From Candidatus Poribacteria bacterium (GTDB lineage: Bacteria; Poribacteria; WGA-4E; WGA-3G): a stretch of DNA of 64,000 bases. A model generated the notes under the pieces. It worked only from the letters and a program-made list of their open reading frames with translations. It had not been told where the DNA came from and made no database searches. Positions within the stretch are counted from its first letter, which is position 1, and every line of letters begins with the position of its first letter. This document shows positions 1 through 64,000 of the stretch, one piece after another. The position numbers and the translations under genes were made by a program. The stretch lies in NCBI GenBank assembly GCA_022824265.1, contig JAJEAG010000052.1:1-64000 (forward strand), written 5' to 3'.

Positions 1-381
1 CCGAGAGGGATTTGTGTTGCGGATAAAATCTCAAGCAATCGGTATAGAAGCACGACGCTCATTGCTGCACAAATTGAGGGGCGTTTTACAGCACCTATGC
101 TTTTTGAAGGTGCTTGTGATACGCTTGCTTTCAATGCGTGGATTGAGAACGCACTGTGTACGCTACTTGACGCATCCCATGTTGTCATATTGGATAATGC
201 GTCATTCCATAAAAGTCCACAGACAAAGGCGTTGATTGCTGCCTGTGGTGCGAGTTTACTTTTTTTACCTCCGTATTCGCCTGAACTCAACCCTATTGAA
301 AGAGATTTTGCGAACATAAAGCGTAAATGGGAATACAATAGCGAAGTGTCAATTGATGAAATCATAAAAATGTCCAAGTAA
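1..381 (+). CDS. IS630-family transposase, 3' part only
   Basis: This is the C-terminal part of a DDE transposase. The reading frame is open from base 1, so the 5' end lies outside the window. The motif VILDNASFHKS carries the second catalytic Asp with the usual N-x-x-x-H context. The segment LPPYSPELNPIE gives the final Glu of the DDE triad and is the hallmark of IS630/Tc1-type enzymes. The protein ends about 25 residues after that motif, at TAA 379-381, and this stop lies inside the terminal repeat of the element. Internal ATG codons (for example at 97) are not the true start. Identification to family level is firm. Whether the full copy is intact cannot be judged here. Confidence 0.9.
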   Translation, partial: PRGICVADKISSNRYRSTTLIAAQIEGRFTAPMLFEGACDTLAFNAWIENALCTLLDASHVVILDNASFHKSPQTKALIAACGASLLFLPPYSPELNPIERDFANIKRKWEYNSEVSIDEIIKMSK

Positions 382-398
382 TTATAGATTCCACTATA
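1..398 (+). mobile_element. Right part of an IS630-type insertion sequence
   Basis: The transposase fragment runs into a short dyad, ATTATAG at 381-387 and CTATAAT at 394-400. Read inward from position 398, the end matches 16 of 20 bases of the terminal repeat of the MITE at 17261. IS630 elements insert at TA, and the end here closes with TATA, so the boundary is set at about 398. The left end is outside the window. Confidence 0.65.
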
Positions 399-922
399 AT
401 CCCATTTAGTTGTTTTTTCGGTTTTTGTGTTTTGGTATGTTGTCATCGCATTGCAGTTTTGTGTTGGATGTTGGGTTATATTATACTTGAGGGTCGTTTG
501 GTTTTGTAGTGTTATTGATTTTGATAACAATATATATCTAATATGTTTGATGTCTGTTTCAGTTTTTTGGTTTAGTTTTCAGTATTGACTAAGCCGAGAT
601 TTTCAGGATAATAGGTTGCTCCTACAGAAGAAAGATTGCCAATCAACAATAGCTGAATCAAGTAAGTAGAAAAACAGAAACTAAATAGCCCTGTGCCTTG
701 TAGTATTGTTTTGATAATAAGAGAGTTAAATGATATAATATATAATTACATTAGTTTCAGTAGTTTAAGCTTGTTTCATGTTAAATTCTCAAGATTTATC
801 AATTTTTGTGAATTGTTTGAAGGAACATAGTTATGTAGAAAAAGTATGTAAATTGTTGATATTGTATGTATATTTCACTTTAAATTAGTTTATATTATTT
901 TAAGAATATGCAAGGAGACAAG
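399..922. other. Gene-free spacer between IS630 end and LamG gene
   Basis: No convincing ORF is present. The first half is rich in T and G on the plus strand and the rest is AT-rich. Around 612-627 there is a short piece (TTGCTCCTACAGAA) that recurs at 17189-17202 inside the MITE, so part of this spacer may be degraded repeat. A weak promoter-like pair (TTGATA at 856, TTTAAA at 879, 17 bases apart) precedes the LamG gene. Nothing else could be identified. Confidence 0.4.
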
Positions 923-1702
923 ATGCGTAATTTAGTTTTAATTATTGGAATAGCATGTCTATTGGTGGGTTTGCTGCCACATATTGGTTCTGCGAAATTA
1001 GATCCTGAAACAGCAGTTGGGGTATGGTTGTTTGATGAAGGCAAAGGATCTGATGTGATGGATTCATCAGGTAAGGATAATCATGGTGAGATAACTGGTG
1101 CCAAGTGGAAAGATGGTAAATTTGGTGATGGACTTGAATTTAGTGGAGCACAGTGGGTAACAATTGAATCAACACCAGACTTACAACTTGGTGATGAACA
1201 CACTATGATGGCATGGTTCTATGCTACTGACATTACTCAACACAGGATGATAATATCTAAAAATGGTGAATATTTATTGCGTATTGATGTGCCAGGAGAG
1301 GGTAACAAGATGTCAACATTTGTCAATATTGGAGGTTGGGAACCGAGAGCATCTGCGGGTGTTCCTGAAAGGAATACTTGGATTCACATCGCTGTAACAT
1401 TTGATAGCAATAAAAACAATAACCAGTTGCTTCTCTATGTTAATGGTGTTGAGGCAGGTGCAAGCACACGAGCCGGTAAAGGAAATGGCAATGCTTCACC
1501 TGTTGATATAGCAAAATGGGGTGGTGGTTCATATTTCGTAGGGATAATTGATGAAGTTGCTATCTTTAAATCTGTACTTGTTGAAGAGGACTTGAAATTA
1601 ATCATGGATCATGGTTTAAGTGATGCACTCGGAGGAATCGCATCTGTTGATGCTTCTAACAAATTGGCAACAACTTGGGGTACCATCAAAAGGAACAAAT
1701 AA
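923..1702 (+). CDS. Secreted LamG/concanavalin-A-like domain protein
   Basis: A 259-residue protein. Residues 1-24 form a Sec signal peptide (hydrophobic core LVLIIGIACLLVGLLP, cleavage after GSA). The rest is a single LamG/laminin-G-like jelly-roll domain, shown by VGVWLFDEGKG, the DSSGKDNHGEI segment, WVTIE..DLQLGD, and GIIDEVAIF near the end; these are typical of bacterial LamG_3 domains. Such domains usually bind carbohydrate or protein ligands outside the cytoplasm, but the ligand is unknown here. The start at 923 is preferred over the ATG at 908 because AAGGAGA at 912-918 is correctly spaced and the signal peptide then begins cleanly. The C-terminal tail (SNKLATTWGTIK) resembles tails I recall from Poribacteria LamG proteins, which is a weak taxonomic hint. 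The hairpin at 1724-1747 follows. Confidence 0.85.
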   Translation: MRNLVLIIGIACLLVGLLPHIGSAKLDPETAVGVWLFDEGKGSDVMDSSGKDNHGEITGAKWKDGKFGDGLEFSGAQWVTIESTPDLQLGDEHTMMAWFYATDITQHRMIISKNGEYLLRIDVPGEGNKMSTFVNIGGWEPRASAGVPERNTWIHIAVTFDSNKNNNQLLLYVNGVEAGASTRAGKGNGNASPVDIAKWGGGSYFVGIIDEVAIFKSVLVEEDLKLIMDHGLSDALGGIASVDASNKLATTWGTIKRNK

Positions 1703-1723
1703 AACATTTCAAAACAATAAATG

Positions 1724-1747
1724 AGGGCGGATATTGTTATTCGCCCT
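1724..1747 (+). terminator. Strong hairpin after the LamG gene
   Basis: A 10-bp stem, AGGGCGGATA at 1724-1733 and TATTCGCCCT at 1738-1747, has a TTGT loop and one G-U pair. It lies 22 bases after the stop codon. The 3' flank (ATCTATTG) is not a proper U tract, so termination may be partial. Confidence 0.5.
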
Positions 1748-1799
1748 ATCTATTGTAATGCCGTAAATTGAATACATTTCAAGGAGAAAACTGTCGATT

Positions 1800-4700
1800 A
1801 TGTCCATTCCAAAAATGTCTGTGAACAACCCAGTATTAGCAAATATGTTAATGATTTTAATTATTATATTTGGGTTGTATGCATGGATAACCCTTCCCCG
1901 AGAACTCACACCCGAAATCTCGTTACAAACCGCTACAGTAACTACTCTCTATCAAGGTGCATCTCCAGAGTCAATGGAAAAACTTGTAACAGCACCCATT
2001 GAAGAAGCAATTGAAGAAAACGTTAATAAAATTAATTGGATGCTTTCTACTTCATCTGAGGGAAGATCTATTATTTCAGTTAATTTTGAGGAGATGAACG
2101 ACAGAGACTTTGATAAGGAGATGGAAAATCTACGGACTGCGGTTGAGGGCGTTAATGATTTACCTGAAGAGATTTTTGATGATCCCAAGGTATTGGAATT
2201 GGATGTAGCGTCAGGTTTTCCAATGATAACTATAGTTGTCGGTGGCAGTATTTCAGAATCTCAAATGCGAGATATTGCTGAGAATCTAAAAGACGAGATA
2301 TTAGAGATAAAGGATATTGCATCGGTACAATTAGCAGGACTTCGTGAGAGAGAAATCTGGATTGAGGTAGATCCTGATCGATTGAAAGCTTATAACCTTC
2401 CAATATCTGCAGTTACTATGGCACTTCAGGCAGGTAATTTGAATCTTCCAGCAGGAACAATGGAGATTGGTTCTACTGAGTTTATGGTCAGGACTATGGG
2501 AGAATTTCCTCATCCAGACTACATTGGGGATACCATTATCAGTGTTCAACCTTCTGGTACGCCACTTAGACTCAGAGATATTGCTACCATATCTGATACT
2601 TATGAGGAAGCCCGAACATTATCTCGGATTAATGGAGAATCATCAATAAGTCTGAGTGTACAAAAAAAGAGAGAAGGAAATACCATATCTTTGGTTGCAA
2701 AACTTCGTAATTTAGTAGAACAACGTCAATCTGATCTACCCGAAGGTGCTGTATTAACACCAGTCAACGACTATTCTGTGATTTTAAAAGAACGTTTGGG
2801 TATACTTGAAACAAATGCCATCTTTGGACTTGCTCTTGTTATTTTTATGTTGTTCTTATTTATTGGTTGGCGAAATGCACTATTTGCGGCACTCGGTATT
2901 CCTGTAGCGTTTATGGCAACCTTTTGGTTCATGTCAATTGCTGGTTACACACTGAGTGGCGTTGCTTTGTTCGGTCTGATATTGGTTGTTGGAATTGTTG
3001 TTGATGATGCGATCGTTGTGATAGAAAATACTTATAGACATATTGAGAGAGGTGAATCTCCAAAAGATGCTGCAATTAAAGGTGCTGAAGAGGTGGGTTG
3101 GCCTGTATTAGCTGCAAGTTTGACAACCATTGGCGCATTTGGACCATTAATGTTTATGTCAGGTGTTTCAGGACAGTTTATGCGGATCGTTCCGATCATG
3201 GCGATAATTGTATTGATAGCCTCGTTATTTGAAGTATTTGTGATTTTACCTGCACACGTATCTGAATGGAGTAGAGCAAGAACACAGACTGGACGTAGCA
3301 GACTTGAAAATCTCCGCACGAGATCCCGTGGTGCTTTCAGTTTAGCTATTATATTTACAGGATTTTTTACTTGGTTTCTGACAGTTTTCGACCTTATACG
3401 AAACAGATATGTAAGAATCTTGAAAATAACAATCCGTAGACGGTATGTCTTTGTTAGCAGTGTCTTTGTTGTTGGTTTGATAGTATGTGTTGGTGCATTT
3501 ATGTTACTTGACAAAGAACTTTTCCCGGGAGAAGACTTTCCTCAATTCTATGTCAAAGCTGAGATGCCACCTTCTTATGGATTGCAAGAGACGACAGCAG
3601 TTATTGCACAACTTGAAGATGCAGCCAAAACATTGCCAGAGGATGAAATTGCCGCAATTGTAAGTAATATCGGTCTACATACTCCTACTTCAGGTCTGTT
3701 GGAAGGAATTACTTACGGATCTAACTTTGGTGAACTCATCATAGAACTTGTTCCGAAGCAACAACGGACACGGAATACAGATCAGATCATTGCATCACTA
3801 AGAAAAGAAACATCAGATATTAGTGGTATTGAAAAGCTTAACTTTGTCAAACTTCAGGGGGGACCGCCTCAAGGTCAAGATGTTGAGGTAAAGGTAAAAG
3901 GTAAGCATTTTAATCAGTTGGTAGAAATTGCTGATAGACTGAAGGGAACACTAAGCGAAATAGATGGCGTAGAAGATATCAGAGACGATTTTAGAGTAGG
4001 AAAATCGGAATTACGTATCTATCTTAAACCTGAAAAAGCAGCAATATTTGGTATGTCAACTTTCCAAGTTGCACAGACCGTTCGCACAGCGATTGAAGGT
4101 GCGAAAGCGACAACCTATCGTGAGGCAGATGAGGCGATAGATGTAATTGTCAAGTATAATGAAAATCGTTTGCAAACAATCCAAGAACTGAATGATTTAT
4201 TGATAACAACACCTATAGGTACTATTATTCCTTTGAAAGATGTTGCAGTGATTTCTGAGGAGAAAGGTTATTCAGATATTAGACGTTTTGAAGGAGAGCG
4301 CGCAATCTCTGTTTATGCATCTGTTGATAGGACGAAAACTACACCCTTCGTAGTCAATGAATTATTAATGGAGTCTTTTGCAGATATTGAATCATTATAT
4401 CCTGGATACAGACTTGATTTCAGAGGTGTTTTTGATGAAATCCGTGAATCATTTGGTGAGTTATGGAAACTTTTTATAGTAGGTGTTCTTGTCATCTATA
4501 TGATTTTAGGAGCACAATTTAAGTCGTTCTCACAACCGATAGTTATCCTATTTGCTGTGCCGTTTGGGATGATTGGCGCAATGATTGGTTTGCTTTTCTC
4601 CAATGCTACTCTCAGTATGGTTGCAATGTTTGGAATTGTCGCACTTGCTGGAATTGTTGTAAACGATTCAATTGTCCTGATAGATTTTATCAATAAGTAT

Positions 4701-5024
4701 CGTGAGCGTGGTTTTAACAGGTGGTATGCGATATTAAAGGGCGGTAGTATCCGTTTGCGACCTATTGTCTTGACATCATTGACAACTATTTTTGGATTAA
4801 TTCCTATGTCATTGGGACTTGGTGGTAAGTCTCCAATATGGACACCAATGGCAAATACCATAATATTTGGATTAGCATTTGCTACATTGATGACACTATT
4901 TGTTATGCCTTCACTATATGCGATTACGACTGATTTTAATAATCTTTTCAGACGAAAAAGAGTAGAGAGTACACAAGCTGTTGCAGATAATATGTTAGGT
5001 GCCGCAGTTCCTGCTGATGATTGA
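1800..5024 (+). CDS. RND-family efflux permease (AcrB/HAE1-like)
   Basis: An inner-membrane proton-driven transporter of 1074 residues, normal RND length. TM1 lies at about residues 10-30. A long periplasmic loop follows, then a TM2-6 bundle (about 345-490) with GIVVDDAIVVIEN holding the paired Asp residues of the TM4 proton relay. A second periplasmic loop follows, then TM7-12 ending near 1050 with GIVVNDSIVLIDF in the TM10 position. The family exports drugs, lipids or metals through a membrane-fusion protein and an outer-membrane channel. Neither partner gene is adjacent, so the pump must use distant partners. AAGGAG at 1781-1786 precedes the ATG at 1800 by a long spacer; an in-frame CTG at 1791 is better spaced. 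Substrate cannot be told. Confidence 0.93.
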   Translation: MSIPKMSVNNPVLANMLMILIIIFGLYAWITLPRELTPEISLQTATVTTLYQGASPESMEKLVTAPIEEAIEENVNKINWMLSTSSEGRSIISVNFEEMNDRDFDKEMENLRTAVEGVNDLPEEIFDDPKVLELDVASGFPMITIVVGGSISESQMRDIAENLKDEILEIKDIASVQLAGLREREIWIEVDPDRLKAYNLPISAVTMALQAGNLNLPAGTMEIGSTEFMVRTMGEFPHPDYIGDTIISVQPSGTPLRLRDIATISDTYEEARTLSRINGESSISLSVQKKREGNTISLVAKLRNLVEQRQSDLPEGAVLTPVNDYSVILKERLGILETNAIFGLALVIFMLFLFIGWRNALFAALGIPVAFMATFWFMSIAGYTLSGVALFGLILVVGIVVDDAIVVIENTYRHIERGESPKDAAIKGAEEVGWPVLAASLTTIGAFGPLMFMSGVSGQFMRIVPIMAIIVLIASLFEVFVILPAHVSEWSRARTQTGRSRLENLRTRSRGAFSLAIIFTGFFTWFLTVFDLIRNRYVRILKITIRRRYVFVSSVFVVGLIVCVGAFMLLDKELFPGEDFPQFYVKAEMPPSYGLQETTAVIAQLEDAAKTLPEDEIAAIVSNIGLHTPTSGLLEGITYGSNFGELIIELVPKQQRTRNTDQIIASLRKETSDISGIEKLNFVKLQGGPPQGQDVEVKVKGKHFNQLVEIADRLKGTLSEIDGVEDIRDDFRVGKSELRIYLKPEKAAIFGMSTFQVAQTVRTAIEGAKATTYREADEAIDVIVKYNENRLQTIQELNDLLITTPIGTIIPLKDVAVISEEKGYSDIRRFEGERAISVYASVDRTKTTPFVVNELLMESFADIESLYPGYRLDFRGVFDEIRESFGELWKLFIVGVLVIYMILGAQFKSFSQPIVILFAVPFGMIGAMIGLLFSNATLSMVAMFGIVALAGIVVNDSIVLIDFINKYRERGFNRWYAILKGGSIRLRPIVLTSLTTIFGLIPMSLGLGGKSPIWTPMANTIIFGLAFATLMTLFVMPSLYAITTDFNNLFRRKRVESTQAVADNMLGAAVPADD

Positions 5025-5096
5025 TTTCCAATTTTGAGTAGATCTATCAGAATTAAAATTGGTTTACGTTTCTTTAAGAAGGTTGGTGATCAAAAA

Positions 5097-6374
5097 ATGG
5101 CAACATTAGAGGGTTTCAGAGTCAGAAATTTCGGTGTTCTCAAAGATGTTACATTGGGACGTCTATGGGACAAACGAAAGGAAGAAGCACTGACTCCAAT
5201 GACAGCAATTATAGGTAAGAATGGGGTTGGAAAGAGTGCATTATTTGATGCCTTCGGTTTCTTGTCCGATGCACTTAACTTTAACAATATCGAGGAGGCT
5301 TGTGATGCACGAGGACGTGGCGGCTTTGAAAAAATGAGAACACAAGGAACAGTTGATCCTATTCAATTTGATGTGTATTACAGAGAACACGGAAATGCAA
5401 GACCTATTACATATCAAATTGCTATTACCGTTGATGAGTTTGGACGACCCCAGGTCCTGCGTGAACGTCTTCGGCAAAGACGTAAACACCAAACACGAGG
5501 TCAACCATTCTCGTTTTTAATTCTAAATAACGGTAGTGGTGTAGCATGGAAAGGTGAACAAGAAGGACTCCAGATTGTTGAAGACACTGAAGTTATTGAT
5601 TTTTTTGAGGAATTGCAAAAAGAAAGAGAATCTGCAGAAACAGAAGATATTGAATTAGATGATCATCGAAAACTTGGTATTGCTACTCTTGGTGTCTTAA
5701 AGCAACACCCTCGAATTGCTGCTTTTCGAAGATTTATTGAAGGGTGGTATCTCAGTTACTTCACTCCTGATGCAGCACGTAGCTTACCACTTGCAGGTCC
5801 TCAAAAGCATCTAAATACTCACGGGGACAATCTTGGCAATGTTGTGCAATTCATGAGGCGAGAACACGCACAAAGATTCGAAACAATTTTGAAAAAAATT
5901 GCTGACAAAATACCTGGGATAAACCAGATTGATACTGAAGAAACCAATGATGGCAGGCTATTACTGAAATTTAACGATAAAGGTTTTCAAGACCCTTTTT
6001 ATGCTCAACAGATGTCCGATGGAACACTGAAATTGTTTGCTTATCTTCTACTACTTGAAGATCCAACGCCACCTCCATTCATTTGTATTGAAGAACCAGA
6101 AAACGGATTGTATCATAAATTATTGGAGATTCTCGCTACCGAATTTCGCTTGCACGCTACAGGACTTAAAGGTGGTTCACAGGTCTTCATTACAACACAT
6201 CAACCATATTTTCTTAATGCGTTAGCACCGAAAGAAGTATGGATACTGGAAAAAGGTGATGATGGGTTTTCCAATATTCGTCGTGCAAGCGAGGATCCGC
6301 TTGTGAATAACTTAGTCGAGGAAGGATTACCTTTGGGTGGACTTTGGTACAGTGATTATCTTGACCTGAGGTGA
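5097..6374 (+). CDS. ABC-type AAA ATPase (OLD/RecF-like, AAA_21)
   Basis: A 425-residue soluble ATPase. Walker A is GKNGVGKS at residues 40-47, following the N-terminal strand-loop (FRVRNFGVLKDV) usual in RecF/OLD-like proteins. A signature-like MSDGTLKL lies near 307. Walker B with the catalytic Glu is CIEEPENGLY near 330, and the H-switch is in ITTHQPYFLN. A charged helical stretch occupies about 160-220. The start at 5097 is preferred over an upstream TTG at 5034 because the conserved N-terminus begins there and AAGAAGG precedes it. The next gene starts 3 bases after the stop and encodes a TOPRIM-like protein, so the pair resembles a split OLD-type module. A role in defence is inference from this pairing. 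Confidence 0.85.
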   Translation: MATLEGFRVRNFGVLKDVTLGRLWDKRKEEALTPMTAIIGKNGVGKSALFDAFGFLSDALNFNNIEEACDARGRGGFEKMRTQGTVDPIQFDVYYREHGNARPITYQIAITVDEFGRPQVLRERLRQRRKHQTRGQPFSFLILNNGSGVAWKGEQEGLQIVEDTEVIDFFEELQKERESAETEDIELDDHRKLGIATLGVLKQHPRIAAFRRFIEGWYLSYFTPDAARSLPLAGPQKHLNTHGDNLGNVVQFMRREHAQRFETILKKIADKIPGINQIDTEETNDGRLLLKFNDKGFQDPFYAQQMSDGTLKLFAYLLLLEDPTPPPFICIEEPENGLYHKLLEILATEFRLHATGLKGGSQVFITTHQPYFLNALAPKEVWILEKGDDGFSNIRRASEDPLVNNLVEEGLPLGGLWYSDYLDLR

Positions 6375-6377
6375 TAA

Positions 6378-7028
6378 GTGCATTTTGAAATACTTGTTGA
6401 GGACTTGTCCGGAAAGGCGACGCTTGACATTTTAATGCCAAAGATAATTGGAAAACAACATACGTGTAGGGTTATTTGTTACCGAGGAATAGGTCATATT
6501 CCTAAAAACCTGAAGAGTCACACCGATGTACATCACCGTATTTTGCTTGATCGTTTACCTGATATACTCAGAGGGTACGGAAAAACATATACAGACAATC
6601 CCGCGAAATATTCAACAGTGTTGGTAGTGATATGTGATTTAGATGAGAAATGTTTGAAAACATTTCGTCAATTACTTCTGGATATGTTGAATGAATGCAA
6701 ACCTGAAATAGAAACACGGTTTTGTATCGCAGTAGAGGAGGGTGAAGCATGGTTTTTTGGGGATCCATCTGCTATAAAGAAAGCTTATCCAAAAGCCAAA
6801 ATCAATATACTTAACCGTTACCAGAACGATTCTATTTGTGGCACGTGGGAACATCTTGCTGATGCAATATATCCTGGAGGATCAAGTGTACTTGTAAAGA
6901 AACCTTGGTTTGTTATTGGTAAGGAAAAATCATCATGGGCAGAAACAATTACTCCATATATGAATGTAGATATAAACAAATCACCAAGTTTCTGTTATTT
7001 TCGAGATAAAATACGAGAACTAATATGA
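6378..7028 (+). CDS. DUF4276-like TOPRIM-superfamily protein
   Basis: A 216-residue protein with a GTG start, only 3 bases after the ATPase gene, so translation is probably coupled. The N-terminal strand ends in Glu8 (EILVED), and the strand VLVVICDLDE has Asp87 and Asp89. Together these match the Glu and DxD metal ligands of the TOPRIM fold. Residues 119-129 (VEEGEAWFFGD) contain the EAW...D motif typical of DUF4276. TOPRIM proteins paired with OLD-like ATPases act as nucleases in several antiphage systems. Nuclease activity here is inferred, and no experimentally studied relative can be named from sequence alone. The family call is fairly confident; the function is not. Confidence 0.75.
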   Translation: MHFEILVEDLSGKATLDILMPKIIGKQHTCRVICYRGIGHIPKNLKSHTDVHHRILLDRLPDILRGYGKTYTDNPAKYSTVLVVICDLDEKCLKTFRQLLLDMLNECKPEIETRFCIAVEEGEAWFFGDPSAIKKAYPKAKINILNRYQNDSICGTWEHLADAIYPGGSSVLVKKPWFVIGKEKSSWAETITPYMNVDINKSPSFCYFRDKIRELI

Positions 7029-7097
7029 GAATGTCTGCTTTGTTACTCATTATTTGCAATATAATCCATATTGCAGAACATCAAAAGGTTGTTATAT

Positions 7098-8327
7098 ATG
7101 TCTGACAAATTAGCGATTTCTGGTGGGACTCCTGTTAGGAATACACAGGTTCATCCTTGGTCACCTTGGCCAATAAATACATCCGAGGAATGGGAGTCAA
7201 AGATTGAGCCGTTGCTTCGTGATGTTTATCTAAGTGGTAATGAAGGTCTTGGCGGAACGATGATTCCACGATTTTGTGAACAGTATGCTGAATATACTGG
7301 AACAAACTACGCAATCTTTATGCCACATGGAACTGATTCAATCAGTGCTGCGCTTTCAAGTGCTCTTGATTTGGATGGATTCAGTGATGGTGGAGAGGTA
7401 ATCGTTCCTAACTATACATTTGTTGCCACTGCAAGTGCTGTGTTGGATCGTAGGTGCACCGTAGTGTTTGTTGATGTCTGTCCAGATACATTCACTATTG
7501 ACCCTAATGCTGTAGAAGGAGCAATTACACCTGAAACGGTTGCCATACTTCCAGTTCATCTGGGTGGACATCCTTCGGATATGATTGCATTACAAGGAAT
7601 TGCAGAACGGCATCAGCTCAAAATAATTGAAGACTGCGCGCAAGCACATGGTGCAGAATACCAAACTAAAAAGGTTGGAAGTCTCAGTGATGTTGGAGCA
7701 TTTAGTTTCCAATCCTCAAAGAATCTTACCTCTGGAGAAGGAGGGATGGTCACGACTAATGATAAAGACATCCATGATCGTGTCTGTGCGTTTATGAATG
7801 TAGGTCGTGCACCGGGTGGTGCAAGATGGGAATACCCGCGGCTCGGATGGAACTACAGACCTTCTGAATACCTTGCTGCTATTTTGTCTGTGAGATTGGA
7901 GATGCTTGAAGACCAAACCGACCTACGAAATCGAAATGCAAACTATCTAACAGGTGCATTGGAAACCATTACTGGCATCACTCCACCGAAACTGGCACCA
8001 TGGGTTACAAAACATGGGTATCACCTTTACTGCATAAAGTATGATTCAGATGGTTTCAATGGTAAAACACGACAAGAATTTGTCAATGCTTTATCTGCGG
8101 AAGGTATACCATGTTCAATTGGTTATCGTTCTCCGTTATCACAAGAACCAGGGATGGCACATATTGGTGAAAAATATCCGCACCTGATTAGAACATTGCC
8201 GTGTCCCAACACGGAATTAGTTTGTGACCAAAGTGTGTGGCTATTTCAGAATCTGCTCCTCGATTCTGAATCTGATATGGATCAGGTGGTAGAGGCGATT
8301 ACTAAGATTCATCGGGCATGGAAGTAA
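7098..8327 (+). CDS. DegT/DnrJ/EryC1/StrS-family aminotransferase
   Basis: A PLP-dependent, fold-type I enzyme of 409 residues. The family transfers amino groups to keto-sugars, or acts in related nucleotide-sugar and cyclitol pathways. The cofactor Asp is in IIEDCAQAHGA and the Schiff-base Lys (about residue 206) is in FQSSKNLTSGEGG. The N-terminus (LAISGGTPVRN) and VPNYTFVATASAVL near residue 105 are also typical. ATG 7098 is chosen over 7071 because the conserved N-terminus starts there, although the ribosome site is weak (AAAGG). There is no sugar-biosynthesis cluster around it, so the substrate is unknown. The DUF393-LMF gene follows after about 30 bases. Confidence 0.9.
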   Translation: MSDKLAISGGTPVRNTQVHPWSPWPINTSEEWESKIEPLLRDVYLSGNEGLGGTMIPRFCEQYAEYTGTNYAIFMPHGTDSISAALSSALDLDGFSDGGEVIVPNYTFVATASAVLDRRCTVVFVDVCPDTFTIDPNAVEGAITPETVAILPVHLGGHPSDMIALQGIAERHQLKIIEDCAQAHGAEYQTKKVGSLSDVGAFSFQSSKNLTSGEGGMVTTNDKDIHDRVCAFMNVGRAPGGARWEYPRLGWNYRPSEYLAAILSVRLEMLEDQTDLRNRNANYLTGALETITGITPPKLAPWVTKHGYHLYCIKYDSDGFNGKTRQEFVNALSAEGIPCSIGYRSPLSQEPGMAHIGEKYPHLIRTLPCPNTELVCDQSVWLFQNLLLDSESDMDQVVEAITKIHRAWK

Positions 8328-8359
8328 CCCTCAATTGACCATATATCCAGAAATGACTG

Positions 8360-10171
8360 ATGCAATCCAATATTAGCAAACCGATCCTTGTATATGATAG
8401 TGACTGTGAATTTTGTAGATACTGGATTACACAGTGGCAACACATAACACGAGATCGTATAGACTATGCCCCCTATCAAGAAGTTGCCCACCAATTCAAT
8501 GAAATACCACTTTCAGCATTTCAATCCTCCGTGCAATTAATCTTAGAAAATGGCGAAGTTTTTTCGGGTGCGGAGGCAGTTCTCCGCGCTTTGGACAACC
8601 GTTTTTTCCTGTGGTGCTACTATAAAATACCGTTGTTTGCTACTCTGTCTGAAGTAATTTACCGTATTGTCGCACAGCACCGACAGTTCTTCTCAGCAAT
8701 GACCCGATGGCTTTATGGAACACATACTGAAAAAACAACTTACATACTTACACGTTGGATATTCCTACGTGGACTTGGTTGTATCTACTTAATTGCCTTT
8801 TTATCTTTGTGGGTGCAGATTCATGGACTCATTGGAAGCAATGGGATATTGCCTGTAACTGACTATTTAGGAGCAGTTCATCAACAGTTAGGGGCAAAAG
8901 GTTATCATCTCGTTCCCACGCTATTTTGGTTCAATTCAACAGGTTTTTTTCTTCATCTGATTTGTACAGGAGGAGTAATTTTATCTTTAACTCTTATAGC
9001 AGGATTCTTTCCAACATTTAGTTTAATCGGACTATGGGGATTTTATCTTTCACTTGTTACTGTTGGACAGGTATTCCTCAGTTTCCAGTGGGACGTACTG
9101 CTATTAGAGGTAGGATTATTAGCAGTCTTTTTCGCGCCGTTCACAATACGTGAAACATTCAAACGTGCGATTAAACTTTCTACTCCTTTTCTGTGGTTAT
9201 TACGTTGGCTTCTATTCCGTTTGATGTTTGCATCGGGGTTCGTCAAACTTGCAAGTGATGAAGTATGGCGAGACCTTACGGCTCTAAATTTCCATTATGA
9301 AACACAGCCCTTACCAACATGGATTGGATGGTATGTTCATCATCTGCCCGAATGGTTTCATAAAATCTCTATCGTAGGAATGTTTGTAATTGAGTTGGGA
9401 GTTCCTTTCTTGATTTTTGCTCCACGTCGTGTGCGGTTATTAGGTGGTATCGGGTTGCTTGGACTTCAATTGCTAATCATGTTGACTGGAAACTATTGCT
9501 TTTTCAATCTATTGACAATATTACTTTGTCTGCTCTTGATTGATGATATTACATGGAAATCCCTAATTCCAAGACGTTTCATACCAAGCATCAACATCGT
9601 TGATTTATCACCTCGCAAAATAGGTAAACTATGTATTGTTGTTTTATCAATAGTGCTGTTCGCTTTCAGTAGTCTAAGGTTCGGAGGACAACTCTTTAAT
9701 GAAACGAAACTGACAGAACTTGCTTGGATAAGACCGTATCGGAGTGTAAATACTTATGGACTATTTGCAGATATGACAGAGTCTCGTCCTGAAATCGTTA
9801 TTGAAGGTAGTAATGACCAAATTACATGGAAACCTTATGAATTTAAATGGAAACCGGGAAAACTAAATCGTGCACCTGGATGGGTGGCTCCACATCAACC
9901 CAGATTAGATTGGCAAATGTGGTTTGCTGCGCTACGGGGTAACTACCGTAATACCACATGGTTTCTGGATTTTATGGGTGCACTTCTACAAGGTAAACCT
10001 GAAGTACTGAAGTTGTTGAAGGATAATCCGTTTCCTGAGACTCCACCTCGTTATGTTAAAGCAACGTTATATAAATATCGTTTTACAGATATTGAGACGA
10101 AACGTTCTGAAGGAAAGTGGTGGCGGAGAGAAAGAATTGGAGTATATTGCCCTACAATATCTCTTAGATAG
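8360..10171 (+). CDS. DUF393 thiol-oxidoreductase-like / lipase maturation factor fusion
   Basis: A 603-residue membrane protein with two parts. Residues 8 to about 110 form a DUF393 domain with YDSDCEFC, giving a Cys16-x-x-Cys19 redox-type motif. From about 130 onward, multiple membrane helices and the C-terminal soluble region match lipase maturation factor (LMF1) proteins. Conserved LMF1-like segments are RPYRSVNTYGLFA, RPEIVIEGSND and VAPHQPRLDWQMWFAALRG. In animals LMF1 assists folding of secreted lipases; bacterial homologues are uncharacterised. The fusion suggests a disulfide- or thiol-linked step in maturation of an exported protein, which is inference. It follows the DegT gene closely. 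The domain calls are strong. Confidence 0.85.
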   Translation: MQSNISKPILVYDSDCEFCRYWITQWQHITRDRIDYAPYQEVAHQFNEIPLSAFQSSVQLILENGEVFSGAEAVLRALDNRFFLWCYYKIPLFATLSEVIYRIVAQHRQFFSAMTRWLYGTHTEKTTYILTRWIFLRGLGCIYLIAFLSLWVQIHGLIGSNGILPVTDYLGAVHQQLGAKGYHLVPTLFWFNSTGFFLHLICTGGVILSLTLIAGFFPTFSLIGLWGFYLSLVTVGQVFLSFQWDVLLLEVGLLAVFFAPFTIRETFKRAIKLSTPFLWLLRWLLFRLMFASGFVKLASDEVWRDLTALNFHYETQPLPTWIGWYVHHLPEWFHKISIVGMFVIELGVPFLIFAPRRVRLLGGIGLLGLQLLIMLTGNYCFFNLLTILLCLLLIDDITWKSLIPRRFIPSINIVDLSPRKIGKLCIVVLSIVLFAFSSLRFGGQLFNETKLTELAWIRPYRSVNTYGLFADMTESRPEIVIEGSNDQITWKPYEFKWKPGKLNRAPGWVAPHQPRLDWQMWFAALRGNYRNTTWFLDFMGALLQGKPEVLKLLKDNPFPETPPRYVKATLYKYRFTDIETKRSEGKWWRRERIGVYCPTISLR

Positions 10172-10226
10172 CAAACAATAGTTACTATATTTTATACATA
10201 TATCATAAGAAAAGATGGGAGTAGAC

Positions 10227-10997
10227 ATGACCAGCGATTTTTTATCTGTTGCCTTAGATGCAACAAAAAGCGCGGAAGATATTATAACCTCATATTATTT
10301 CAATAAGACAATCCAAGTAGATTTGAAAGATGATGAAACACCTGTTACACTTGCAGATAAAGAAGCAGAAAAAGCCATTCGTCAAACCATCACACAAGCA
10401 TTTCCTGATCACGGATTCTTAGGTGAAGAATATGGAATACAAGAGGGAACATCCCCTTATATGTGGATTATTGACCCGATAGATGCTACAAAGAATTATA
10501 TTCGGAAAATACCAATATTCGGTACACAGATTGCTCTGATGAAAGGTGAAGAACTAATACTTGGCGTTTCAAATGCACCACTATTGAATGAATTGCTATA
10601 TGCTGAAAAAGGAAATGGTGCCTATTTTAATGGTGAACAGATTAAGGTATCAAAGGTTTCGCAACCCGATGATGCTATGATATGCCACGGAGGTTTAAAA
10701 TGGTTCACTGAAAAAGGTTTCCTTCCCGGTATATGTAATCTTATCAATGATACTGCTCGTAGTAGAGGATTTGGTGATTTCTATATGTATCACCTTGTGG
10801 CATCTGGTAGAGTTGATGCAGTCATTGAAGCAGCAATTAGTATTTGGGATATTGCTGCGATTACTGTGATTGTACGTGAAGCTGGTGGACAGGTGACTGA
10901 TATACACGGAAATGCTATTACAAAAGAGACTTCATCTCTTATTGCGACAAATGGTGTCTTACATCAAAGAATCCTGGAATATTTTGATAAAGATTGA
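10227..10997 (+). CDS. Inositol-monophosphatase-family phosphatase (HisN-like)
   Basis: A 256-residue Mg-dependent phosphatase. EEYG near residue 70 and WIIDPIDATKNY near 87-98 supply the metal-binding Glu and Asp residues. The canonical DGT is DAT here. The third metal Asp is in SIWDIAAITVIVREAGG. The arrangement, with FGTQIALM after the active-site loop, is closer to histidinol-phosphate phosphatases (HisN) than to typical SuhB, but the substrate is not fixed by sequence. ATG 10227 is preferred over 10215 because GGGAG lies 5 bases upstream. No histidine genes are nearby. Confidence 0.82.
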   Translation: MTSDFLSVALDATKSAEDIITSYYFNKTIQVDLKDDETPVTLADKEAEKAIRQTITQAFPDHGFLGEEYGIQEGTSPYMWIIDPIDATKNYIRKIPIFGTQIALMKGEELILGVSNAPLLNELLYAEKGNGAYFNGEQIKVSKVSQPDDAMICHGGLKWFTEKGFLPGICNLINDTARSRGFGDFYMYHLVASGRVDAVIEAAISIWDIAAITVIVREAGGQVTDIHGNAITKETSSLIATNGVLHQRILEYFDKD

Positions 10998-11027
10998 ATG
11001 GATGTTTCATGGATTCACCGTTTATTG

Positions 11028-11204
11028 TCTGAACCAAGATTTACAGGATTATTGGATTTACAGGATAAGAGAATTCTATCGTCATATATTATTGATATTG
11101 ATTATGATAGACTTTTCTGATAAATTTAACAAACATATATACTTAACATTCAGATTATATTCATGATATAAAAATCCTGAAAATCTTGTAAATCTTGGTT
11201 CAGA
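11028..11204. repeat. Inverted pair of a dispersed CTGAACC-type repeat
   Basis: An 18-base arm at 11028-11045 (TCTGAACCAAGATTTACA) is matched exactly in inverted orientation at 11187-11204. On the left side the repeat continues with near-tandem units of GGATTTACAGGAT. This resembles the CTGAACC(A/G)(A/G)GATTTACAGGATT sequence found dispersed in many unrelated bacterial genomes. The stretch lies in the 359-base gap between the IMPase-like gene and the cyclase gene. The intervening 140 bases are AT-rich and hold no gene. Confidence 0.75.
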
Positions 11205-11292
11205 AATTAACAAATACCATTTTTCACATAATGTAACAAAATCTGTGTGAAAAACCTAAAACTATATAACCGTGTCAGAATGATTTTACGTG

Positions 11293-11321
11293 TTGATATG
11301 TAAAGCAGATTGTGTTATATT
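11293..11321 (+). promoter_or_regulatory. Candidate sigma70 promoter for cyclase gene
   Basis: TTGATA at 11293-11298 and TATATT at 11316-11321 are separated by 17 bases. They lie about 35 bases ahead of the cyclase start. Confidence 0.4.
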
Positions 11322-11356
11322 ATAATCTATAATAGATAAAGTGAGAAATAAAAAAT

Positions 11357-12037
11357 ATGCAGCTTGATTTCCAAGACGTTATTGACCTTTCCTATGTCGT
11401 TGACGAAAACAGTCCAAGAGAATTACCGATTGATCCTGTACATATTTATGACCAAGCAACTTTAGAAAAAGATGGATACTTTGAGAGTCGTGTAGATATG
11501 TCTGGACACTGTTCCACACATATTGACGCACCGTGTTTGATGTATCCAGATGGATATACCGTTGCAGAGATTCCGAAAGAGAAATTGACAGGACACGCGG
11601 TTTTAATGGATTTCTCTGCAATAAAGAAACCTAACGATGCTGTGACAGCAGATGATATTTCAGCATGGATTACGCAGAACGGTGAGATTCAACAAGACAG
11701 CATTGTTTTTATGCGGACAGGTATGGATAGGTTTGTATACCAAGATAATTTCAACAGAGAATGGATCGGATTTAGTGAAGATGCTGCCAAATTCCTCGTT
11801 GAAAAAGGTATAAAGGTGATTGGAACAGACGCGTGCAGTATTGATTCAGTTGCTGGACATCCACCATTGCATGATGGATTACCTCCTGCACATCTTGTTT
11901 TTCTTGGTGAAGGAATACCCCATGTTGAGGATTTATGTAATTTAAGTCAATTACCTACACATTTCTATGTTGTTATAGCACCTCTAAAACTTGCGCGTAG
12001 TTCGGGTGCACCAACAAGAGTTCTTGCTTTTGTATAA
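11357..12037 (+). CDS. Cyclase-family metal hydrolase (kynurenine-formamidase-like)
   Basis: A 226-residue cytosolic protein of the cyclase family (PF04199). Residues 51-57 (HCSTHID) supply the metal-binding His51, His55 and Asp57 of the HxGTHxD signature. GTDACSID near residue 160 and HDGLPPAH near 175 are the other family landmarks. Members hydrolyse formamides such as N-formylkynurenine, isatin or other cyclic amides. No tryptophan-degradation genes are nearby, so the substrate is open. The start at 11357 is the first ATG after the AT-rich promoter region, and its ribosome site is poor. Confidence 0.85.
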   Translation: MQLDFQDVIDLSYVVDENSPRELPIDPVHIYDQATLEKDGYFESRVDMSGHCSTHIDAPCLMYPDGYTVAEIPKEKLTGHAVLMDFSAIKKPNDAVTADDISAWITQNGEIQQDSIVFMRTGMDRFVYQDNFNREWIGFSEDAAKFLVEKGIKVIGTDACSIDSVAGHPPLHDGLPPAHLVFLGEGIPHVEDLCNLSQLPTHFYVVIAPLKLARSSGAPTRVLAFV

Positions 12038-12100
12038 CATTAATGACTATATGCTCTCCTTCACTTTATTTCCTACATTGTTCTGCTATCAAAAGAAAAA

Positions 12101-13558
12101 ATGGTGTTGAATATCCCTGAAACACTCTCAGACATATTACATGAAATTGGTGAGATCGGTGGGGAAAATGCCTATCTTGTTGGTGGTTCAGTTAGGGATC
12201 TACTGTTAGAACGTAACAATATTGACATTGACATTGTAGTAGAAGGAGATGCTATCAGCGTAGCAAAGCAGCTACAAAATCGTTGGAAAGGCACTTGTCA
12301 AACCCATTCACAATTTGGAACTGCTACCGTCACACCTGCGAATCCAGATAGACCAAAGGTGGATTTTGTAACAGCTCGTAGTGAAACGTATAAAAAGTCA
12401 GGAACGTTACCTAAGGTAGAACCAGGAACGCTTACAGAGGACTTACAACGAAGAGACTTTTCGATCAACGCATTAGCAATGTATTTAAAAAAAAATGCGT
12501 TTGGAACGATAATTGATGAAACAGGGGGGATTGAAGACCTAAAAAACGGCATCATTCGTGTACTTCATAACAACAGTTATGATGATGACCCAACTCGTAT
12601 CTTTCGTGCATATAGATATTCAGCAAGATATAATTTTAATATTGCTGAACCTGACAAGCCTTTGATAGAAAAGGCAATTCCTCTGATAGCAAATCTCAGT
12701 GGAGAACGAATACGTAATGAAATTGATAGGATCTTTCTTGAAGATAAGTCACGGCAGATTATACAAAATCTTGCTAAAGTTGGTATTTTTGAAAAGATCT
12801 ACCCCGAATTGAAAATCACTTCATCTTTGTCATGTGATCTTAATATAGTAGAACGGACAATTACTTGGGCAGCTGAACATACAGAGGACATAGATATACA
12901 ATCGGAACAATTATATTGGATGGCAATGTTTGGGTTAGAGAAAAAACAGGTCATACCAACATATCATATTGAAGCAATCTGTTTTAGACTTGTGCTACCA
13001 CATCAATTGTCCCGTGTAACAAAAAGCACACAACAACTACGAAATGATGTAGAAACAAACAATGATTTAAGATCCATCTTTGATAATGTTGATGTCAAGT
13101 TGTCTGAGAATGCGATTTATGAATTTCATAACGGAAAATGGTGTATTGTTGATATAGACAACAAGGCAACTTATGTGTTTGACGACGGAACAATCTTTAC
13201 GGTACAGACTCCAATTATCACATATCGGAAATTGGTAAAACTGCTTGCATCTTTTAGAGAAACAGATGCCCCAAGCAAAATATACAACGACCTAATTTCA
13301 TTTCCAATAGAAACACTTATATTAGGATATATGAATAATGAATTATCAAAGGTTCACCGGACTTTTATTGGAGATTACCTACTTACTTTGAGAAAGACAC
13401 GACCGTTAATCACTGGAAAAGATTTAATACAATGGGGGGAAGTGCCAGGAGATAATTTTGATGTCATTCTTAGTGATTTGTTTAATCAACAATTGGATGG
13501 AAAAATAAAAACTAAATCGGAAGCATTTAATTACTATACTTCTCAGAAAATGCAATAG
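12101..13558 (+). CDS. CCA tRNA nucleotidyltransferase / poly(A) polymerase family protein
   Basis: A class II nucleotidyltransferase of 485 residues that adds CCA or A to RNA 3' ends. GGSVRD at residues 28-33 and the catalytic DID (Asp42, Asp44) define the head domain. Then come RRDFSINALAMYL (base-recognition region, near 124) and DPTRIFRAYRYSARY (neck). The C-terminal 250 residues are divergent. Whether it adds full CCA, only CC, only A, or poly(A) cannot be told from the motifs. The tRNA-Sec gene in this window already encodes its CCA. The gene is followed by a site-2 protease and scpA/scpB. Confidence 0.88.
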   Translation: MVLNIPETLSDILHEIGEIGGENAYLVGGSVRDLLLERNNIDIDIVVEGDAISVAKQLQNRWKGTCQTHSQFGTATVTPANPDRPKVDFVTARSETYKKSGTLPKVEPGTLTEDLQRRDFSINALAMYLKKNAFGTIIDETGGIEDLKNGIIRVLHNNSYDDDPTRIFRAYRYSARYNFNIAEPDKPLIEKAIPLIANLSGERIRNEIDRIFLEDKSRQIIQNLAKVGIFEKIYPELKITSSLSCDLNIVERTITWAAEHTEDIDIQSEQLYWMAMFGLEKKQVIPTYHIEAICFRLVLPHQLSRVTKSTQQLRNDVETNNDLRSIFDNVDVKLSENAIYEFHNGKWCIVDIDNKATYVFDDGTIFTVQTPIITYRKLVKLLASFRETDAPSKIYNDLISFPIETLILGYMNNELSKVHRTFIGDYLLTLRKTRPLITGKDLIQWGEVPGDNFDVILSDLFNQQLDGKIKTKSEAFNYYTSQKMQ

Positions 13559-13605
13559 ACAAAATATAAGACTCTACAATACAATGAATGGAATTAATAT
13601 AAAAT

Positions 13606-14280
13606 ATGTTTGATATATGGGGTGCAATTCTTGTCGTAACACAGTTCATAATACTTTTAACTTTTCATGAGTGGGGGCATGCAAAATCTGCTAATATGTT
13701 GGGTGATTCCACAGCGCGCGATCAGGGTCGTATGTCGCTGAATCCTGCTGTCCACATAGATCCAATCGGCACACTGTTTTTACCGTTGATTGGTTCGCTT
13801 TTTGGTGGCGGGTTTTTTGGTTGGGCAAAACCTGTACCGGTTAATCCTTACAACCTTAAAAAGCCGAGAAGAGATATAATGCTTATAGCTGCGGCAGGTC
13901 CATTCATGAATATCCTTCTTACCTTTGCCATTTTTATGATAATAAGATCTTTAGAACTTACTATCAATTTTCAACCGTATAATTCAAAAGTTCATTTAGG
14001 AATTTATAGATTCTTGAACGAAGCAGCATTGATAAGTGTATTCTTGGCTGCATTTAATATGCTTCCGCTGTTTCCTTTAGATGGGTTCAGTGTAGTCAAC
14101 GGTTTACTGCCTGAACGTGCATCACGTCAGTTTTCAAAACTTGCCCCCTATGGGATGCCAATACTCATGGGTCTTATATTTGTGCCAGTTATTCTCAGGA
14201 TTAATGGACCTCTAATTTATCTTGGAAAAATAAGTCTCTATATATTTGGCATTATTGCAAAAATTGTTGGTGTTCGATAG
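13606..14280 (+). CDS. Site-2 protease family membrane metallopeptidase (M50B)
   Basis: A 224-residue integral membrane zinc protease with no PDZ domain. The zinc motif HEWGH is at residues 21-25 in the first helix. LNPAVHIDPIGT and the later NMLPLFPLDG, which holds the Asp ligand, complete the M50 pattern. Compact S2P proteins of this type commonly lie just upstream of scpA and scpB, as here, but their substrates are mostly unknown. The gap to scpA is 47 bases, suggesting one transcript. Confidence 0.9.
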   Translation: MFDIWGAILVVTQFIILLTFHEWGHAKSANMLGDSTARDQGRMSLNPAVHIDPIGTLFLPLIGSLFGGGFFGWAKPVPVNPYNLKKPRRDIMLIAAAGPFMNILLTFAIFMIIRSLELTINFQPYNSKVHLGIYRFLNEAALISVFLAAFNMLPLFPLDGFSVVNGLLPERASRQFSKLAPYGMPILMGLIFVPVILRINGPLIYLGKISLYIFGIIAKIVGVR

Positions 14281-14327
14281 TAGTTGAATAACATTTCATA
14301 TTGACCAATCGGATAGTATAAATACTT

Positions 14328-15116
14328 ATGTTAACTGAAATCTCACCCGCAGAATTATCAACACATCCTATCTATTCTGTAAAACTTGATGGTTTTGAGG
14401 GTCCACTTGACCTTCTTCTCCAACTAATACAGAATGAGGAAATGAATATCCATGATATTCAGATAGCTGAAATAACTGATCGTTATCTGGAATATGTCAC
14501 GCTGATGGAGCATTTAGACTTAGATGTGGCATCAGAATTTATGGTAATGGCAGCAACACTTCTACACTTAAAATCACAAAGCATTCTACCACAAATTGTG
14601 ACTGAATCTGAACATCCGATTGGTACTCAAGAACAACTCGTTCAACAACTATTGGAATATAAGCGTTACAAAGAAGCTGCACAAGTTTTAGATAAATATG
14701 CTGAGCGAAGAACAACAATTTACAACAGAAGTGCGAAACTTCACAATGATTTAAGCGGAAAGCGGACATACGAGATTAAAGCAACGCTTTTTGATTTACT
14801 CACAGCATTTAAAAACATTAACGACAGAAATTCACAATTGGAATTAGATGATGAATATGAAACAGTAGAAGGTGAAACACTCACTGTTGAAGACAGAATA
14901 TCCTTCATTGAAAGGGAATTGGAACATTCAGACCAGTTACTATTTGAGGATTTGTTTCCAATCAATTCAAGTAAAATTGACCTAATAGTAACATTTCTTG
15001 CTGTATTAGAATTAATAAGAATTGGAACAATAGTAACTGTCCAAACCAGTCTATTTGAAAGTATATATCTTGTCAAAGCAAATTCCGAAGGAAGTAGTAT
15101 AACAACAGATTCGTAA
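14328..15116 (+). CDS. scpA: Segregation and condensation protein A
   Basis: Kleisin subunit of the SMC-ScpAB condensin, 262 residues. The N-terminal YSVKLDGFEGPLDLLLQLIQ is the diagnostic ScpA segment, followed by a DIQIAEITDRYLEY helix. The C-terminal winged-helix region has VTFLAVLELIRIGTI. It works in the cytoplasm with SMC and ScpB to compact and separate chromosomes. scpB follows after 23 bases. There is a strong charged linker in the middle, as usual. Confidence 0.95.
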   Translation: MLTEISPAELSTHPIYSVKLDGFEGPLDLLLQLIQNEEMNIHDIQIAEITDRYLEYVTLMEHLDLDVASEFMVMAATLLHLKSQSILPQIVTESEHPIGTQEQLVQQLLEYKRYKEAAQVLDKYAERRTTIYNRSAKLHNDLSGKRTYEIKATLFDLLTAFKNINDRNSQLELDDEYETVEGETLTVEDRISFIERELEHSDQLLFEDLFPINSSKIDLIVTFLAVLELIRIGTIVTVQTSLFESIYLVKANSEGSSITTDS

Positions 15117-15139
15117 TAATCTAAAGGAATATTGGGATA

Positions 15140-15769
15140 ATGGACACCGAAAATGCTGCTATTGATGATAATACTGAAAAACTTGATACACATTCAGAAG
15201 AAAATACAAAATCAATATTGGAAGCAATTCTTTTTGCTGCCAGTGAACCTATTACAATCAAGCAGTTTCAGCATGCAATACCTAATATGAATGCCAGGGA
15301 GATACGAAAGGCACTTTCTGAACTTCGTGATGACTATCAACAGATGGATCGCAGTTTTCGATTGATAGAAATCGCTAACGGTTTTCAAATATGTACACGT
15401 CCAGAATTTTCTGAATGGGTACGGAAATTCTATATTCAGCAGGTTCGTGTTACTTTGTCTCCTTCTGCATTAGAGACTCTTGCCATTGTGGCATATAAAC
15501 AACCTGTAACACGTAATGATGTTTCAACGATTCGTGGTGTTAACAGCGACAGTGTGATCAGTGCACTTGTGGAAAAAGGTCTCGTCTGTGTTTCAGGTAG
15601 AAAAGAAGTAGCTGGAAGGTCTCTGCTTTTTTCTACTACCGATACTTTTCTTGAACAGTTTGGGTTGAAGAATCCATCAGAATTACCATCGCTTGAAGAG
15701 ATTGAGCAACTTCTTTCCAATTCGAATGGTATTGAAAATGTTCATTCCATTCAGGAGAAAGCAGAATAA
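15140..15769 (+). CDS. scpB: Segregation and condensation protein B
   Basis: Winged-helix partner of ScpA, 209 residues. The landmarks are ILEAILFAASEPITIKQF at the start and SPSALETLAIVAYKQPVTR, the most conserved ScpB segment, near residue 110. IRGVNSDSVISALVEKGLV follows. The TAA stop overlaps the ATG of thrC by one base (TAATG), which suggests translational coupling with an otherwise unrelated biosynthetic gene. Confidence 0.95.
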   Translation: MDTENAAIDDNTEKLDTHSEENTKSILEAILFAASEPITIKQFQHAIPNMNAREIRKALSELRDDYQQMDRSFRLIEIANGFQICTRPEFSEWVRKFYIQQVRVTLSPSALETLAIVAYKQPVTRNDVSTIRGVNSDSVISALVEKGLVCVSGRKEVAGRSLLFSTTDTFLEQFGLKNPSELPSLEEIEQLLSNSNGIENVHSIQEKAE

Positions 15770-17112
15770 TGAATTACAACGCTTGGTTTGAATGTGACTT
15801 AGGTTGTACATATCCATTAACAGAAATCATCTATCGTTGTAAGAATTGTGATGGTCTTTTAAAGGTTAAGCATGACTTGGACGTGTTGAAACAACGTAGC
15901 GCAGATGATTGGAAAACTCTCTTTGAAAACCGATACATGAGTACCAAATACCCCTATGGTAGTGGTGTTTGGGGTAAAAAAGAATTAGTATGCCCAAATA
16001 TAGATGATGAGAATGTCATCTCAATGTGTGAAGGTGGCACTAATTTGTTTTGGGCTGATCGTTACGGCAGTCAACTGGGGCTCTCGGATCTATGGATAAA
16101 ACAGTGTGGTAATAGTCATACAGGTTCATTTAAAGACCTTGGAATGACCGTACTGGTGTCTATGGTCAATCAGATCATGTCTGATTCAGGTAATATAAAA
16201 GCCGTAATGTGCGCCTCAACAGGCGATACATCCGCATCATTAGCAGCGTATGCCTCTGCAGCAGGGATCCCAGCTATTATTCTTTTACCTAAAGAGAAAG
16301 TAACACGAGAACAACTTATCCAACCCATAGCAAATGGTGCCTTAACACTTTCGCTGGAAACAGATTTTGATGGGTGCATGGCAATTGTTCAAAAACTTGC
16401 AGCACGAAAGGAATTCTATCTGGCAAACTCTATCAATTCCTTACGTATTGAGGGACAAAAAACTATTAGTATTGAAATTGTCCAACAGTTTGACTGGGAA
16501 GTTCCCGATTGGATAATCATCCCTGGGGGTAATCTTGGCAATGTTTCTGCACTTGGTTTGGGTTTTTTAATGATGTATGAATTAGGAATAATTGACAGAC
16601 TCCCACGTATTGCCTGTGCACAAGCACAACGTGCAAATCCGCTTTATCGTAGTTATCAAACCGGTTTCACAGAGTTTAAAGCCATCACTGCCCAATCCAC
16701 GCAAGCTACAGCAATACAGATAGGTAATCCTGTTTCAATTCAACGGGCAATACGGGTTTTGAAAAAGTTTGATGGGATTGTTGACCAAGCAACGGAGACC
16801 GAATTAGCTGACGCTGCTGCCAGAGCAGATAGAACAGGTCTGTTTAATTGTCCTCATACCGGTGTAGCACTGGCTGTCCTCACAAAAATGGTAGAACGAA
16901 AACAGATAAAGTCGGATGATAGAGTCATCGTTATTTCAACAGCAAATGGACTCAAGTTTCCAGATTTTAAAGTTGCATATCACAACGTTACTGCCGGAGA
17001 ACCTACCCCACAATTCCTGAACACACCAATTGAATTAGAAGCGGAATATGAAAATGTTCTCAAACAGATAGACAAACATCTGGCGAATAGGGTTATTTAT
17101 AGTAAACTTTAG
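15769..17112 (+). CDS. thrC: Threonine synthase
   Basis: PLP enzyme that converts O-phosphohomoserine to threonine, 447 residues. The cytosolic fold-type II features are clear: the N-terminal Cys-rich segment (CDLGCTYPL, CKNC), the Lys-containing GNSHTGSFKDLGM, the phosphate-binding IIPGGNLGN, and STGDTSASLAAYASAAG. It resembles the longer class of threonine synthase with a small Cys-rich N-terminus. Start and scpB stop overlap. The last codons (TAT AGT AAA CTT TAG) lie inside the terminal repeat of a MITE that begins at 17098, so the natural C-terminus was probably replaced. The active-site regions are intact and the enzyme is likely functional. Confidence 0.94.
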   Translation: MNYNAWFECDLGCTYPLTEIIYRCKNCDGLLKVKHDLDVLKQRSADDWKTLFENRYMSTKYPYGSGVWGKKELVCPNIDDENVISMCEGGTNLFWADRYGSQLGLSDLWIKQCGNSHTGSFKDLGMTVLVSMVNQIMSDSGNIKAVMCASTGDTSASLAAYASAAGIPAIILLPKEKVTREQLIQPIANGALTLSLETDFDGCMAIVQKLAARKEFYLANSINSLRIEGQKTISIEIVQQFDWEVPDWIIIPGGNLGNVSALGLGFLMMYELGIIDRLPRIACAQAQRANPLYRSYQTGFTEFKAITAQSTQATAIQIGNPVSIQRAIRVLKKFDGIVDQATETELADAAARADRTGLFNCPHTGVALAVLTKMVERKQIKSDDRVIVISTANGLKFPDFKVAYHNVTAGEPTPQFLNTPIELEAEYENVLKQIDKHLANRVIYSKL

Positions 17113-17233
17113 AATTAACAGGACATTTTGAGTTGTAGGAGGGAACTCCGATTCCCGACTATCAGTGAGTTCTGTCGCGATTCGGAGATTGCTCCTACAG
17201 AAATGTGTCTCTTTAATTTCAATGTTCACTATA
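17098..17233. mobile_element. 136-bp MITE with IS630-like terminal repeats
   Basis: The left end TATAGTAAACTTTAGAATTA (17098) and the right end, read inverted from 17233 (TATAGTGAACATTGAAATTA), match at 16 of 20 positions. Both end in TA, as expected for IS630/Tc1-type insertion. The interior is a nested dyad: TGTAGGAG at 17134-17141 with CTCCTACA at 17192-17199, and CTCCGA at 17146-17151 with TCGGAG at 17182-17187. There is no coding capacity. The element overlaps the last codons of thrC. The ends resemble the IS630 copy at the start of this window, so that transposase type may mobilise it. Confidence 0.7.
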
Positions 17234-17260
17234 GTTTTCGGTTTTTAGTGCAGGATATAT

Positions 17261-17350
17261 TATAGTGAACTTTAGAATTAATGGGACATTTAGGCTGTAG
17301 GAGGGAACTCCGATTCCCGACCATCACTGAGTATCGTCGCGATTTGGAGG
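17261..17350. repeat. Second, apparently truncated MITE copy
   Basis: About 90 bases repeat the left part of the MITE at 17098 with few changes: TATAGTGAACTTTAGAATTA, then GTAGGAGGGAACTCCGATTC, then TCGCGATT(T/C)GGAG. I could not find its right terminal repeat, so it is probably a partial copy. It continues into TCGCTTTGCTCGTCCAACCTACA, which still pairs with the TGTAGG arm. Confidence 0.65.
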
Positions 17351-17644
17351 TCGCTTTGCTCGTCCAACCTACAAGACTGTATGTGAGAATGCGGGGAAGA
17401 TACCTCGTCCCCACGATAATGTCCGAAACGTAATGATTGCGCGACTACAAACACATCTCTTCCTTAAATTGATGACTATGGTTCGGTTTCCTAACCAATG
17501 CAGAATGCCAAACGTGCATTCTACCGATCCCAAAAATCTGTTTTACCAAACTTCGGTTTAAACGGTTATTCATAAAATATTTTACAAATTTAACGATAAA
17601 ACTGAAATAAATTCAAAAAAAGCACAAAAAATGTAATTTTTAAC

Positions 17645-17688
17645 TTGACATTCGTTATTTTTCTATGTTATAATATATGTCACATATA
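17645..17688 (+). promoter_or_regulatory. Strong sigma70-type promoter with operator-like palindrome
   Basis: TTGACA at 17645-17650 and TATAAT at 17669-17674 are both consensus and 18 bases apart. Overlapping the last base of the -10 box and the expected start point is a perfect 15-base palindrome, TATATGT-C-ACATATA (17674-17688). The arrangement is that of a repressor-controlled promoter. No conventional gene lies downstream within 90 bases except a terminator hairpin. Confidence 0.6.
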
Positions 17689-17793
17689 ATCTTTGATTAT
17701 GGGTAACCCAACTATGTTAACATTTTACAATACCAACATTCTTATGAATTTAGAAAAAATATACGAAATGGCAGTCAAAAAACTGCCGTTTTT
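17682..17793 (+). ncRNA. Candidate small RNA, about 110 nt
   Basis: The region is bounded by the strong promoter at 17645-17674 and a classic intrinsic terminator at 17770-17793. The encoded transcript would begin near 17682. It contains no ORF with a ribosome site. The family is not recognised, and the call rests on the promoter-terminator pairing only. Confidence 0.35.
17770..17793 (+). terminator. Intrinsic terminator
   Basis: Stem GGCAGT (17770-17775) and ACTGCC (17782-17787) with loop CAAAAA, followed by GTTTTT. Confidence 0.6.
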
Positions 17794-17917
17794 CCAGATG
17801 ATGCAAAAGATACCAAAATTTAATTTTTTTCTCCTTAAAAAACCGATGAAAATTACCAATAAAACCAGACAGGCACTATACGCAGACCGATCACACCAAA
17901 AGATACCGTTATGTAAA

Positions 17918-17943
17918 AAAAGGTTACCGTACGGTAACCTTTT
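17918..17943. repeat. 26-bp perfect palindrome
   Basis: AAAAGGTTACCGT and its exact complement are centred between 17930 and 17931. As RNA it would form a hairpin ending in UUUU and could serve as a bidirectional terminator. As DNA it could be a protein-binding site. Confidence 0.6.
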
Positions 17944-18171
17944 AAAGGTAGAAAATCCGCTAATATTTTTTAGAAAAACTGTTTGGCAAAAAGTAGGTTA
18001 CACACATAAACAGAATCACTACCTTCAATTTTCCATACAGGAGGGTAATACAAAAAACAGTCAATTATACAAAACCCAAACCGTCCCAAAAATGCCAAAT
18101 TAAAAAATGCAAAAACCCACACAAAAACCCCAGTAAACCCAGACAGGGATTGGAAAAACATCACCGTCCCA

Positions 18172-18205
18172 AAACCGTCCCAAAAGACGAAAACTGGGAC
18201 GGTTT
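18172..18205. repeat. 11-bp stem-loop with CCGTCCCA arms
   Basis: AAACCGTCCCA at 18172-18182 pairs with TGGGACGGTTT at 18195-18205 across a 12-base loop. The CCGTCCCAAAA unit also occurs at about 18082 and 18164. No T tract follows, so it is not a clear terminator. Confidence 0.55.
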
Positions 18206-18309
18206 GAAGGAAACAAAATCCAGAGAATTTGAAGAAAAAATATGAGGTATACCAATATCTTACAGTGACAATTGAATGCCTCTGTTTGATGGATGATAGA
18301 GTAATATAC

Positions 18310-18339
18310 TTGTAAGATATACTACAATTGTGTTATAAT
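18310..18339 (+). promoter_or_regulatory. Promoter for xylose isomerase gene
   Basis: TTGTAA at 18310-18315 and TATAAT at 18334-18339 are 18 bases apart, 37 bases before the ATG. ACAGGAG at 18363-18369 is the ribosome site. Confidence 0.5.
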
Positions 18340-18376
18340 CCTAAATAAATAATATACGAACTACAGGAGTTAATGA

Positions 18377-19546
18377 ATGTCAGATCAGTTTCTGCCCAAA
18401 CCTGAACATAAGTTCACTTTTGGGTTATGGACAGTTGGAAATCCAGGACGCGATCCCTTCGGAGATGTGGTTAGACCTCCCCTTAAACCTACCTATAGTG
18501 TCCAGAAGTTAAGTGAATTAGGTGCTTATGGAGTCAATCTTCACGACAATGATCTGGTGCCATTTGATGCTACAGCATCTGAACGAGATCAAATAGTACG
18601 TGAATTCAAGCAAGCACTTAACGACCACGGTATGAAAGTGCCGATGGCAACAACCAACCTATTCTACCACCCTATTTTTAAAGATGGCGCATTTACCTCA
18701 AACGACCCAAAGGTCAGGGCATTTGCGATACAAAAGACCCTGAATGCAATTGATCTTGGCGTGGAACTCGGTGCGTCAGTTTATGTATTTTGGGGTGGAC
18801 GAGAAGGTGCAGAAGTTGATGCTGCTAAGGATGGTCCTGATACTATCAAATGGAACCGTGAAGCGATGAATTTCTTCACGCACTATGTCAATGACCAAGG
18901 ATATGATCTCAAATTCGCATTAGAAGCTAAACCGAATGAACCCCGCGGTGATATTTATCTGCCTACAACTGGACACATGCTTCATTTTATTGAAACACTT
19001 GATCATCCTGAAATGGTAGGCGTTAATCCCGAATTTGCACACGAAACAATGGCTGGCTTGAGTTTTATTCATGGGGTTGCACAAGCTTATGAGGCTGGTA
19101 AACTATTCCATATTGACCTTAATGACCAGAAGATGAGTCGGTTTGACCAAGATTTGCGTTTCGGATCAGAAAACATAAAAAGTGCGTTCTTCCTCGTTAA
19201 GTTTCTTGAAGATGTGAACTGGGATGGCAATCGACATTTTGATGCTCATGCATATAGAACAGAGGACGAACAAGGTGTATGGGACTTTGCAGCAGGATGT
19301 ATGCGTAGTTATCTTATACTCAAAGATAAAGCACAACAGTTCAACGAGGATACAGAAATCCAAGATATCATTTCCGAACTACGTTCACGTGATCCAGAAA
19401 TTGAAGCACTTATGGCTAATTACAGTGCAGAAAACAGTGAAAAACTAAGAAAGATTGATTTTAAACCAGATACTATTGCAGAAAAAGGTCTCGGTTACGA
19501 AAAATTAGATCAACTCACATTTGAAATTTTAATGGGAATTAGATAA
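18377..19546 (+). CDS. xylA: Xylose isomerase
   Basis: Interconverts D-xylose and D-xylulose (and glucose/fructose) with two divalent metals in a TIM barrel. It has 389 residues, the length of the shorter (actinobacterial-type) class. The N-terminal [17 protein letters not shown] includes the family FGLWT, and the catalytic His is in [21 protein letters not shown] and [12 protein letters not shown] carry the Lys/Glu pair, and [19 protein letters not shown] the metal-binding Asp cluster. No xylulokinase is adjacent; the next gene is cstA. A good ribosome site (ACAGGAG) supports this start. Confidence 0.95.
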
Positions 19547-19591
19547 ACCTATCGGATATTGATATTACATTGATAAGTCGGAGTTCTGTGT

Positions 19592-21496
19592 ATGAGTACA
19601 CTCCTTATTGCTGTTTTGAGTTTTGTAGGTTTTATTGTTGCCTACAATACCTATGGTAAGTGGTTAGCAAGAAAAATATTCGGCTTAGATCCACAAGCAA
19701 AAGTTCCAAGTCAAGAACTCAAAGATGATGTTGATTATGTTCCTACTAAAAAGGAGATCATCTTCGGACATCATTTTACGAGTATCGCTGGTACAGGTCC
19801 AATCGTAGGTCCAGCAATTGCAGTATTCTGGGGATGGTTACCCGCATTACTGTGGGTTGTTATAGGATCGATTTTCATCGGTGCGGTTCATGATTTTGGT
19901 GCATTAGTTGTCTCACTGCGAAATCGTGGACAGAGCGTTGGTGAAGTTGCTGGTAGGATGATTGGTCCACGTGCGAAGATCTTGTTTCTTCTTGTTCTCT
20001 TTATGGGATTGACCGTTGTCCTTGCTATCTTCGGTTTAGTCATTGCCCTGATTTTCTCCTATTATCCAGAGTCAGTACTATCTGTTTGGATTGAGATCCC
20101 ACTTGCTGTAGCAATAGGTGTCTGGATATATCGTAGAGGTGGTAATATCCTTATTCCATCTATCGTTGCCCTCGGTATAATGTATATTGGGATGGCAGTA
20201 GGTGCTTATCTCTTACCTATTGATTTAAGACAATTACTCGGAATACCTTTACTTGGACAAACCTATCTAAACGTAGTTGTCATTTGGACTATTATCTTAT
20301 TTGTCTATTGCTTCATCGCATCTGTACTACCGGTATGGACACTTCTCCAACCTCGTGATTTTATCAACAGTCATGAACTCGTCTTAGCATTAGTGCTATT
20401 AATATTAGGTTTGGCATTCGCAGGTTTTACAGGTAAAGCAGACCTTTTTGCTTCCGCTCCCGCAGTGGCAAAAGATATTCCCCCAGATGCTCCTCCAATA
20501 TGGCCATTTCTATTTATTACGATTGCTTGTGGTGCTGTGAGTGGTTTCCATTGCATGGTAAGTTCAGGGACATCAAGCAAACAGGTTGCTTCAGAAGAGG
20601 ACGCACAATATGTTGGTTATGGTGCTATGTTACTTGAGGGAGGACTGGCAGTCGTTGTTATAATAGCGTGTTGTGCAGGACTTGGTATGGGTATTTTCAA
20701 CCGCACTGTCGATTCCTCAAGTGCGGGCGGATATAGGTTTGAAGCAATTGTAATGGAAGATAGTACTCAACCTGTTACAAAACATGATGCTTGGAGAACT
20801 CGGTACGCTACAAGTGAAAACAGAATAAATCCTGATGGAACGACAACGGTAGTCGGTGGTTGGGCAAGTCATAATCTAAAAGCGAAGGTTAGTGCTTTCG
20901 TTGATGGAGGAGGAAATTTCCTCGCATCCCTTGGAATACCGCTTAAAATGGGGATTGCAATTATGGCTGTACTTGTTGCCAGTTTTGCTGCAACAACTTT
21001 GGATACTGCAACACGTTTACAGAGGTATGTTATCCATGAAATTGCGCATACTGCGAAGATTAAACCGCTTACAAATAGATATACTGCAACAGCCTTTGCA
21101 TTGATTATTGCTGCTGCAGTAGCCTTGCTTCAAGGTCCGAATGGGCCAGGTAGTGGTGGGTTGACACTTTGGCCTCTCTTCGGTGCGACAAATCAACTCC
21201 TTGCAGGATTAGCATTTATGGTTATCGTGTTTTATCTCGTGCGTCGAAATAAACCTATATGGTTTGCTTTCATACCAATGGTTGTTATGCTTCTCATGCC
21301 TGCTTGGGCAATGTTACACCAAATGTTTGACCCACAAACAGGGTGGTTATTCACAGGTAAATATTTGTTATTTACATTCGGTATTGTAGTTGAAGCTCTA
21401 CAGGTCTGGATGATCGTTGAAGGTTTCATAGCATGGAGAAATGCACGCGGAAATTACCCAGAACTTCCCCCATTAGAAATTGCAACTGCGGATTAA
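19592..21496 (+). CDS. cstA: Carbon starvation protein A (CstA-family transporter)
   Basis: A polytopic inner-membrane protein of 634 residues. CstA family members import peptides or pyruvate during carbon limitation. The diagnostic N-terminal region FVAYNTYGKWLARKIFGLDP is followed by FGHHFTSIAGTGPIVGPAIA, the most conserved segment, and AVHDFGALVVSLRNRGQSVGE. ATTLDTATRLQRYVIHE lies near residue 470. It is shorter than E. coli CstA (about 700). It starts 45 bases after xylA, so the two may be transcribed together, which would link sugar use and carbon scavenging. Substrate is not resolved. Confidence 0.93.
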   Translation: MSTLLIAVLSFVGFIVAYNTYGKWLARKIFGLDPQAKVPSQELKDDVDYVPTKKEIIFGHHFTSIAGTGPIVGPAIAVFWGWLPALLWVVIGSIFIGAVHDFGALVVSLRNRGQSVGEVAGRMIGPRAKILFLLVLFMGLTVVLAIFGLVIALIFSYYPESVLSVWIEIPLAVAIGVWIYRRGGNILIPSIVALGIMYIGMAVGAYLLPIDLRQLLGIPLLGQTYLNVVVIWTIILFVYCFIASVLPVWTLLQPRDFINSHELVLALVLLILGLAFAGFTGKADLFASAPAVAKDIPPDAPPIWPFLFITIACGAVSGFHCMVSSGTSSKQVASEEDAQYVGYGAMLLEGGLAVVVIIACCAGLGMGIFNRTVDSSSAGGYRFEAIVMEDSTQPVTKHDAWRTRYATSENRINPDGTTTVVGGWASHNLKAKVSAFVDGGGNFLASLGIPLKMGIAIMAVLVASFAATTLDTATRLQRYVIHEIAHTAKIKPLTNRYTATAFALIIAAAVALLQGPNGPGSGGLTLWPLFGATNQLLAGLAFMVIVFYLVRRNKPIWFAFIPMVVMLLMPAWAMLHQMFDPQTGWLFTGKYLLFTFGIVVEALQVWMIVEGFIAWRNARGNYPELPPLEIATAD

Positions 21497-21498
21497 AA

Positions 21499-21527
21499 TT
21501 GAAAACCTCACTATTTTGTAGTATAAT
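21499..21527 (+). promoter_or_regulatory. Promoter of the metal-handling cluster
   Basis: TTGAAA at 21499-21504 and TATAAT at 21522-21527 with a 17-base spacer, just after the cstA stop. I could not define a Fur/Zur operator with confidence. Confidence 0.45.
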
Positions 21528-21565
21528 ATAATTTAAATACACAACTATACAGATAGGTACGGATT

Positions 21566-21898
21566 TTGAAAAGGCACAAATATCTCCTGAATGTCATATT
21601 TCTTCTTGCGATAATTTGTTACGTATCACTTTTCAGTATGATGCCGCTGATGCATGAACATGAATCTGTATGTCATCATACCTGTGAAGATCATGAAGAC
21701 AGTGAACCTTTGCATACAGGAGAAAAGTGTTTAGCATGTGTGTTTGCCAATACTTATGCTGAATTTGATATTCTACCTATTTTACTTTCTACCCCAACAA
21801 ATTGCTGTGATACACCTATCATATCAGAAGTTGGATTCCTCACCTTCAACCCTACAGCAAATATTCATAGTAGAGCACCCCCTATTTTCTCCAATTAA
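21566..21898 (+). CDS. Small exported His/Cys-rich protein
   Basis: A 110-residue protein with a TTG start (no good ATG until residue 28). Residues 4-26 are hydrophobic and basic-led, a signal peptide or N-terminal anchor. The mature part has a dense cluster of possible metal ligands: HEHESVCHHTCEDHEDSEP, then HTGEKCLACVF and a later NCC. I do not recognise a named family, though the pattern resembles small secreted DUF2946-type proteins near metal transporters. It heads a run with a His-rich lipoprotein, a TonB receptor and a MerC-like protein, which suggests a role in binding a transition metal in the periplasm. Confidence 0.6.
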   Translation: MKRHKYLLNVIFLLAIICYVSLFSMMPLMHEHESVCHHTCEDHEDSEPLHTGEKCLACVFANTYAEFDILPILLSTPTNCCDTPIISEVGFLTFNPTANIHSRAPPIFSN

Positions 21899-22137
21899 CA
21901 TAAAGTAATAGCTTAAATTTAGACATCTTTAGTGATAAATCTATCAAGTTAAATTTAATCAAAGTTATACTCTATACATTGGTTAATTCCCTGATTTTTT
22001 ACGCATGTGGATATACAAACCATTATAACTATTGATTTGCTCTATTTCCTATTATTGTAGCAGGAAATGTATACTATCTTTAAATCATTTTATTATTTTA
22101 TTGCACCTATTTTGTGCACAAAAAATTGGAGAATATA

Positions 22138-22686
22138 ATGTTTAATCAAGACAATCTTTTTATTTCACGAATACTACTTTTTGTATTAATTTCCATCCTA
22201 CCTTTTATGGGTGGATGTGGTGAAGATGATGACCATGACCATGATGATGCCCCTATTCACGCTGATGCAGACGGTGTTTTACTTACAGTTGATGGCGTTG
22301 AAATCTATCGACAATTTGAAGAGAAACAGACCGGGAGTATTGCAATCTCAGTTAATGACGAAGTTGAAGTTCATGTAACTTTCCTAAACCACGATGAGGA
22401 AGAATTACATTTGGACGATATCGCTGGTGAAGATGAACACGATGATGAACATGAACACGATGAAGAGGAAGAATTCAGTTTGGCGATAACCGAGTACGAC
22501 ACAGAAATAATTGATGTCCACTTATCACATGATGAACACGATGAAGAGGAACACGATGAAGATGATCATGAGTTGAGTTTTGAAGTTATTGGGTTAAAAG
22601 CTGGTGAAACAACGATCAAATTACAACTCATGCATGGTGACCATCCTGATTTCACTGCACTTCCAATACCTGTTACTGTCAAATAG
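22138..22686 (+). CDS. His/Asp/Glu-rich metal-binding lipoprotein
   Basis: A 182-residue lipoprotein. The signal peptide has a lipobox FMGGC with Cys27 as the lipidation site. The mature chain opens with an acidic His-rich stretch (DDDHDHDDAPIHADADG) and has two more such blocks (DEHDDEHEHDEEEE; DEHDEEEHDEDDHE), alternating with beta-sandwich-like segments ending in VTVK. Such low-complexity His/acidic runs bind Zn, Ni or Cu. ATG 22138 is chosen over GTG 22114 because GGAGA is 5 bases upstream. The TonB receptor gene follows, so it may hand metal to, or accept it from, that receptor. No family name is assigned. Confidence 0.75.
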   Translation: MFNQDNLFISRILLFVLISILPFMGGCGEDDDHDHDDAPIHADADGVLLTVDGVEIYRQFEEKQTGSIAISVNDEVEVHVTFLNHDEEELHLDDIAGEDEHDDEHEHDEEEEFSLAITEYDTEIIDVHLSHDEHDEEEHDEDDHELSFEVIGLKAGETTIKLQLMHGDHPDFTALPIPVTVK

Positions 22687-22748
22687 GGGGTGTTTCCATG
22701 TTATTAGGAAATTCATGCTCTTGCAATTCGCAAAAGGAAGGTGCGTAT

Positions 22749-24962
22749 ATGATGCGTACCTTTCTTTTCAAGGTAATTGTCTCAATGGTATGTTTCTCCT
22801 GTTTTATCAGAAATGTCCATAGTGATAATACAACGGTGACGCAGCTAACTGGTGTAATAACTGATATACATAGTCATACTCGTCTTGAAGGTGTAACTAT
22901 ACATATCGTTGGAAGTGATAAGACAACAACAACAGACTCAAACGGTCAATTTCAATTCAATGGATTACCTGTTGGAAAATATACCCTTGTGTTCACGAAA
23001 ATAAATTATTTGCAGTTGAAACAAGATGTATCTCTACATGTGTCCACTGCCTATCATCAGATTGAAATGACAAGTAATGTGTTTCAACTTGATGCAATTA
23101 CGGTTCTTGGTTCAAACAATTTATTGGATCAATTTGCTGATACAACTGATATTACATTGGATGAAGCTGCACTTGAAAAAAGCATCAGTATGACAATTGC
23201 AAATAGTTTGTCAAATCAGCTTGGTATTTCACAACGGACAATGGGACGTGCAGTTGCTCGACCTGTGATTAGGGGTTTGGGAGGTGTCAGGTTGCTTATC
23301 CTTGAAAATGGTGAACGCACAGGTGACAAATCATCCACAAGTGCAGACCATGCTGTTGCTATTGACCCGACTTCAGCTAAAAGTGTTGAAGTTATCCGTG
23401 GTCCCACATCACTTATTTACGGATCAAGTACGTTAGGTGGAGTGATAAATGTCAAACGGGACAGTATCCCTGAAATTCTTCCAGAACGTCCTAAAATAGG
23501 TATTTCATTTCAAGGTGAATCAGTGAATTCCGGTTTAACTGCAACAACGGGATTCATGGTTCCAGTAGGTGACTTCGTTGGTAATATTGTATGGAATCGT
23601 CGTCTTGCAACAGATATCCAAACCCCATTAGGTGTTCTTGAAAACACTGATCTTTCAAACCACAATTATACTGCGGGAACATCACTTATCAAACCGTGGG
23701 GTTATATCGGTGCATCGGGTGGACGGTATCGTTCAGATTACGGTATACCTGGTTCACCTGAAGGGCATATCAATGGTGTTAACATAACACTTGACAGACA
23801 ACGTTATGATTTCCAAATGAAATTTCAATTAGGTCAAAATTGGATTGATGAATTAAAATTTCAAACTACATTAACAGACTATAGTCACCAGGAATTGGAG
23901 TCAAATGGCACACTTGGTGTTGAGTTCAATGTGCTAACTTACAATTTTTCAGCGACTGCAGATATGTTTGATAACGTTTTCGCTGGTGTCTGGGGTGAAT
24001 ATAGGGATCATTCTACTGGCGGATTTTACTGGACTCCGCGCTCTCGAGAATTTGCTTTGGCAGGTTTCTTTCTGACTCAGCAGGATCTTGATCAACTTAC
24101 ATTACAAGCGGCAATTCGTTACGATATTAGACGTACTGAACCGTTTGTACCGGGGACTGTCATTGAAGCCGGCACAGTTGAAAGGCGTGACTTTGGTGGA
24201 GTATCTGGTGCAGTCTCAGGGATATACCATTTGCATGACAACATTATCCCAGGTATAACTCTTATGAAGACGTTTCGAGCTCCAGGTATAGAAGAACTCT
24301 TTTCAGACGGACCACATCTTGCTGTCTACTCTTATGAAATTGGTAATGCGAAATTGGAAACAGAAAATGGGTTTGGAGGCGAATTATTCGCTGTTTATAC
24401 AAGCGATTGGTTTAAGTTGAAACTCGCACTGTTCCAAAATCAGATTGATAACTATCTCATCCCAACCAATTCTGGTGAGAAAGAATGGGGAAGTGGGGCA
24501 GCTGGATGGTTATGGATTTATCAATATACGGGGCAAGATGTCGTCATGAATGGTGCTGAATTTCGTATCGAAACTGAGATTCTACCTAACTTAAATGTGC
24601 AAATTGATATGAGTTACGTACATGGAACACTGGATACTACAGGGAAACCGTTGGAACGTGTACCACCACTAAACGGAATTTTCTCTTTCAACTATTCTTT
24701 ATCTCCACTTCATTTTCACTTAACCTCTCGTTATTCAATAAGTCAAACACGACTTGGAGAATTTGAGGAACCGACAGATGGATATATTGTCCATGATACA
24801 GGTTTATACTTTAAACTTATAAGGTGGCAGCTTGAACATCTGTTTGTTTTTGAGATAGAGAACATCTTTGACACAACTTACCACGATCATCTTTCTCGTA
24901 TAAAATCCGTAATGCCGGAACCGGGAAGGAATATCAAGCTTTTATACAAACTAAATTTTTAA
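22749..24962 (+). CDS. TonB-dependent outer-membrane receptor (metal-uptake type)
   Basis: A 737-residue outer-membrane channel powered by TonB. After a signal peptide comes a CarboxypepD_reg-like beta-sandwich (about residues 30-105, GVITDIHSHTRLEGVTI..). The plug domain follows with ARPVIRGLGGVRLLILENG and VEVIRGPTSLIYGSSTLGGVINV, then a beta-barrel ending in Phe (LLYKLNF). The gene lies directly between a His-rich lipoprotein and a MerC-like gene, which points to a metal or metallophore rather than a sugar ligand. It is reminiscent of ZnuD-type receptors, but the ligand is inference. AAGGAAGG at 22735 supports the start at 22749; an in-frame ATG at 22698 would give a Cys-rich pre-extension. 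Confidence 0.9.
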   Translation: MMRTFLFKVIVSMVCFSCFIRNVHSDNTTVTQLTGVITDIHSHTRLEGVTIHIVGSDKTTTTDSNGQFQFNGLPVGKYTLVFTKINYLQLKQDVSLHVSTAYHQIEMTSNVFQLDAITVLGSNNLLDQFADTTDITLDEAALEKSISMTIANSLSNQLGISQRTMGRAVARPVIRGLGGVRLLILENGERTGDKSSTSADHAVAIDPTSAKSVEVIRGPTSLIYGSSTLGGVINVKRDSIPEILPERPKIGISFQGESVNSGLTATTGFMVPVGDFVGNIVWNRRLATDIQTPLGVLENTDLSNHNYTAGTSLIKPWGYIGASGGRYRSDYGIPGSPEGHINGVNITLDRQRYDFQMKFQLGQNWIDELKFQTTLTDYSHQELESNGTLGVEFNVLTYNFSATADMFDNVFAGVWGEYRDHSTGGFYWTPRSREFALAGFFLTQQDLDQLTLQAAIRYDIRRTEPFVPGTVIEAGTVERRDFGGVSGAVSGIYHLHDNIIPGITLMKTFRAPGIEELFSDGPHLAVYSYEIGNAKLETENGFGGELFAVYTSDWFKLKLALFQNQIDNYLIPTNSGEKEWGSGAAGWLWIYQYTGQDVVMNGAEFRIETEILPNLNVQIDMSYVHGTLDTTGKPLERVPPLNGIFSFNYSLSPLHFHLTSRYSISQTRLGEFEEPTDGYIVHDTGLYFKLIRWQLEHLFVFEIENIFDTTYHDHLSRIKSVMPEPGRNIKLLYKLNF

Positions 24963-24970
24963 CACATTCT

Positions 24971-25002
24971 GTATGGTTAGTAGATATAGATACTAACCAT
25001 AC
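24971..25002. terminator. 12-bp hairpin between receptor and MerC-like gene
   Basis: GTATGGTTAGTA at 24971-24982 pairs perfectly with TACTAACCATAC at 24991-25002 around an 8-base loop. It starts 8 bases after the receptor stop and ends 20 bases before the next start. It could attenuate readthrough or protect the upstream mRNA end. No T tract follows. Confidence 0.5.
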
Positions 25003-25022
25003 AATTTATTATAGGAGAAAAA

Positions 25023-25433
25023 TTGAGAAGATATTTGAATCAAGAATTCATAGATAATACAGGTGCGTGTTTATCTTTTACATGTGCAATCCATTGCTTG
25101 GCTATGCCGCTTTTGGTAACATTATTACCATTGATCGGTCTTAGTTTTCTTGCCAGTGAACCTGCAGAAAAAGTCATCATCAGTGGGGCAGTTGTACTTG
25201 CGATGGGAAGCATAGTTTGGGGAATTCGTCACCACCGTAGTTGGCGGGCATTCCTTGTCCTTGTTGTTGGGATAGCGTTTATTGCAACTGCACGTATTTC
25301 TGCAGAGGGAATTTATGAGGTAATTTTACATAGTGGAGGAGGTGTTCTCCTCGCAACAGCACACCTGGTAAATAGACACCTGTGTAAAACTTGTCCTGTA
25401 TGTGAAGACGAACAAGTAAGTGATTTAAATTAA
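25023..25433 (+). CDS. MerC-domain inner-membrane protein
   Basis: A 136-residue membrane protein with a TTG start behind a good ribosome site (TAGGAG at 25013). The motif SFTCAIHCLAMPLLVTLLP in the first helix is diagnostic of the MerC family, whose Cys pair binds Hg(II) or other soft or borderline metals. Four hydrophobic segments follow, and the C-terminal tail has CKTCPVCEDE, a second Cys cluster. Outside mer operons, MerC-like proteins often sit beside TonB receptors in metal (often zinc) regulons, as here. No merR, merA or merT is nearby, so mercury resistance is unlikely. Confidence 0.85.
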   Translation: MRRYLNQEFIDNTGACLSFTCAIHCLAMPLLVTLLPLIGLSFLASEPAEKVIISGAVVLAMGSIVWGIRHHRSWRAFLVLVVGIAFIATARISAEGIYEVILHSGGGVLLATAHLVNRHLCKTCPVCEDEQVSDLN

Positions 25434-25483
25434 TTGATGACAATTCAATTTAAGGGAATGAATCCTTTATCAGTGTTTCTTCT

Positions 25484-25564
25484 GTAGGATCGACCTCCCG
25501 GTCGCGATATATACACATTTTCGTCAGCAACATGATTAGATCGCGACCAAGAAGTCTCTCCTAC
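25484..25564. repeat. Nested dyad of the TGTAGGA...TCCTAC family
   Basis: Outer arms GTAGGA (25484-25489) and TCCTAC (25559-25564) enclose a perfect 9-bp pair, GGTCGCGAT (25500-25508) and ATCGCGACC (25540-25548). The plan is the same as the MITE core at 17134-17199, though the sequence differs inside. It lies in the gap between the MerC-like gene and the convergent sigma-propeller gene. Confidence 0.7.
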
Positions 25565-25636
25565 GAGAGATAATCGGGCAGACAAAGACCTCACACAAGA
25601 GAAATCCAGTAATATTTTATTAAATTGATGCTTATA

Positions 25637-25658
25637 GGAGCGGTTAGAAAACCGCTCC
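25637..25658. terminator. Perfect 9-bp hairpin in a convergent intergenic gap
   Basis: GGAGCGGTT pairs with AACCGCTCC around the loop AGAA. It sits between two convergent genes, 46 bases from the stop of the minus-strand gene. It could end transcription from either side, although flanking T tracts are weak. It also looks like a dispersed GC-rich repeat. Confidence 0.5.
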
Positions 25659-25703
25659 CACCGTCTGGAAAGCAGGAAAGTCACATAAGCTTGATATTAG
25701 AAA

Positions 25704-28499
25704 CTATGACTCTGTATTTTCAAAACGGAGAACACCTTGGTGTTCTGTGCCAACATAAAAGGTATCTCCATCAACAACAAGAGAAGTGATTGGATCAGGT
25801 ATTTCAGGTACAATTTGTTTCCATGTTCCTGCTGTTCGATCCAAAGTATATATTCCTTCATCGTTTGCCCCATATACAGAAAACGTCTCTGTAACTAACG
25901 ACTTGATAATTACACGCTCACCGTTTTCATTAGTAATAACCTTCCAATTGACACCGTCAATTGAACTAAGTACACCTTCATCGGTTGCAATATAAACTGT
26001 TGAACCTACAAACATTATTTGGTTATATCGTTCAACAGACAACGGAAGATTTGAAGTCACATCAATCCAACTATCACCTCCATTTGATGATAGAAAGAGT
26101 TGTCCATCACGTTTACCAACGTATACTGTCTTATCCAAAACAGCGAGTTTAAACCCGTGGGACAGGTTGTCATTTGTGAGTTCACCAGTTTCTTCAATAC
26201 CAGTATCAATCCACCATGTATCACCTGGTTCCCATCGGTAAAGCTTATAATTGTATTCCATAAAGACAGTTTCACCACTGACAGCGAAGTTCCCATATAA
26301 GCCTTCCAACATTAATTCATAAGCGAGTTGATAATCATCATCAATGTTTTTCAACTGCTTTAAAAAGCATTTTGCTCCAAATTTTGGATCCTCCAAAATC
26401 TCCTGTTTTGTTAATTCATCAGGTTCGCTCCACGGATGGGTAGAGAAAGTGATTAACAAACCTTGCCCTGGATGCCTATCGCTTTCAAAGGGAAAAGTAG
26501 TATTTCCAAAAACATGCCACATTAATGTTCCTGTATCTAATGAAGGAATCATTTTATCATCTGGAATAAAGCCATCAAGTGGAAGGAAATATGGTTCATC
26601 GGGAGCAATGCGATAAAATCCTGTTTCATTATTACGACGAATGACCTTTGCATATAGATATCCATCATTTTGGGATATTTCCACAATCTTCGGTGTATAT
26701 TCTCTAAATTTTGTTTTTACACCTAAGTCTGGAATTGTCTCAGTTCCCCTTTTCAAGAAAATTTCGACAGATTCCCACGAATCACCATTGTCAATTGATT
26801 TGACCAAACTCCCTGCAACCAATGCATACAGTGTTGTGTGTTGCTGGGAAGCATTATCTGTCTTGAGACTAATTAGATTATCAACACGACATTCAAACCT
26901 TGTGTTGAATCTATGCCATGTTCTACCCCCATCTGTAGAACGATGAATGCCAGTAATTCCACCAGTATAGAATGTGTTTTTATCCACAGCTGCCGAACAT
27001 TTAACACTGAACTGAATTGGTGTGATACCGGATGACTCTTCGGTCTCCCAATTATCTCCAGAATCAATGGTACGTGCGACAACACCTTCTTCATCACCTA
27101 TTAGTAATAGTGTGTTTCCAGATGCAAGAAGTTTTATTTCTGGAAGAGTCTTCATTCTCTCACGAACATCTGTTGGAGTAATATCGTTCCATGAATTGCC
27201 CTTATCTGTTGAACAAAATACCCACCAAGATTGTCTTCCTTCCTTCCCTAACTCAAGATAATTCTCAGAAGGTGTTCCGTTACCTTCCAAGATATTTACT
27301 GCGACTGCAACAAATATCTTGTTATCCATTTCTACTAAAGAGCAAACATTTACAGTAGCGTCAACTGGTAACTGAAGATGTTCCCATTTGTTCTCATGAC
27401 ATCGGTATACACCCATAGATGTTCCAACAAAGAGCGTGTCTTGACAGATTCTTAAAGATTTGATTCCAGCTTTTTCTTTCAAAGTGCTTTCCAATCCATC
27501 GTTCATCTTTATCCATGATTTGCCATTATCACTGGATCGAAAAATACCTTCATTCAGTGTTAAGTAGAAAGTGTCATCTGTAACGAGTAATTCCTTTACA
27601 TGTCCTTTTGGACAAGGACCAATTGAATTCCATGTTTTACCATCGTCGGTTGATGAATACAATTCATCGGATGGGATAATATAGAGTTTGCCATCATATT
27701 CAGCAATTGGTATATCACCGTTAGTTTCTTGATCCAAAATGTCAGTATTTACAAGTTGCCAAAAATTATCGCCAGCAGATAATTTGTAAATGTTCTTGTA
27801 TCCCACCACTGCATAGAGTGTTTTTGACGAAGTGACTGAAAGTGTTCCTACTGAAGCTACAACACCGGGTTCATTCATTTGTATCCACTGCATAATATCC
27901 TCCGTCATTTTCTCAGGTATTTCAAAACCACCTAATGTTTCACGTACCATCAATTCTTCCTCCTTCAATCGGTTTCTTGCCCGATGAAGTCGACTTTTTA
28001 TTGTATTCAATGTAGTTCCCAAAAACTCACTTATTTCTTTACAAGGCATCCCACCCAGATAGTGAAGTGTTATGACAGTTTGTTCATTCTCAGGCAATTT
28101 ATTGAGTAGTTTTTTTACAACCTCATGCCGGTTTTCATTGGATAACTCTTCACGTTCATTTTCAAGATAATGTCTATAGAAAACTCTTTCTGCTTCAGCT
28201 TCAGGTAAAGCCTCAAGTGATTCCATTGGTATATGTGTTTTCCTAAAATTCATATAACAACAATTCTTAGCGATTGCATGTAACCATCCAGCAAAACGGT
28301 TTGGATCCCTTAATGTATACAGTTTTTGATAGACATTTAGAAAGGTATCCTGTGTTATTTCTTCAGCAAGATGGAAGTCTCCCAACTCACGCCAAGCGAA
28401 TGCATGCACCTGCTTTTGATACTTTTTCACTAAAGTAGTGAAAGCATCTTGATCTCCACTCAGGATTTGTTGAATAAGTGTTACATCGTTATTATTCAT
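25704..28499 (-). CDS. ECF sigma factor fused to a BNR-type beta-propeller
   Basis: A 931-residue protein. Residues 1-180 are a complete ECF sigma factor. Region 2 includes AFAWRELGDFHLAEEITQDTFLNVY and NRFAGWLHAIAKNCC. Region 4 includes LPENEQTVITLHYLGGMPCKEISEFLGTTLNTIKSRLHRARNRL, a helix-turn-helix for the -35 box. The remaining 700 residues are propeller blades with repeated Asp-box motifs such as STDDGKTWN, SSDNGKSWI, STDGGRTWH and SSNGGDSWI (eight clear copies). No membrane segment or signal peptide is seen, so the propeller appears cytoplasmic. It may sense a ligand or partner and replace a separate anti-sigma factor. The start has an excellent ribosome site (GAGGAG). The fusion is uninterrupted in one frame. 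Confidence 0.9.
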   Translation of the reverse strand: MNNNDVTLIQQILSGDQDAFTTLVKKYQKQVHAFAWRELGDFHLAEEITQDTFLNVYQKLYTLRDPNRFAGWLHAIAKNCCYMNFRKTHIPMESLEALPEAEAERVFYRHYLENEREELSNENRHEVVKKLLNKLPENEQTVITLHYLGGMPCKEISEFLGTTLNTIKSRLHRARNRLKEEELMVRETLGGFEIPEKMTEDIMQWIQMNEPGVVASVGTLSVTSSKTLYAVVGYKNIYKLSAGDNFWQLVNTDILDQETNGDIPIAEYDGKLYIIPSDELYSSTDDGKTWNSIGPCPKGHVKELLVTDDTFYLTLNEGIFRSSDNGKSWIKMNDGLESTLKEKAGIKSLRICQDTLFVGTSMGVYRCHENKWEHLQLPVDATVNVCSLVEMDNKIFVAVAVNILEGNGTPSENYLELGKEGRQSWWVFCSTDKGNSWNDITPTDVRERMKTLPEIKLLASGNTLLLIGDEEGVVARTIDSGDNWETEESSGITPIQFSVKCSAAVDKNTFYTGGITGIHRSTDGGRTWHRFNTRFECRVDNLISLKTDNASQQHTTLYALVAGSLVKSIDNGDSWESVEIFLKRGTETIPDLGVKTKFREYTPKIVEISQNDGYLYAKVIRRNNETGFYRIAPDEPYFLPLDGFIPDDKMIPSLDTGTLMWHVFGNTTFPFESDRHPGQGLLITFSTHPWSEPDELTKQEILEDPKFGAKCFLKQLKNIDDDYQLAYELMLEGLYGNFAVSGETVFMEYNYKLYRWEPGDTWWIDTGIEETGELTNDNLSHGFKLAVLDKTVYVGKRDGQLFLSSNGGDSWIDVTSNLPLSVERYNQIMFVGSTVYIATDEGVLSSIDGVNWKVITNENGERVIIKSLVTETFSVYGANDEGIYTLDRTAGTWKQIVPEIPDPITSLVVDGDTFYVGTEHQGVLRFENTES

Positions 28500-28690
28500 A
28501 AGTTTCTCCTCTATGAAATTCCCTTATGACACATGATGCAATCAAAGTGCAAAAGGTTGCATAAAATGTATTTTTCTGTAGATTTTTATACTATCGGAAA
28601 ATTTGAGATAAAGAAATGTGGGAGTATGGTAATAACAAGGAATGAGACTACATTATGGAATATCTAAGGGTGACGACAGAATACTAAATA

Positions 28691-29311
28691 TCATAACGAG
28701 CGATATAAGGATTGTGCTTGTTGATAATCCTCTGGAGTGTTGATGTTGAAAAACGAATGTCCTTCAGAATCATAATTTTTCCAGACATCTGGAGACAGAC
28801 ACAGTACATTTGCCCGTTCTTGTAGTGCGTGAACGCGTAATTCAGATTCTTTCAACATTGATTTAATAATAGGTAGGCAACGTTTGGAATACACTGCACA
28901 TAGTGTTTGAAGGGTTAACTTATTAATATTGTGGTTTGATGTACTTTTGTTATATGTATAGGGCATTACGGCATCGTATTCACCTATGATAGAGATGAGA
29001 TAAGAGATCAATTCTTCTTGTAGAAATGGAATATCGCACCCTACACAAAAAGATACTTCATTTGTGGCATGAGTCAAACCCGTATATATACCTCCTAATG
29101 CCCCGCAATTTGGAATAATATCACGATGCATTGGTATATTAAGATGCGCATATTCATCTGGACTATTGGTAATCAGTAATTGTTCTGTAGTAAAAGGGAG
29201 TATTCTTTGTAATACATGTCCGATAAGAGTACCATTTCCGAGACGCATTAAAGCCTTATTTTGTCTCATCCGACGACTCTTTCCTCCTGCTAAAATAACT
29301 CCAGTTACCAT
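28691..29311 (-). CDS. mobA: Molybdenum cofactor guanylyltransferase
   Basis: Attaches GMP to molybdopterin to form the guanine dinucleotide form of the cofactor; 206 residues, normal for MobA. The N-terminal GVILAGGKSRRMRQNKAL is the nucleotide-binding loop. NCGALGGIYTGL and VGCDIPFLQEELI (metal-binding Asp) follow. Its ATG overlaps the end of the upstream sulfatase gene (the bases ATGGTAA are shared), so the two are translationally coupled. No other cofactor genes are in the window. A sulfite-oxidase-like molybdoenzyme lies at 55.4 kb, but that family normally uses the cofactor without a nucleotide, so the client is probably another enzyme. Confidence 0.9.
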   Translation of the reverse strand: MVTGVILAGGKSRRMRQNKALMRLGNGTLIGHVLQRILPFTTEQLLITNSPDEYAHLNIPMHRDIIPNCGALGGIYTGLTHATNEVSFCVGCDIPFLQEELISYLISIIGEYDAVMPYTYNKSTSNHNINKLTLQTLCAVYSKRCLPIIKSMLKESELRVHALQERANVLCLSPDVWKNYDSEGHSFFNINTPEDYQQAQSLYRSL

Positions 29312-30708
29312 ATTATTGATTCTTTATTCTTCTCTACAAGTCTTGGACCGTATCGACTTTCCATTAATTTTCGTAGTTCTTCAACGAGTGCGCTTTCAGT
29401 TTCTGCAATATTGTTCAATTCATCAGGATCATCAACAAGGTTATACAACTCAACGAATCCGTCGTTACTCTCAATTAGTTTATGTGTGTGTGTCCTTATA
29501 CAAGTGAAATTTGCCAACCGACTGACAGTCTCTGAACGATGTTTTTCAGTTTCACCCCGCAGCACAGGTGCGATAGAACGTCCATCTATATTGTCTAACA
29601 CAGGGACACCTGCCATATCACAAATTGTTGGATTCAAATCAATCAGTTCCACTAATTCATTAGATGTACGGTTCCCCTCAATACCCGGACCCGCTACAAT
29701 AAGCGGCACCCGTAGCGAAGCTTCATACGCAATGCTTTTTGTATAACATCCGTGATCACCTAACATCTCACCGTGGTCGCTTGAATAGATGATATATGTA
29801 TTCTCAAGCATACCGCGTTCTTCCAAAGCAGATAACATATTACCAATCTGATCGTCAATTAGTTCTGTTGCAGCACAGTACTGTTGTCGAGTGACTTTAA
29901 CTTCTTCAGGAGTAAGATTAACTGTTCGTTTTTTTACCCACTCCGGCTTTCCTTCCATGTCATCTATGATAGGTTCAGGCATGTCAGCATTACGATACTT
30001 GTCTCCATACTCAGTGGGAGGATCAAACGGGTCGTGTGGTCCTACAAAACTGACAAACATGTGCCATGGGAAGTCATCAGGTATATTTTCAATAAATTCG
30101 GTTGCGCGCCTACCGATATATGAGTCCTCAAAATCCTCAGTTGGTAGCACAGAATCATGCGAACCGTTTTTTATCCATCCTCCTGATGAACTACGATTAC
30201 GGTAATCTTGATGGAATTTCTCCAATAATCCTTTTTCATGGAGATAGTTTGTGTAGGGACCAATTGGTGTTGGAGATCTTCCAGCATGCATTTTTCCTTC
30301 ACATTCTTCCGGATGTGTGAATCCCCAACTGTACGTACGAGGTCTATCACCGTATCTTCCATTATAGCCAATTGGTTTTGCGAGATCCAATTTACCTACA
30401 CAACCTACACGATAACCGTGATCCCGCAGCTGCTGATAATATGTTGGTATGGTGGATGGCAGAAAACTACCGTTGCTCAATGATCCCAAGCGCGATGGTT
30501 GTATTCCAGATGCTAAACCAATCCGAGACGGGGCACAGACTGGTGCATTGACAGTACAGATCGGAAAATTCACTCCCATTTTTGCTAATCTACGCATATT
30601 AGGAGTGTTGAGTGCATCAGGTGCATTTTCATGTGTTTCCACATAATCGTACCGATGTTGATCAGACATTATGAAAAGGACATTTGGTTTGTCAGTTTTT
30701 CTATTCAT
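29305..30708 (-). CDS. Type I sulfatase (formylglycine-dependent)
   Basis: A 467-residue arylsulfatase-superfamily enzyme. PNVLFIMSDQHRYD gives the first metal-binding Asp. CAPSRIGLASG has Cys58 in the C-x-P-S-R motif, which is converted to formylglycine. YSSDHGEMLGDHG holds the second metal site. There is no clear signal peptide, so it may act in the cytoplasm or be exported by another route. Sulfatases of this kind remove sulfate from algal or animal polysaccharides and are abundant in marine polymer degraders. The gene is the first of a two-gene unit with mobA. Confidence 0.92.
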   Translation of the reverse strand: MNRKTDKPNVLFIMSDQHRYDYVETHENAPDALNTPNMRRLAKMGVNFPICTVNAPVCAPSRIGLASGIQPSRLGSLSNGSFLPSTIPTYYQQLRDHGYRVGCVGKLDLAKPIGYNGRYGDRPRTYSWGFTHPEECEGKMHAGRSPTPIGPYTNYLHEKGLLEKFHQDYRNRSSSGGWIKNGSHDSVLPTEDFEDSYIGRRATEFIENIPDDFPWHMFVSFVGPHDPFDPPTEYGDKYRNADMPEPIIDDMEGKPEWVKKRTVNLTPEEVKVTRQQYCAATELIDDQIGNMLSALEERGMLENTYIIYSSDHGEMLGDHGCYTKSIAYEASLRVPLIVAGPGIEGNRTSNELVELIDLNPTICDMAGVPVLDNIDGRSIAPVLRGETEKHRSETVSRLANFTCIRTHTHKLIESNDGFVELYNLVDDPDELNNIAETESALVEELRKLMESRYGPRLVEKNKESIIW

Positions 30709-30848
30709 TTATCTTGCTCCGCTTGGTATGGATGCATTGACATTAGAGTGAATTAACAAGTCAGTAACTATGTTATAATTTCGTTATGATTAGATCAAAG
30801 ACTTGGAAAGGTTCAGACCTATATATAGCGTATTATATGAAATTATGC

Positions 30849-30877
30849 TTGACGTGGCAAGCGAAATTCTACATAAT
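30849..30877 (+). promoter_or_regulatory. Candidate promoter upstream of the alkaline-phosphatase-type gene
   Basis: TTGACG at 30849-30854 and CATAAT at 30872-30877, spacer 17. The leader to the GTG start would be about 105 bases. Confidence 0.4.
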
Positions 30878-30988
30878 GGAGAAGTGTAATTCGTCAACAA
30901 TATAAGAACTGCTGAATAGAGTCTTACAATATCATTCATGTAAGTTATTAAGGAATCAAAGAAAACTAATTACAATAAGTCTGATAAC

Positions 30989-32098
30989 GTGAAAAAACGC
31001 AAAATACTTATCCTCTGTATTGATGCTGGCGGACACGACTACCTTGCTGCAAGTGAAATCCCTAATATTAGCAAGCTGGCAAAATCTGGATTTTATCAGC
31101 ATGGGAATGCTGTCATTCCATCCGTGACGAATGTTAACAATGTTAGTATTGCGACAGGAACGTTCCCTATTAAACATGGAATTACCTCAAACTACTTTGT
31201 TGATAGAAAAACTGGTCGGGGACAGTATATAGAGGATGACCGTTTCCTTCTTGAACAAACACTGTTTGATGTTTCAAAAAAGTCAAAATTTGCTTATAAA
31301 ACTGCGTTATTCGTGACTAAGAAAAAATTATTGCGAATGTTAGAAAGTAGCACTGATATTGCAGTTGCAGCAGAAGATCCACCGTCTGAATATATTGATG
31401 CGGTCGGCAGCGTACAACCTATCTATTCTATAGAGATAAACTTCTGGTTACTCAAGGCAGTTCGTTGGACTTTAAGGAAGTATGATCCGGAAATCGTTTA
31501 TTGTTCTACAACGGATTGGGTACAACACAAGTATGCGCCTGATGCTGAATTATCTCAAGAACACATGGCGGAACTTGACCGAATAATTGGTGGGATTGTA
31601 GATGATGATCCTGAACGTGAGATATATATCACTGCAGACCACGGTATGTTGGAGAAATCACTTGCTATTGACCCAGGACGAGTATTATCTCAACACGGTA
31701 TATCTGCAAATTCCATACCTATCATAAAAGATAAATATGTAGAGCACCATGGCAATTTAGGTGGGGCAGCGTATGTCTTTCTTGACAATCAAGATGACCT
31801 TGTAACTGCAATTGAGAATCTCTTATCTACGGAGGGCATAGAGGAGGTATATACCGCAGAAGATGCTGCACGTCTTTTCCAACTTCATCCTGATAGAATT
31901 GGTGATATCTTTGTGTTAGCAGACAAAGAATCTGTATTTGGTGTGTTAGATGTGGCTTCTGAGCCAGTTTCGGTTCGTTCACACGGTTCTCGTCACGAAA
32001 GTTATGTGCCGATTATCGGGTATAATAGTCCATGGTCGGCTTCTGATTATGAATATAACCTTGATGTAGGTAGACTGATTATCAAAAGTTTGCAATAG
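30989..32098 (+). CDS. Alkaline phosphatase superfamily hydrolase (phosphonoacetate-hydrolase/NPP-like)
   Basis: A 369-residue metal-dependent hydrolase with a GTG start. ILCIDAGGHDYL supplies the first zinc Asp. SVTNVNNVSIATG has the Thr nucleophile in the position used by nucleotide pyrophosphatases and phosphonoacetate hydrolases. ITADHGM and the later SHGSRHESYVPIIGY contain the remaining metal-binding Asp/His residues. The overall order is closest to phosphonoacetate hydrolase (PhnA-type) or a related phosphodiesterase. No phosphonate genes are adjacent, so the substrate stays open. No signal peptide is present. The ribosome site before the GTG is weak. Confidence 0.82.
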   Translation: MKKRKILILCIDAGGHDYLAASEIPNISKLAKSGFYQHGNAVIPSVTNVNNVSIATGTFPIKHGITSNYFVDRKTGRGQYIEDDRFLLEQTLFDVSKKSKFAYKTALFVTKKKLLRMLESSTDIAVAAEDPPSEYIDAVGSVQPIYSIEINFWLLKAVRWTLRKYDPEIVYCSTTDWVQHKYAPDAELSQEHMAELDRIIGGIVDDDPEREIYITADHGMLEKSLAIDPGRVLSQHGISANSIPIIKDKYVEHHGNLGGAAYVFLDNQDDLVTAIENLLSTEGIEEVYTAEDAARLFQLHPDRIGDIFVLADKESVFGVLDVASEPVSVRSHGSRHESYVPIIGYNSPWSASDYEYNLDVGRLIIKSLQ

Positions 32099-32181
32099 AT
32101 TGAATTATAGTTCATTCCGTAAATGTGAATTATCGTATTAAACTAACTCAAACTAAACTACGATTTGAGAAAGGAAATATA

Positions 32182-32784
32182 ATGGCAACAGAACAAAAAA
32201 ATGGTTGGAATTCACTATTTGATGGTGAAACATTAAATGGCTGGGGAGCCACAGGCAATGATGAGGGATGGGTTGTTGATGATGGAGCGATTCTCTGCAC
32301 AGTTAAAGGCGGTCAGATGCTCTATTCAGAAGAACAATTTGACAACTTCATACTATCGCTCGAATATATGAGTGAACCGAATGTAAATAGCGGTGTTTTT
32401 ATTCGGTGGGCAGATTTACAACGACCCGTGCAGACAGGAATAGAGATTCAGATTTTGGATACACACGGAAAAGAACCTGCTACAAAACACTGTTGTGGTG
32501 CCTTCTACGATGCAAAAGAACCTACACGAAATGTATGTAAACCTGCAGGTGAATGGAATGAGATGATTATAACCTGTGATAATAGCATACTTGTAATAGA
32601 GATGAATGGTGAAGAAATTGTCCGTGCTGATTTAGATGATTGGGACACACCTCATCAGAATCCTGATGGAACCAGGAACAAATTCGGCACTGCTCTCAAG
32701 GATTTTCCACGTAAGGGGCATATCGGACTACAAGACCATGGCGGAAAACTTTGGTTTCGGAATATTAAGATAAAAACATTGTAA
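32182..32784 (+). CDS. DUF1080 (3-keto-disaccharide hydrolase-type) protein
   Basis: A 200-residue protein made of one concanavalin-A-like DUF1080 domain. WNSLFDGETLNGWGATG at the start is diagnostic. LSLEYMSEPNVNSGVFIRW and GHIGLQDHGGKLWFRNIKIK are the other conserved parts. Some members hydrolyse 3-keto-glycosides. No signal peptide is visible when the start is placed at ATG 32182, which has AAAGGA 7 bases upstream; a GTG at 32125 would only add a basic extension. The gene is followed immediately by an IS630-like end at 32794. Confidence 0.88.
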   Translation: MATEQKNGWNSLFDGETLNGWGATGNDEGWVVDDGAILCTVKGGQMLYSEEQFDNFILSLEYMSEPNVNSGVFIRWADLQRPVQTGIEIQILDTHGKEPATKHCCGAFYDAKEPTRNVCKPAGEWNEMIITCDNSILVIEMNGEEIVRADLDDWDTPHQNPDGTRNKFGTALKDFPRKGHIGLQDHGGKLWFRNIKIKTL

Positions 32785-32793
32785 GGCTAATAT

Positions 32794-32813
32794 TTATAGA
32801 TTCTCACTATAAT
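32794..32813. repeat. Solo IS630-type terminal sequence
   Basis: TTATAGATTCTCACTATAAT differs by one inserted base from the right end of the IS630 copy at 382-400 (TTATAGATTCCACTATAAT). No transposase is adjacent. It is probably a remnant or the end of a non-autonomous derivative. Confidence 0.55.
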
Positions 32814-32870
32814 AATGTGTAAAGATATTAGCATGCTTTCTATTAGATTGGCGGAAAGCACGGAAAATCC

Positions 32871-32906
32871 ATAATCACATAGGAAACTACAGTTTTATGT
32901 GATTAT
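32871..32906. repeat. 11-bp perfect inverted repeat
   Basis: ATAATCACATA at 32871-32881 pairs with TATGTGATTAT at 32896-32906 over a 14-base loop. The TGTGA-like half-sites recall CRP/FNR-type operators, but the spacing is too wide for one standard site. Confidence 0.5.
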
Positions 32907-33157
32907 CAAATGTTAGTGTGTGGACAAGATAGCGTTTTTCTGTGTCTTCCGCATTTTTTATGCCTACGCAGAATGCTAACTAATAATCATTCTGTTGATT
33001 TTAAATTTTTGATCAGAAAAACACATTTACTATAAGAAAACATTTCATTTTTAACAAACTATTATTAGGAAATGGTTTATCATATCGTAATAAAGTTTTT
33101 TAATCAGTCACAAATAGTTATCATATTCATATAATTTATACATAATAGGAGATTATC

Positions 33158-34264
33158 TTGCTAAATTTAGAACGAATCCAAAAAGCACAACAGAGAATGA
33201 AACAACAAAACATAGATGCATATCTTATTCTGACGCATGATGATTACATTTATTTTTTTGGAGAAGATCGTTATCAACCGAGAGCAATTATTCCTGCAGA
33301 AGGTCAGCCAATTGTTGTAACTTTTTCTGGAGAGGAAGAAGAAGTCAGAGAATCATTAGGGGTTGAAGATGTCCGTATTTTCGGGTCAGTTGGACAACAG
33401 ATAAAAGATGTAGTTCAAGTCATGCGCGGTATGATTGGTAAGAAAGAGAAATTGACAATCGGTGTGCAGATGTGGTTTTCAACACCTGCTTTCCTATTAA
33501 ATATGTTCCAAAGAGCTAATCCTATGGTTAATGTCGTAGATATTGCCTCTGTAATGGATGAACTACGTATGGTGAAGGATGCCTCTGAGATAGCACTCAT
33601 GCAGCGCGCTGCAGAAATTGCTGTCATTGGAATGGAGACAGCAGTAAAAACGCTCAAAGCTGGTATCACTGAAAATAAAGTTGCAGCAGAGATAGAATAT
33701 GCAATGCGAAAATCAGGCGGACATGGAGTTGCTACACCTGTCTTCGTGAATTCGGGAATCCGTTCTGGATGGTTACACGGAACAGCATCTGACAAAGTAA
33801 TTGAGACAGGTGATCTCGTTGTTATTGATTTGGTACCGCGTTACAAAGGTTATTGCGCGAATCTTTGTAGAACATTTGTTATTGGTGATCCGACGGTAAA
33901 ACAGTTCAATATGTTTGAAACTTACAAAAGTGCCCAAGCAGCAGGAATTGAAGCCTTAAAACCTGGGGCAAAGATGCGTGAAATTGATGCTGTGGCAAAA
34001 CAAGTTTTCATTGAAAATGGGTACGGAGATTTCTACATTGCGGGTATTAGTCATAGCATTGGACTCAGTTTTGAGGAAACACCTGCCCCAACAATTCATC
34101 CTGGGGATTCTGGTATTCAGATTTCAGATGGAATGACTGTTACTGTTGGACACCCGGTGTTATCTGTCCCTGGAACTGGTGGTGTGCGATTGGAGGATAC
34201 ATTCCATATATCAAATGGGGCAGCACAACCCTTGACAGCTTTCCCATCGGAATTAGTCCTATGA
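33158..34264 (+). CDS. M24-family (Xaa-Pro aminopeptidase/creatinase-like) protein
   Basis: A 368-residue pita-bread-fold protein with TTG start and strong ribosome site (TAGGAG). The N-terminal creatinase_N domain (1-130) precedes the M24 domain. Asp224 (VVIDL), His near 299 (GISHSIGL), Glu in SFEETP and Glu in GGVRLEDTF match four of the five dinuclear metal ligands. The second ligand, normally Asp in a GYxxDxxRT context, is Asn235 here (GYCANLCRTF). The protein may therefore bind one metal or be non-peptidase, as in creatinase. It could act as a hydrolase on small amidino compounds, which is inference. Confidence 0.85.
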   Translation: MLNLERIQKAQQRMKQQNIDAYLILTHDDYIYFFGEDRYQPRAIIPAEGQPIVVTFSGEEEEVRESLGVEDVRIFGSVGQQIKDVVQVMRGMIGKKEKLTIGVQMWFSTPAFLLNMFQRANPMVNVVDIASVMDELRMVKDASEIALMQRAAEIAVIGMETAVKTLKAGITENKVAAEIEYAMRKSGGHGVATPVFVNSGIRSGWLHGTASDKVIETGDLVVIDLVPRYKGYCANLCRTFVIGDPTVKQFNMFETYKSAQAAGIEALKPGAKMREIDAVAKQVFIENGYGDFYIAGISHSIGLSFEETPAPTIHPGDSGIQISDGMTVTVGHPVLSVPGTGGVRLEDTFHISNGAAQPLTAFPSELVL

Positions 34265-34531
34265 CAGAGACGCATAATTAAAGTTGCTTGATTATCCATG
34301 AGCAGATGTCAGGTCTGCTATATTGACAACGTTGGATAAAAAATGAAACGGCAATGAAGGAAACAATAATCCGTCCACTCATGATAGATAATTACTAACA
34401 ATACGGACGGTGAGACCTCAACTCCACTCCTACAATGTGTATTAGGTTAGTTTGATAAAGCAGATTAATGCCTTAGGTCGTACAATCATTTTTATGGAAA
34501 ACTTGACGAAATTATTGTATACTATTACATC

Positions 34532-36337
34532 ATGTCAAATCAACTTCATCACATACGGAATTTTTGTATTTTAGGACACATTGACCACGGTAAAAGCACA
34601 TTAAGTGATAGACTCTTAGAGTGGACAAACACCCTTACCGAAAGAGAGATGCGGGAACAGGTGCTTGATTTAATGGACCTGGAACGCGAACGTGGTATCA
34701 CCATTAAAGCGACCGCTGTAAAACTACATTACCGTGCTGATGATGATAAACTATATGAGCTTAACTTAATTGATACACCCGGACATGTGGATTTCACCTA
34801 TGAAGTTTCTCGCAGTCTCGCTGCTTGTGAAGGTGCAATCTTAATTGTCGATGCTGCCCAAGGTGTTGAAGCACAGACATTAGCAAACGTATATCTTGCC
34901 ATAGATAATAACCTTGAAATAATCCCCGTGATAAACAAAATTGATCTTCCTGCCGCGCAACCAGAAGAAGTTAAACGACAAATTGAAGAGGTAATCGGTA
35001 TCCCAGCGGAAGATGCTTTGTTAGTCAGTGCCAAAGCGGGGACAGGTATTCCCGCAATATTAGATGCAATTGTCAACCGTATACCTGCACCAAAAGGCGA
35101 TACCGCAGCACCATTAAAAGCACTTGTTTTGGATTCTGTCTACAACAACTATCGGGGTGTGATTATGTACACTCGGATATTTGATGGAAATGTAGCACCA
35201 GGTGATAAAATACAGTTGATGCAGACAAAACGGACTTATGAAGTTGAAGAAGTTGGAATATTTACCCCTAAGATGCAACCAACAACAGAACTCAAAACCG
35301 GTGCAGTAGGATATCTCATAGCAGGTATTCGGGATATTGATAATGCAAAAATTGGCGATACCATAACACATCATTTACATCCAACTGAAACTCCTCTCCC
35401 TGGCTACCAAGAAATAAAACCGCTTGTTTTCAGTGGATTATATCCTTCCGATACAAACCAATTTAATGCTTTGCGTGAGGCACTTGACAAACTGCGTCTA
35501 AATGATGCATCATTTACCTTTGAACCTGAGACCTCTGTAGCCCTCGGTTTTGGGTTTCGGTGTGGCTTTTTAGGTTTGTTGCATATGGAGATAATCCATG
35601 AACGACTTGAACGTGAATTTGAACTCTCACTTGTTCGTACTGCTCCCAGTGTAAAGTATCAGGTTTATCTTAAATCTGGAGAAAATGTATTCGTTGACAA
35701 TCCCGCACATCTACCTGAAGTCCAACATATCGAACACATCAATGAACCGTATGTCAATATTGATATAATTGTTCCACGCGAATATATTGGGAATGCAATG
35801 GAACTTTGCCAGAAACGACGGGGTGTATATAAGCGGATGAATCAGTTGGATGCAAGTCGTGTGCAACTCCTCTATGAACTACCGTTGAGTGAAATGTTAA
35901 TTGACTTTTATCCAAAATTGAAATCACTCACCCGCGGGTACGCATCGCTTGAATACGATATTGGAGAATACAAGACAGAGAACCTTGTAAAATTAGATGT
36001 ACTACTTATGGGAAAACCTGTAGATGCACTTTCTACCATACTTCCGCGCGAGATGGCGGAAATACGCGGTAAAAGTTTGGTGAATAAATTGAAAGAATTG
36101 ATACCAAGACAGATGTTTGAGATTCCTATTCAAGCAGCAATAGGAAATAAGATTGTAGCACGTGAGTCAGTTAGAGCACTTCGGAAGAATGTAACCGCCA
36201 AATGCTACGGTGGGGATATAACCAGAAAACGTAAGTTGTTGGAAAGACAGAAAGAAGGTAAGAAACGTCTTAAACAGATCGGAAGTGTTGATGTCCCGCA
36301 AGAGGCGTTCACAGCAATGTTAGCAACTGATGAGTAG
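34532..36337 (+). CDS. lepA: Elongation factor 4 (ribosome back-translocase LepA)
   Basis: A 601-residue translational GTPase. [24 protein letters not shown] holds the P-loop. [12 protein letters not shown] is the switch region, DTPGHVDF the G3 motif and NKIDLP the G4 motif. The C-terminal end ([28 protein letters not shown]) is unique to LepA. It acts on the ribosome during initiation or stalled elongation. It is followed by two signal peptidase genes, the classical lepA-lepB order. The spacer to the first is 64 bases. Confidence 0.97.
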
Positions 36338-36401
36338 GAGAATTTGAAAGTATAAAATATTTCCAACTAAAATGTAAGTTTTAGGCTACAGGAATTCTAT
36401 C

Positions 36402-37154
36402 GTGATAAGCAAAACTCTAATTCATAGTCAATATACCAAACAAATATTATCCAGATTATCTCAATTTAAAGGCATAATCTTCACATTGATTTTCGTATTT
36501 GGTTTCTTTCGTCCATTTATAGTTGATGCCTATCATATTCCTTCTGGTTCAATGGAAGATACACTCCTTATCGGTGATAGGGTCTTGGTTAGTAAGTGTA
36601 TGTACGGTTTTAAATTGCCCGGAACAGATATAAGGGTATTTGATTTCCACAAACCTTCGCGCGGAGATGTATTTGTTTTCATCCCACCCCATCAGAGAAA
36701 ACATCACTTCATCAAACGAGTTGTGGCAGTTGAAGGTGATACCGTTTATACAAAAGGTAAATCACTCTATGTAAATGGACTAAGAGTTGATGAAAAGTAT
36801 ACTAAACACTTACCGAATAATCAATTTAGACAGAACTTTCCACCATTCCGTCAACCTGAATATCTACCTTCTGACAATATTTACAGTGATTGGACATTGA
36901 CAGATAAGGAATTCAGAAATAAGTTTCCTGAAGGAAAACCTTATATTGTTCCTAAAGGGAAAGTATTTGCAATGGGAGATAACAGAGATCTGAGTAGTGA
37001 TAGCAGAACATGGGGACCTGTTGATGTGAAGGATATTAAAGGACAAGCATTTATGGTCTTATGGTCAACAGAATCCCAACCAGAGAATATATGGAAAGTA
37101 TGGAATTTGATAACAAACATACGATTTGATAGAATTGGTAAAATTATACGTTAA
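36402..37154 (+). CDS. lepB: Signal peptidase I, first copy
   Basis: An S26A membrane peptidase of 250 residues that removes Sec/Tat signal peptides on the outer face of the inner membrane. One N-terminal helix (about 23-40) is followed by IPSGSMEDTLLIGD with catalytic Ser50 and FIKRVVAVEGD with catalytic Lys105. The C-terminal GDNRDLSSDSRTWGPV is the box E region. GTG start. It shares near-identical active-site blocks with the next gene, so the pair arose by tandem duplication. Confidence 0.94.
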   Translation: MISKTLIHSQYTKQILSRLSQFKGIIFTLIFVFGFFRPFIVDAYHIPSGSMEDTLLIGDRVLVSKCMYGFKLPGTDIRVFDFHKPSRGDVFVFIPPHQRKHHFIKRVVAVEGDTVYTKGKSLYVNGLRVDEKYTKHLPNNQFRQNFPPFRQPEYLPSDNIYSDWTLTDKEFRNKFPEGKPYIVPKGKVFAMGDNRDLSSDSRTWGPVDVKDIKGQAFMVLWSTESQPENIWKVWNLITNIRFDRIGKIIR

Positions 37155-37233
37155 TATTGAATATCATAGATGAAAACAATAAAAGTACAAATAATTGAAG
37201 AAAGGGTTCCGCAGTTGAAGCGGTGTTAACATA

Positions 37234-38013
37234 ATGACTACTGAAAATGAATTATCATTTTGGCAAAGGATACGTAAAACGGTTGTATGGGAATATACTC
37301 AAGTAATTGCTGTTGCACTCATCCTTGTTTTTGGGTTTATACGTCCATTCGTTGTTGAGGCATTCAAAATTCCATCCGGTTCAATGGAGGACACACTCTT
37401 AATCGGTGACAGAATCCTGGTATGTAAGTTTATTTATGGATTCAAAATCCCAGGTACGGATATTCGGGTCTTTGATTTTCATAAACCAACTCGTGGGGAT
37501 GTTTTCGTATTTATTCCACCGCATGAAACTGACCGTAATTTTATTAAACGTATCGTTGCAGTAGAAGGAGATACCGTTCATACTGAAGGAAAAATACTAT
37601 ATGTCAACGGAGAAGCTGTTGAGGATAGTAGTTTTACAAAACATGAAGAGAGTCGTTTTATAAGACGCGGTAATTTTCCTCCATTCAGAAAAACGGAGGA
37701 ATATATGGAGAAAGATGATTTATACTCTGATTACACCATGATTGAAAGTCAATTTAAACGTAAATTCCCTAATGGTAACCCTTTTACTGTTCCAGAAGGA
37801 CACGTTTTTGCTATGGGAGACAACCGAGATCATAGCAGTGATAGCAGGACATGGGGACCAGTCAAAATTGATAGAATTAAGGGACAGGCTTTCATGGTGT
37901 ACTGGTCATTCAAAGATTCAAATGCAAAATTTTGGGAGGTGTGGAAGATGTTTGGCAATGTACGGTACAGCCGAATAGGAAAGCTTATCCACACAGAAAA
38001 TGGATCAAATTGA
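37234..38013 (+). CDS. lepB: Signal peptidase I, second copy
   Basis: A paralogue of the preceding gene, 259 residues, with Ser50 (IPSGSMEDTL) and Lys105 (FIKRIVAVEGD) at the same positions and GDNRDHSSDSRTWGPV at the end. Differences concentrate in the middle (residues 125-185), which forms part of the substrate-facing surface in this family, so the copies may differ in preference. Its TGA overlaps the ATG of selB by one base (TGATG), placing selenocysteine decoding in the same transcript. Confidence 0.94.
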   Translation: MTTENELSFWQRIRKTVVWEYTQVIAVALILVFGFIRPFVVEAFKIPSGSMEDTLLIGDRILVCKFIYGFKIPGTDIRVFDFHKPTRGDVFVFIPPHETDRNFIKRIVAVEGDTVHTEGKILYVNGEAVEDSSFTKHEESRFIRRGNFPPFRKTEEYMEKDDLYSDYTMIESQFKRKFPNGNPFTVPEGHVFAMGDNRDHSSDSRTWGPVKIDRIKGQAFMVYWSFKDSNAKFWEVWKMFGNVRYSRIGKLIHTENGSN

Positions 38014-39947
38014 TGCATCAAGATAGTCGACACCTCATCATCGGTACTGCTGGACACGTAGACCACGGCAAAACAGCATTGGTTGGCACACTCACAGGTA
38101 TTGAGACTGACCGACTAAAAGAAGAAAGAGAACGTGGTTTATCAATTGAATTGGGGTTCGCGTATTTTGACCTTCCTGATAATACACGGGCAGGAATTGT
38201 GGATGTACCAGGACACGAAAAATTCATTCGGAACATGTTGTCTGGTGCTTATGGGATGGATATAGTTCTTTTTGTAGTTGATGCAAAAGAGGGTGTTCAG
38301 GAACAGACGCTTGAACATTTAGCAATTTTAGATTTACTTAACATCTCAAATGGCATTCTTGTCATGACGAAATCGGATTTAGCAAGCCGTGAAGAACTGG
38401 AAGAAGCAACGGAAATGACTCAAGAGATGCTTGTTGGGACATCGCTTGAAGGAATACCATCAGTCAGTGTATCCTCAATTACTGGTGATGGAATTGATAC
38501 GTTAAAACAGATGATTGTTGAACAAGTAGACCTTGCTACTGAGGCTCAAGAACATGATGGAATTCCAAGATTGTATATTGATCGTGTATTCACAGTTCAG
38601 GGGTTTGGAGTCGTGGTTACTGGAACACTAATCGGAGGTGTTGTAAATAGAGACCAACGCATGGTGCTTCTTCCTCAAGGAGATGTTGTGAGGGTGCGTG
38701 GTATTCAGGTACATAACGAACCTGCTCATGTTGCACAAGCTGGTCAAAGGACTGCACTGAATCTATCTGGGACAACTGCTCAGAACATTCAACGGGGTGA
38801 TGTGTTATGTCCTATTGAGTTTTCAAGCGTTACTGACAATATAGATGTATCGCTACAAGTGCTATCTTCATTTCCAAGAATGCTTGAACATTGGGGACGT
38901 TTTCGAGCATATCTGGGTACGCGTGAGATATTTTGTCGGTTAATCCTACTGGTTGATGAGGCAATTCTCCCAGGCGACAGTGTACAAGTCCAGTTAAGAT
39001 TGGAACAACCGATTTTGACATTTAGGGGTGATCGTATCATCTTACGTGACTTTTCTGCACAACATACTGTGGGTGGTGGGGAAGTCATCAATCCGTTTGC
39101 ACCAAAACACAAACGTTTCACACAAGAAACCATATCTACATTGGCACAATGGGAGGAAGCAGATGATTCGCAAGTCGTCAATGCCGTTTTAGAAAACAGT
39201 CCTACCCTCTGTGTGGAAGAGTCGTACCTTTATTACTACATGCCATATTCACAAGCAGAAGTCAAAAACATATTGAATACTTTAGAGACGGAAGAAAAGA
39301 TTATCCGTTGGGACAAATCAGGCAGAACTCCGCTCGTTTCTGATGCTTCACGGACAAATGGTATTATTGATAAACTACTGTCCTCTTTGGCGAATTTTCA
39401 TGAAAAACAACCATTACTTGCAGGTAAAAATGCATCGCAACTTAGTCGTGAAATTGATGTGGATGAAGTTGGTTTTGAAAAACTTACGGAACAACTGATC
39501 AAATCTAAGGAATTAGTTAAAGATGGTAATCTACTTAGGTTAGCATCACATGAAATCAAATTTTCTGAGGAAGAATCCACTGCTAAAGAAACTCTGGAAG
39601 CACTTTTTATAGATGCCGGTCTTAATACGCCAGGATTTAATGAACTAAATACATTACTTCCAGAATATACCCCTCAAGTGTTAGAGTCTACGTTTTATGC
39701 ACTATTAAATCTTGGACAGTTTATTAAGACCTCCGATAACTTCTTTATCCATCGTGATGTATATGAAAAAATAAAAGACACATTAACAAAATATCTACAT
39801 GAAAATGATACAATTACGGTTGGAGAATTTCGGGAACTCGCACAAACATCACGTAAATATGCTGTGCCTTTTCTTGAATATTGTGACAGTCAAAATGTTA
39901 CGGTTCGAGATGGGAATGTCCGCAGATTGTCATCAAGGCAGACGTAG
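38013..39947 (+). CDS. selB: Selenocysteine-specific elongation factor SelB
   Basis: A 644-residue GTPase that carries Sec-tRNA to in-frame UGA codons marked by a SECIS hairpin. The GTPase domain has GHVDHGKT (14-21), [31 protein letters not shown] and TKSD. Two EF-Tu-like beta domains follow. The C-terminal 300 residues are the winged-helix repeats that bind SECIS RNA. ATG 38013 is chosen over 37932, which lies in the lepB gene, because of the one-base stop/start overlap and because the conserved region begins there. tRNA-Sec lies 42 bases downstream, which confirms the identity. Confidence 0.96.
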
Positions 39948-39989
39948 ACATTAAAGTAAAGAATAGTAACATTTCTGACTTCTATATTT

Positions 39990-40083
39990 GGGGGAGGATA
40001 GGGTCTGGTGGCTCTACCGGTCTTCAAAACCGGCTTGTCCATGCAAGTGGATAGGTGGGTTCGATTCCCACCCTCTCCCGCCA
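39990..40083 (+). tRNA. selC: tRNA-Sec (anticodon TCA)
   Basis: A 94-base gene with encoded CCA. The 8-bp acceptor stem pairs GGGGGAGG (39990-39997) with CCTCTCCC (40072-40079), with one G-U pair and G80 as discriminator. The D stem is 6 bp with a 4-base loop (40000-40015). The anticodon arm is CCGGT-CTTCAAA-ACCGG with TCA at 40024-40026. A 6-bp variable arm follows (TGTCCA/TGGATA), then a 5-bp T stem with TTCGATT loop. The 8+5 architecture, 6-bp D stem and long variable arm are specific to bacterial tRNA-Sec. It lies directly after selB. Confidence 0.97.
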
Positions 40084-40110
40084 TTAAATACTTTTCCATT
40101 AAAGAACGTT

Positions 40111-41016
40111 ATGACAAATTCCCTTCCCTTAGTAAACCACAATACTATTGTACGCAAACATCCACCATGGATAAAGGCGCGTATTCCCGGTGGTGGTAAC
40201 TATGCTGAACTCAAGTCACTTATGCGAGATCTTAACTTACATACTGTTTGTGAGGAGGCAAAGTGCCCTAATATTGGTGAATGTTGGAACAGTCGTACTG
40301 CAACATTTATGATACTCGGTGATGTATGTACACGTAGGTGTATGTTCTGTGCAGTGAAGAAAGGCAAACCGGGAGGAATTGTTGATACCGATGAACCACG
40401 AAGATTAGGAGAAGCAGTTGCTAATCTGAAGTTAAACCATGTTGTAATTACTTCAGTTAACCGTGATGATCTTCCAGATGGTGGAGCAAGTATATTTGCA
40501 GAATGTATCAAAGAAGCACGAAAGTCTCGACCAAGTTGTTCAGTTGAAGTGCTAATTCCAGATTTAGAGGGAAATTGGGATGCACTTGAAGTTATCGTTA
40601 ATGCAGAACCTGAAGTGCTAAATCATAATACTGAAACAGTAAAACGTCTTTACCGTCGTTCCCGTCCTTATGCTGATTATCAGCAGTCACTTACATTGTT
40701 GAAAACCAGTAAGAATTTGAAACCTGAAATGATCACAAAGTCAGGACTAATGGTCGGGTTAGGTGAGACAATCATAGAATTATTAGAAACGATGCAGGAT
40801 ATTCGTGATTCTGCATGCGATATTCTTACTATTGGACAATATTTATCTCCATCCAAGCGTCACCTTCCAATACAGCGTTACTACACTCCAGAAGAATTCG
40901 ATGAACTCAAAGAGATAGGGATTGAAATGGGATTTCATCATATAGAATCAGGTCCTTTGGTTCGAAGTTCCTATCACGCAGGTGAACAGGTGAATTCATC
41001 AGCGTTGAAATCATAA
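40111..41016 (+). CDS. lipA: Lipoyl synthase
   Basis: A radical SAM enzyme that inserts two sulfurs into protein-bound octanoate; 301 residues. The auxiliary cluster Cys47, Cys52 and Cys58 (CEEAKCPNIGEC) and the radical SAM motif Cys73, Cys77 and Cys80 (CTRRCMFC) are all present. RSSYHAGEQ at the C-terminus carries the Ser that ligates the auxiliary cluster. The frame is open back through the tRNA-Sec gene, but the true start is ATG 40111, 27 bases after it. No lipB is adjacent. Confidence 0.95.
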   Translation: MTNSLPLVNHNTIVRKHPPWIKARIPGGGNYAELKSLMRDLNLHTVCEEAKCPNIGECWNSRTATFMILGDVCTRRCMFCAVKKGKPGGIVDTDEPRRLGEAVANLKLNHVVITSVNRDDLPDGGASIFAECIKEARKSRPSCSVEVLIPDLEGNWDALEVIVNAEPEVLNHNTETVKRLYRRSRPYADYQQSLTLLKTSKNLKPEMITKSGLMVGLGETIIELLETMQDIRDSACDILTIGQYLSPSKRHLPIQRYYTPEEFDELKEIGIEMGFHHIESGPLVRSSYHAGEQVNSSALKS

Positions 41017-41232
41017 AAGCTGGAATCAATTGAGTTCCTACATTTTTTATATTAACATTGTGTAGATAGTACAGGACGCAATATCTTCTTTATCCAAAGT
41101 GTCATTGCATTAATTTGTATTTTTGTGCGAATTTATCAATTAATGTGTTATACTAACATTATTAATTGACATTTAATTTAATATGATACGTGAATGAGAA
41201 AATAAACTGAAGAAACATTAAGGATATACAAA

Positions 41233-42042
41233 ATGATTCAAGTGATAGTCAATGGGGCATGTGGTCGTATGGGCAGACTAATTGCACAAGGTGTCGCTCA
41301 ACAAGACGATATGCAACTCGTTGGAGCAATAGAGTATCCATCACATCCTGAAATAGGAAGCGATATTGGTGTTGTTGCTGGTATAGGAGAACTTGGCATA
41401 ATAATTACAAGTGACCTCAAAGCTGTTATTGAAAAGGCAGATGTTGTCATTGAATTCTCCACACCTAACGCATCGTTAAGTCATTTACGACAAGTGGTTG
41501 AGGCTGATAAGGCAATGGTCCTCGCAACCACAGGTTTTAGTAATGAAGAATTATCCGAAGTGAAGGAACTTGCATCAAAGATAAAATGTGTTATGGCTCC
41601 CAACATGAGTCTGGGAATGAATGTCATGATACAAGCACTTGAATTAATCGCAAAATCTCTCGGTGACGACTACGATATTGAAGTAATAGAAGCACATCAC
41701 AACCATAAAGCAGATTCTCCGAGTGGTACTGCACTTAGACTCGCTGAAACCGTCGCTGCTGCGTTGGATCGCGATCTTGATGAAGTGGGTGTATATGGAC
41801 GACACGGTATTGTTGGTGCACGTCCAAAGAAACAGATCGGCATACATGCAATTCGTGGTGGTGACATCGCTGGAGACCACACTGTTATGTTCGCAACAGA
41901 AGGCGAGCAGCTAAGCGTGGTACATCGTGCCCATAGTCCTGAGGCATTTGCAAAAGGTGCTATCAGAGCTGCAAGGTGGGTGGTGAATGCCCCCAGAGGA
42001 TTACACGATGTTAGCGAAGTTCTTTTTGGTGATAAAGAATAA
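41233..42042 (+). CDS. dapB: 4-Hydroxy-tetrahydrodipicolinate reductase
   Basis: An NAD(P)H enzyme of lysine and diaminopimelate synthesis, 269 residues. IQVIVNGACGRMGRLIAQ is the dinucleotide-binding fold. VVIEFSTPNA and ATTGFS lie in the active cleft. EVIEAHHNHKADSPSGTAL is the DapB signature with catalytic His and Lys. GDHTVMFATEGE is near the end. The next gene starts inside its last 35 bases in another frame. A DapL-like aminotransferase lies 3 kb downstream, consistent with the aminotransferase variant of the pathway. Confidence 0.96.
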   Translation: MIQVIVNGACGRMGRLIAQGVAQQDDMQLVGAIEYPSHPEIGSDIGVVAGIGELGIIITSDLKAVIEKADVVIEFSTPNASLSHLRQVVEADKAMVLATTGFSNEELSEVKELASKIKCVMAPNMSLGMNVMIQALELIAKSLGDDYDIEVIEAHHNHKADSPSGTALRLAETVAAALDRDLDEVGVYGRHGIVGARPKKQIGIHAIRGGDIAGDHTVMFATEGEQLSVVHRAHSPEAFAKGAIRAARWVVNAPRGLHDVSEVLFGDKE

Positions 42043-44086
42043 ACATATTAAGAAACTATTTCTATTACAATTCTCCTTGTTTCTATATATTCTATTTGTT
42101 TGTTTCGGTTGTTCCGACTCAAGAATAAAGAACATTGGTGTATGGAAAACAGTATTGGAAGGGGATTGGAGTGCGCGTCTAAATGATGTCCATTTTATAT
42201 CTATAACTCATGGGTGGACAGTTGGTAGTTCTATCGGTATTGCTCCTAACCATTCATTGAATTCATCGGATGAAGATAATCCTGTATATACTGATGGTGC
42301 AGAAAGTATAATATTACACACCAAAGATGGTGGAAAAAATTGGATAAAACAAAACAGTGGTATATACGGAAAGCCATTACATAAAGTGTTTTTTCGCAAT
42401 GAATCTGATGGGTGGTGTATTGGAGATGGTGGGGTTGTTATTCACACTACAGATGGTGGGAACACTTGGCAACGGGTTGAAACTGGAACAAAGAATGATC
42501 TAAATAGTCTATATTTTAGTGACAATATTGGTTGGATTGTAGGAGATTGGAGTACACTGCTATTAACTGTAGATGGTGGAAAGTCATTTAATCGAGTTGT
42601 TGGAAGTGTATTCGAAAAACAATCATTAAAAAACCTTTCTTTTATTGATAATGACAATGGATGGGTAATTACCAATAGCACATCTATAGATAATGTAAAT
42701 TCAGGATATATTTACAATACGAATGATGGGGGACAGACTTGGCAGAAACAGTTTTCAACAAGTTTTTCGTTGTTTGGTATACATTTCGTTGATAAATTGT
42801 CTGGATGGGTTGTGGGAGATAAACGAAGCCTATATGCAACAAATGATGGTGGTAAAACTTGGAAATATGTTACTGATGGAAGCAACAAGAGACACAAAGA
42901 GGACTATGGACAACCCGAATATCTTGGTAATGAACCTTTACATACATTTACACTTTATGATATAGATTTTACTGACAATCAGCACGGTTGGATTGTTGGG
43001 GACTTGGGTGTTATTCTTCGTACCACATCTGGATTAAAAAAAGATGGAACAAGTGTTTGGAAACATCAACGCGGCGGTCCTCGTTTTCATAACAGTGCTG
43101 ATGGTGTCTTATTAGGAGTAGACTTTGTTACAAATAAAGTAGGATGGGCAGTTGGAGAAAACGGTACAATTCTACATACACGTAACGGAGGCATAACTTG
43201 GGAAGCACAATCCAATCCAACACATCTCCTCTTTGACGTTTGTATTACATCTAACAATATGGCGTTCGTTGTTGGAGACAGAGGAACAATACTGCAAACG
43301 CAGGATGGTGGAAATAATTGGAATTCGCAGGATAGTCGGACAGCAGAATGCTTCGGTGGCACTCATTTTGTGACTCCAAAGAAAGGATGGTCAGTGGCAG
43401 AAGCTGGTGTGATTCTGCATACAACAAACGGAGGGGCAATCTGGTTGCCTCAGAAATCAAATACCACTCAAGACCTTCTGGCTGTTTACTTCATTGATGA
43501 AGAAACCGGTTGGTGTGTCGGTAGTGCTGGTGAAATTGTTCACACTTCTGATGGTGGATTGACATGGTCACGCCAGAATAGTGGCGTAATTATGAACTTA
43601 TTTGACATCCATTTTACTACAAAGAAAGAAGGATGGATTGTTGGACTTTTTGGAACACTTTTATACACAGTTGATGGTGGTGAAAATTGGCACTTTTCAA
43701 CATTGACACAACAACTGAAGAAAAACGGATATACACAAAATGTATGGTTTAATGCAGTATATTTTATAACACCACAGATAGGTTGGGTAGTTGGGGTTGA
43801 TGGATTGGTATTTCATACGGATGATGGTGGAGAAACATGGTCACGACAACAGGTAAATACACTAAACTTTCTTTATGATGTGTATTTTATTTCTAAAGAT
43901 GAAGGTTGGATTGTAGGAAAAAACGGTCTCATACTACATACGCAAGATCGTGGAAAAAACTGGAGACCTCAACGAACTGATACACAAACGGATCTCACTG
44001 CGATTCACATGAGCAGTCCGTATAACGGGTTGGTTGCTGGACAAGGTGGGACAATACTAAAATATGAGGTGATTGAAAGAGAATAA
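42008..44086 (+). CDS. YCF48/BNR-repeat beta-propeller lipoprotein
   Basis: A 692-residue lipoprotein with signal peptide and Cys35 in FVCFGC. The rest is repetitive. I count thirteen full units of the type GWxVGxxGxIxHTxDGGxTWxxQ plus one terminal partial unit (LVAGQGGTILKYE). Examples are GWCIGDGGVVIHTTDGGNTW, GWAVGENGTILHTRNGGITW and GWIVGKNGLILHT. Fourteen units fit two seven-bladed propellers. The pattern matches photosystem II assembly factor YCF48, whose bacterial relatives are mostly uncharacterised. ATG 42008 is chosen because AGAGGA lies 7 bases upstream; it overlaps dapB by 35 bases. ATG 41987 and GTG 42029 are alternatives. Confidence 0.88.
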   Translation: MLAKFFLVIKNKHIKKLFLLQFSLFLYILFVCFGCSDSRIKNIGVWKTVLEGDWSARLNDVHFISITHGWTVGSSIGIAPNHSLNSSDEDNPVYTDGAESIILHTKDGGKNWIKQNSGIYGKPLHKVFFRNESDGWCIGDGGVVIHTTDGGNTWQRVETGTKNDLNSLYFSDNIGWIVGDWSTLLLTVDGGKSFNRVVGSVFEKQSLKNLSFIDNDNGWVITNSTSIDNVNSGYIYNTNDGGQTWQKQFSTSFSLFGIHFVDKLSGWVVGDKRSLYATNDGGKTWKYVTDGSNKRHKEDYGQPEYLGNEPLHTFTLYDIDFTDNQHGWIVGDLGVILRTTSGLKKDGTSVWKHQRGGPRFHNSADGVLLGVDFVTNKVGWAVGENGTILHTRNGGITWEAQSNPTHLLFDVCITSNNMAFVVGDRGTILQTQDGGNNWNSQDSRTAECFGGTHFVTPKKGWSVAEAGVILHTTNGGAIWLPQKSNTTQDLLAVYFIDEETGWCVGSAGEIVHTSDGGLTWSRQNSGVIMNLFDIHFTTKKEGWIVGLFGTLLYTVDGGENWHFSTLTQQLKKNGYTQNVWFNAVYFITPQIGWVVGVDGLVFHTDDGGETWSRQQVNTLNFLYDVYFISKDEGWIVGKNGLILHTQDRGKNWRPQRTDTQTDLTAIHMSSPYNGLVAGQGGTILKYEVIERE

Positions 44087-44096
44087 GGATATATGT

Positions 44097-44840
44097 ATGA
44101 CCGAAGAACAAAAATATCTATTTGATTTGCAGGGATTTATTGTCTTAAAGGATGTTATCCCGCAATCATTGATTCAATCTTGTAATACTGTCCTTGATCA
44201 GTATGAACAGATGGATCCTGCTAATTACCCTTCCCCATTATGCCTTGGAACAGAACGCACTGACAAGGAACTCTATATATCAAATATATTAGAAGCTAAC
44301 AGTGTCTTCAGTTCTCTTGTCGACATACCAGAGGTGCTGGATGTAGTTGCTGGTGTAACCGGTGGCCCCTACCGACTAAATCATACTTATACAATTTACC
44401 GTTGGGGTGGTGGGTATACAGGCTTGCACATGCACGGAACACCAATTATTCCGAAGTGTCAATATCACTGTAAGAATGGAGAGATGGTGTCTACATTGAC
44501 AAAAGCTGTATTTCCAATGTTGGATTGTGATGTTGATGATGGATGTTTTGCGGTCATCCCTGGTGCCCACAAAAGCAATTTCCCTAAACCTTGGGGAAGT
44601 CATCCTGATGAAAATCCTGTACTATCACCCATACCAGCAAAGGCGGGAGATGCTATAATTTTCACTGAAGCACTTACGCATGGTTCTGTTGTTAATGTTT
44701 CAGGAAAACCGCGTAGGACACTTTATTATTGTTACAGTGTTGGTTATATGCCAGATTGGGGTGGTCAAGGACTTCACTTTAGTCCAAATGTAATGAACCA
44801 ACTTAATGAGACTCAACAAGCAATACTTCAGCTTAAATAA
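44097..44840 (+). CDS. Phytanoyl-CoA dioxygenase family protein, divergent
   Basis: A 247-residue member of the Fe(II)/2-oxoglutarate PhyH family. FDLQGFIVLKDVIP is the usual N-terminus, and DVDDGCFAVIPGAHKSNFP the core segment. HGSVVNVSGKPRRTLYY supplies the distal His and the Arg for 2-oxoglutarate. The proximal HxD motif is replaced by H111-M-H113-G (GLHMHGTP), so the normal Asp ligand is missing or displaced. AAGGA at 44085 supports ATG 44097 over TTG 44073. The gene lies between the propeller lipoprotein and dapL-like genes with short gaps. The substrate is unknown. Confidence 0.82.
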   Translation: MTEEQKYLFDLQGFIVLKDVIPQSLIQSCNTVLDQYEQMDPANYPSPLCLGTERTDKELYISNILEANSVFSSLVDIPEVLDVVAGVTGGPYRLNHTYTIYRWGGGYTGLHMHGTPIIPKCQYHCKNGEMVSTLTKAVFPMLDCDVDDGCFAVIPGAHKSNFPKPWGSHPDENPVLSPIPAKAGDAIIFTEALTHGSVVNVSGKPRRTLYYCYSVGYMPDWGGQGLHFSPNVMNQLNETQQAILQLK

Positions 44841-44889
44841 CGATAAAGAAAATTATTAACTTTTATAGAATTTAGGAGATTAATCTATT

Positions 44890-46068
44890 TTGATAACATT
44901 TGCAGAACGGTTACAAAAACTTCCTCCCTATCTCTTTGTGGACATACGACAAAAAATGACAGCAGCCAGAGAACGGGGTGTTGATGTCATTAGTTTGGGG
45001 ATTGGGGATCCAGATTTTCCCACGCCTGATCCTGTCATAGAGACATTGTGTAATTCCATACAAGATTCTGATGATGCAGATAGACACCGATATGGTTGCG
45101 ATAGTCCTGTTGCAGAATTTCCAGAAGCTGTTGCTCAATTTTATAAGCATCGTTTTGGGGTATCATTATCAGATGAACAGATAGTTACAACACTCGGTAG
45201 CAAGGATGCAATTGTCAAATTGGCATTGGGTATTCTTAATCCTGGTGATATTGGTATTGCTGCGAGTCCCGGATATCCTACCTATAACATAGGACACGTA
45301 TTTTCAAGTGCAACAACATACTATGCACCGCTATTAAGAGAAAACAACTTCCTCGTAGATTTTGATACGATACCTGTGGAAGTAAAACGTCTTGCTAAAG
45401 TGTTATGGATAAATTATCCAAACAACCCAACGACAGCAACAGCAGACCTTGATTTTTTTAAACGAGCTATTGAATTTGGAAGAGAAAATAATATACTCAT
45501 CGCACATGACAATGCATATAGTGAGAATACGTATGATGGGTATCAGTCGCCAAGCATCCTGCAAGTAGATGGAGCAGATGAGGTAGCAGTCGAATTCTTC
45601 TCATTGAGCAAAGCATTCAATATGACAGGTTGGAGACTCGGCTTTGTTGTTGGCAACCAAACTGCTGTTGAGGCAGTTAAAAAGGTGAAGGATAATATTG
45701 ACAACGGATCACTCCGAGCATTACAATTCGCTGGAGCAAAAGCATTATCAATTGCAGATGATGTTACACCGAAATTAAACAAAATATATCAAAAACGTAG
45801 AGATAACGTAGTAGATGCATTAACCGGTAGCGGATGGGATGTTGATAGACCCAAAGCAACGATGTATATCTGGGCACCAGTGCCAGAACAATATAATGGA
45901 TCCAGTCGTGCATTTGCAACAGCATTACTTGAAGAAGCAGGGGTTGTTGTTACCCCAGGATTAGGGTATGGTCAATGGAGTGAAGGATATTACAGAATAT
46001 CTCTGACCTATCCTGACAATGTTATTGATGAGGCAATTTCACGAATTCGCACATTTTCTACTAAGTAG
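44890..46068 (+). CDS. dapL: LL-diaminopimelate aminotransferase-like (class I/II)
   Basis: A PLP aminotransferase of 392 residues with a TTG start and TAGGAG ribosome site. ISLGIGDPDFPTP, GSKDAI, NYPNNPT (cofactor Asn) and SLSKAFNMTGWRLGFVVG with the Schiff-base Lys define the fold-type I Igamma group. The sequence best fits the DapL/LL-DAP aminotransferase branch, which makes LL-DAP directly from tetrahydrodipicolinate. dapB nearby supports this. Close paralogues act on aspartate or other amino acids, so the specificity is probable rather than certain. Confidence 0.82.
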   Translation: MITFAERLQKLPPYLFVDIRQKMTAARERGVDVISLGIGDPDFPTPDPVIETLCNSIQDSDDADRHRYGCDSPVAEFPEAVAQFYKHRFGVSLSDEQIVTTLGSKDAIVKLALGILNPGDIGIAASPGYPTYNIGHVFSSATTYYAPLLRENNFLVDFDTIPVEVKRLAKVLWINYPNNPTTATADLDFFKRAIEFGRENNILIAHDNAYSENTYDGYQSPSILQVDGADEVAVEFFSLSKAFNMTGWRLGFVVGNQTAVEAVKKVKDNIDNGSLRALQFAGAKALSIADDVTPKLNKIYQKRRDNVVDALTGSGWDVDRPKATMYIWAPVPEQYNGSSRAFATALLEEAGVVVTPGLGYGQWSEGYYRISLTYPDNVIDEAISRIRTFSTK

Positions 46069-46085
46069 AATCAGGATAACTTCTT

Positions 46086-49000
46086 GTGAAATATTTACAT
46101 AAGATCATTTCCGTCATTATCATCGGTTTTTGTCCTATAATAGTTCAATATGCGCATGCTTTTGAACAGATGAAAAGTTATACTGTTGCTGATGGTTTGG
46201 TAGGTCCAATTGTGCCTGTTATCTATCAGGATAGTAGAGGCGTGCTTTGGTTTGGTTCAGATAGAGGAGGTGTGAGTCGTTTTGATGGCAATACATTTAC
46301 ACCTTTTGCTGGAGATACTGTAGATCTTCGTGGAAGAACAAAAACAATCGTAGAAGATAAATGGGGACATCTGTGGTTTCTAAGTAAACATCCTGCAGAA
46401 GGAATAAGTATTATTAGACGGTTCAATGGAGAAGAATTTGACTATAAGACCAATGGTACATGTCTTGCTGTAGATAATTACGGAGAAATTTGGGTTGGGA
46501 GTAATAATGCTATTACAAAACATTCTGCTATCAATAATCAAGAACTTCCAATACCCTACCAATTAAACATAAGTGGTACATCTGTAGCAAAGATAAATGT
46601 CATTTTTCAAAGCAAAGATGGTACATATTGGGTTGGTGGTAGTGATGCCCAAGGTGCACTTATCATGAGTTTTTCAAGCGATCCGAAAATATGGCAAATC
46701 AACAACCTGAACCGTTTAGATAATATACCAAACCTACCAAAAGATAGATCTGTGCAGGTTATCATACAGGATGATGACGATAATTTGTGGTTTGGTGGAC
46801 AATCACTCCTTCTACGTTATGATGGAAAACAATTTCTTAATACATTAGAAAGTGCAACTGGATTTGTCAGACAAGTAAGTACTAATCAAATCCCTAATTA
46901 TGGAAGAATTGGTAATGTTACGGTTAAAAGTGATAGAGATGGAAGAATTTGGTATAGCGACAATAAACAATTATGGTGGTGGAATGGTAATAAACTTCAA
47001 CGGATGAAAAATGTAATAGATGGAACGGCACAGGAAAGTTACTTACAAGGATATTTCGAAATAGAAGATGCGTGGAATAAACTTTGGTTTTCAAGTGAAA
47101 TGGGTTCACATGTATACGACAGTAAGTTACTTGAAAAAGAACCTGAAGATAATTTTGATTTAGAATCACCCTTAGTCGATTCTCCAGAAGTTGCACCAAG
47201 AATGTATGGCGTTGATAATGGACTCGGTAGCGATAACATTCTAACTATATTTGAAGCATTGGATGGGAAAATCTGGTTTGGACACGACAATGGTGTGACA
47301 TCTTATGAACCGCAACCTATAATTGTTAACCATACAACACGTGAAAGAATCGGTAGTAATAGTGTCAGAATGATAGATTCTGATAGCACGGGTACTCTCT
47401 GGTTCAGCATTCCTGGTGGTTTAGCACAATATGATCAAATTGATGACTTACTTAATCAATATTCCTTCACCAATACTAATGAAGAAGAAAGTGCCATTCG
47501 GAATAACCAACGAACGGAAAGTCGGATCGAAATCAATAAGATATTTGATGTTGATGGTAGTATTTGGTTCATTGATAGACCTATAAAACATGAGGATTCA
47601 TATACACATTACAGGTTATTTTGTTATAGAAATGGCGTTTTTGAGAAAATCTCCGTACAGGTAAGTACCTCAATAGGTCCTGGAGGAGAAAATATCTATA
47701 ATGATTCTGAAGTGTATCTATCATCTAAATCCAATCCTTGGATTATATTAGGTGGGTGGATGTTCTTACCAAGAAGTAATGGATTGTATAGCTTTTCGTC
47801 AGAGGGTGTTTTTCGCTTTTACGGTTTTGATTCCACGGTCTCATTGCCATTTCCAACAGATGCAGTCTCCAAACTTTACGTAGACAGTGAAAACCGACTG
47901 TGGTGTTTTTTTGAGAAAGGACAAGTAAAACGTTTCTCAAATTTCCACATCAGTGGAAATATTGTTGGTGGTGAAATCCATTCCGTGGTATTACCACTTC
48001 GTTCGGTTGTTCCAATAATAGGTGATATGGATATCAAAGCTGTCAAATGGTTCTATAATTCTATCAGTGGACAGTTAATGTATTGGGAAAATCCTGACCT
48101 TGGCAATACTTTAACAGAACTTCCAGGAGCAGCGAGCGGTATTCCACTTCACTCTATAGTAATTTCATCGTCGAATCAACAACAATCAGGTATGATAACT
48201 TTTGTTTTTCAAGATGGAATAAAAACATACAGGGGTACAGAATTAATAAATTCTGTTTCTATTACCCTCAATAAGGTAAAAGCAGCAATTACATCTAACA
48301 ACGGTGATCTTTGGTTAGCAACATCTCAGGGGGTAATACAATACACAGGGACAGAAGTTATAAGATATACAATTGAGGATGGTTTCCTTGTTGATGACAT
48401 ACGAGATGTGTATGAAGACCATTGGGGGAACGTATGGTTTGCTACATGGGGTGGTGGAGTAGTACGATACGATGGTAACTCATTTCAATCTATAACTACA
48501 AAAGATGGACTTATCCACAACAACGTTTCAAGCATACATTCAACAGAGGGAAAAGACTTATGGTTTGGAACAGAAGGTGGTGCTACTCAATATAGGGCAA
48601 GTTTGGGGGCACTTCCGTTATGTCGCATCGTCTCTGTTGATGCAGGTAAAACCTTTACAGAACCATTTAATTTAGAATCCAGTATGCGTACATTTACTGA
48701 GATTGAGGAGCTTTTGCCAGCACGAATCAAAGGTATTACAATCAGTTATCAAGGGATCAACCCTCTTAGGGACGACGTGAATTATAGATTTAGATTACTT
48801 GGTACTGACGATTGGACAGAACATACAATTACGTCGAATGTAAAACGAATTAATATCAATCCTCAAAAGGATGAAAGCACATCCCAAGATTACACCTCTG
48901 ATGAAATCGGAACATCCAAGAGTTTACCCGAAATTCATTTTGAAGGACTGAAGTCAGGTAATTATACCTTTTTGATAAAAGCATTTCGTGAAGGATGGCC

Positions 49001-49928
49001 CTATACACAGCAACCTGCTGTGCTAAACTTTACAATAGATCAACCGATATGGAGTCGTTGGCGAAAGTTTCTTCCTACGATTATATTCGTGGCTGCAGTG
49101 GGATCTTTGCTATTTAGACTGATAGTGAACCGTAGACAAACTGCACAGTTACGTTTGGAAATGGAAGAAAAAGAAGAAGCAGAGATGATACGAATCCGAA
49201 CAGAATTAAATGAAGCACAGAATATTCAGATGGGACTATTGCCGACTGAACCACCGCACCTACCTACATTTGATATTGCAGGCATGTCTATACCCGCAAC
49301 ACAAGTTGGAGGAGATTTTTTCGATTATTTGACTGTTGAAAATGGACAGACTGCGATTGCTGTTGCGGACGCAGCAGGTAAAGGTATACGGGGGGCAATG
49401 AATGCTGTACTGACAAATGGTATGTTACATGAAGTAGCAAGATTTAAGTCAGATGCCGATGTTATTCTAAGTGACCTCAATGCAGGATTAGCACCTCGTA
49501 TGTATGGACCCAGTTTTATTGCACTGAACTTAGCAGTTCTAAATGAGACTGAAAAGAAAATAGATTATGCAAATGGTGGACAACCGTATCCTATCTTGAA
49601 AAGGGGTTCGGAAATAATTGAAATAGAAAATAGCGATCTTCCACTTGGTAGTATGCAAAATGTGCAATATGAATCAGTTACTTTTGATATAAGAGAAGGT
49701 GATTTCCTTATCTTTCATTCAGACGGTCTGATAGAAGCACTTAATGCTAACCATGATATGTACGGAACAGAACGTCTGACCAATTTACTTTCTAATATAC
49801 CTGATGAATGTAGTGCAGATGAGATGATTCAACGAATCGTTGATGATGTGCAAGACTTTGTACAGGAAGAAGAACAATATGATGACTTGACGATAGTTGT
49901 GGTTAAACATGTGGTAGAAACAGAATAG
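46086..49928 (+). CDS. Propeller-sensor SpoIIE/RsbU-type protein phosphatase
   Basis: A 1280-residue membrane sensor with a GTG start. Signal peptide residues 1-25 precede about 850 residues of two-component-regulator propeller repeats (for example GVLWFGSDRGGVSRFDG, GNVWFATWGGGVVRYDG, KDLWFGTEGGATQYR). A Y_Y_Y-type domain lies at about 880-985, one membrane helix at 995-1013, then a coiled coil and a PP2C-like SpoIIE phosphatase from about 1041 (QVGGDFFDYL, VADAAGKGIRGAM, FHSDGLIEA, EEQYDDLTIVVVK). The propeller faces the periplasm. The phosphatase would dephosphorylate an anti-sigma-factor antagonist. No STAS or RsbW gene is next to it. Confidence 0.92.
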   Translation: MKYLHKIISVIIIGFCPIIVQYAHAFEQMKSYTVADGLVGPIVPVIYQDSRGVLWFGSDRGGVSRFDGNTFTPFAGDTVDLRGRTKTIVEDKWGHLWFLSKHPAEGISIIRRFNGEEFDYKTNGTCLAVDNYGEIWVGSNNAITKHSAINNQELPIPYQLNISGTSVAKINVIFQSKDGTYWVGGSDAQGALIMSFSSDPKIWQINNLNRLDNIPNLPKDRSVQVIIQDDDDNLWFGGQSLLLRYDGKQFLNTLESATGFVRQVSTNQIPNYGRIGNVTVKSDRDGRIWYSDNKQLWWWNGNKLQRMKNVIDGTAQESYLQGYFEIEDAWNKLWFSSEMGSHVYDSKLLEKEPEDNFDLESPLVDSPEVAPRMYGVDNGLGSDNILTIFEALDGKIWFGHDNGVTSYEPQPIIVNHTTRERIGSNSVRMIDSDSTGTLWFSIPGGLAQYDQIDDLLNQYSFTNTNEEESAIRNNQRTESRIEINKIFDVDGSIWFIDRPIKHEDSYTHYRLFCYRNGVFEKISVQVSTSIGPGGENIYNDSEVYLSSKSNPWIILGGWMFLPRSNGLYSFSSEGVFRFYGFDSTVSLPFPTDAVSKLYVDSENRLWCFFEKGQVKRFSNFHISGNIVGGEIHSVVLPLRSVVPIIGDMDIKAVKWFYNSISGQLMYWENPDLGNTLTELPGAASGIPLHSIVISSSNQQQSGMITFVFQDGIKTYRGTELINSVSITLNKVKAAITSNNGDLWLATSQGVIQYTGTEVIRYTIEDGFLVDDIRDVYEDHWGNVWFATWGGGVVRYDGNSFQSITTKDGLIHNNVSSIHSTEGKDLWFGTEGGATQYRASLGALPLCRIVSVDAGKTFTEPFNLESSMRTFTEIEELLPARIKGITISYQGINPLRDDVNYRFRLLGTDDWTEHTITSNVKRININPQKDESTSQDYTSDEIGTSKSLPEIHFEGLKSGNYTFLIKAFREGWPYTQQPAVLNFTIDQPIWSRWRKFLPTIIFVAAVGSLLFRLIVNRRQTAQLRLEMEEKEEAEMIRIRTELNEAQNIQMGLLPTEPPHLPTFDIAGMSIPATQVGGDFFDYLTVENGQTAIAVADAAGKGIRGAMNAVLTNGMLHEVARFKSDADVILSDLNAGLAPRMYGPSFIALNLAVLNETEKKIDYANGGQPYPILKRGSEIIEIENSDLPLGSMQNVQYESVTFDIREGDFLIFHSDGLIEALNANHDMYGTERLTNLLSNIPDECSADEMIQRIVDDVQDFVQEEEQYDDLTIVVVKHVVETE

Positions 49929-49939
49929 TTGTATTGAAC

Positions 49940-51859
49940 TTATGCATTTCTAAAGTTGATTACAGTATCTCGATATTCCTCTGGAAGTCCAATATCATAT
50001 CGATGTCCCTTAACAACATAACCCGAAAAACCGTCAGCCTTCCTTAATTCATCTAAACATGATGTGAGTTGAAACTCACCGCGCTCACGGAAATTGTGTT
50101 CAATATTCTGTTCAAGAAATTCAAAAATCTGGGGTTCAATAACATAAATGCCGAATACAGTTAGAAAACTGTCTGTGTCCATTCCATCAACATGTAGATG
50201 TTCCCTCGCATATTCTGGATCCGGTTTCTCGTAGAATTCCGTTACTGATATCATAGACATTTCTTCTTTCCACACACCGGTAACACATCCAAAGTTAGAT
50301 AGTTCTTCAATAGGTGTTTTCTTTAATCCGACAACACTATGTCCAACCTTCTCGTATGCATCCAAAACTTGTTCGGCACAGGATTGCGGTTCATCCGAAC
50401 TGTAGAGGTGATCTCCTAACATTAATAGGAATGGCTCATTGTCAATCCAATCCCTTGCACAATAGACGGCATGACCAAATCCTTCCTGTACATCCTGTGT
50501 AACAAAGGAAATTTTACTGCCTAATTCAATCAAGTAATCACAGTAGACTTTGTTTTCTTTACTAAGTTTATTGTAGTGTTCTATTCGAGGCGGGGTTTTA
50601 AAATAAGATTCAAAAAGCTCAATATCTCTGCTTTGAACAATTAAACATACTTCCTCTATACCTGCATTCACAGCTTCTTCAACAATTGCCATGATTGCGG
50701 GTTTTGCACGTCCGTTACGATCAATTACTGGAAAAAGTTCCTTCTTCATTGCCTTAGATGCAGGAAACAGTCTTGTACCAAAACCAGCGGCAGGGATAAC
50801 AGCTTTACGGACGTGTTTGCTTGCCTCAATTACAAGTTTTAGACAGGACATCTGTAAATCGCGTTCAATTATCTCAATAACCCTACTTTGACTCTCCTCG
50901 TCTTTCACGATAAATTGGGCAGAACCATCTCCCTGTGAACCAACCCCTTTGCCACCCCATATATAAGGTTGAATCGGTTCATAATTTAACACTTTATGAA
51001 GTATAGGTGCAGTCAATTGTGTAGGACAGGCAGGAATAAGATGTTTGTCGAATTCCTGTTGTGCCTTTGTCATTAGCTTACCCACTGATTCTGCATTACC
51101 TTGTCGTAGAGCCTGATGTGCGGATTCAGTAATCTCTCTACTCAAGTGACCAAGGAAGTACTGGACATTTTTTTGCAGTTCATTTTCTGCAAATGGATAA
51201 CAATGGTTTAATTGATTTAATATAAGACGTGTATCTTTTCCTGATCCTAAGTCCACAATTACCATATATAGGTTTGATGGCACACTGAACTCTCGGACAT
51301 CAATGTTATCACCATCAAAACTCATAAGGATCGGATGTTGATAGGCACATCCCTGATCCATTCTTCCACAACGTGAAGGTGTCTTGATCTCGCCTTGATA
51401 TGCACATTCCATTTCACCGCGTGTCGTCATTTTCAGATCGTAGATACGATTAAATGCGCGAGCTACTAATACACATATAGCCGCACTTGAGGATAATCCT
51501 TTTTTGACCGGTAAATCTGTGAGATAATTATCTATTTCTAAACCTTGTACGCGGTAATTCGTAAGTATCTGATAAGCAACCCCAGCTGCATAACTAAAAA
51601 AACTCCCTTTTTCCGCCTCTTCAAGGAGTGCTGCTGGTTCCATCGGTAATGTATATGGACCGTGTCGTGTGCCATCGCTCAGAGTAGTCTTCAATATAAG
51701 ACTTGTAGGATGTGGTTGTACTTCTGCATAAACACCTTGGTTCGTGCTGGTTATTATGGTATAGCCTTTTTCAAGCTCCGCATTAGTTCGTCGATGTCCT
51801 CCTGCCCAATCACTATGTTCTCCAAAAAGGCAGATCCGTCCTGGCACAAAAAGTTTCAT
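49940..51859 (-). CDS. Fused GHMP sugar kinase and sugar-1-phosphate nucleotidyltransferase
   Basis: A 639-residue bifunctional protein. Residues 1 to about 345 are a GHMP kinase with VPGRICLFGEHSDWAGG, the ATP loop KKGLSSSAAICV (121-127) and GGKGVGSQGDGSA near 300, like galactokinases or glucuronokinases. From about 350 follows a complete GalU-type uridylyltransferase with AVIPAAGFGTRLFPASKAMKKELFPV, LMLGDHLY and GHRYDIGLPEEY. The likely role is to phosphorylate a sugar at C1 and then make its nucleotide sugar in one polypeptide, as bacterial FKP does for fucose but in the opposite domain order. Sugar and nucleotide are unknown. A good ribosome site (AAGGA) precedes the ATG. Confidence 0.9.
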   Translation of the reverse strand: MKLFVPGRICLFGEHSDWAGGHRRTNAELEKGYTIITSTNQGVYAEVQPHPTSLILKTTLSDGTRHGPYTLPMEPAALLEEAEKGSFFSYAAGVAYQILTNYRVQGLEIDNYLTDLPVKKGLSSSAAICVLVARAFNRIYDLKMTTRGEMECAYQGEIKTPSRCGRMDQGCAYQHPILMSFDGDNIDVREFSVPSNLYMVIVDLGSGKDTRLILNQLNHCYPFAENELQKNVQYFLGHLSREITESAHQALRQGNAESVGKLMTKAQQEFDKHLIPACPTQLTAPILHKVLNYEPIQPYIWGGKGVGSQGDGSAQFIVKDEESQSRVIEIIERDLQMSCLKLVIEASKHVRKAVIPAAGFGTRLFPASKAMKKELFPVIDRNGRAKPAIMAIVEEAVNAGIEEVCLIVQSRDIELFESYFKTPPRIEHYNKLSKENKVYCDYLIELGSKISFVTQDVQEGFGHAVYCARDWIDNEPFLLMLGDHLYSSDEPQSCAEQVLDAYEKVGHSVVGLKKTPIEELSNFGCVTGVWKEEMSMISVTEFYEKPDPEYAREHLHVDGMDTDSFLTVFGIYVIEPQIFEFLEQNIEHNFRERGEFQLTSCLDELRKADGFSGYVVKGHRYDIGLPEEYRDTVINFRNA

Positions 51860-52129
51860 TGTATGTCCTTGTATGTAATCAGATAATGTTAGTTATATAT
51901 GAATTATTATATTTATGCTTATGATTTGCACGAATAGTGTAAAATGTCAAATGATTTATTCAGGAGTAGTTAAGTGTTTAAAATAACACTTTTTCTTTAA
52001 CCAATATGCCGATGTATCAATTCACCAAAAGATAATATCAATCACTAACCTTAATTATAAGATATTATTCTAATGAGGTCAACATGACTTTGAATTGAAA
52101 GAATATAATATATTGAATGTAAATCTTAT
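51860..52129. other. Intergenic gap with a plus-strand terminator-like hairpin
   Basis: The flanking genes are both on the minus strand. A hairpin AAGTGTT (51972-51978) / AACACTT (51985-51991), followed by TTTC on the plus strand, looks like an intrinsic terminator facing the wrong way for both genes. No ORF was seen. Confidence 0.35.
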
Positions 52130-54463
52130 CTATGGCGTAGGTTTTCCTGCCCATTGACACCTTTGTACCCAATCTTTTGCAGATAATACATCACCAAATG
52201 ACAGTGATTCATCTGTGGCAATTGTGTCAAATATCTTTTCAGCAATTCTGTAATCTTTCTTACGATATGCATTAAGTCCTAACAATCTTCTGGCTTTTAT
52301 GTATAACTGTTTTGGCGTTTTTTTGATATCCGTTTCATAACCCAAGTCTATGGCATGATGAATATATTGTGAACTAATTTCCCATGCACCTTCTATATGT
52401 AGGATTTCACCTGCCAAATAATATGCTAACCATTCATTGGGTTGTACATTTATAATTTGCAGTAATAGAGCGATTTTCGTTCCATTCTTCACACTATTAT
52501 ATTGGTTTTGTGGAATCAAGACACTGCTTAGTTTTGCCTTGGATTCCATTGTATAGGATTCAGATAATGCAGCAATACGTTTTAGGTTATTGTGTTCAAT
52601 TGATTCACGCGGTTTAAGTGTTAATGCGTTATTGTATGACTTTATTGCAGCATCTAAATCTCCTTGAAGCCAGGAGATATCTCCCAATAGTTGAGCAGCC
52701 TCAGCCCTATATAATGCATTATTATCAGATGTTATATTCTTTGCTATAGAAGTTGCAAGTTCATTGTCTCCTGATCGAAAGGCACTAAACATCATACCAC
52801 GTTTTGTTCTTGAATTATTTGGTTCATGGTTAAGCATCACTTGAAAGGTCTGCCTTGCTGAAATATAGTCATTATTGTAATATTCTTTCCACGCCTGTTT
52901 TCGCAACGCTGCTATTTCATGTGCACAAACTTGTTCAAAGATTCCTCCTCTCAATAATCGAGTTTTTGCATAAGTTATATCTTTTTCTTCCAATTGTATA
53001 TTATTATCTAAGAATTCGATCCATTCGTTTTCTAAAACATATAAATCTCTGTTGTAACTCTTAGATATATTTCCGATTGGAAATGCATTTTTTATCTTCT
53101 CAATTCCGTATGTGTCTATGAGGAATCGGATAAATGAACCTGCTAATAGGTAGCTACGAGAGCTTGCATGTCTCCAAAATCCAAGACTCATGACACTTGT
53201 GAGTGGAGGGGCAACTTTCAAGTGGCGCATCGCCTTAGCCCACTGATGAACAGTTAACTTGCCCTCATCCCAATCTGCTGCTACAGCAACACCTTCATGG
53301 ACTCCTACATTCAAACTGACTTTCCATGGAGACCAATTAGCAGTCAATACATGTGCCAGTTCATGCTTTAACACTGGGTGAGGGAAACCTTGAGTATGAA
53401 GATGAAAACCGTGCCCAAAAGGATCCTCAACAAATGTGTTTCCAGCACCGATCAATCGTTTCTTCTGTTCTGGAGAGGAATATAGATATGCGCGAACTTT
53501 TTGTGTATTATCTATTTGTAAATATTCTAACAGTTGATAATATCTAAATTCACAATCATCAATAAAAAGTTCTATCTTGTCTCCCAATTCGCGCGCATAA
53601 TATATTTCAAAATGTTCTGTTTCACGGTAACCACCTAACTCTTGAGCGATGTCGTTGCGTGTTGGACGTATTCCTATCTTACCTGCATATATTTCTATGC
53701 CAATAACTGCAATGAACAAAACGCACACAGAAAGTATGTTCCATATTGAACTCTTATTTTGAAACCATAATAAATTACTCCACCGTATTCTTGGAATGAG
53801 ATCAGTCTTCCGATTAATTTCACATGTTTGGAACAAAAATGTGATGAATAACAATGCCAAAACAAGTGCTTGTCCTCTTGATATCAGGAATGTGGGTGTG
53901 ATCGATATTACAAAATCGTAGATTGGTCCAGGAAAATAGCCAATAATTGGATGATATGCAAAAACTGGTGGATGAAAGATTAAGTTATATACGGTTGGAA
54001 TACACGAAAAAAATAAAAATGTTAGATAAATCAAATATGCAAACCATCGTTTTTCTAACCAGACATTAAAAAATACCCCAGCAGCAGTTACAGTAATACA
54101 AGTTAGTAGTGGTAATAATATAAAGAATAAGAGACCGTCAACATAATTGCAATTCTTTATTCGAAAACCATTAATTACAATAATAATCAATGGGAGTAAG
54201 ATTATGATTAAATTTGATCTGAATCCACGGAAAACACATTTGCGTATAACATCACGGGGTGAACCTGACAAAGCAATAGGATCACGTTTCATAAGATGTA
54301 ATTCTGTCATTGCTATATGAGCACCAGATATAGCGATACAGAGCGTAATAATTGCACAGAACTCAAATGCCAGTATATTAAACAGCGGAGTGTTGGCAAG
54401 TATTAATGCTACAACTCCAAAACAGATAAACCATAACCAGAATGTAAAGGTTTTAAATATCAT
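52130..54463 (-). CDS. Membrane gluzincin (peptidase MA-like) with C-terminal TPR repeats
   Basis: A 777-residue protein. The first 260 residues hold about eight hydrophobic helices. A soluble domain follows with HELAH (about 367-371) and NVGVHEGVAVAADWDEG, a zinc-binding pattern of HExxH plus a downstream Glu, as in the peptidase MA family. From about 530 to the end are TPR-like helical repeats (for example ALYRAEAAQLLGDISWLQGDLDAAIKSYNNAL). The helices probably anchor the catalytic part on the periplasmic side. The substrate is unknown. The architecture suggests a quality-control or assembly protease that reads partners through the TPRs. Confidence 0.82.
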   Translation of the reverse strand: MIFKTFTFWLWFICFGVVALILANTPLFNILAFEFCAIITLCIAISGAHIAMTELHLMKRDPIALSGSPRDVIRKCVFRGFRSNLIIILLPLIIIVINGFRIKNCNYVDGLLFFILLPLLTCITVTAAGVFFNVWLEKRWFAYLIYLTFLFFSCIPTVYNLIFHPPVFAYHPIIGYFPGPIYDFVISITPTFLISRGQALVLALLFITFLFQTCEINRKTDLIPRIRWSNLLWFQNKSSIWNILSVCVLFIAVIGIEIYAGKIGIRPTRNDIAQELGGYRETEHFEIYYARELGDKIELFIDDCEFRYYQLLEYLQIDNTQKVRAYLYSSPEQKKRLIGAGNTFVEDPFGHGFHLHTQGFPHPVLKHELAHVLTANWSPWKVSLNVGVHEGVAVAADWDEGKLTVHQWAKAMRHLKVAPPLTSVMSLGFWRHASSRSYLLAGSFIRFLIDTYGIEKIKNAFPIGNISKSYNRDLYVLENEWIEFLDNNIQLEEKDITYAKTRLLRGGIFEQVCAHEIAALRKQAWKEYYNNDYISARQTFQVMLNHEPNNSRTKRGMMFSAFRSGDNELATSIAKNITSDNNALYRAEAAQLLGDISWLQGDLDAAIKSYNNALTLKPRESIEHNNLKRIAALSESYTMESKAKLSSVLIPQNQYNSVKNGTKIALLLQIINVQPNEWLAYYLAGEILHIEGAWEISSQYIHHAIDLGYETDIKKTPKQLYIKARRLLGLNAYRKKDYRIAEKIFDTIATDESLSFGDVLSAKDWVQRCQWAGKPTP

Positions 54464-54616
54464 GGAAAATTATATGAGTATGCTTAAAATAAAGATTCTT
54501 AACATCAACTGTTTATTTTCTAATACATAATTTAGAATGTTTATTAGTAGGTTTTTACTAACATTTTAATCAGAAAATGTTTCAGAAGTCAAATGAAATT
54601 AAGTGCAATGTCTCAC

Positions 54617-54646
54617 TTGACACAACAGTTTAATCTGTGTTATGAT
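54617..54646 (+). promoter_or_regulatory. Promoter of the superoxide dismutase operon
   Basis: TTGACA at 54617-54622 and TATGAT at 54641-54646 with an 18-base spacer, 30 bases before the ATG. GAGGTG at 54666-54671 is the ribosome site. Confidence 0.55.
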
Positions 54647-54676
54647 GTTAATATAATTACAGATTGAGGTGAATAC

Positions 54677-55402
54677 ATGAACCGCAGAAAGTTTTTAATC
54701 AATGGTAGCACAATATTAGCAGGACTTTTTATCGCAAAAAGTCCATTTAGTCTATATGCAGATCACCATGAACATGGGGACCATACCCATAGTTACGAAC
54801 TACCCAAACTTAGATATGCTTTTGATGCTCTTGAACCTCATATTGATAAACGGACAATGGAAATCCATTACGGAAAGCACCATCAAGGATATGTCAACAA
54901 ACTCAATGCTGCAGTTGGAAACAACCATGATTTAGCAGACCAGTCAATTGAGGATTTACTTAGAAATATTGATAAAGTTCCCATGAAAATCCGACAATCA
55001 GTTATAAGCAGTGGCGGTGGACATGCCAACCACACACTTTTCTGGAGCACCATGATTCCAGGGGGTAGAGAACTTAAAGGTAAAGTTGCTGAGTCTTTGC
55101 AATCTACATTTGGTTCACTTGATGCTGCTAAAGAGAAATTCACTAACACTGCAAAAACTCATTTTGGATCAGGTTGGGCATGGCTCGTAGTAGATGACAA
55201 TAAAAAACTACAGATCTATGCTACAAAGAACCAAGACAGTCCGTTTATGCAGGGACATACACCGATTCTTGGACTTGATGTTTGGGAACACGCCTATTAT
55301 CTTAAATATCAGAACAGACGTGCTGACTATATTGATGCATGGAGCAAGGTAGTCAATTGGACACAGGTTAATCTCAACTACACCACAGCAATGAAAGCGT
55401 AA
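54677..55402 (+). CDS. sodA: Exported Fe/Mn superoxide dismutase
   Basis: A 241-residue enzyme that dismutates superoxide. The N-terminus has a twin-arginine-type signal (NRRKFLINGSTILAG), so the enzyme is exported folded with its metal. A His-rich linker (DHHEHGDHTH) precedes the catalytic core. Metal ligands are His in IHYGKHHQGYV, His in GGGHANHTLFW, and Asp and His in LDVWEHAYYL. GHTPILGLDVWEH looks more Mn- than Fe-type, but metal choice is not certain. It starts a tight operon (10-base gap) with a Tat-exported molybdoenzyme. Exported SODs of this family are less common than cytosolic ones. Confidence 0.93.
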   Translation: MNRRKFLINGSTILAGLFIAKSPFSLYADHHEHGDHTHSYELPKLRYAFDALEPHIDKRTMEIHYGKHHQGYVNKLNAAVGNNHDLADQSIEDLLRNIDKVPMKIRQSVISSGGGHANHTLFWSTMIPGGRELKGKVAESLQSTFGSLDAAKEKFTNTAKTHFGSGWAWLVVDDNKKLQIYATKNQDSPFMQGHTPILGLDVWEHAYYLKYQNRRADYIDAWSKVVNWTQVNLNYTTAMKA

Positions 55403-55412
55403 AGGTAGTATT

Positions 55413-56549
55413 ATGGATCGTAGAGATTTTTTAAGAAACAGCGGATTAACACTTACAGGATTACTGTTGAGTCCATGGGCAGTATATGCCTTTCCAAGCC
55501 GCGAAGGTGAGATACTTATTCCATTTCTTGATCAACCCCCAGAACCACCTGCAAAACGAGGTTTGCTTGATTGGAATGAATTAGATTCATTCATTACTCC
55601 GAATGATAAATTCTTCAACGTTTCACATTATAACAAGCCTGAAGTTGATGTTACGACTTGGAATTTGGAAATTAGTGGATTGGTTGAAAATCCAGTTAAA
55701 CTTTCTATTGATGATATAAAAGCACGTCCAAAGAAGGATGTAACCTTTACTTTGGAGTGTTCCGGTAATCATGGCTTCCCAACATTTACTGGTGCGATAG
55801 GTAATGCAAAATGGGGTGGTACTCCACTTGCACCGATTCTCAAAGAGGCAGGAATTAAAGAGGAAGGTATAGAAGTAATTTTCTTTGGACACGATTCTGG
55901 GGAGGAGAAGCGACGTGGTGTTACTATGCGTCAGAACTTCGCTCGGAGTATGTCTGTAGAAGATGCTCTACAGGATGCTAATCTACTCTGTTATGAGATG
56001 AACGGTGAACCGTTGCCACAACCTAATGGTGCCCCTCTCCGACTGATTGCACCTGAATGGTACGGTATTGCATGTGTAAAATGGCTAAAACGGATTGAAG
56101 TACGTGATACCCGTTTTATGGGTAGATTCATGGGACGTGATTATGTAACTATACGCGAAGAGAAACGTCCCGACGGTGAAACAGTATGGATGGAAACATC
56201 TGTCGGAAAAACACAAATTAAGTCGTTAGCTGCAAAGGTGACATTGCTTGGTAGGAATTACCGTATCTACGGGGCAGCTTGGGGTGCACCGATACGGAAA
56301 GTTGAGATAAGTATTGACGGTGGACCTTGGCAAGAAGCAACTATTGACACTGAAGAAGATGCTGAGTTTGCATGGAAAATATGGCATCTTAATTGGGAAA
56401 ACCCAACATCAGGAGAACATACCGTTGTATCTCGTGCTATAGATACGAAAGGGAATATCCAACCTGCAGCTGATTCAGATTTTATAAAGGGTAAACATAC
56501 CTATTGGGAAAGTAATGGTCAGGTTGTACGGAAAATCAACATTGAATAG
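55413..56549 (+). CDS. Tat-exported sulfite-oxidase-like molybdopterin enzyme
   Basis: A 378-residue protein with Tat signal MDRRDFLRNSGLTLTG. The Mo-binding domain has TLECSGNHG with Cys116, the Mo ligand, and PLRLIAPEWYGIACVKWLKRIEV. The C-terminal dimerisation domain (about 255-370) carries GAAWGAPIRKVEISIDGGPW. It resembles SoxC and bacterial sulfite dehydrogenases, oxidising sulfite or a related sulfur compound in the periplasm. No cytochrome gene (SorB/SoxD) is adjacent. Its cofactor would not need the GMP added by the mobA product. It lies between sodA and a phytanoyl-CoA dioxygenase gene, with gaps of about 10 bases. Confidence 0.9.
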   Translation: MDRRDFLRNSGLTLTGLLLSPWAVYAFPSREGEILIPFLDQPPEPPAKRGLLDWNELDSFITPNDKFFNVSHYNKPEVDVTTWNLEISGLVENPVKLSIDDIKARPKKDVTFTLECSGNHGFPTFTGAIGNAKWGGTPLAPILKEAGIKEEGIEVIFFGHDSGEEKRRGVTMRQNFARSMSVEDALQDANLLCYEMNGEPLPQPNGAPLRLIAPEWYGIACVKWLKRIEVRDTRFMGRFMGRDYVTIREEKRPDGETVWMETSVGKTQIKSLAAKVTLLGRNYRIYGAAWGAPIRKVEISIDGGPWQEATIDTEEDAEFAWKIWHLNWENPTSGEHTVVSRAIDTKGNIQPAADSDFIKGKHTYWESNGQVVRKINIE

Positions 56550-56560
56550 GAGTTACGAAT

Positions 56561-57328
56561 TTGGTCAATATTACTGATGAACAGAAACTCCAATACCAAG
56601 AGGAAGGTTATTTCATTTTGGAAAATGTGATTCCAGAATTGCTTCTGGAATTGCTTCGTGGTGAATGTGGCACATTCATAAGTCAGATGGATGCTCGTAT
56701 GGAGCAAGAAGGGAAAGATGTCCTTGGTCTTAACCATCGTAATAAACGATATTTTGTTTCTAACTGCTTTAGACAACAACCGAAACTTCGCGAATTTCTT
56801 TTCAGCGACTTGATGGCAGAGGTATGTCGTGCCACCTTAGGAGATAATGCATATCTATTTTGGGAACAATATGTCGTCAAAGGGGCGGAAGCAGGGATGA
56901 AGTTCAGTTGGCATCAAGATTCTGGTTATGTTGGTTATCCTGATCACAAACCGTATTTGACTTGTTGGTGTGCACTTGATGATATGTCTGAAGAAAATGG
57001 AACAGTCTATGTCATGCCATATTCTCATATTGGTATACGTTCTTGGGTGAAGCATATCCGTGAAGAAGGAAGTAATGATTTGGTAGGTTATTTCGGTCCG
57101 GAAAAAGGTGTACCTGCTAACGTTCCTGCGGGGAGTATTGTTGCGTTTACAAGCATTAATTTCCACAGTAGTGGAACAAATACTACAGATAATATGCGTC
57201 GTGCTTATTTGGCACAGTATTCTGCGGAACCCCTTCTTTCTCAGGACGGTAGTCGGTTATGGGGGAATGCAGAACCGATATTGAAAGATGGGAAGTCTGC
57301 TGTAGGTGAACCACCACCTAAGATATAA
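56561..57328 (+). CDS. Phytanoyl-CoA dioxygenase family protein
   Basis: A 255-residue Fe(II)/2-oxoglutarate oxygenase with TTG start and TAGGAG ribosome site. The metal triad is canonical: His118 and Asp120 in SWHQDSGY and His202 in NFHSSGTN, with Arg213/214 for the co-substrate. LQYQEEGYFILENVIP is the typical N-terminus. Unlike the copy at 44097 it looks fully active. It is the last gene of the sod-sulfite oxidase run, and an IS605-type element follows. Its substrate is unknown; PhyH enzymes hydroxylate lipids, small metabolites or natural products. Confidence 0.9.
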   Translation: MVNITDEQKLQYQEEGYFILENVIPELLLELLRGECGTFISQMDARMEQEGKDVLGLNHRNKRYFVSNCFRQQPKLREFLFSDLMAEVCRATLGDNAYLFWEQYVVKGAEAGMKFSWHQDSGYVGYPDHKPYLTCWCALDDMSEENGTVYVMPYSHIGIRSWVKHIREEGSNDLVGYFGPEKGVPANVPAGSIVAFTSINFHSSGTNTTDNMRRAYLAQYSAEPLLSQDGSRLWGNAEPILKDGKSAVGEPPPKI

Positions 57329-57563
57329 TTCTCCATCTTAGATACTGAAATTAAATTGGAAAAACTCAGACATTCCTTTGTTAATTTCTTAACACTCTTC
57401 CCGTCAAATCCCGATGCTTTAGCTTGTGGGATGTAGACGGGTCAAAAAACTTGAGATTGTTCAAAAGGCATGGTATACTTATGACACCTTTTCAGGGTGG
57501 GTATTGCATTTACCTGCCACATCAAATACAATGGGGAAGGTATCTTCACCGAAAAGGTATATC

Positions 57564-58655
57564 ATGAGAAAAACCTACAAATACAAGATATGCAGCCAAA
57601 AGAATACGATAAAGATCGGTAATATGCTTGATGATATGCATCAAATTCATGTTCATATTATGAAGTTGCAAAGAAGATATTATCGTCTGTTTAGCAAAAA
57701 TATTTCTGCTTCCAAAATGAACAAGCATATAACCAAGTTGAAGAAACGCACAAAACCGCATTGGAAGCAGCTGCCGAGTCAAGTTGTTCAAAATGTTGTG
57801 TTGCGTATGGGTAAAGCCTACGATGCGTTTTTTCGGAATATCAAAGACCGCAAATCAGGGAAAACGACCTGTAAAGTCGGTAGACCGCATATCAAGCCTC
57901 AACATAAATACACCTCTATGACTTTCACACAAGCAGGCTACAAACTTGAAGGCAATCGTATCCGGATCAACTGCATTGATACTTGGTTTTCTTTTCATAA
58001 ACATAGAGAAATAACAGGTGACATCAAGACGATTACTCTCAAGCGTGACGCTTGCGGAGATTACTGGATATGCTTCAGTTGTGAAAACGTTGACGATACC
58101 GAACCGATGCCTAAGACAGGTAAGAGTGCAGGGTTTGACTTCGGATTGAAAACGTTTCTCACTTGTTCTGATAGTAGCAAGATAGATTCTCCGCAGTTTT
58201 TGAAACAATCCTTGAATAAGTTGAAAACACTGAATAAGAATTTGAGTCGTAAAGTTTTCAAATCTAATGGCTGGTATCGTGCCAAACGTGCAATATCTCG
58301 GCAACGCAGAGATTGGCACTTCAAACTTGCGACCCAACTTTGCCGAGAGTTCGATATACTGTGCTTTGAAACACTCAATATAGAAGGTATGAAGCGACTT
58401 TGGGGCAGAAAAGTATCCGATCTCGCTTTCTACCAATTTATTGAGATTTTGAAGTTCACATCTATAAAACAGGATCGTCAACTCGTTCAAATTGGACAAT
58501 GGACAGCGACGACAAAACCTTGTTCGGATTGTGGACATCGTAACGACACTCTTGAACTCAACGATAGGCAGTGGACATGTCAAAAATGTGGTTCACACCA
58601 TGATAGAGATGTAAACGCTGCTATAAACATAAGTCAAGCAGGGGTAGCTGCTTGA
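57564..58655 (+). CDS. tnpB: TnpB RNA-guided nuclease
   Basis: A 363-residue IS605-group TnpB. Its RuvC-like triad is complete: Asp192 (GFDFGLKTF), Glu269 (FETLNIEGM) and Asp349 (DRDVNAAINIS). A zinc finger CSDCGHRND...CQKCG lies at about 325-345, and the N-terminal region is basic (MRKTYKYKI). TnpB proteins use an RNA made from the element's 3' end to cut the empty donor site, which retains the element. The start at 57564 follows AAAAGG; the frame is open further upstream but the conserved start is here. No tnpA is present, so movement would need one in trans. Confidence 0.95.
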   Translation: MRKTYKYKICSQKNTIKIGNMLDDMHQIHVHIMKLQRRYYRLFSKNISASKMNKHITKLKKRTKPHWKQLPSQVVQNVVLRMGKAYDAFFRNIKDRKSGKTTCKVGRPHIKPQHKYTSMTFTQAGYKLEGNRIRINCIDTWFSFHKHREITGDIKTITLKRDACGDYWICFSCENVDDTEPMPKTGKSAGFDFGLKTFLTCSDSSKIDSPQFLKQSLNKLKTLNKNLSRKVFKSNGWYRAKRAISRQRRDWHFKLATQLCREFDILCFETLNIEGMKRLWGRKVSDLAFYQFIEILKFTSIKQDRQLVQIGQWTATTKPCSDCGHRNDTLELNDRQWTCQKCGSHHDRDVNAAINISQAGVAA

Positions 58656-58739
58656 GGGTGGAGACGATATGAGACGGGTATCTCTCAGAGATAAACGCTG
58701 TTGTCTAAGAAACCGAAGCCCCTACCTTCAGGTAGTGGG
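58600..58739 (+). ncRNA. Putative TnpB guide RNA (omega/reRNA) region
   Basis: In characterised IS605 elements the guide RNA scaffold comes from the tnpB 3' end and the right-end sequence. Here 58656-58718 is non-coding with a small hairpin TATCTC/GAGATA around 58680-58694, then the right-end hairpin at 58719-58739. The guide would be read from the bases right after the element (TGCTATCACTGTCTTG...), which belong to the dacB-like gene. The 5' limit is a guess. Confidence 0.55.
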
Positions 58740-60005
58740 TGCTATCACTGTCTTGTTTCGTCTAAATTGCGTGAGAATATTCCCGATTTTATCCTGAATT
58801 TCACGTGCCTTTGTAGCAGACCCAACATAATGACTGATAAGAATTCCAAACGCTAATACTTCTCCATCTGTCGTGGAAGTATAACCAGCCAATGCAGAAA
58901 CGCCACTCAACGTCCCTGTCTTTGCTCGTAGAATTTTCTCTGCATACATACCCTGCATCCTATTTGTTAGTGTGCCGTCAACACCAGCAATCGGAAGCGA
59001 TGCTGTAAACTCAGGCATTAACTCAAAATTGTGATACATATAGACCAGGAGATTTGTAAGCAATTCAGCATTAACAAGGTTATAGCGAGAAAGTCCAGAA
59101 CCGTCAACAAATCGATGTGTAGGGGTGTTGTCCATAATTTCACCTAAGAATTCAGAGACAGTATCTCTGCCTTTTTTCCAAGTTCCCGGTTCCCCTTTCA
59201 CTTCCGCTCCAATTGACTTAAATAGGAATTCTGCAATCCAATTGTCGCTCGGTTTGTTCATCCATTTTATAATGTCAGAAAGTGGAGGTGAAAGATGTAT
59301 GGCAATTTTACCTGCTTCTATCGGGACTGTTCCAACTACAACCTGTCCAGAAATTTCAATACCTTTTTGTATCAGAGCAGTTTTCAGTAGATGTCCGCAT
59401 GCTACCGCTCTATTACTTGACTTTTCTTCAGGTTGAATTTCTCTGATACTTAATGCACTTATTTGTAAAGGTCTATCATCCCACATCCATCCAGGACCTT
59501 CCCTAACAGTATCGAAATAGGACTCATCAACAACTAAGTTTCCTTCAATTGATGTGATACCTGATTGAACTATCGAATCAACTAAGTTTATTATATCATT
59601 AGACTGTAAGACTGGATCCGCACTGCCCTTGAGATAGATGTTTTCAACCACCTTACCGTCTGTTACTTTATCGGTGTACAGCGTTGTTTCAAATTGATGG
59701 TCTGGACCAAGTTTTGCCAACGCGGCAGATGCTGTAAATAGTTTTGTTGTTGATGCAGGATGGTGTAATTTGTGTGCGTTCTTGGAATAAATTACCTCTC
59801 CAGAATCTACTGAAACGACTTTTACACCGATACTCGCAGTAGTAAATAAATCGTCTTGTAGAACATTGTCTATGTCGGAACGTAGTGATTCAATCGGATT
59901 AATTGTTATCTGTGGCGGGTGTGGTTCAGAAGGTTTAGATGTTATTAAACCACATCCTGTTAACACAAACATACAACAGAATAGAATAACTTTATAATTT
60001 CTCAT
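58728..60005 (-). CDS. dacB: D-alanyl-D-alanine carboxypeptidase/endopeptidase (PBP4 type), altered 3' end
   Basis: A penicillin-binding peptidase of family S13, 425 residues, acting on peptidoglycan in the periplasm. Lipoprotein signal with Cys18 (LTGC). Catalytic motifs are Ser85-T-T-Lys88, SDN (in KPSDNWIAEF) and KTG at 362-364. The last codons (ATA GCA CCC ACT ACC TGA) read through the right-end hairpin of the IS605-type element, so the stop codon is supplied by the insertion. Since all motifs lie well upstream, only a few C-terminal residues appear changed and activity is probably kept. Confidence 0.92.
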   Translation of the reverse strand: MRNYKVILFCCMFVLTGCGLITSKPSEPHPPQITINPIESLRSDIDNVLQDDLFTTASIGVKVVSVDSGEVIYSKNAHKLHHPASTTKLFTASAALAKLGPDHQFETTLYTDKVTDGKVVENIYLKGSADPVLQSNDIINLVDSIVQSGITSIEGNLVVDESYFDTVREGPGWMWDDRPLQISALSIREIQPEEKSSNRAVACGHLLKTALIQKGIEISGQVVVGTVPIEAGKIAIHLSPPLSDIIKWMNKPSDNWIAEFLFKSIGAEVKGEPGTWKKGRDTVSEFLGEIMDNTPTHRFVDGSGLSRYNLVNAELLTNLLVYMYHNFELMPEFTASLPIAGVDGTLTNRMQGMYAEKILRAKTGTLSGVSALAGYTSTTDGEVLAFGILISHYVGSATKAREIQDKIGNILTQFRRNKTVIAPTT

Positions 60006-60088
60006 AATGTGTTAATAGTAGCACAGATTTTTAGATTAGGAAAGCAAAACATGATGTCATTCTACTTACCTAATCGCATACATTATTT

Positions 60089-60117
60089 TTGACTTTTAGT
60101 AAAAAATGTGATATAAT
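60089..60117 (+). promoter_or_regulatory. Promoter of citramalate synthase gene
   Basis: TTGACT at 60089-60094 and TATAAT at 60112-60117 with a 17-base spacer. Expected start near 60124 gives a leader of about 110 bases before the ATG at 60236. Confidence 0.6.
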
Positions 60118-60149
60118 TCCATTAGCAAAAATAGCGAGAATTGTCATAT

Positions 60150-60183
60150 AAGGAGATACCGAATTTTGGTTTTGAAGGATTAA
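60150..60183 (+). promoter_or_regulatory. Leader with strong ribosome site and five-codon mini-ORF
   Basis: AAGGAGAT at 60150-60157 is the best ribosome site in the area, yet it precedes only TTG GTT TTG AAG GAT TAA (60166-60183). The real gene start at 60236 has no clear ribosome site. The mini-ORF could control cimA by coupling or attenuation, or the site may be a relic. Confidence 0.4.
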
Positions 60184-60235
60184 TTAGTTTTCAATAATAT
60201 ATAATGAAAATCCAGAATTTGCTTTTAAATATAAC

Positions 60236-61807
60236 ATGGTTGAATTTTACGATACAACACTCAGGGACGGTAGCCAAGCTGAAGGTGTAGCATTTTCCGT
60301 TGAAGATAAACTAATCATTATACAGGCACTTGATAAATTAGGTATCCGCTACATTGAAGGTGGTTATCCTGGTTCCAATCCCAAAGATATAGAATTCTTC
60401 AAACGTGCAAAAGAGATGACATTAGAATCAGCAAAAGTTGTTCCTTTCGGTAGTACTCGTTATCCGTCCTATGATCCTGATGAAGATCCAAACTTGTCTG
60501 CACTACTTGAAACCGGCACAAGGACTGTCACTATATTTGGAAAAAGTTGGAAATTACATGCTACTGATGTTTTGCGAGTTTCAGCAGAAGAGAACTTGGA
60601 AATAATTGAGAGTTCTGTCAACTATTTGGTGGATAATGGACGTGAAGTAATCTACGACGCTGAACATTTTTTTGATGGGTATTCTGATGACTCGGAATAT
60701 GCTATTGAGACTTTGCATGCAGCATCTGCGGGTGGTGCAAATTGTATCGTACTCTGTGACACTAACGGTGGAAGGTTACCTTTAGAAATTCAGGAAGGAG
60801 TGAAAGCAGCCATATCAGCACTTAATTTACCAATTGGTATACATGCACACAATGATGCTGGAATGGGTGCAGCAAACTCTGTATTGGCTGTTCAAGCGGG
60901 AGCAAACCATATACAGGGAACCTTCAACGGTTATGGAGAGAGATGTGGAAACGCAAATCTGGCATCTATCATCCCAACGATACAACTTAAACTGGGTCTT
61001 GAATGTATTAGTGACGAGCAGATGCAGGAATTGACCAGTGTATCACGGTTGATTAGTGAGTTGGCAAACCTACCACATGACGAAAGACAACCTTATGTAG
61101 GTCGGTCTGCTTTTGCCCACAAAGGTGGTTTACACACAGATGCAATTCGTAAGAATCGACTGACCTACGAACATATTGAACCGGAAAAAGTTGGTAACAC
61201 CCAACGTATCCTCGTATCTGATCAAGCTGGTCGCGGCACTATAATGAAAAAAATTGAGAAGGAATATCCTAATTACGATAAAAATTCTCCACAAGTTCTG
61301 GAGTTATTTGATCGTTTAAAAAAAGCTGAGAGTGAAGGCTACCAATTTGAAGCAGCTGAAGCATCGTTTGAGTTATTAACACACAGAGTTTTCAATGGGT
61401 ATGAATCCTTTTTTGAACACCTCGGTTTTCGCGTAATTATTGAGAAATTCACAGACCTTACTATGCGTTCAGAAGCAACAGTAAAGGTTACTACACCTGA
61501 TGGGACAACAACTCATACTGCTGCAGATGGTCATGGACCAGTCAACGCTTTAGATACTGCACTTAGAAAGGCACTTGAACTTTACTATCCTTCACTGCAG
61601 AAGGTCCGATTAATTGATTATAAAGTTAGGGTATTAGACACCAAGGCAGGTACTGGATCAAAAGTGCGTGTCCTTATTGAAGCAAGTGATGGCAAAATGA
61701 GTTGGCGAACCGTCGGAGTATCTGAGAATATCATATCAGCAAGTTACGAGGCACTTATAGATAGCTTTGAATACAAACTTCACAAAGACAAAGATTCAAT
61801 CAAATAA
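60236..61807 (+). CDS. cimA: Citramalate synthase
   Basis: Condenses pyruvate and acetyl-CoA to (R)-citramalate, the threonine-independent route to isoleucine. It has 523 residues, the length of the CimA branch. VEFYDTTLRDGSQAEGVAFS is the catalytic N-terminus. GGYPGSNPKD, LCDTNGG, GIHAHNDAGMGAANSVLAV (metal His residues) and GTFNGYGERCGNANL follow. AFAHKGGLHTDAI and the C-terminal LeuA-type regulatory domain (from about 400) complete the pattern. The CimA/LeuA split is judged from the N-terminal region and the NGYGERCGNAN segment. No other branched-chain genes are adjacent. Confidence 0.92.
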   Translation: MVEFYDTTLRDGSQAEGVAFSVEDKLIIIQALDKLGIRYIEGGYPGSNPKDIEFFKRAKEMTLESAKVVPFGSTRYPSYDPDEDPNLSALLETGTRTVTIFGKSWKLHATDVLRVSAEENLEIIESSVNYLVDNGREVIYDAEHFFDGYSDDSEYAIETLHAASAGGANCIVLCDTNGGRLPLEIQEGVKAAISALNLPIGIHAHNDAGMGAANSVLAVQAGANHIQGTFNGYGERCGNANLASIIPTIQLKLGLECISDEQMQELTSVSRLISELANLPHDERQPYVGRSAFAHKGGLHTDAIRKNRLTYEHIEPEKVGNTQRILVSDQAGRGTIMKKIEKEYPNYDKNSPQVLELFDRLKKAESEGYQFEAAEASFELLTHRVFNGYESFFEHLGFRVIIEKFTDLTMRSEATVKVTTPDGTTTHTAADGHGPVNALDTALRKALELYYPSLQKVRLIDYKVRVLDTKAGTGSKVRVLIEASDGKMSWRTVGVSENIISASYEALIDSFEYKLHKDKDSIK

Positions 61808-61839
61808 GTTAAAATAATAAAATATAGTTCTAATTTTCC

Positions 61840-61868
61840 TTGATATTTATTTACATATATGTTATACT
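61840..61868 (+). promoter_or_regulatory. Promoter of zinc-ribbon protein gene
   Basis: TTGATA at 61840-61845 and TATACT at 61863-61868, spacer 17 bases, 27 bases before the ATG. GGAGG at 61884-61888 is the ribosome site. Confidence 0.5.
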
Positions 61869-61895
61869 GATAATAACATTATTTGGAGGTAAATC

Positions 61896-62441
61896 ATGGG
61901 TAAATTAGATCATATTGAAAAATCTGCACAAAAACTGATCGCGCTGTGTCAGAAAGAGAAGCCAACGAAGACAGATAAGCAAAAGATGTTGACCTTACAT
62001 ACCGACATCCTTGCTGGAATTGAAAACTTAACAGAATGTGAACTTTGTGGTGCTATAACTGAAGTAATAGTTAAGATGACTTTGGCTGAGGTTACAGCTA
62101 ATTTGTGTAAAGAGTGTGGTTTAAAGTCATTGGAAACGGGAAAAATACAGAAATCCACTACGCGTAAACGCACTCGTACCGTGAAAAAACCTACAACACC
62201 CAAACCAAAAGAAAAACCTCAGGAATCAGAATCCCCTGTAGCACTACACACACGCGTGGAAGAACAGACAGGCATTAAGAAGACTGATGTCAAAAGGTTA
62301 CAGAAAATAATAGAAGATATTGCCACACCAATGAACCTTGCGCATACCTTGACTTATGTAAAACGCGAGGTAGAAAATGCTAAATTGAAAGTAGATGAGA
62401 AAGCTTTGGAAAAAGCGGTAGAAATATTAGTAGCAGCCTAA
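61896..62441 (+). CDS. Unrecognised protein with a CxxC...CxxC zinc ribbon
   Basis: A 181-residue basic cytoplasmic protein of no family I can name. Residues 1-45 are helical. A four-Cys site (CELCGAITEV...LCKECG, about 49-74) probably binds zinc. A Lys/Pro/Thr-rich linker (about 82-115) is followed by a helical C-terminus (about 120-181). The architecture is that of a small nucleic-acid or protein-interacting adaptor, which is inference. It has its own promoter and a strong ribosome site. Its stop overlaps the stop of the convergent epimerase gene by 4 bases. Confidence 0.75.
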   Translation: MGKLDHIEKSAQKLIALCQKEKPTKTDKQKMLTLHTDILAGIENLTECELCGAITEVIVKMTLAEVTANLCKECGLKSLETGKIQKSTTRKRTRTVKKPTTPKPKEKPQESESPVALHTRVEEQTGIKKTDVKRLQKIIEDIATPMNLAHTLTYVKREVENAKLKVDEKALEKAVEILVAA

Positions 62442-63409
62442 CCTGTCGGTACATCCTTAACCCAATCACAATTTTCTTGATACCATTCGACAAGTTTTGT
62501 TATCCCTTCACGGAATGTTACTTGTGGTTTCCATCCTAAAAGTTCTTCTGCTTTCTGAATATTTGCCCAAGTGGCACGGACGTCAGCAGGATGGAATGGT
62601 TGGTGTGATAGTTTTGCCTTTTTACCAACGAGTTCTTCTATAAGTCTAATTGTGTCAATCAATACAATCGGACTGTCTGAACCGAGATTTATGACTGCGT
62701 AACCGATAGGTTTTAATCCTGCTATAACGCCACGGGCAATATCTTCAACATAAGTATAATCACGTGAGGATTGTTTCCCATCTCCATAGACGGTAACAGG
62801 TTTATCCTCACTGATCCATTTAACAAAACGAAATGCGCTCATATCAGGACGACCTGCCGGTCCATAGACTGTAAAAAAACGGAATACAGTGACATCAATA
62901 TCGTATAAATGATGGTAACTGTGACAAAGTGCTTCGGCTCCCTTTTTTGACGCTGCATAAGGGGAAAGTGGTCTGTTAGTATCTGCATCTTCACTGAAGG
63001 GAAGGGGATTATTTGCACCATATAAACTTGATGTGGATGCCAGGACAAATTTCTGAATATCAGATTTTCGGCACATCTCAAGTAGATTGAGAGTGCCAGT
63101 TACATTTGTATCAATGTAAACCCAAGGATTTTCAACGGATTGACGAACACCAGCACGAGCTGCAAGATTAATTACAGCATCATATTTTGAATTAAATAAA
63201 GGTTCAAGTGAAGTAAGATCACAAATATCTACAAGGTGAAATTCAAAATTTGGTGAATCTTGGAGTTGGGTAAGCCGCCACTTTTTTATAGTTACATCAT
63301 ACGCATCATTTAAATTATCTATTCCCACTACGGAATGTCCATCTGCCAATAAAAATTCAGTAACTTTCCATCCAATAAATCCAGCACATCCCGTAACAAA
63401 ATATTTCAT
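62438..63409 (-). CDS. NAD-dependent nucleotide-sugar epimerase (UDP-glucuronate 4-epimerase-like)
   Basis: A 323-residue short-chain dehydrogenase/reductase. GCAGFIG at residues 7-13 binds NAD. The catalytic Ser/Tyr/Lys are in ASTSSLYG and SPYAASKKGAE. RFFTVYGPAGRPDMSAFRF is strongly like UDP-glucuronate 4-epimerases. It would supply UDP-galacturonate or a related sugar for surface polysaccharide. It may relate functionally to the kinase-uridylyltransferase fusion at 50-52 kb, but they are far apart. The coiled-coil gene upstream is divided from it by 42 bases. Confidence 0.9.
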   Translation of the reverse strand: MKYFVTGCAGFIGWKVTEFLLADGHSVVGIDNLNDAYDVTIKKWRLTQLQDSPNFEFHLVDICDLTSLEPLFNSKYDAVINLAARAGVRQSVENPWVYIDTNVTGTLNLLEMCRKSDIQKFVLASTSSLYGANNPLPFSEDADTNRPLSPYAASKKGAEALCHSYHHLYDIDVTVFRFFTVYGPAGRPDMSAFRFVKWISEDKPVTVYGDGKQSSRDYTYVEDIARGVIAGLKPIGYAVINLGSDSPIVLIDTIRLIEELVGKKAKLSHQPFHPADVRATWANIQKAEELLGWKPQVTFREGITKLVEWYQENCDWVKDVPTG

Positions 63410-63451
63410 ACCGTTCCTTTAAACAATGTCATCTGTAACATATCTATGAGT

Positions 63452-64000
63452 TTATGACAATGCTTCCACTTCATCTTCTATGAATGCAAAAAGTTGTTGT
63501 ATAAATAGCGACAACTCAACTTTTGCTTCTTCACATTTTGTTTCCATTTCCAATCTAAGCTCTTCCAAACGATCTTTTTGATGTATCAGCAATTTATCTG
63601 TTTTATCAACCCTACGTTTCACATCAACAATCTTGTCATATAATGCATCACTTTGATTACAAAGTATCATCAATTCACGATAGTTATTAATACCCCGTTC
63701 TAATATATGCAAATTACGTTTTATATGTGATAAATCAATACGAAAACGTTCAATGTCTGATGAAGTAAAAGAATCTTCAAGTTTCTCTAAAGTTTCATTG
63801 TAACTGGTTAATTGAATTTGTTTATCTGACCAGATAATTTTTTTTGCGATTCCATCTGCACTGTCGCTATCAATCAATGGAGAATTATCTTTTAGATTCT
63901 TTTGTAGATGTTCCTCAAATTTTTCTATCTTTGATCGTAATTTTCTTATTTCCTGACGATATTCATTACAATAATCACGAATTTTACGATGAGTTAAAAA
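63452..64000 (-). CDS. Coiled-coil protein, 5' end outside window
   Basis: The minus-strand frame stays open from the stop at 63452 to the window edge, so the N-terminus is missing. A TTG at 63877 is not a convincing start. The visible 182 residues are highly charged and helical, with long heptad-like runs (EIRKLRSKIEKFEEHLQ; KDRLEELRLEMETKCEEAK). No catalytic motif is visible. It may be part of a larger signalling or structural protein, or linked to the epimerase. The function is unknown. Confidence 0.65.
   Translation of the reverse strand, partial: FLTHRKIRDYCNEYRQEIRKLRSKIEKFEEHLQKNLKDNSPLIDSDSADGIAKKIIWSDKQIQLTSYNETLEKLEDSFTSSDIERFRIDLSHIKRNLHILERGINNYRELMILCNQSDALYDKIVDVKRRVDKTDKLLIHQKDRLEELRLEMETKCEEAKVELSLFIQQLFAFIEDEVEALS

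Follow-up and report, generated by a model that had tools for sequence, protein, structure and literature searches.

Background

Signalling through extracytoplasmic-function (ECF) sigma factors usually involves separate proteins for the sigma factor, the anti-sigma factor and the sensor. C-terminal extensions that regulate the sigma factor are described for ECF41 and ECF42-type proteins, and IutY (ECF243), SCO4117 (ECF52) and ECF48/53 are membrane fusions of sigma and anti-sigma (PMC8999054). Fusions of a sigma factor to WD40 repeats are found in cyanobacteria (PMC11119718) and, with ECF sigma factors, in Planctomycetes (PMC8567305, which cites Jogler et al. 2012). No paper linking Poribacteria with extracytoplasmic-function sigma factors was found in the literature searched, and the Poribacteria single-cell genome paper does not mention sigma factors. 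Here we describe a gene that joins an ECF sigma head to a long beta-propeller in a 64,000-nucleotide stretch of the genome of a sponge symbiont, Candidatus Poribacteria (GCA_022824265.1, contig JAJEAG010000052.1, positions 1 to 64,000), referred to below as the window.

Gene and domain architecture

The gene and its parts are located as follows in the window:

25704-28499 (-): sigma-propeller fusion gene, 931 aa (ORF, Pfam, same-architecture homologues in 40 genomes)
28236-28499 (-): ECF sigma region 2, residues 1-88 (PF04542 at 23-88; pLDDT mostly 70-89)
27954-28121 (-): ECF sigma region 4, residues 127-182 (PF08281 at 127-178; SigW 5wuq match)
27852-27953 (-): linker, residues 183-216, with the conserved helix 'MTEDIMQWIQMNEPG' (alignments, structure model)
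25719-27851 (-): tandem Asp-box beta-propeller of about 14 blades, residues 217-927 (Pfam, AlphaFold2, Foldseek, Asp-box count)
26289-26579 (-): variable helical insertion between blades 9 and 10, residues 641-737 (helices 657-664 and 698-734 in the model)
26061-26288 (-): blades 10-11, residues 738-813, with motifs MEYNYKL and VYVGKRDG (invariant columns)

An earlier note on this DNA had described an ECF sigma factor fused in frame to a propeller, and the gene bears this out: it is a single uninterrupted ORF of 931 codons with an ATG start and no internal stop, and the Pfam domains lie where that description placed them. Sigma regions 2 and 4, said to be complete within residues 1-180, were recovered as Sigma70_r2 at residues 23-88 (E 5.7e-13) and Sigma70_r4_2 at residues 127-178 (E 2.1e-16), and the NCBIfam model TIGR02937 matches the head above its cut-off (E 1.5e-26). 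As in other ECF factors, sigma-70 regions 2 and 4 are the only ones present, in a head of about 180-200 residues; residues 9-180 match the SigW structure 5wuq (E 1.7e-20), and the likeness to SigW/RpoE is kept along the head. The predicted sigma factor would bind core RNA polymerase and start transcription.

Matches to the propeller models Sortilin-Vps10, DUF6242 and PSII_BNR span residues 238-917, PF15902 and PF19755 scoring above cut-off, while no WD40 model matches the protein at E <= 1 in Pfam, so that the models found are of the Asp-box kind only. Seven strict Asp boxes ([ST]x[DN]xGxxW) are present, against 0.02 expected in the shuffled protein, with three degenerate ones at residues 653, 846 and 885; the boxes recur in successive blades, as in BNR/Sortilin/YCF48-like propellers. 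Structure prediction, which the earlier note had proposed as a check, gave an AlphaFold2 model (built on 94 family sequences; mean pLDDT 82.6, pTM 0.73) with resolved sigma helices and a propeller mostly at pLDDT 85-96. A strand count on this model yields about 14 blade units in the beta region 217-927.

Conservation is uneven along the protein. Linker residues 187-203 have pLDDT below 50 and are predicted to be disordered, and the linker has a conservation score of 0.77. Blades 10-11 are the most conserved blades in helix-bearing paralogues (see below) and among the most conserved in the soluble clade to which the window gene belongs, with scores of 0.87 in the soluble clade vs. 0.58-0.66 in the membrane paralogues. 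The first propeller half and the insertion vary more among paralogues, the insertion being the least conserved stretch of the propeller region. As a guess, the conserved blades 10-11 may form an internal contact common to the family, and the variable remainder a binding face that differs between its members.

The protein was also said to lack a membrane segment, and its best 19-residue hydropathy is indeed only 1.36, compared to 1.8-2.7 in helix-bearing paralogues. No zinc-binding anti-sigma domain was detected by Pfam. A hidden membrane helix or anti-sigma domain was therefore rejected, neither being found by Pfam, hydropathy or alignment.

Conservation and genomic neighbourhood

A frameshift or assembly join near codon 190, named by the earlier note as a possible source of error, was rejected: G+C content by codon position is regular across codon 190, and homologues are present in one-contig genomes (G082, G084; chromosome OX639973.1). 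The concern that the architecture might be a rare artefact did not hold either, as 40 of the 85 genomes searched in the phylum carry genes of the same architecture (identity of at least 50% along the whole protein), all within one family and in some genomes as neighbouring pairs. Mean column identity is 75% among 21 soluble homologues. The sigma-propeller fusion is confirmed as a genuine conserved gene.

Two genes upstream of the fusion accompany it:

28691-29311 (-): MobA-like nucleotidyltransferase, found beside the fusion in most genomes (sequence-based assignment of function)
29305-30708 (-): formylglycine-type sulfatase with a CAPSR motif (conserved synteny; motif in the translation)

Of the genomes with long enough flanks, most retain the order sulfatase-mobA-fusion. 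Both genes are conserved neighbours of the fusion. No anti-sigma gene adjoins the fusion, whose neighbours are the mobA-like gene, the sulfatase gene and a convergent MerC-like gene.

Convergent with the sigma-propeller gene, a small His/Asp-rich protein, a TonB-dependent receptor and the MerC-like protein are encoded in a row (window:22114-25433(+)), probably a metal uptake cluster. Elsewhere in the window, a selenocysteine tRNA is predicted at window:39990-40083(+).

Membrane-bound paralogues and the location of the propeller

About 25 further genes in the window's own genome share the sigma head at 47-56% identity, with tandem arrays on contigs C15 and C47. In most of these paralogues, region 4 and a conserved linker are followed near residue 220 by a strong transmembrane helix, and the protein continues into a homologous propeller or another domain. 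Such a helix, the hallmark of ECF52/IutY-type fusions, is found in 101 of 141 full-length relatives and is absent from the other 40; the window protein lacks it, as do all 21 soluble genes of the closer alignment.

Some membrane sigma fusions have outer parts other than propellers (L062:16180-18279(+), L070:9111-11303(-) and L063:6714-8870(+)), with C-type lectin, M16 peptidase-like and carboxypeptidase-regulatory-like domains.

Cysteine content differs between reducing and oxidising compartments, and the contrast can serve as their signature. In the C-terminal part, the median cysteine content is 1.17% in soluble proteins vs. 0.13% in helix-bearing ones; the comparison is drawn from related sequences, and its P-value is not a clean test because the relatives share ancestry. 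The sigma heads of soluble genes are also richer in cysteine (median 3 vs. 1). Most simply, the propellers behind a helix would lie outside the cytoplasm, in an oxidising compartment. Near-absence of cysteine behind the helix is what would be expected there, and the window propeller is therefore most likely cytoplasmic, a location which the earlier note had assumed and which both the missing helix and the normal cysteine content back.

Exchange of heads and propellers

In the sigma tree the 17 rows of the window clade form a single, fully supported group, and four other soluble rows make up a second group that stands apart. In the propeller tree all soluble propellers fall into one clade, within which the propeller of a helix-bearing protein (L092:5843-8938) is nested beside a soluble one. 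The sigma head of this protein groups with helix-bearing heads, which indicates that heads have been exchanged on the same propeller type. Similar long hybrids were recognized by match pattern in two more genomes (G068 and G075). Heads and propellers recombine as modules, and the single helix-bearing propeller inside the soluble clade shows that the state can change by head exchange. Both trees are unrooted, and the change may have been a loss or a gain of the helix.

Promoter and probable autoregulation

Alignment of upstream regions revealed the following elements before the fusion gene:

28534-28564 (-): ECF-type promoter with -35 TGCAACC (28555-28561), 15-base spacer and -10 GCATCA (28534-28539) (upstream alignment)
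28522-28530 (-): second conserved block GTCATAAGG, immediately after the -10 (upstream alignment)
28506-28510 (-): ribosome-binding site AGGAG (sequence; GGAG or similar kept in relatives)

The sequence before the gene (window 28534-28564) reads TTATGCAACCTTTT-N11-GCATCA. Its -35 element has the AAC motif that an ECF factor is expected to have before its own gene, and TGCAACC is identical in all 20 aligned upstream regions. In soluble homologues the second block (GTCAtAAGG / GTCACAAG) follows the -10 and resembles the -10 core; its role may be that of an additional -10, of an operator or of the initial transcribed region.

A scan of 140 family genes (threshold score >= 11 of 13) found a two-block ECF-type promoter before all 40 soluble genes and 64% of the helix-bearing ones, compared to 1.2% of shuffles. 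The -10 is YATC or TGTC in soluble genes and CGTC in helix-bearing paralogues, and the soluble promoters form two subtypes, one with a spacer of 15 and YATC, the other with a spacer of 15-16 and TGTC. Subtype and head type agree in each of the 40 soluble genes, six of which have a propeller of the other group, although this joint inheritance is partly plain linkage because the promoter adjoins the head.

With up to three mismatches allowed, the window version of the promoter has one match in the 4.45 Mb genome, before its own gene. That the sole match precedes the gene itself implies self-activation, and we infer, with good support, that the window gene is positively autoregulated, with the reservation that a promoter adjoining the head would be passed on together with it in any case. 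A consensus search for a wider regulon gave no convincing new promoter-gene pair: the strict window-type pattern matches only its own site, and a loose one has 9 matches vs. 4 in the reversed control, the others lying mostly inside open frames or without a following gene. In the vicinity of the homologues, nearly all such sites precede sigma-propeller genes, the exceptions being a few weak AGCAACC or isolated matches. With no additional target promoter coming up, the data give no support to a conventional regulon.

The pattern with helix-type spacing has eight matches in the genome and none in the control, five of them before sigma-fusion genes. A stricter version has five matches, four directly before sigma-fusion genes and the fifth at C15:106088. 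The latter is followed, in the same direction, by genes for a secreted 279-aa protein, a 251-aa protein and a 440-aa membrane sigma fusion (L173:2085-5367(+), G000:C15), in what looks like an operon ending in the sigma fusion. The 251-aa protein shares 44% identity over 126 residues with the outer domain of the 440-aa sigma protein, a likeness that suggests local target genes related to the sensor.

Other sigma fusions in the genome

ECF heads in the same genome are also fused to DnaN, an S9 peptidase, WD40 repeats, and FtsZ plus DNA polymerase III alpha. A 1347-aa frame (L076:1600-5643(-), G000:C38) combines an ECF-like sigma head with FtsZ and DNA polymerase III alpha (PHP, NTPase and finger domains). 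Seven genomes of the genus carry this FtsZ-DnaE fusion complete or almost complete (relatives in G009, G002, G004, G003, G005 and G001), while sigma-FtsZ alone occurs in G006/G007 and sigma-DnaE alone in G012; genomes with the fusion also have separate ftsZ and dnaE genes. A second frame, of 576 aa, joins an ECF sigma head to a complete DnaN sliding clamp (L074:5348-7078(+), G000:C76) and is found in three genomes, with relatives in G009 (97%) and the one-contig genome G010 (65%); separate dnaN genes exist besides it, on C42. An S9 prolyl-oligopeptidase-like protein with a fused ECF sigma head (L074:8579-11389(+), 936 aa) is encoded downstream of sigma-DnaN, an ABC-type permease-like gene separating the two. 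A sigma head of a different type precedes many WD40 repeats in a 901-aa protein (L066:4184-6889(+)) like the planctomycete ECF-WD40 proteins.

These fusions are perhaps stranger than the propeller finding, and those with DnaN and FtsZ-DnaE may be decoys, signalling the state of the respective machines or an attack on them. It is conceivable, though we regard it as rather doubtful, that sponge-symbiotic Poribacteria follow a general sigma-fusion strategy, in which self-activating ECF heads are placed on unrelated domains (tandem propellers inside and outside the cell, DnaN, FtsZ plus DNA polymerase III alpha, peptidases, WD40), each polypeptide would monitor or mimic a cell component and drive its own expression, and heads, propellers and promoters would be reshuffled as modules.

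Proposed mechanism and alternatives

We lean towards reading the window gene as a single-polypeptide, autoregulated ECF pathway in the cytoplasm, the propeller being sensor and regulator at once and apparently responding to a signal from within the cell. The DNA-binding sigma head (regions 2 and 4) would be tied by a flexible linker to the tandem propeller, which would serve both functions. In most relatives a helix in the linker would keep the propeller on the outer side of the cytoplasmic membrane, whereas the propeller of the helix-free window clade would act in the cytoplasm. When no signal is present, the propeller and the conserved linker helix would block productive engagement of the sigma head with RNA polymerase, and binding of a cytoplasmic ligand or partner protein would free the head. 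The holoenzyme would then fire at TGCAACC-N15-GCATCA before its own gene in a positive feedback loop, and perhaps also at other, weaker sites. Cytoplasmic location and self-activation we infer from the data above; autoinhibition and release by ligand are argued from analogy only, because ECF41 and ECF42-type extensions are known to work in this way (PMC8999054).

A second reading, which we consider unlikely, dispenses with the sensor: the head would mainly switch on and amplify synthesis of the domain fused to it, and the propeller would be an effector or scaffold with no wider regulon. The window promoter having its only good genomic match at its own gene would fit this, as would the result of the loose pattern (9 matches vs. 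4 in the reversed control, the others mostly in frames or without a following gene). Heads of this kind are also joined to a peptidase, DnaN and FtsZ-DnaE, which by their look are working parts and not ligand sensors. However, degenerate targets escape a consensus search, the genome is estimated to be 96.66% complete, so that part of the sequence is missing, and at least one relative probably does have targets, since two additional genes follow a membrane-type site next to its sigma gene.

The disordered stretch of the linker also invites a view of the propeller as a tether or degradation tag, with cleavage in the linker setting the head free, as in IutY/ECF52-type fusions; the membrane-bound relatives are indeed laid out like sigma-anti-sigma fusions activated by intramembrane proteolysis (PMC8999054). 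We hold this to be quite improbable for the window clade, which lacks the membrane helix that such proteases cut and whose linker is more conserved than a bare spacer would need. The soluble clade might instead be a functionless by-product of the shuffling by which heads and propellers recombine, and a close soluble copy is missing from some genomes of the genus. This explanation, to which we give very little credence, is already disfavoured by the frames kept open in 40 genomes, the high column identity, the invariant promoter and the conserved neighbourhood.

Under the preferred reading of a self-contained, self-regulated sigma factor, the whole ECF path would be held in one polypeptide, with about two dozen copies per genome. 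Homologous propellers with and without a membrane helix, and the same propeller type under different heads, offer a natural comparison and make the effect of a fused sensor on its sigma factor directly testable, together with the change of signal on a move from outside to inside, and whether a sigma factor can have itself as main target.

Comparison with known systems

Sigma factors with C-terminal regulatory domains and sigma-WD40 fusions are already known. As far as the literature was searched, the Asp-box tandem propeller on a sigma factor, the pairing of membrane and soluble forms, the copy number and the modular exchange are undescribed.

The window protein resembles ECF factors with a soluble C-terminal regulatory domain in that sigma regions 2 and 4 are followed in frame by a soluble domain with no anti-sigma gene beside it, but its extension consists of about 700 residues of tandem Asp-box propeller, and none of the extensions found in PMC8999054 is of the Asp-box kind. 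The extension is an in-frame C-terminal domain conserved across species, like regulatory extensions in general, and by analogy it may alter sigma activity. With the ECF-WD40 proteins of Planctomycetes and cyanobacteria it shares a sigma head, a C-terminal beta-propeller and many young paralogues, the propeller being of the Asp-box family and not WD40.

Foldseek searches with the window propeller returned GH74 xyloglucanases first (E 3e-20), followed among solved structures by the sensor domains of BT4673 and BT4663, all tandem propellers of similar total length. GH74 enzymes have two seven-bladed propellers in a characteristic arrangement, with catalytic aspartates. TM-scores against GH74 are 0.34-0.42; since they are below 0.5 despite good E-values, the two propeller halves are not arranged as a whole like those of GH74, BT4663 or BT4673, and the protein is better assigned to the general tandem Asp-box kind than to a demonstrated copy of GH74. 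Unlike the Bacteroides hybrid two-component sensors BT4663 and BT4673, it has no kinase.

The membrane-bound paralogues have the layout of IutY and ECF52 fusions (sigma factor, one transmembrane helix, extracytoplasmic sensor), from which the window clade differs by having neither the helix nor a zinc-binding anti-sigma domain by Pfam. These paralogues are also comparable to the RsgI/SigI systems of Clostridium thermocellum, where several paralogous membrane sensors control sigma factors (PMC12203970); there, however, sigma factor and sensor are two proteins, whereas here they are one.
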